NCBI GenBank assembly: GCA_017559685.1
Contig: JAFYQY010000027.1
Location: forward strand, 1 to 15,230
Direction of reading: 5' to 3'
DNA length: 15,230 bases
From: Alistipes sp.
GTDB lineage: Bacteria; Bacteroidota; Bacteroidia; Bacteroidales; Rikenellaceae
Position numbers and translations under genes: made by a program. The notes beneath the pieces were generated by a model. It had not been told where the DNA came from. It did no database searches and was given only the letters and a program-made list of their open reading frames with translations. The first letter of the stretch is position 1. Each line of letters starts with the position of its first letter. Below, one piece after another: positions 1 through 15,230 of this stretch.

Positions 1-104
1 AGCTCTACGAGCAGAAGGTTGTTGAGTCGGTTAGCTCGAAGGTGAAGGTTACTGAGAAGGCTATCTCGGCAGAGGACTTCGCAGAGCTCGCTAAGAACTT
101 GTAA
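1..104 (+). CDS. tig: Trigger factor, C-terminal fragment (partial at left edge)
   Basis: Only the last 33 codons are visible (in frame from base 3), ending in TAA at 102-104. The tail is lysine- and glutamate-rich (motifs VVESVSSKVKVTEKAIS and AEDFAELAKNL), which resembles the C-terminal helix of the substrate-binding domain of Bacteroidetes trigger factors. Trigger factor is the ribosome-associated peptidyl-prolyl isomerase and chaperone that meets nascent chains in the cytoplasm. The identification leans mainly on context: tig lies directly upstream of clpP-clpX in very many bacteria. A perfect terminator hairpin 150 nt downstream suggests that its transcript ends before clpP. The short fragment alone would not be diagnostic. 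Confidence 0.75.
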   Translation, partial: LYEQKVVESVSSKVKVTEKAISAEDFAELAKNL

Positions 105-113
105 AAAAACGTC

Positions 114-215
114 TAAAAGGGCGATTTCTGCGCTACGCTTACTTTTTAATAGCTCATATACGCCGAGTATACTCCGCATTAAAAAGTTTCGCAAACCTTG
201 AAATCCCGCCTTTTA
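114..215. repeat. Palindromic intergenic element, copy A
   Basis: This 102-nt imperfect palindrome begins 9 nt after the tig stop codon. Its nested arms are 114-120 with 209-215 (TAAAAGG/CCTTTTA), 123-128 with 200-205 (GATTTC/GAAATC), 129-132 with 190-193 (TGCG/CGCA), 141-150 with 178-187 (ACTTTTTAAT/ATTAAAAAGT) and a tip hairpin 157-161 with 167-171 (TATAC/GTATA, loop GCCGA). A diverged second copy lies at 9010-9116. Over the 28-nt core (152-179 against 9052-9079), 23 bases match. Stem bases differ in a compensating way. It could be a REP/BIME- or MITE-like DNA repeat, or a structured 3'-UTR RNA. Copy A has no T-run after its inner stem, so it is unlikely to be a strong intrinsic terminator itself. 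Confidence 0.85.
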
Positions 216-253
216 TACAACTTTCAGGTGGTTACACCTTGTAATAAAAAATG

Positions 254-288
254 ACTCTGCAAGTTGGTATCAGACTTGCAGAGTTTTT
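254..288 (+). terminator. Intrinsic terminator of tig
   Basis: A perfect 11-bp stem (ACTCTGCAAGT at 254-264, ACTTGCAGAGT at 274-284) closes a 9-nt loop and runs into TTTTT at 284-288. An A-rich tract precedes the stem, so it may also work from the other strand. It separates tig from clpP, whose start codon is only 35 nt further on. clpP must therefore have its own promoter nearby or depend on read-through. I see no clear TAnnTTTG box between 289 and 323. Confidence 0.9.
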
Positions 289-323
289 AATCTTCGTTAA
301 GTCGAATTGTAAAAAATACGATT

Positions 324-992
324 ATGAAAGAGTTCGAAAAGTTTGCAATGGGCCATTGTGGTATCTCGTCGTTGCGTCTCCACGACTACAAGGCGATTCA
401 GTCGGCCTATATCAACCCTATGATTTTGGAGGAGCGTCAGTTGAACGTAACACAGCTCGACGTATTCAGCCGCTTGATGATGGAGCGCATCCTCTTCTTG
501 GGCGCACCTGTGAACGACGATGTGGCTAACATTATCCAGGCGCAGTTGCTCTTCTTGGAGTCGGTTGATCCATCGAAGGATATCCAAATCTATATCAACA
601 CCCCAGGTGGTAGCGTGTCGGCAGGTCTCGGTATCTACGATACTATGCAGTTGGTAAATTGCGACGTAGCAACCATCTGTACAGGTATGGCGGCATCGAT
701 GGGTGCGGTGCTTTTGACTGCGGGTGCTGCGGGCAAGCGTTTGGCTTTGCCACACTCTCGAGTAATGATTCATCAGCCACTCGGAGGCGTTCAGGGACAG
801 GCGTCGGATATCGAGATTACGGCTCGTGAGATTGCTCGTATTAAGCACGAGTTGTACGAGATTCTCTCGTCGCACTCGGGCAAGAGCATTGCCGATATTG
901 AGCGTGATGCCGACCGTGACTATTGGCTCTCGGCTGCCGAGGCTAAGGAGTACGGTTTGATTGATGGTGTCCTCACAAAACATACGAAATAA
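324..992 (+). CDS. clpP: ATP-dependent Clp protease proteolytic subunit ClpP
   Basis: The product has 222 residues, the usual ClpP length. It is the cytoplasmic serine peptidase that forms two stacked heptameric rings and degrades substrates unfolded by ClpX. The catalytic triad is visible: Ser125 in GMAASMG, His150 in MIHQPLGG, and Asp199 in ERDADRD. The His-to-Asp spacing of 49 residues equals that of E. coli ClpP. The segment [11 protein letters not shown] (91-101) is the conserved stretch that forms the substrate-binding and oxyanion region. The ATG at 324 gives a normal N-terminal extension before the conserved IEER/VFSRLMM-like region (ILEERQLNV at 34-42). No Shine-Dalgarno is present, which is common in Bacteroidetes. 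clpX follows after 2 nt, so the two are certainly one transcription unit. I see nothing odd in it. Confidence 0.97.
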
Positions 993-994
993 TT

Positions 995-2263
995 ATGGCT
1001 CAAAAGGGAGGAAATAAGGGCGGTCAACGCCGTGAAGATTGCTGTTCGTTCTGCGGTCGTCGTCGCAACGAGGTCGATATAATGTTCCAGGGCGTGGATG
1101 GTGCAAATATCTGCGGTGCCTGCATCGAGGTTGGTCATAAGTCGCTCTCGGAGGCGGGCTTGTCGTTGGCAACCAAGAAGGAGAAGTCGGCAGTGTCGAT
1201 GAACGACGTTCCGAAGCCAAAGGAGATAAAGGCGTTTCTCGATAACTATATTATCGGTCAGGACGAGGCGAAGCGTTCGATTGCTGTGGCTGTCTACAAC
1301 CACTACAAGCGACTCTCGGTGGCGCACAAGGAGTGCGAGGTCGAGTTGGATAAGTCGAATATTGTGCTCGTAGGCCCTACGGGAACGGGTAAGACCTTGA
1401 TTGCTCGCACTATTGCACGATTGATGAAGGTGCCATTTACGATTGTCGATGCTACGGTTTTGACACAGGCAGGATACGTGGGCGAGGATGTCGAGAGTAT
1501 CCTTTCACGCTTGTTGCAGGCGGCAGACTACGACACAAAGGCTGCAGAGCGTGGTATCGTGTTTATCGATGAAATCGATAAGATTGCTCGCAAGGGCGAC
1601 AACCCAAGCATCACTCGTGATGTCTCGGGCGAGGGTGTTCAGCAGGCTCTCCTCAAGATTTTGGAGGGTACCGTAGTGAATGTTCCGCCACAGGGCGGTC
1701 GTAAGCACCCCGAGCAGGCGTTCGTGCAGGTAAATACCAAGAATATTCTCTTTATCTGCGGAGGTGCGTTCGACGGTATCGAGAAGCGTATCGCACAGCG
1801 TTTGAATACCCGAGCTATGGGTTATGGTCGAGTAGATACCGACAGTATCGACCGTGAGAACTTGTTGAAGTATGTGCAACCGCAGGATATCCGCTCGTTC
1901 GGACTTATTCCTGAGTTGGTAGGTCGTCTTCCTGTGCTCACTCATCTCGAGCCACTCTCTCGTGAGGCGTTGCGCAATATTCTCACCGAGCCTAAGAATG
2001 CTATCGTAAGCCAATATAAGGCGATGTTGAAGATGGATGGCGTGGAGTTGGAGTTTACCGACGAGGCGTTGGACTATATCGTAGATAAGGCTGTGGAGTT
2101 TAAGCTCGGAGCACGAGGTTTGCGCTCAATCTGCGAGGCGGTGATGAAGGAGTTGATGTACGAGGCTCCATCGTCGGATGAGAAGAAGATTTCGATTACT
2201 CGTGACTACGCCGAGGAGAAGATTAGTTTTGCGCCAATGACAAAACTACATCAGGCGAAGTAA
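995..2263 (+). CDS. clpX: ATP-dependent Clp protease ATP-binding subunit ClpX
   Basis: This is the 422-residue AAA+ unfoldase that recognises substrates, unfolds them and feeds them to ClpP. An N-terminal C4 zinc-binding domain uses Cys17, Cys20, Cys40 and Cys43. Walker A is GPTGTGKT (127-134), Walker B is IVFIDEID (188-195), the pore-1 loop is GYVGED (160-165), the RKH loop is GRKHP (235-239), and the sensor-2 region is LGARGLRS (371-378). The ClpP-docking tripeptide, IGF in E. coli, aligns with Met275-Gly276-Tyr277 here. The ATG at 995 is needed to include the zinc domain, because the next in-frame methionine is residue 30. An intrinsic terminator 23 nt after the stop ends the clpP-clpX operon. 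Confidence 0.97.
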
Positions 2264-2286
2264 TCGTTTTATGTTTTAGATAGAAG

Positions 2287-2313
2287 GCCGAGCATCGCTC
2301 GGCTTTTTTTTTT
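2287..2313 (+). terminator. Intrinsic terminator of clpP-clpX
   Basis: A 7-bp GC-rich stem (GCCGAGC at 2287-2293, GCTCGGC at 2297-2303) with loop ATC is followed by ten consecutive T (2304-2313). This is a textbook rho-independent terminator. It isolates the clp operon from tkt. Confidence 0.95.
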
Positions 2314-2379
2314 GTTCTGTTGCCGATAAATTTTCGAAGAAAAATCTCGAAAATGGCGGAAAAATTGAAATATTTTTCT

Positions 2380-2387
2380 TAAATTTG
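2380..2387 (+). promoter_or_regulatory. Probable tkt promoter, Bacteroidetes -7 box
   Basis: TAAATTTG matches the TAnnTTTG -7 consensus of Bacteroidetes sigma-70 promoters. A TTG sits at 2365-2367, but only 12 nt upstream, shorter than the usual spacing of about 20 to the -33 TTTG, so the upstream element is not convincing. Transcription would start near 2393-2396, about 28 nt before the ATG at 2423. This placement rules out the in-frame GTG at 2387 as the tkt start, since that GTG overlaps the box. Two AT-rich inverted repeats lie just upstream (2331-2353 and 2359-2378). Confidence 0.6.
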
Positions 2388-2422
2388 TGGTTAGGAAAAT
2401 AAACGTAAATACAAATATAGCT

Positions 2423-4450
2423 ATGGCAACTAATTCAAATTTGATGAGAGCAGCGGATAATATCCGTATTCTTGCAGCGTCTATGGTAGAGAAGGCAAAG
2501 TCGGGTCACCCTGGTGGTGCTATGGGTGGAGCAGATTTTGTGAATGTTTTGTTCGCAGAGTTCTTGCGCTACGATCCAGATAATATGCTCTATCCTTTCC
2601 GTGATAGATTCTTCCTCGATCCAGGCCATATGTCTCCAATGCTCTACTCGGTGTTGGCGTTGGCAGGTCACTACTCGATGGAGGATCTCCAGCAGTTCCG
2701 CCAGTGGGGTAGCATTACACCTGGTCACCCCGAGGTTGACTTCTTGCGAGGCGTAGAGAACACTTCGGGCCCACTCGGTCAGGGACACGCTATGGGTCTC
2801 GGTGCTGCTATCGCAGAGCGCTTTATGGTTGCTCGTTTTGGCGAGTGGCAGGCTCACAAGACCTACATCTACATCTCTGACGGTGCCGTTCAGGAGGAGG
2901 TTTCGCAGGGCGTAGGTCGTATTGCAGGTGAGCTCGGCTTGTCGAACATCATTATGTATTACGATGCGAACAATGTTCAGCTCTCGACTAAGGTTGACGA
3001 GGTGGACAACGAGGATATCGCAATGAAGTATCGTGCTTGGGGCTGGCAGGTTTTGGATATCGACGGCCACAACATCGATCAGATTCGTGAGGCTTTGACC
3101 GTAGCTAACGTTTCGACCGAGAAGCCAACACTCATCGTTGGTCACACTGTTATGGGTAAGGGCTTGCGCACCGCTGAGGGCGAGTCGTTCGAGGATAAGG
3201 TTTCGACTCACGGACAGCCTGTAACTGCTGCAGGTGCAAGCATCGAGGCTACAATCAAGAATCTCGGTGGCGATGTTGAGAATCCGTTCCAGATTTTCCC
3301 TGAGGTGGCAGAGATCTATGCTGCACGTGCTAACGCTTTGCGTGAGGAGATGGTTGAGCGCAAGAAGATCGAGGAGGAGTGGCGCCACGCCAACCCTGCT
3401 TTGGCTATCAAGCTCGACGGCTTCCTCTCGGGCAAGTTGCCAGATATCGACTATCGTTCAATCGCTATCAAGTCGGGATCGCCAACCCGTGCTGCATCGG
3501 CTGCAGTATTGGGCGTATATGCCGAGCAGATCGAGAATATGGTCGTTGCATCGGCCGACTTGAGTAACTCGGATAAGACTGACGGCTTCTTGAAGAAGAC
3601 TCACGCCTTCAAGCGTGGCGACTTCTCGGGTAAGTTCTTCCAGGCGGGAGTTTCGGAGTTTACTATGGCTTGCGTAATGAATGGTATGGCTCTCCATGGC
3701 GGTATCATCCCAGCGTGCGGTACATTCTTCGTATTCTCTGACTATATGAAGCCTGTAATTCGTATGTCGGCATTGATGCAGTTGCACGTAATATATGTAT
3801 GGTCGCACGACTCGTTCCGTGTGGGCGAGGATGGACCTACTCACCAGCCAATCGAGCAGGAGGCTCAGATTCGTCTTATGGAGCACCTCCACAACCACAA
3901 GGGAGAGCGCTCGATGGTTGTACTCCGCCCAGCAGATGCTGAGGAGGCTGTTGCAGCGTGGAAGATTGCTCTCGAGGAGCATCGCCCTGTAGGCTTGATC
4001 TTCACTCGTCAGGATGTGAAGTCGTTGCCAAGCCACACAGCTCGTATCGACGAGGCTATGCAGGCTTATAAGGGTGCTTATACCGTTCTCGACTCGGCTA
4101 ACCCTGAGGTTGTAATGGTTGGTTCGGGCTCGGATGTTTCAACTTTGGTTGAGGGCGCTGAGTTACTCTTGCAGGAGGGTGTTGCAGTGCGTGTAGTTAG
4201 CGCACCGAGTGAGGGCTTGTTCCGTGATCAGCCAAAGTCTTATCAGGATAGCGTATTGCCACAGGGTGTTTTGCGCTACGGTATGACTTCGGGCTTGTCG
4301 GTGACATTGCTCGGCTTGGTTGGCTCGCTCGACCACATCCACGGTCTTAACCACTTTGGTCACTCGGCTCCATTCAAGGTGCTCAACGAGAAGTTTGGTT
4401 ACAATGGCGAAACAGTATACAACGAAGTAAAGAAGTTGTTGGGTAAATAA
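2423..4450 (+). CDS. tkt: Transketolase
   Basis: The product is a 675-residue thiamine-diphosphate enzyme of the non-oxidative pentose phosphate pathway. It moves two-carbon ketol units from ketose to aldose phosphates in the cytoplasm. The N-terminal PP domain has GHPGGAMGG (28-36), ENTSGPLGQGH (112-122), and the metal/TPP motif ISDGAVQEE (151-159) with the Asn pair at 183-184. The usual GDG reads SDG here, as I recall for Bacteroidetes homologues. The Pyr domain has the catalytic glutamate, Glu412 in AGVSE, and GEDGPTHQP (468-476). The C-terminal domain includes VSAPSEGLF. I chose the ATG at 2423 over the in-frame GTG at 2387, which overlaps the promoter box and would add 12 residues absent from the family. 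The next gene starts 20 nt after the stop, so tkt probably leads a three-gene unit. Confidence 0.96.
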   Translation: MATNSNLMRAADNIRILAASMVEKAKSGHPGGAMGGADFVNVLFAEFLRYDPDNMLYPFRDRFFLDPGHMSPMLYSVLALAGHYSMEDLQQFRQWGSITPGHPEVDFLRGVENTSGPLGQGHAMGLGAAIAERFMVARFGEWQAHKTYIYISDGAVQEEVSQGVGRIAGELGLSNIIMYYDANNVQLSTKVDEVDNEDIAMKYRAWGWQVLDIDGHNIDQIREALTVANVSTEKPTLIVGHTVMGKGLRTAEGESFEDKVSTHGQPVTAAGASIEATIKNLGGDVENPFQIFPEVAEIYAARANALREEMVERKKIEEEWRHANPALAIKLDGFLSGKLPDIDYRSIAIKSGSPTRAASAAVLGVYAEQIENMVVASADLSNSDKTDGFLKKTHAFKRGDFSGKFFQAGVSEFTMACVMNGMALHGGIIPACGTFFVFSDYMKPVIRMSALMQLHVIYVWSHDSFRVGEDGPTHQPIEQEAQIRLMEHLHNHKGERSMVVLRPADAEEAVAAWKIALEEHRPVGLIFTRQDVKSLPSHTARIDEAMQAYKGAYTVLDSANPEVVMVGSGSDVSTLVEGAELLLQEGVAVRVVSAPSEGLFRDQPKSYQDSVLPQGVLRYGMTSGLSVTLLGLVGSLDHIHGLNHFGHSAPFKVLNEKFGYNGETVYNEVKKLLGK

Positions 4451-4470
4451 TTGCTAAATACGGGAGCATT

Positions 4471-5808
4471 ATGAAACGTCTTCTAATGCTATTATGTGTT
4501 GTCGCATTGATGGGGGCTTTCAACCCTGTCAATGCGATTGCTCGCTCTAAGGAGCAGAATCGACAAGAGGTGCTTTCTCGTAGTCGTGGCTACTTCAAGG
4601 ATGTTTTTATGGATGGCGGTGTTGCGCTTACATCACGCCACTACCTACCTGCAACACGCTTTTTGGGGTTGTCGATAGACTACTTTGCATCGGCAAAAAC
4701 CGAAAAGATGACACAGAAGGATACGCTTCTACAGACGAATATCTTCTGCGGTAGCGAGGAGGATACCAACGGATGGTTGCTCTATCCCGACGGTGCACCT
4801 CGATACCGAGTAATCTATGTTAATGGTGGCAAATCGGGCTCTCACGCTCGCTCGCTGACCGCACGAGGAAGAGAGTTGCTGCGAGAGTATATCGCTAGCG
4901 GAGGCTCATACGTGGGTACTTGTGCAGGCGCATATATGGCAACGTGTGGTTCACGCCGAGATAACGGCTCGATAAAGAACTCTAAGTCGTACCTTGCTCT
5001 GTGGCCAGGCTATGCCAAGCCTACCAAATTGAGAAAGGCTCGCACAACGATGCAATTGGACAAGAAGAGCCCACTGTTGCGCTACTTCGACTTTGGTGGC
5101 GACAGAGAGGTTGCTCAGGTCTATCACAATGGCGGTTGTTCGGCGTACGGCGACAAGAACGGCAAGATGCCGAAGGGTACCGAGCCGTTGGCATATTACA
5201 AACACAAGGATTCGGCCGATGTAAAGATTGACGGTAGAGTGAGCGTTTGGGCATACAAGGATGACGAGAAGAGTGGTCGTGTTGTGATGTGTGGCTCGCA
5301 CCCCGAGGGTGTTGCCGAAGGCGAACGACTCGAGTTTATGTCGTCGATGTTGCTCTATGCTATGGATGGCAACGCCAAACCGCAGTTGAAGGGCGAGTTG
5401 AAGGCCGACGAGTGGCGTGAGATGAACAAACGCACCGAGGATGAAGATCCTAAATTTACCCGTATTGGCGATAAGCAGTATCACCACTTCGTTATCGATG
5501 TACCTCGAGGTTGCAAGCGTGCAGTGGTGTCGCTCGACGGATACGAGGATGCGAAGAAGTTCGACTTGACCTTGTGCGCTAAGCGAGGAGACTTCGCCTT
5601 CCACGACAACACCCTGCATAAGGTTGTCTCTCGAGGTTGCAAGAAGAATCTCGTGTTGGAGCGACCAAAAGCGGGCAAGTGGTATGTGTCGGTGCACTGT
5701 GAGACGGCTGTTACCGCATTGCGAGGCAAGTATGGCACCTACTACACAGGTCGCAAGAACGTGCTCAATGGCGTGCCGTACAAACTTTCTGTAAAGTATG
5801 AGAAATAA
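4471..5808 (+). CDS. Secreted class-I glutamine-amidotransferase-like (BPL_N-type) protein with C-terminal PPC-like domain
   Basis: The product has 445 residues. Residues 1-24 form a signal peptide (basic MKR start, hydrophobic core, cleavage near NAIA), so it is exported. Residues about 110-300 look like the class-I amidotransferase-like fold related to the N-terminal domain of eukaryotic biotin-protein ligase (BPL_N). Evidence is VIYVNGGKSGS (114-124), the nucleophile elbow GTCAGAYMA (149-157) with Cys151, VYHNGG (217-222), and GSHPEG (275-280). The last supplies His277 and Glu279, so a complete Cys-His-Glu triad can be drawn. Residues about 335-443 look beta-rich, with spacing like bacterial pre-peptidase C-terminal (PPC) domains. 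The substrate is unknown, and true amidotransferase activity is not implied. GGGAG lies 4 nt before the ATG. It sits 20 nt after tkt and 18 nt before the PHP gene. Confidence 0.8.
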   Translation: MKRLLMLLCVVALMGAFNPVNAIARSKEQNRQEVLSRSRGYFKDVFMDGGVALTSRHYLPATRFLGLSIDYFASAKTEKMTQKDTLLQTNIFCGSEEDTNGWLLYPDGAPRYRVIYVNGGKSGSHARSLTARGRELLREYIASGGSYVGTCAGAYMATCGSRRDNGSIKNSKSYLALWPGYAKPTKLRKARTTMQLDKKSPLLRYFDFGGDREVAQVYHNGGCSAYGDKNGKMPKGTEPLAYYKHKDSADVKIDGRVSVWAYKDDEKSGRVVMCGSHPEGVAEGERLEFMSSMLLYAMDGNAKPQLKGELKADEWREMNKRTEDEDPKFTRIGDKQYHHFVIDVPRGCKRAVVSLDGYEDAKKFDLTLCAKRGDFAFHDNTLHKVVSRGCKKNLVLERPKAGKWYVSVHCETAVTALRGKYGTYYTGRKNVLNGVPYKLSVKYEK

Positions 5809-5826
5809 TAAAACCAGATAAAAACT

Positions 5827-7020
5827 ATGAAGAGAACACTTTTAACTATTATGAGCCTGCTTGTGGCGATGTCGGTGTCGGCACAATACTATCAGGATGC
5901 AGTAAATAAGGATATGCTACATATCCGTCAACCTCGCAACTCGCAGCGCAAGGAGTTTACTGCGCCAAGTGTCGATGGTTATACCGCCTACAAGGCCGAC
6001 CTTCACACCCACACAATCTTCTCGGACGGACACCTCTCGATGGAGGCTCGTCTGCGTGAGGCTTGGCAGAATGGTTTGGATGTTATGGCTGTAACCGAGC
6101 ACCTCGAGTATCGTAAGCACGAGAAGATGATGGTGGACTACCTCAAAAACTACACTCCAAAGGGTACAAAGGCGAAGGCCTACTCGTTTGTCTCGAAGGG
6201 CGAGCCTGCCAAGGGCGAGATTATGGTCGACTTGAACTACCCCGTAGAGTTGGCGAAGAAGGTCGCTGCCGACTTCGATATAACAATCATCCCAGGTATC
6301 GAGGTAACTCGTAAGCCTGGCGGTTACTACAGCCACTTCAATGCGCTCTTTACATCGGATAACAACACTATCTACGACCCCGATGCAATGCAGTCGTTGC
6401 GCAACGCAAAGGCTCAGGGTGCACTCGTCCAGCACAACCACCCAGGTTGGACTCGCACCGATATGGCGATCACAAAGTTCGAGAAGGAGGCTTACAACGA
6501 GGGTTTGATTGACGGTATCGAGGTGGTAAATGGCTTGGAGTTCTATCCTAAGGCTATCACTCGTGCCAAGAAGTACAACTTCTTCATCTCGTCAAATACC
6601 GATGTCCACTATCCTATCGCCGAGCGTTATGGCGACGAGTTCCGCAATATGACCCTCATCTTTGCGAAGGATAGGTCGTTGGCGTCGTTGCGTGAGGCTA
6701 TCGAGGCGCACCGCACTTTGGCCTACTCGTTTGGAACACTCGTAGGTGGCGAGGAGTTGTTGAAGAAGTTCTTCGAGGCGTCGGTTTCGGTGCGTCGCAT
6801 CGCCGACAACGCAAAGGGTCGCAAGCAGTATATCATCACCAACAACAGTTCGGTAAAGTGGTTGCTCGCACGTGAGGGACAGCGCACCGAGGAGTTGGGT
6901 GCTCACTCGTCGATTATCTTTGTCGAGAGTAAGTCGAAGGATAACAACGTAACTCTGCTCAACACTTGGTATGGCGAGAACGACCATATCTGTGTTGATG
7001 TGATGAGCTTGGCAAAATAG
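5827..7020 (+). CDS. Secreted PHP-domain metallo-phosphoesterase-like protein
   Basis: The product has 397 residues. Residues 1-19 form a signal peptide ending at VSA before Gln20 (SAQ/YY), with no lipobox cysteine, so it is probably periplasmic. A PHP (polymerase and histidinol phosphatase) domain follows. Likely metal ligands are seen in ADLHTHTIFSDG (57-68: His60, His62, Asp67), VTEHLE (89-94: Glu91, His92), GIEVT (157-161: Glu159), YSHF (168-171: His170), QHNHPG (202-207) and SNTDVHYP (256-263: Asp259, His261). PHP enzymes hydrolyse phosphate esters at a multi-metal centre, so phosphatase or phosphodiesterase activity is likely, but the substrate cannot be read from sequence. The last 100 residues look like a beta-rich extension. 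It is probably co-transcribed with tkt and the amidotransferase-like gene. Confidence 0.85.
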   Translation: MKRTLLTIMSLLVAMSVSAQYYQDAVNKDMLHIRQPRNSQRKEFTAPSVDGYTAYKADLHTHTIFSDGHLSMEARLREAWQNGLDVMAVTEHLEYRKHEKMMVDYLKNYTPKGTKAKAYSFVSKGEPAKGEIMVDLNYPVELAKKVAADFDITIIPGIEVTRKPGGYYSHFNALFTSDNNTIYDPDAMQSLRNAKAQGALVQHNHPGWTRTDMAITKFEKEAYNEGLIDGIEVVNGLEFYPKAITRAKKYNFFISSNTDVHYPIAERYGDEFRNMTLIFAKDRSLASLREAIEAHRTLAYSFGTLVGGEELLKKFFEASVSVRRIADNAKGRKQYIITNNSSVKWLLAREGQRTEELGAHSSIIFVESKSKDNNVTLLNTWYGENDHICVDVMSLAK

Positions 7021-7037
7021 TGCATATTTGCACTTTT
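7019..7037 (+). terminator. Weak hairpin with T-run after the PHP gene
   Basis: A 6-bp stem (AGTGCA at 7019-7024, TGCACT at 7029-7034) with loop TATT continues into TTTT (7034-7037). It overlaps the TAG stop codon at 7018-7020. The stem is short and the T-tract brief, so termination may be partial. A -7 box follows 47 nt later, consistent with a new unit beginning here. Confidence 0.45.
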
Positions 7038-7083
7038 AATGGTCACTTTTGCCCTTCGGTACTCTGTTTTGAGATTTTTTACC

Positions 7084-7091
7084 TATCTTTG
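7084..7091 (+). promoter_or_regulatory. Probable promoter of the DUF4834-mlaEF unit, -7 box
   Basis: TATCTTTG is an exact TAnnTTTG match, 27 nt upstream of the ATG at 7119, giving a 5'-UTR of roughly 20 nt. A TTTTG at 7067-7071 ends 12 nt before it, the same spacing as the TTG seen before the tkt box, but shorter than the accepted -33 to -7 distance. No other -33 candidate is clear. Confidence 0.6.
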
Positions 7092-7118
7092 CCGTTGATA
7101 TTAAGAGAATAGAAACAG

Positions 7119-7442
7119 ATGTATTGGAGTGAATTGTGGGGTTTTATCAGGCGTAACCTCCTGATGATAGTTCTGTTGGCGGTTGTGGCAGTCTCTTGGC
7201 CGTGGACGCTGATACTCATCATCCCCATTGCGATAGGAGTTCTTCGCTTTCAGATGGCTATATGGAAGGTGCGTCGCACATTTCAGAATGGCCAGAATGG
7301 TGCGGAGGCGCAACAAAAGAGAACAAAGACTAAGGCGGGCAATGTTACTATTGTTCGCACCGAGCATACCGAACAACGAGTGAATGACGATGTTGGCGAG
7401 TATGTCGACTTTAAGGAGATAAAAGAGAAGAAAACCAAATAG
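7119..7442 (+). CDS. Small membrane protein, DUF4834-like
   Basis: The product has 107 residues. Residues about 12-43 are strongly hydrophobic, broken around the Trp-Pro-Trp at 27-29, and could form one long or two short transmembrane segments near the N terminus. The rest is a charged, low-complexity cytoplasmic-type tail rich in Lys, Arg, Gln and Thr. It ends in the acidic motif VGEYVDFKEI followed by lysines. The combination of an N-terminal membrane segment, a disordered linker and a terminal GEYVD(F/Y)xE(I/V) motif is what I associate with the DUF4834 family of Bacteroidetes, whose function is unknown. It has its own -7 box and is followed by mlaE after 44 nt containing a stable hairpin. 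Co-transcription with mlaEF suggests, but does not show, an envelope role. Confidence 0.7.
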   Translation: MYWSELWGFIRRNLLMIVLLAVVAVSWPWTLILIIPIAIGVLRFQMAIWKVRRTFQNGQNGAEAQQKRTKTKAGNVTIVRTEHTEQRVNDDVGEYVDFKEIKEKKTK

Positions 7443-7472
7443 ACCAACCAACCCGAGAGGGTAGGGGTTGGT
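7443..7472 (+). other. Intercistronic hairpin with GAGA tetraloop
   Basis: The outer stem ACCAACC (7443-7449) pairs with GGTTGGT (7466-7472). The inner stem ACCC (7451-7454) pairs with GGGT (7459-7462) around the GNRA loop GAGA (7455-7458). There is no T-run, so it is not an intrinsic terminator. It starts directly after the DUF4834 stop codon and ends 14 nt before the mlaE start. It could stabilise or process the mRNA, or tune mlaE translation. Confidence 0.6.
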
Positions 7473-7486
7473 ATGAAGCAGTATAT

Positions 7487-8239
7487 ATGAAAATTTTAGC
7501 GAACTTTTTCGGTGCGATAGGCCGATATATTCAACTTATGGGCAAGGTGTTTGCTCGCCCTGAGAAGACAGGTATCTACTATCGTCGCATATTGGTCGAG
7601 ATCGACGCTCTCGGTATCAACTCGATACCGCTCGTGGCTATCATCTCGATATTTATCGGTGCGGTAATCGCCTTGCAGATGGGTATCACTTTAGAGTCGC
7701 CATTCATCCCTAAGTTTATGATTGGCTACGCTACCCGTGAGACGATGTTCTTGGAGTTCTCCTCTACCGTCATCGCAATTATCCTTGCCGGTAAGGTCGG
7801 CTCGAATATCGCCTCGGAGATTGGTACTATGCGTATCACCGAGCAGATCGACGCCTTGGAGATTATGGGTGTGAACTCGGCTTCGTACCTCATCCTTCCA
7901 AAGGTTGTGGCTGCGGTGTTGTTCTTCCCACTCTTGGCCTTGTTTAGTATGATGGTCGGTACGGTCGGTGGCTACATCATCGCCGTATTTACAGGCATTG
8001 TGCTTCCGTCGGAGTATGTCGAGGGTCTGCACTACTACTTCATCCCATTCGAGATTACCTATTCGTTGATTAAGATGGCAGTATTTGCCTTTATCATAAC
8101 CTCGATTTCAGCCTTCTATGGCTACTCGCCAAAGGGCAATTCGTTGGAGGTTGGTCGTGCTTCGACACGTGCTGTTGTTACAAGCTCGATTACCATTATG
8201 ATCTTCAACCTTATCTTAACACAATTGATGCTTACCTAA
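7487..8239 (+). CDS. mlaE: MlaE/YrbE-type phospholipid ABC transporter permease
   Basis: The product is a 250-residue integral inner-membrane protein of the MlaE (YrbE/TGD1) family, the permease that works with MCE (MlaD) proteins to move lipids between inner and outer membranes. An amphipathic N-terminal region is followed by about five hydrophobic segments. Family motifs include GAVIALQMG (58-66), the stretch AGKVGSNIASEIGTM (100-114), then ITEQIDALEIMGVN, and FYGYSPKG near the C terminus. The length matches the family. No Shine-Dalgarno precedes the ATG. mlaF follows 12 nt after the stop, so permease and ATPase are co-expressed. No mlaD, mlaC or mlaB is nearby. Confidence 0.95.
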   Translation: MKILANFFGAIGRYIQLMGKVFARPEKTGIYYRRILVEIDALGINSIPLVAIISIFIGAVIALQMGITLESPFIPKFMIGYATRETMFLEFSSTVIAIILAGKVGSNIASEIGTMRITEQIDALEIMGVNSASYLILPKVVAAVLFFPLLALFSMMVGTVGGYIIAVFTGIVLPSEYVEGLHYYFIPFEITYSLIKMAVFAFIITSISAFYGYSPKGNSLEVGRASTRAVVTSSITIMIFNLILTQLMLT

Positions 8240-8251
8240 AGAGACGAAACG

Positions 8252-9004
8252 ATGATTAAATGCGAAAATATATTCAAGTCCTTTGATGGTCGCACCATCT
8301 TGGACGATATCTCGGTCGAGTTCGAGTCGGGAAAGACTAACCTTATCATCGGTCGAAGTGGCTCGGGTAAGACTGTCCTTCTCAAGACTTTGGTCGGACT
8401 CCACGAGCCCGATAGCGGCAGTATCTTCTACGATGATAAGAACTACACCGCCCTCTCGTTTGTCCAGCGCAAGGAGGTACGTCGTGAGCTCGGTATGATT
8501 TTCCAGGGTGGAGCGTTGCTCGACTCCTCTACAGTCTACGAGAATGTGCGACTCCCACTCGATATGTTTACCGAGCAGACCTCTGCCGAGAAGGATAAGC
8601 GAGTTAAGGAGTGTCTTGCACGTGTTGAGCTCTCTCACGCAGGTCACCTCTATCCGTCAGAACTCTCGGGTGGTATGATTAAGCGTGCCGCTATTGCCCG
8701 TGCGATAGTGCTCAACCCTAAATACCTCTTCTGCGACGAGCCGAACTCAGGCCTCGACCCGCAGACCTCTATCGTTATCGATAACCTTATTCGTGATATC
8801 ACCGTCGAGTATAATATCACCACAATCATCAACACCCACGATATGAACTCCGTAATGGAGATTGGCGACAAAATCGTCTATATCCATCAAGGTAAGAAGT
8901 GGTGGGAAGGTTCAAAAGATGATATTCTCCAAGCCGACAATAAGGAGTTGAATGATTTTGTGTTTGCTTCGGCTATGGCTAAGAGAGCAAAAAAATCGTT
9001 GTAA
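8252..9004 (+). CDS. mlaF: MlaF-type ABC transporter ATP-binding protein
   Basis: The product is the 250-residue cytoplasmic ATPase partner of MlaE. All nucleotide-binding motifs are intact: Walker A GRSGSGKT (34-41), Q-loop Gln85 in IFQGGALLDS, signature LSGGM (138-142), Walker B YLFCDEP (158-164, catalytic Glu163), D-loop NSGLDP (165-170) and H-loop His196 in THDM. FQGGALLDSSTVYENV and LSGGMIKR are typical of the MlaF (Ttg2A) subgroup rather than general importers. The C-terminal tail after about residue 235 is lysine-rich (AKRAKKSL). The gene closes the plus-strand unit; palindromic copy B begins 5 nt after its stop and probably serves as its terminator. Confidence 0.95.
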   Translation: MIKCENIFKSFDGRTILDDISVEFESGKTNLIIGRSGSGKTVLLKTLVGLHEPDSGSIFYDDKNYTALSFVQRKEVRRELGMIFQGGALLDSSTVYENVRLPLDMFTEQTSAEKDKRVKECLARVELSHAGHLYPSELSGGMIKRAAIARAIVLNPKYLFCDEPNSGLDPQTSIVIDNLIRDITVEYNITTIINTHDMNSVMEIGDKIVYIHQGKKWWEGSKDDILQADNKELNDFVFASAMAKRAKKSL

Positions 9005-9009
9005 AACCA

Positions 9010-9116
9010 CTTTAAGGGGCATTTGCTTCGTTACACTGCAATAATCGGACTGCTCACATACGCTTAGTATGCTGCGCATCCGATTTTTTGTGTGCCTTGC
9101 AACTACCTCCTTAAAG
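9010..9116. repeat. Palindromic intergenic element, copy B (also probable mlaF terminator)
   Basis: This 107-nt imperfect palindrome begins 5 nt after the mlaF stop. Its arms are CTTTAAGG (9010-9017) with CCTTAAAG (9109-9116), TTGC (9023-9026) with GCAA (9099-9102), AATCGGA (9043-9049) with TCCGATT (9079-9085), and the tip CATAC (9057-9061) with GTATG (9067-9071), loop GCTTA. It matches copy A at 114-215 in order, spacing and core sequence, but the stem bases differ in a compensating way. T9084-T9089 follow the inner stem, so on the plus strand it can act as an intrinsic terminator. It lies between convergent mlaF and the MATE gene. Confidence 0.85.
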
Positions 9117-9164
9117 ATGATTTTCGAATGGATGTTTATAGCACCCGTTTTTAAGTGAAGGGTT

Positions 9165-9197
9165 TGCCTTGCAGCTATCCGCCTAAAAGCAATTTTC
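9165..9197. repeat. Solitary 3' arm of a third palindromic element
   Basis: By position, 24 of 33 bases match 9093-9125, the 3' arm of copy B plus its flank, without gaps. Both begin TGCCTTGCA and end ATTTTC, at an offset of exactly 72 nt. No matching 5' arm or tip hairpin is recognisable between 9126 and 9164, so this is either a decayed copy or a partial tandem duplication. The rest of the 9117-9243 gap before the MATE stop shows nothing else I can identify. Confidence 0.55.
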
Positions 9198-9243
9198 TAA
9201 TAAGATTGAAGAGTGTAGGTTTTTCCCTCAACGCCCTTGCTCT

Positions 9244-10626
9244 CTATCGTTTAAGCGACAGCTCCATACGCTTAATCTTGCGTATCTGCCAGATGAAGAG
9301 TATCAGCGCAAGAATAATCGACGCCGAGTCGGCGATAGGCATCGAGATCCACACTCCGTGAGCGCCGAACTCTCGAGGTAGGAACCACAACAGCGGTAAC
9401 AAGAAGAGTAGCTGTCGTGTCAGTGAGATGAAGATGGCAAGAGGAGCCTTGCCGATATATTGGAAGAAACCGCCCACAACGACCTGGAAGCCCACCAATG
9501 GGAATACTGCCAACACAATGCGTAAGCCCTGCGTTGCAGCCTCCACGATGAGACTATCGCTGCCATTCTCCGAATCGACAAAGGCACGAGCAATAACGTC
9601 GGGGATGGTCTCGCCCAAGATAAAGCCGAGTGTAGCGAATGCCACACCGCAACAGATTGTCATATATACCACCTTGCGAACACGGGCATAGTTCTTCGCT
9701 CCGTAGTTATAGCCCACGATAGGTTGCATACCCTGATTCAGACCCATAACCACCATAATAAAGAGCAGGGCGATGCGGTTGACGATACCGTATGCGCTCA
9801 CATACAAATCGGCACCTCCATACTTCAGCATAGCGGTATTTACGAATGCCACGACTACCGAGGCGCAGATATTCATCAAGAATGGCGCCAAGCCAATCGA
9901 GAGGATGTTGCCCACAATCTTCCAGTCGAAGTGGAACGCCTCACGCTTAAAGTGGAGGAACGACCTCTTCGAGCAGAAGTGCGACAGAGCAATCAGGAAC
10001 GATACAAACTGAGCGATAATTGTCGCTGCGGCAGAGCCTCGAATGCCCCACTCGAAGACAAAGATGAAGAGTGGGTTGAGAGCAAGGTTTACCGCCACCG
10101 AGGTAAGCATTATCGCCATCGACTTGCGTGGGTTGCCCGATGCACGAATCATATCGTTCATACCGAGGTAGAGGTGCATCGTGACATTGCCCAAGAGGAT
10201 AATCTGCATAAAGTCCTTAGCGTAGGCCAACGTCTCGGCCGAGGCTTTACCTCCGCTAAAGAGCATCAAAATCTCGTCGAGGAATGTGAGCATAAAGGCC
10301 ATTATCGCAAAGCCGATAATGATGTTGAGTATCACGGCATTGCAGAGAGTCTTCTCGGCTGCCGCCTTATTACCCTCGCCGAGACGCAACGATATGCGGG
10401 CACCTGCGCCCACGCCTACCATTGCCCCGAAGGCTGCACCGATATTCATAATCGGCATCGTGATAGCCATACCTGCAATTGCTGCACCGCCAACACCGTG
10501 TCCCACGAAGGCACTATCAATAAGGTGATATAGCGATGACGAAGCCATCGCTATAATCGCCGGTGTTGCGTAGTTGAAGAGCAACTTACCGATATTATCA
10601 CTACCCAACGATAGGGTTTTGCTCAC
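9244..10626 (-). CDS. MATE family multidrug efflux transporter
   Basis: The product is a 460-residue inner-membrane protein with about twelve hydrophobic segments, in two similar halves typical of MATE antiporters, which export cationic drugs and metabolites using a Na+ or H+ gradient. Supporting motifs are the N-terminal ATPAIIAMASSSLYHLIDSA with FVGHGVG, the region GVGAGARISLRLGEGN, then MIRASGNPRKSM, NPLFIFVFEWGIRGSA, GLNQGMQPIVGYNYGA and GGFFQYIGKAPLA. It most resembles MepA-like MATE proteins. The start is GTG at 10626-10624: AAAGGA lies 7 nt upstream, and an in-frame TAA just above excludes an earlier start. It begins 20 nt after the outer-membrane channel gene and is probably the last gene of that operon. 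Confidence 0.94.
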   Translation of the reverse strand: MSKTLSLGSDNIGKLLFNYATPAIIAMASSSLYHLIDSAFVGHGVGGAAIAGMAITMPIMNIGAAFGAMVGVGAGARISLRLGEGNKAAAEKTLCNAVILNIIIGFAIMAFMLTFLDEILMLFSGGKASAETLAYAKDFMQIILLGNVTMHLYLGMNDMIRASGNPRKSMAIMLTSVAVNLALNPLFIFVFEWGIRGSAAATIIAQFVSFLIALSHFCSKRSFLHFKREAFHFDWKIVGNILSIGLAPFLMNICASVVVAFVNTAMLKYGGADLYVSAYGIVNRIALLFIMVVMGLNQGMQPIVGYNYGAKNYARVRKVVYMTICCGVAFATLGFILGETIPDVIARAFVDSENGSDSLIVEAATQGLRIVLAVFPLVGFQVVVGGFFQYIGKAPLAIFISLTRQLLFLLPLLWFLPREFGAHGVWISMPIADSASIILALILFIWQIRKIKRMELSLKR

Positions 10627-10633
10627 TTTGAAA

Positions 10634-10639
10634 TCCTTT
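10634..10639 (-). promoter_or_regulatory. Ribosome binding site that fixes the GTG start of the MATE gene
   Basis: Read on the minus strand this is AAAGGA, 7 nt before GTG. It matters because the start is not ATG and most plus-strand genes here lack such a site. Confidence 0.6.
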
Positions 10640-10646
10640 CTTTAAG

Positions 10647-12050
10647 TTATTTATTCTCTTTCTTCGCCTTCTTGTTGCACTTGAAGATTGGGTTCTTCTC
10701 GGCAGGGAGGTCGAACGATGTGTCTACGCCACCACCCAAAGCACGGTAGAGGTTGATGACACCCTGAATACCCTCGAGACGGTCAGAAACCTGCTGCAGG
10801 CGAGCCGAAAGCAAAGCCTGCTGTGCGGTCAACACCTCCAAGTAGGTGGCTTCAGCGTGACTCATAAGCTGTCGTGTGCTGTTTACCGAGCTCTCCAAAG
10901 TCTCGATCTGGCGAATACGCAAGTTGGTCTTGCTACGAGCCGAGTTGCACTGAGCTAAAGCGGTATTTACCTCGCTACCTGCCTCCAACAACTTGTGCTC
11001 AAAGTTCAACAACGCCTCACGCTGCTTCGACTGCGCAATCTTGTAGTTTGCTCGGTTGGCACCGGCATTGAAGATCGGCTGTGTGAGCTTGCCTGCAATC
11101 GAGAGCGCAACCGCTAACGGACCACCCTCGATGCCCATATTGCCTGTGAGCTTGAGCGAAGGGTAAAGCTCGGCGTGTGCGATATTTGTGTTGTAGAATG
11201 CGAGCTGCAACTCATACTCAGCCTGCTTTACATCAGGACGGCGAGAGAGCAACTGCGCAGGAACGCCAATGAACAACTCCTGCTTGAAGTCTACGCCGTT
11301 CAACTCACCACGAGGGAAGTCCTGCGGTGTTACACCCAACAAGAGTGCAAACGAGTTGAGAGCCTTTGTCAAGCTGTACTCCAAGTCGTGAATCGAAGCG
11401 TCTACCGAACAGCTGTTTGCCTCGGTACGAGAGATAGAGGCCTCGTTGGTCATACCAGCCTCCTTCATCGCCTTCATTGTGCGGACATTCTCCTTCCACG
11501 ATGCCGATGTTGCACGTGAAATACGAATCTGCATATCGAGCATCAACAAGGTGTAGTAGTTGTTGGCAATAGCTGCTACCAACGCAGTCTGCACGCTGTG
11601 GCGATAGAGCTTGTTGTACTCCAAAGTCGCCTGAGCCTTGCGCTTAGCGTTGATGTTGCGAGCCATAATATCAATCTCCCAGCTCGCCTTTACAGGTACA
11701 GCATAGCTGAACTTTTCGCCCAAGCCTGTACCAACCGAAGGCTCAAGGCTGAACGATGGGATGAAAGCCAACTTTGCCGACTGCAACGCCAACTCTGCCT
11801 GGTGAATACGCTCGGCAGTCAACTGCATATCGATGTTGTTCTTCAAACCCTGCTCGATATAGCCCTGAAGGTGCTTGTCGGTGAAGAACTCTCGCCACGA
11901 GATATCCGCCATAGAGGTGGTGTTGTCCTTCTTCTCGATGTTGCCATAGAGATTGTCGGTCTTAATCTCCTCGGGACGACTATATTTCTTGTAGATTGAG
12001 CAGCTTGTGAGCATTGCCACAACGCCCAATATCAAAACTATCTTTTTCAT
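10647..12050 (-). CDS. Outer-membrane efflux lipoprotein, OprM/NodT (TolC-like) family
   Basis: The product has 467 residues. A lipoprotein signal peptide with lipobox LTSC puts the lipidated cysteine at 17. Two outer-membrane-efflux repeats follow. The first includes WREFFTDKHLQGYIEQGLKN (52-71) and ASWEIDIMAR (122-131). The second includes GVPAQLLSRRPDVKQAEYEL and the AELYPSLKLTG segment. This is the NodT/OprM arrangement, in which a lipid-anchored trimer forms the beta-barrel and alpha-helical exit duct of a tripartite pump. Its ATG overlaps the stop codon of the RND gene by one base (TAATG), so translation is probably coupled. The MATE gene follows after 20 nt. The lysine-rich C terminus (KCNKKAKKENK) is unremarkable for such proteins. 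Confidence 0.95.
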   Translation of the reverse strand: MKKIVLILGVVAMLTSCSIYKKYSRPEEIKTDNLYGNIEKKDNTTSMADISWREFFTDKHLQGYIEQGLKNNIDMQLTAERIHQAELALQSAKLAFIPSFSLEPSVGTGLGEKFSYAVPVKASWEIDIMARNINAKRKAQATLEYNKLYRHSVQTALVAAIANNYYTLLMLDMQIRISRATSASWKENVRTMKAMKEAGMTNEASISRTEANSCSVDASIHDLEYSLTKALNSFALLLGVTPQDFPRGELNGVDFKQELFIGVPAQLLSRRPDVKQAEYELQLAFYNTNIAHAELYPSLKLTGNMGIEGGPLAVALSIAGKLTQPIFNAGANRANYKIAQSKQREALLNFEHKLLEAGSEVNTALAQCNSARSKTNLRIRQIETLESSVNSTRQLMSHAEATYLEVLTAQQALLSARLQQVSDRLEGIQGVINLYRALGGGVDTSFDLPAEKNPIFKCNKKAKKENK

Positions 12051-15000
12051 TACTCCTTCTCCTCCTCGTTTGTGTTAGTTGTTTCAACAGTCTTAACTGG
12101 TCGAATCTTCTCTTGCAACCACTGGAACATAATAAAGAGTGCCGGCAATACGAACAAGAGAGCCAAAGTTCCGATAACCATACCTCCTACGACACCCGAA
12201 CCGATGGTGGTGTTACCGTTAGCACCTACACCTGTAGAGAACATCAACGGAATCATACCGATAACCATCGTGAGAACGGTCATAAGGATAGGACGGAAAC
12301 GCTCCTTGGTTGCTGCGTAGGTAGCCATCGCAAGCGACATACCCTGCGCACGCTTCTCACCTGCGAACTCGGTGATGAGGATTGCAGTCTTCGACAACAA
12401 ACCGATAAGCATAATAAGACCGGTCTGCAAGTAGATGTTATTCTCGACATCCATCATCTGTGCAAAGAGGAACGAGCCCATCAATCCGAATGGAACCGAG
12501 AGAATCACAGCCAACGGAACGAGGTAGCTCTCGTAGAGACCTGCCAAGATGAGGTAGATGAGCAAGATACAGATTGCGAAGATGATAACTGTATTGTTGC
12601 TACTTGACTCCTCCTCACGAGCAATACCCGCATAGTCGTAGCCATAACCCACTGGCAATACCTCTTTTGCAACCTCTGCTACCGCCTTTAACGCCTCACC
12701 CGAAGAACGACCCTCGGCTGCACGTCCTGAAACACTGATAGCAGGGAACATATTGAATCGCTGCATACGCTCAGGTGCATAAATCTTCTCGAGGGTTACG
12801 AATTGGCTGATTGGAGCCATCTCGTCGCCGATGCGGATGAAGATGTTGTTCAAGGTGTGCTTGTCGTCACGATACTTAGGGTGCGCCTGAATACGTACCT
12901 GATAGAGCTTGGTAAACTTGTTGAATCGGGTAGACATTGTACCGCCATAGTAACCGTTCAATACGGTCAAAACCTCCTTTGTCGAGGTGCCCGCACGCTT
13001 ACACTTCGTAGCATCGATGCTAATCTGATACTGTGGGAAGTTAGGCTTAAATGCGGTGTATATCGAACCAATCTCAGGGCGCTCCTTCAAGCCGTTAATC
13101 AAGTCCATTGTAACGTCGTACAAATCCTCGATAGTTCCACCCTTACGATCCTGGAGATAGAGGGTAAAACCACCCGCTGCACCGAAGCCTGGAATCATCG
13201 CAGGGGTCGAGGTTGTAACGGTACCGTCGTTAAACTGATTTGCATACTGCTTGATGCGCTCCTGTACGGCGCTCACGCTATGCTCCTCGCCCTTACGCTC
13301 ATCCCAATGCTTGAGACGGAAGTTGAAACTACCATACGAAGGACCTGTAGCGTCACCCGAACCTGTCAACTTACTATATGCACGCACCTCCTCCATATCC
13401 TTGAGGATGTCGTTGTCGATGCGGTCGAGAATCTGCTTTGTCTGCAAGAGCGAAGTTCCCGGAGGGGTGGTAATCTTCATATTGATAGTACCCATATCCT
13501 CACGTGGCACCAAACCTGTCTTGGTTGTAGTCATATAGTAGTAGAGCAGACCAATCGCTCCCAAGAGCAAGATGATGCTGATCCAACGATAACGCAAGAA
13601 GAATGTTACGCCACGCAAGTAGCGTCTTGTGATGGCTGAGAACGAAGTGTCGAGAGCTATACCTACACGACGACCAAAGGTCATCTTCTTTGTGTTGCCG
13701 TTCTCATCCTTCGGCTTGAGCATCATAGCACACAATGCTGGCGAGAGTGTCAAAGCGTTCAACGCCGAGATACCCACCGCAACGGCCATAGTGATACCGA
13801 ACTGTGTGTAGAATACACCCGAAGTGCCACCCATAAACGATGTTGGGATAAACACCGCCATAAATACGAGGGTACAGGTGATGATTGCCGATGTAATACC
13901 GCCCATCGCATCTACGGTAGCATTATAAGCTGACTTGTAGCCTGCGTCGAACTTTGCGTGCACCGCCTCAACCACGATAATCGCATCATCCACAACCACA
14001 CCAATCGAGAGTACCAACGCAAACAATGTGAGGAGGTTGATACTAAAGTCGAAGAGGTAGAGGAACATAAATGTTCCGATAATCGACACGATAGTCGCAA
14101 TGAGTGGAATCATTGTCGAGCGGAAGTCTCGCAAGAAGAGAAACACCACGAGTGTTACCAAGATGATAGCCTCCAACAAGGTACGAACTACGTTGTAGAT
14201 CGAAGCAAAGAGGAAGTCGTTGGTGCTCTCCAAAATCTCCATCTCCAAATCGACAGGGAAATCCTCCTTCGCCTTCTCGAGGAATGCGTCGATGCCCTTG
14301 ATGACCTCGGTTGCATTCGAGTCAGGGGTCTGGTAGATAACGAACTCGGTACCAGGGCAGCCATTAACCTCGCAGATAAATTGGTATGACTGGTTACCCA
14401 ACTCGATAGTTGCAACATCCTTCAAGCGCAACACCTCACCCTTGTCGAGCGCACGGATAACGATATTCTCGAACTCGCTGATGTTCTCCAAACGACCCTT
14501 GTAACGCATCGAGTATTGGAAGGTCTGATCAGAGCTCTCTCCGAGTGATCCTGCAGCCGACTCGAGGTTCTGCTCGCCGATAGCTGTAGCGATATCCTTA
14601 GGGATAAGCTTGTACTGTGCCATTACGTCAGGCTTGAGCCAGATACGCATCGAGTAGTCCGATCCACGCACCTCGACATCACCTACGCCTGGGATACGAG
14701 AGATCGCAGGTACGAGGTTAATCTTGATATAGTTTACGATAAAGGTTCTATCGTACGAGCCGTTAGGGCTATAGATAGCCACACGCTCCAAGACGCTGGT
14801 TTGACGCTTTCGTACTGTAATACCCGCCTCGACAGCCTCCGAAGGGAGCTGCTTTGTAGCACGAGATACACAGTTCTGCACATTGACAGCTGCCATATCG
14901 GCACTTGTACCGTGCTTGAAGTATACATTGACGCTACCACTACCGTTGTTGCTACAAGTGGAAGACATATAGGTCATATTCTCCACACCATTGATAGCCT

Positions 15001-15202
15001 CTTCGAGTGGCACAACAACACTCTTCTGGAATGTTTCGGCACTTGCACCCGGATACGAAGCCGACACGAAGATTGTCGGAGGTGCGATGTTTGGATATCG
15101 CTCGATCGGGAGTGACGCCAAACCGATAAGTCCGCCAATCACGATGATGACAGAGATTACGGTCGAGAGTACCGGACGGTCGATAAATGTTTTAATATTC
15201 AT
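12050..15202 (-). CDS. AcrB-type RND multidrug efflux pump, inner-membrane subunit (HAE1 family)
   Basis: The product has 1050 residues, normal for the HAE1 family. It begins with the typical NIKTFIDRPVLSTVISVIIV and LPIERYPNIAPP, and carries PGASAETFQKSVVVPLEEAI in the porter domain. Transmembrane segment 4 has LSIGVVVDDAIIVVEA with proton-relay residues Asp405 and Asp406. Their partner Lys938 lies in LIGLLSKTAILITEFA. PAMIPGFGAAGGF (667-679) corresponds to the switch/G-loop region. Drug export is driven by the proton gradient in a trimer spanning the inner membrane and periplasm, so an adaptor is needed; none is visible downstream, and it probably lies upstream beyond the window edge. The start is ATG at 15202-15200, with AAGGAG 6 nt upstream. 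The acidic C terminus ends EEEKE. Confidence 0.96.
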   Translation of the reverse strand: MNIKTFIDRPVLSTVISVIIVIGGLIGLASLPIERYPNIAPPTIFVSASYPGASAETFQKSVVVPLEEAINGVENMTYMSSTCSNNGSGSVNVYFKHGTSADMAAVNVQNCVSRATKQLPSEAVEAGITVRKRQTSVLERVAIYSPNGSYDRTFIVNYIKINLVPAISRIPGVGDVEVRGSDYSMRIWLKPDVMAQYKLIPKDIATAIGEQNLESAAGSLGESSDQTFQYSMRYKGRLENISEFENIVIRALDKGEVLRLKDVATIELGNQSYQFICEVNGCPGTEFVIYQTPDSNATEVIKGIDAFLEKAKEDFPVDLEMEILESTNDFLFASIYNVVRTLLEAIILVTLVVFLFLRDFRSTMIPLIATIVSIIGTFMFLYLFDFSINLLTLFALVLSIGVVVDDAIIVVEAVHAKFDAGYKSAYNATVDAMGGITSAIITCTLVFMAVFIPTSFMGGTSGVFYTQFGITMAVAVGISALNALTLSPALCAMMLKPKDENGNTKKMTFGRRVGIALDTSFSAITRRYLRGVTFFLRYRWISIILLLGAIGLLYYYMTTTKTGLVPREDMGTINMKITTPPGTSLLQTKQILDRIDNDILKDMEEVRAYSKLTGSGDATGPSYGSFNFRLKHWDERKGEEHSVSAVQERIKQYANQFNDGTVTTSTPAMIPGFGAAGGFTLYLQDRKGGTIEDLYDVTMDLINGLKERPEIGSIYTAFKPNFPQYQISIDATKCKRAGTSTKEVLTVLNGYYGGTMSTRFNKFTKLYQVRIQAHPKYRDDKHTLNNIFIRIGDEMAPISQFVTLEKIYAPERMQRFNMFPAISVSGRAAEGRSSGEALKAVAEVAKEVLPVGYGYDYAGIAREEESSSNNTVIIFAICILLIYLILAGLYESYLVPLAVILSVPFGLMGSFLFAQMMDVENNIYLQTGLIMLIGLLSKTAILITEFAGEKRAQGMSLAMATYAATKERFRPILMTVLTMVIGMIPLMFSTGVGANGNTTIGSGVVGGMVIGTLALLFVLPALFIMFQWLQEKIRPVKTVETTNTNEEEKE

Positions 15203-15208
15203 CTTATA

Positions 15209-15214
15209 CTCCTT
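15209..15214 (-). promoter_or_regulatory. Shine-Dalgarno of the RND pump gene
   Basis: AAGGAG on the minus strand ends 6 nt before the ATG at 15202. It is a near-ideal site, unlike the SD-poor plus-strand genes. It overlaps a TAA (15215-15213) that could be the stop codon of an upstream adaptor gene, which would fit an operon, but only 16 bases of that gene could be visible. Confidence 0.7.
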
Positions 15215-15230
15215 ATTTTGGGTTATTCAT

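Follow-up and report, generated by a model that had tools for sequence, protein, structure and literature searches.

The window analysed here, i.e. the whole stretch of 15,230 nucleotides from contig JAFYQY010000027.1 of an Alistipes sp. assembly (GCA_017559685.1), carries two palindromes of similar plan whose stems differ in sequence and remain paired, and this raises the question of what kind of element they represent and what keeps their stems paired. A preliminary description suggested a selected RNA fold or a DNA cruciform and named a RAYT-mobilised REP/BIME, a MITE and a 3'-UTR RNA element as candidates. We report that the observation is real and larger than claimed and that its interpretation is partly supported: the two copies belong to a real, unusual palindrome family, which is probably mobile.

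Copies A and B and the extent of the family

Copy A is an imperfect palindrome of about 120 bp on the + strand (positions 105 to 224), recognised by its fold relative to shuffled sequences and by its match to R1, a covariance model built from 31 copies; copy B, an imperfect palindrome of about 122 bp, is an R1 match at 9003 to 9124 on the same strand. Both lie where they had been placed before (114 to 215 and 9010 to 9116), with ends about 10 nt further out on each side. When the window was searched with R1 at E≤1, A and B were the sole matches, both being part of the training set of the model. A folds better than 200 of 200 dinucleotide shuffles (z -3.8 for the + and -4.0 for the - strand) as does B (z -5.8 and -7.4, respectively). 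In A the inner stem pairs 141-150 with 178-187 (141 to 187 as a whole, +) and encloses the tip at 152-177 with the unpaired letters TCA and CTCC, and in B it pairs 9043-9049 with 9079-9085 (9043 to 9085, +) around the tip at 9052-9077. The bases and pairs quoted in the preliminary description are present at their coordinates: the inner stem is re-paired between the copies and reads AATCGGA/TCCGATT in B, the tip pair T157:A171 of A is C9057:G9071 in B, and the outer pairs A115/A116:T213/T214 of A are T9012/T9013:A9113/A9114 in B. The 28-nt core is shared as well, with 22 identities by our own count and not 23.

The 5' end of A starts directly after the stop codon (102-104) of a gene that we take to be the trigger factor gene, tig, from its place before clpP, and at B the 5' end and the stop codon of the upstream gene (9002-9004) overlap, this gene being named an ABC-type ATPase gene from reading its translation. 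Relatives were identified in a ClpP search (80 in total), and the four closest (L001-L004) are MAGs of Alistipes/Rikenellaceae, of which three are described as coming from the rectum of herbivores. A separate terminator-like hairpin with a T run was found by reading at 253 to 290 (+) and, again by reading, in L001, L002 and L004, none of which has copy A intact, as well as in L003, where it is intact; since this hairpin occurs with or without an intact A, copy A is probably not the terminator of the gene. At site A, a 3' part survives in L002 and possibly a 5' part in L001, and L003 holds copies orthologous to both A (1793-1920) and B (11110-11241), the latter with stems paired differently. 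Downstream of B, positions 9147 to 9197 (+; repeat D3) probably represent an older family copy with its centre deleted and its right-arm letters kept, and this stretch looks like a decayed predecessor of B; degenerate pieces are seemingly present at the corresponding site in L003 too. Elsewhere in the window, a 28-nt direct repeat (D11, 75% identity) links 186-213 in the right arm of A with 10616-10643 at the start of a MATE-like gene (named from reading), probably by chance, and a weak Rfam match to the Termite-leu RNA (2279-2370, +; 27.4 bits against a gathering score of 51, E 0.021) sits upstream of a transketolase-like gene, likewise named from reading, and could be due to chance or represent a leader.

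The preliminary description had called for further copies in related genomes, and tens were found in each: R1 matched this interspersed family of about 120 bp at least 68, 84, 98, 78 and 60 times in five Alistipes/Rikenellaceae MAGs, with 150 first-look candidates scored per genome, and there are 101 matches at E≤0.1 in the genome G003. Exact matches to the tip pattern numbered 11, 23, 20 and 24 in the four closest genomes and 7 in G007, and 1, 1, 1, 0 and 0 in the other five of the 10 genomes, while the pattern read backward as a control gave none in any of the ten; among G003 and the genomes around it, 61 in all, the tip is present in 25. With a wider tip pattern we obtained 76 matches in G003 and 1 in 394 other sampled Bacteroidota, which is no more than the backward control gave there (2), and the family therefore looks nearly confined to this clade within the sampled phylum. 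Copy A had no blastn match on phages or plasmids, and the strict tip pattern was absent from viral contigs. Among the copies listed, the outer arms differ between subfamilies and the plan is common to all.

That the palindromes fall in no named family holds with respect to Rfam, since neither A nor B had a match at E≤1, and a known Rfam RNA is rejected for both. Palindromic Bacteroidetes RNA candidates (HMP2_4078, 4205, 1065 and 1032) are named in PMC8040213. Among the titles and opening parts of abstracts searched, we found no report of such a family in Alistipes or Rikenellaceae. Like copies form head-to-tail arrays in L219, L220, L222 and L223, repeating roughly every 122-125 bp or at multiples of this distance, and these arrays probably arose by tandem duplication rather than by new insertion.

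Pairing of stems that change in sequence

Pairing was analysed in 174 copies, which remained of 186 model matches once 2 edge cases and 10 duplicates had been taken out. Selection of the initial seeds relied on the tip pattern, and relatedness among copies is not accounted for in the permutation tests. The inner stem follows an unpaired base that is conserved as T in 170 of 174 copies, and its arms pair in a single register; it has 7.09 of 9 Watson-Crick pairs within copies compared with 3.50 between copies (sd 0.106, n=174; z 34), a value reached in none of 5000 permutations, and 74 of 88 distinct left inner arms pair best, or tied for best, with their own partner. The outer arms behave in the same way, with 16.0 pairs within and 8.17 between copies (sd 0.18) and, in the largest cluster (n 83), 17.24 against 10.84 (sd 0.30). 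In alignment A3, comprising 67 distinct rows, 28 of 38 pairs have changed on both sides, double-change cells number 346 compared with 113.6 in shuffles, an excess that is lost when the partner is slid, and none of 500 shuffles reaches any of five pairing measures; the structure was derived from A3 itself, which favours this result. The model-based alignments A3 and A4 are better than the first MAFFT alignment but lean towards the model; in the MAFFT alignment the outer arms were not in register between subfamilies, so that it gave the inner stem alone. Support for pairing on larger alignments, which the preliminary description had proposed as a check, is thus seen in the inner stem, the outer arms and the double changes, all of which exceed the shuffles or permutations.

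Within the tip, paired changes turn GC/GC into CC/GG or TC/GA, and CATAC/GTATG into CATAG/CTATG or TTTAC/GTAAA. The unpaired letters are nearly invariant: TCA is found in 173 of 174 copies, CTSC in 162 and both in 161. It is the paired positions that account for most of the sequence change. With fragments left out, the inner stem and tip comprise 2875 Watson-Crick, 44 G-U, 28 A-C and 243 other cells, and the outer and middle parts 2776, 278, 193 and 480, respectively. An RNA-selected fold should tolerate G-U far above A-C, and the scarcity of G-U in the inner stem therefore speaks against RNA; because inner pairs switch from one Watson-Crick pair to another with few G-U, the changes point to DNA more than to RNA. 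Four outer columns hold 26-37% G-U cells, as a folded + strand would allow.

The bottom strand gives the stabler fold in 162 of 174 copies (mean -48.9 compared with -40.9 kcal/mol), a difference explained in part by the inner stem and tip, which alone give -16.3 on the bottom strand and -14.6 on the other. Read on the bottom strand, the unpaired letters of the tip become GSAG and TGA and could form G-A pairs. Since A and B are both sense to their gene, an mRNA would carry the less stable strand. In L176 (4371-4503, G003) the 14-nt outer ends are inverted repeats without a mismatch, which is what templated correction of a palindrome should leave behind. Of the proposal of a selected RNA fold or DNA cruciform, it stands that pairing is kept while the sequence drifts, but templated palindrome correction would look alike among copies, and a comparison of copies alone cannot separate it from selection on the fold.

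Stop codons, orientation and turnover

The expectation that copies would lie mostly near stop codons was borne out. Among the 167 of 174 copies with both end columns filled, 120 have the stop of a long co-oriented frame at -21 to +12 of their 5' end, 71 of these at -3 to -1, compared with 12 of 167 in the mirror test at the 3' end; the abutting stop is TAA in 105 of the 120. No stop was detected at the 5' end in the remaining 47; copy A of the window falls among them solely through truncation of its frame at the window edge. A simpler gene call, which set aside 43 copies where some frame ran across the tip, gave 108 copies with a co-oriented upstream gene at a median distance of -2.

Orientation is clearly uniform along contigs. 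The 101 matches in G003 lie on 28 contigs, none of which is mixed, and merging of neighbours less than 1 kb apart leaves 79 loci and 17 multi-locus contigs, again with none mixed (chance 2^-51 if orientation were random). Among the matches listed for 21 further genomes, 1 of 37 multi-locus contigs was mixed under the same 1-kb rule; this contig (G036:C4, 80-93 kb, L259) could contain an origin, a terminus, an inversion or a misassembly. Since genes in seven 20-kb stretches of G003 run 58 co-oriented and 57 opposite to the elements (61 and 73 when the mixed G036 stretch L259 is included), gene direction does not account for the orientation of the elements.

Third-position GC skew in these seven G003 stretches agrees with a G-rich strand of the elements in 12 of 14 values, the disagreeing ones being those of the opposite genes in L253 (-0.029) and of the + genes in L255 (0.001); the whole-stretch skew of L253 and L258 also disagrees. 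For all fetched loci together, the co-oriented genes (187) had a third-position skew of +0.043 and the opposite genes (94) one of +0.029; in the window the values were +0.046 and +0.011, respectively. The gene for ribosomal protein L2 was found in 6 of 9 genomes; in two genomes (G024 and G042) its contig also carries listed elements, and in both it lies on their strand. Ribosomal operons are co-directional with the replication fork and L2 shares the orientation of the elements, so the + strand of the palindromes would be leading-strand in sense and carried by the lagging-strand template.

Loci were compared between genomes through 48 orthologous pairs defined by an upstream match, 23 of which also match downstream, involving 67 of 167 elements. 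The same element is kept in L112/L113/L200, in L086/L087/L137/L149 and in L168/L181. L098 and L175, with flanks 97% identical, hold different subfamilies, and just downstream of its element L098 carries a centre-deleted remnant of the L175 type; comparably, in L105 versus L191/L206 and L173 versus L151 an intact, different element lies at the stop with the other type or a remnant downstream. Neighbouring copies on the same strand form 20 pairs with a distance of less than 320 nt; in 18 of these the copy on the 5' side was the more intact and in 1 (L199) the less intact, with 1 tie (p 8e-5), and by fold energy the 5' copy was better in 17 of 20.

Among the orthologous loci compared we found no truly empty pre-insertion site, the clearest case being insertion beside or into a resident copy, and target duplications of 2 to 5 nt showed no excess over permuted flanks with ends placed to within a few nt. 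In G003, 24 of 26 matches to a right-arm pattern (one arm type) lie inside R1 matches, the other two being at C18:99925 and C26:29425, and no autonomous parent with separated arms was found there with this one arm pattern. The suggestion of a MITE is accordingly in line with the copy number, with the terminal inverted repeats (terminal helix 1 is paired in 88.4% of cells) and with the differently filled sites, but no excess of target duplications and no autonomous partner were found in these searches.

Mobilisation, rival explanations and related elements

Taken together, our data lead us to favour, with moderate confidence, a non-coding, non-autonomous mobile palindrome of about 120 bp that enters via single-stranded DNA with replication polarity. 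A trans-acting enzyme, or a host recombination process, would recognise the single strand in its folded form, through the bulged tip, and place the hairpin into exposed lagging-strand template, preferably at a stop or at that end of a resident copy which faces the stop. Pairing might be maintained if well-paired hairpins alone were recognised, with help from templated correction of imperfect palindromes; displaced copies would lose their centres and then decay, and effects on host mRNA would be side effects or later co-option. In a co-directional gene the coding strand would be both lagging-strand template and the strand that transcription opens, with ribosome-free RNA starting at the stop, and co-directional stops may be favoured because template exposure, transcription opening and ribosome-free RNA coincide there. 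Uniform orientation, entry beside stops or a resident 5' arm, and change that keeps the structure fit a hairpin recognised in single-stranded form. A precedent for the strand is provided by IS608 and ISDra2, which target the lagging strand according to the consulted part of PMC6006769; for the palindromes, uniform orientation is observed along contigs and we infer the link to the fork from GC skew (12 of 14 values) and the two L2 genes.

The abutment to stops, in sense orientation, is also what a vertically kept 3'-UTR RNA hairpin would show if it acted on mRNA stability, translation or termination and its fold were selected in RNA. Such an element would agree with the pairing support, with the G-U-rich outer columns on the + strand and with L003, which keeps orthologous copies at A and B with compensated stems, and it has precedents: in the parts of the sources available to us, REPs less than 16 nt from a stop downregulate translation (PMC12306157) and Yersinia ERIC affects transcript stability (PMC2229807). 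Of the 3'-UTR proposal the stop abutment is what stands; scarce wobble in the inner stem and tip, an orientation that is uniform along contigs despite genes running both ways, and the loss or replacement of elements between orthologous loci are more in keeping with a DNA element, the mRNA strand is the less stable one in most copies and a separate terminator-like hairpin follows A. We consider the 3'-UTR RNA unlikely. Somewhat less credence is given to the idea that the hairpin is unselected and its stems are paired solely through template-switch correction of imperfect palindromes in replication. Change from Watson-Crick to Watson-Crick with little G-U in the inner stem and the matching ends in L176 are what such correction would produce, but it should erase loops such as TCA and CTSC, intact together in 161 of 174 copies (from tip-chosen seeds), and it leaves the spread, the stop abutment and the polarity unexplained.

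Polar sequences such as KOPS guide the segregation machinery, and near-uniform orientation along contigs would suit a chromosome-architecture sequence directing a machine for segregation or repair along the replichore; however, stop abutment, a palindromic form of about 120 bp, stem change and the decay of displaced copies are ill-suited to a fixed guide, as is the patchy presence of the tip (25 of 61 genomes), and this explanation is very improbable. A REP/REPIN-type element mobilised by a RAYT, i.e. an HUH tyrosine transposase, would share the logic of a structured single strand with variable but compensating stems. The search for RAYT/Y1_Tnp (PF01797) was negative in 10 and in a further 22 draft genomes (18 with the tip and 14 without) and positive in 5 of 14 controls, and within 10 nt of either end, on either strand, the tags GTAG, GTGG and CGTC were found for 14, 23 and 38 of 167 copies, none of them consistent. 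Mobilisation by RAYT, as put forward earlier for a REP/BIME, is rejected on the former count, and with the length of about 120 bp a REP/REPIN-type element is strongly disfavoured, the least probable of these explanations.

Known systems resemble the family in part. REPs and REPINs are likewise short intergenic palindromic repeats with compensating stem changes, and the re-pairing alone has REPIN precedent; the present family differs by its length and by having neither a RAYT in the 32 genomes nor a consistent tag. Positions within 15 nt of a stop are given for 446 of 4,072 REPs, and for 260 of 496 in an earlier study cited there, in the portion of PMC12306157 that we consulted. As described in sections of PMC2229807, ERIC is an intergenic 127-bp element with a long stem-loop, and YPAL is palindromic and was judged to be mobile from the occurrence of sites with and without it; YPAL/RU-2 of Yersinia, compared by description, differs in length (about 168 bp), taxa and target duplications (3-26 bp). 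By eye, ERIC is similar in plan, with a tip of the form TCA-stem-loop-stem-CTCC that has CTGCGT on its left and GCCTT on its right side. YPAL/RU-2 also inserts near stop codons. E. coli ERIC was fetched with a primer sequence, which is present in 5375 of 5426 genomes; because R1 does not detect ERIC (L235/L236, no match at E≤10), membership is unsupported and ERIC is not counted as a proven relative, and where ERIC has a TA target duplication, the Rikenellaceae palindromes show no excess of duplications of 2-5 nt.

The attC sites of integrons also lie beside stop codons and are structured palindromes in which unpaired bases are conserved, their R boxes being defined as GTTRRRY/RYYYAAC. The present family differs in being dispersed and not arrayed as cassettes, and no integron integrase (TIGR02249) scored above the cut-off in 27 genomes, so this integrase is rejected as mobiliser; weaker matches in 27 of 27 genomes and in 14 of 14 controls are as with ordinary tyrosine recombinases.

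A variant of the tip led to six viral-contig loci and, from one of these, to plasmid copies in 14 Pseudomonas, 1 Halomonas and 1 Fukatsuia record, four of which were read. The unannotated palindrome so found (L225-L234; Pseudomonas and Halomonas plasmids and some viral contigs) has the same tip plan and other outer arms than the Rikenellaceae family. R1 matched it over the full length of the model (positions 1-132) in L229 (47.2 bits), in L231 on a P. veronii plasmid (38.0) and in L230 (27.0), the tip part of these scores being preselected since the loci were found via the tip pattern or via a copy so found; other loci match at the tip. An Rfam scan of L225-L230 gave two weak matches, both outside the palindromes. 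L225-L234 possibly belong to one of the published P. fluorescens repeat families.

To our knowledge, how palindromes without a transposase such as ERIC spread in bacteria is an old open question, and the family offers three handles on it: an orientation that is uniform along the chromosome, entry at stop codons, and young to decaying copies at one locus. Within the literature searched we have not seen described the combination of re-pairing, stop abutment, contig-uniform orientation and stop-side turnover without a RAYT. A wider conjecture, which we regard as possible but doubtful, is that transposase-less single-strand elements enter the lagging-strand template at co-directional stops via a bulged tip (possibly with tandem G-A pairs on the bottom strand) by means of a protein shared across phyla, in which case the Rikenellaceae palindromes, the Pseudomonas repeat and ERIC would be three users of one mechanism. 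Moreover, the family is a clean natural case in which templated correction of palindromes could be told apart from selection acting on a hairpin in DNA. Finally, it carries the caution that covariation in a repeat need not imply a functional RNA.
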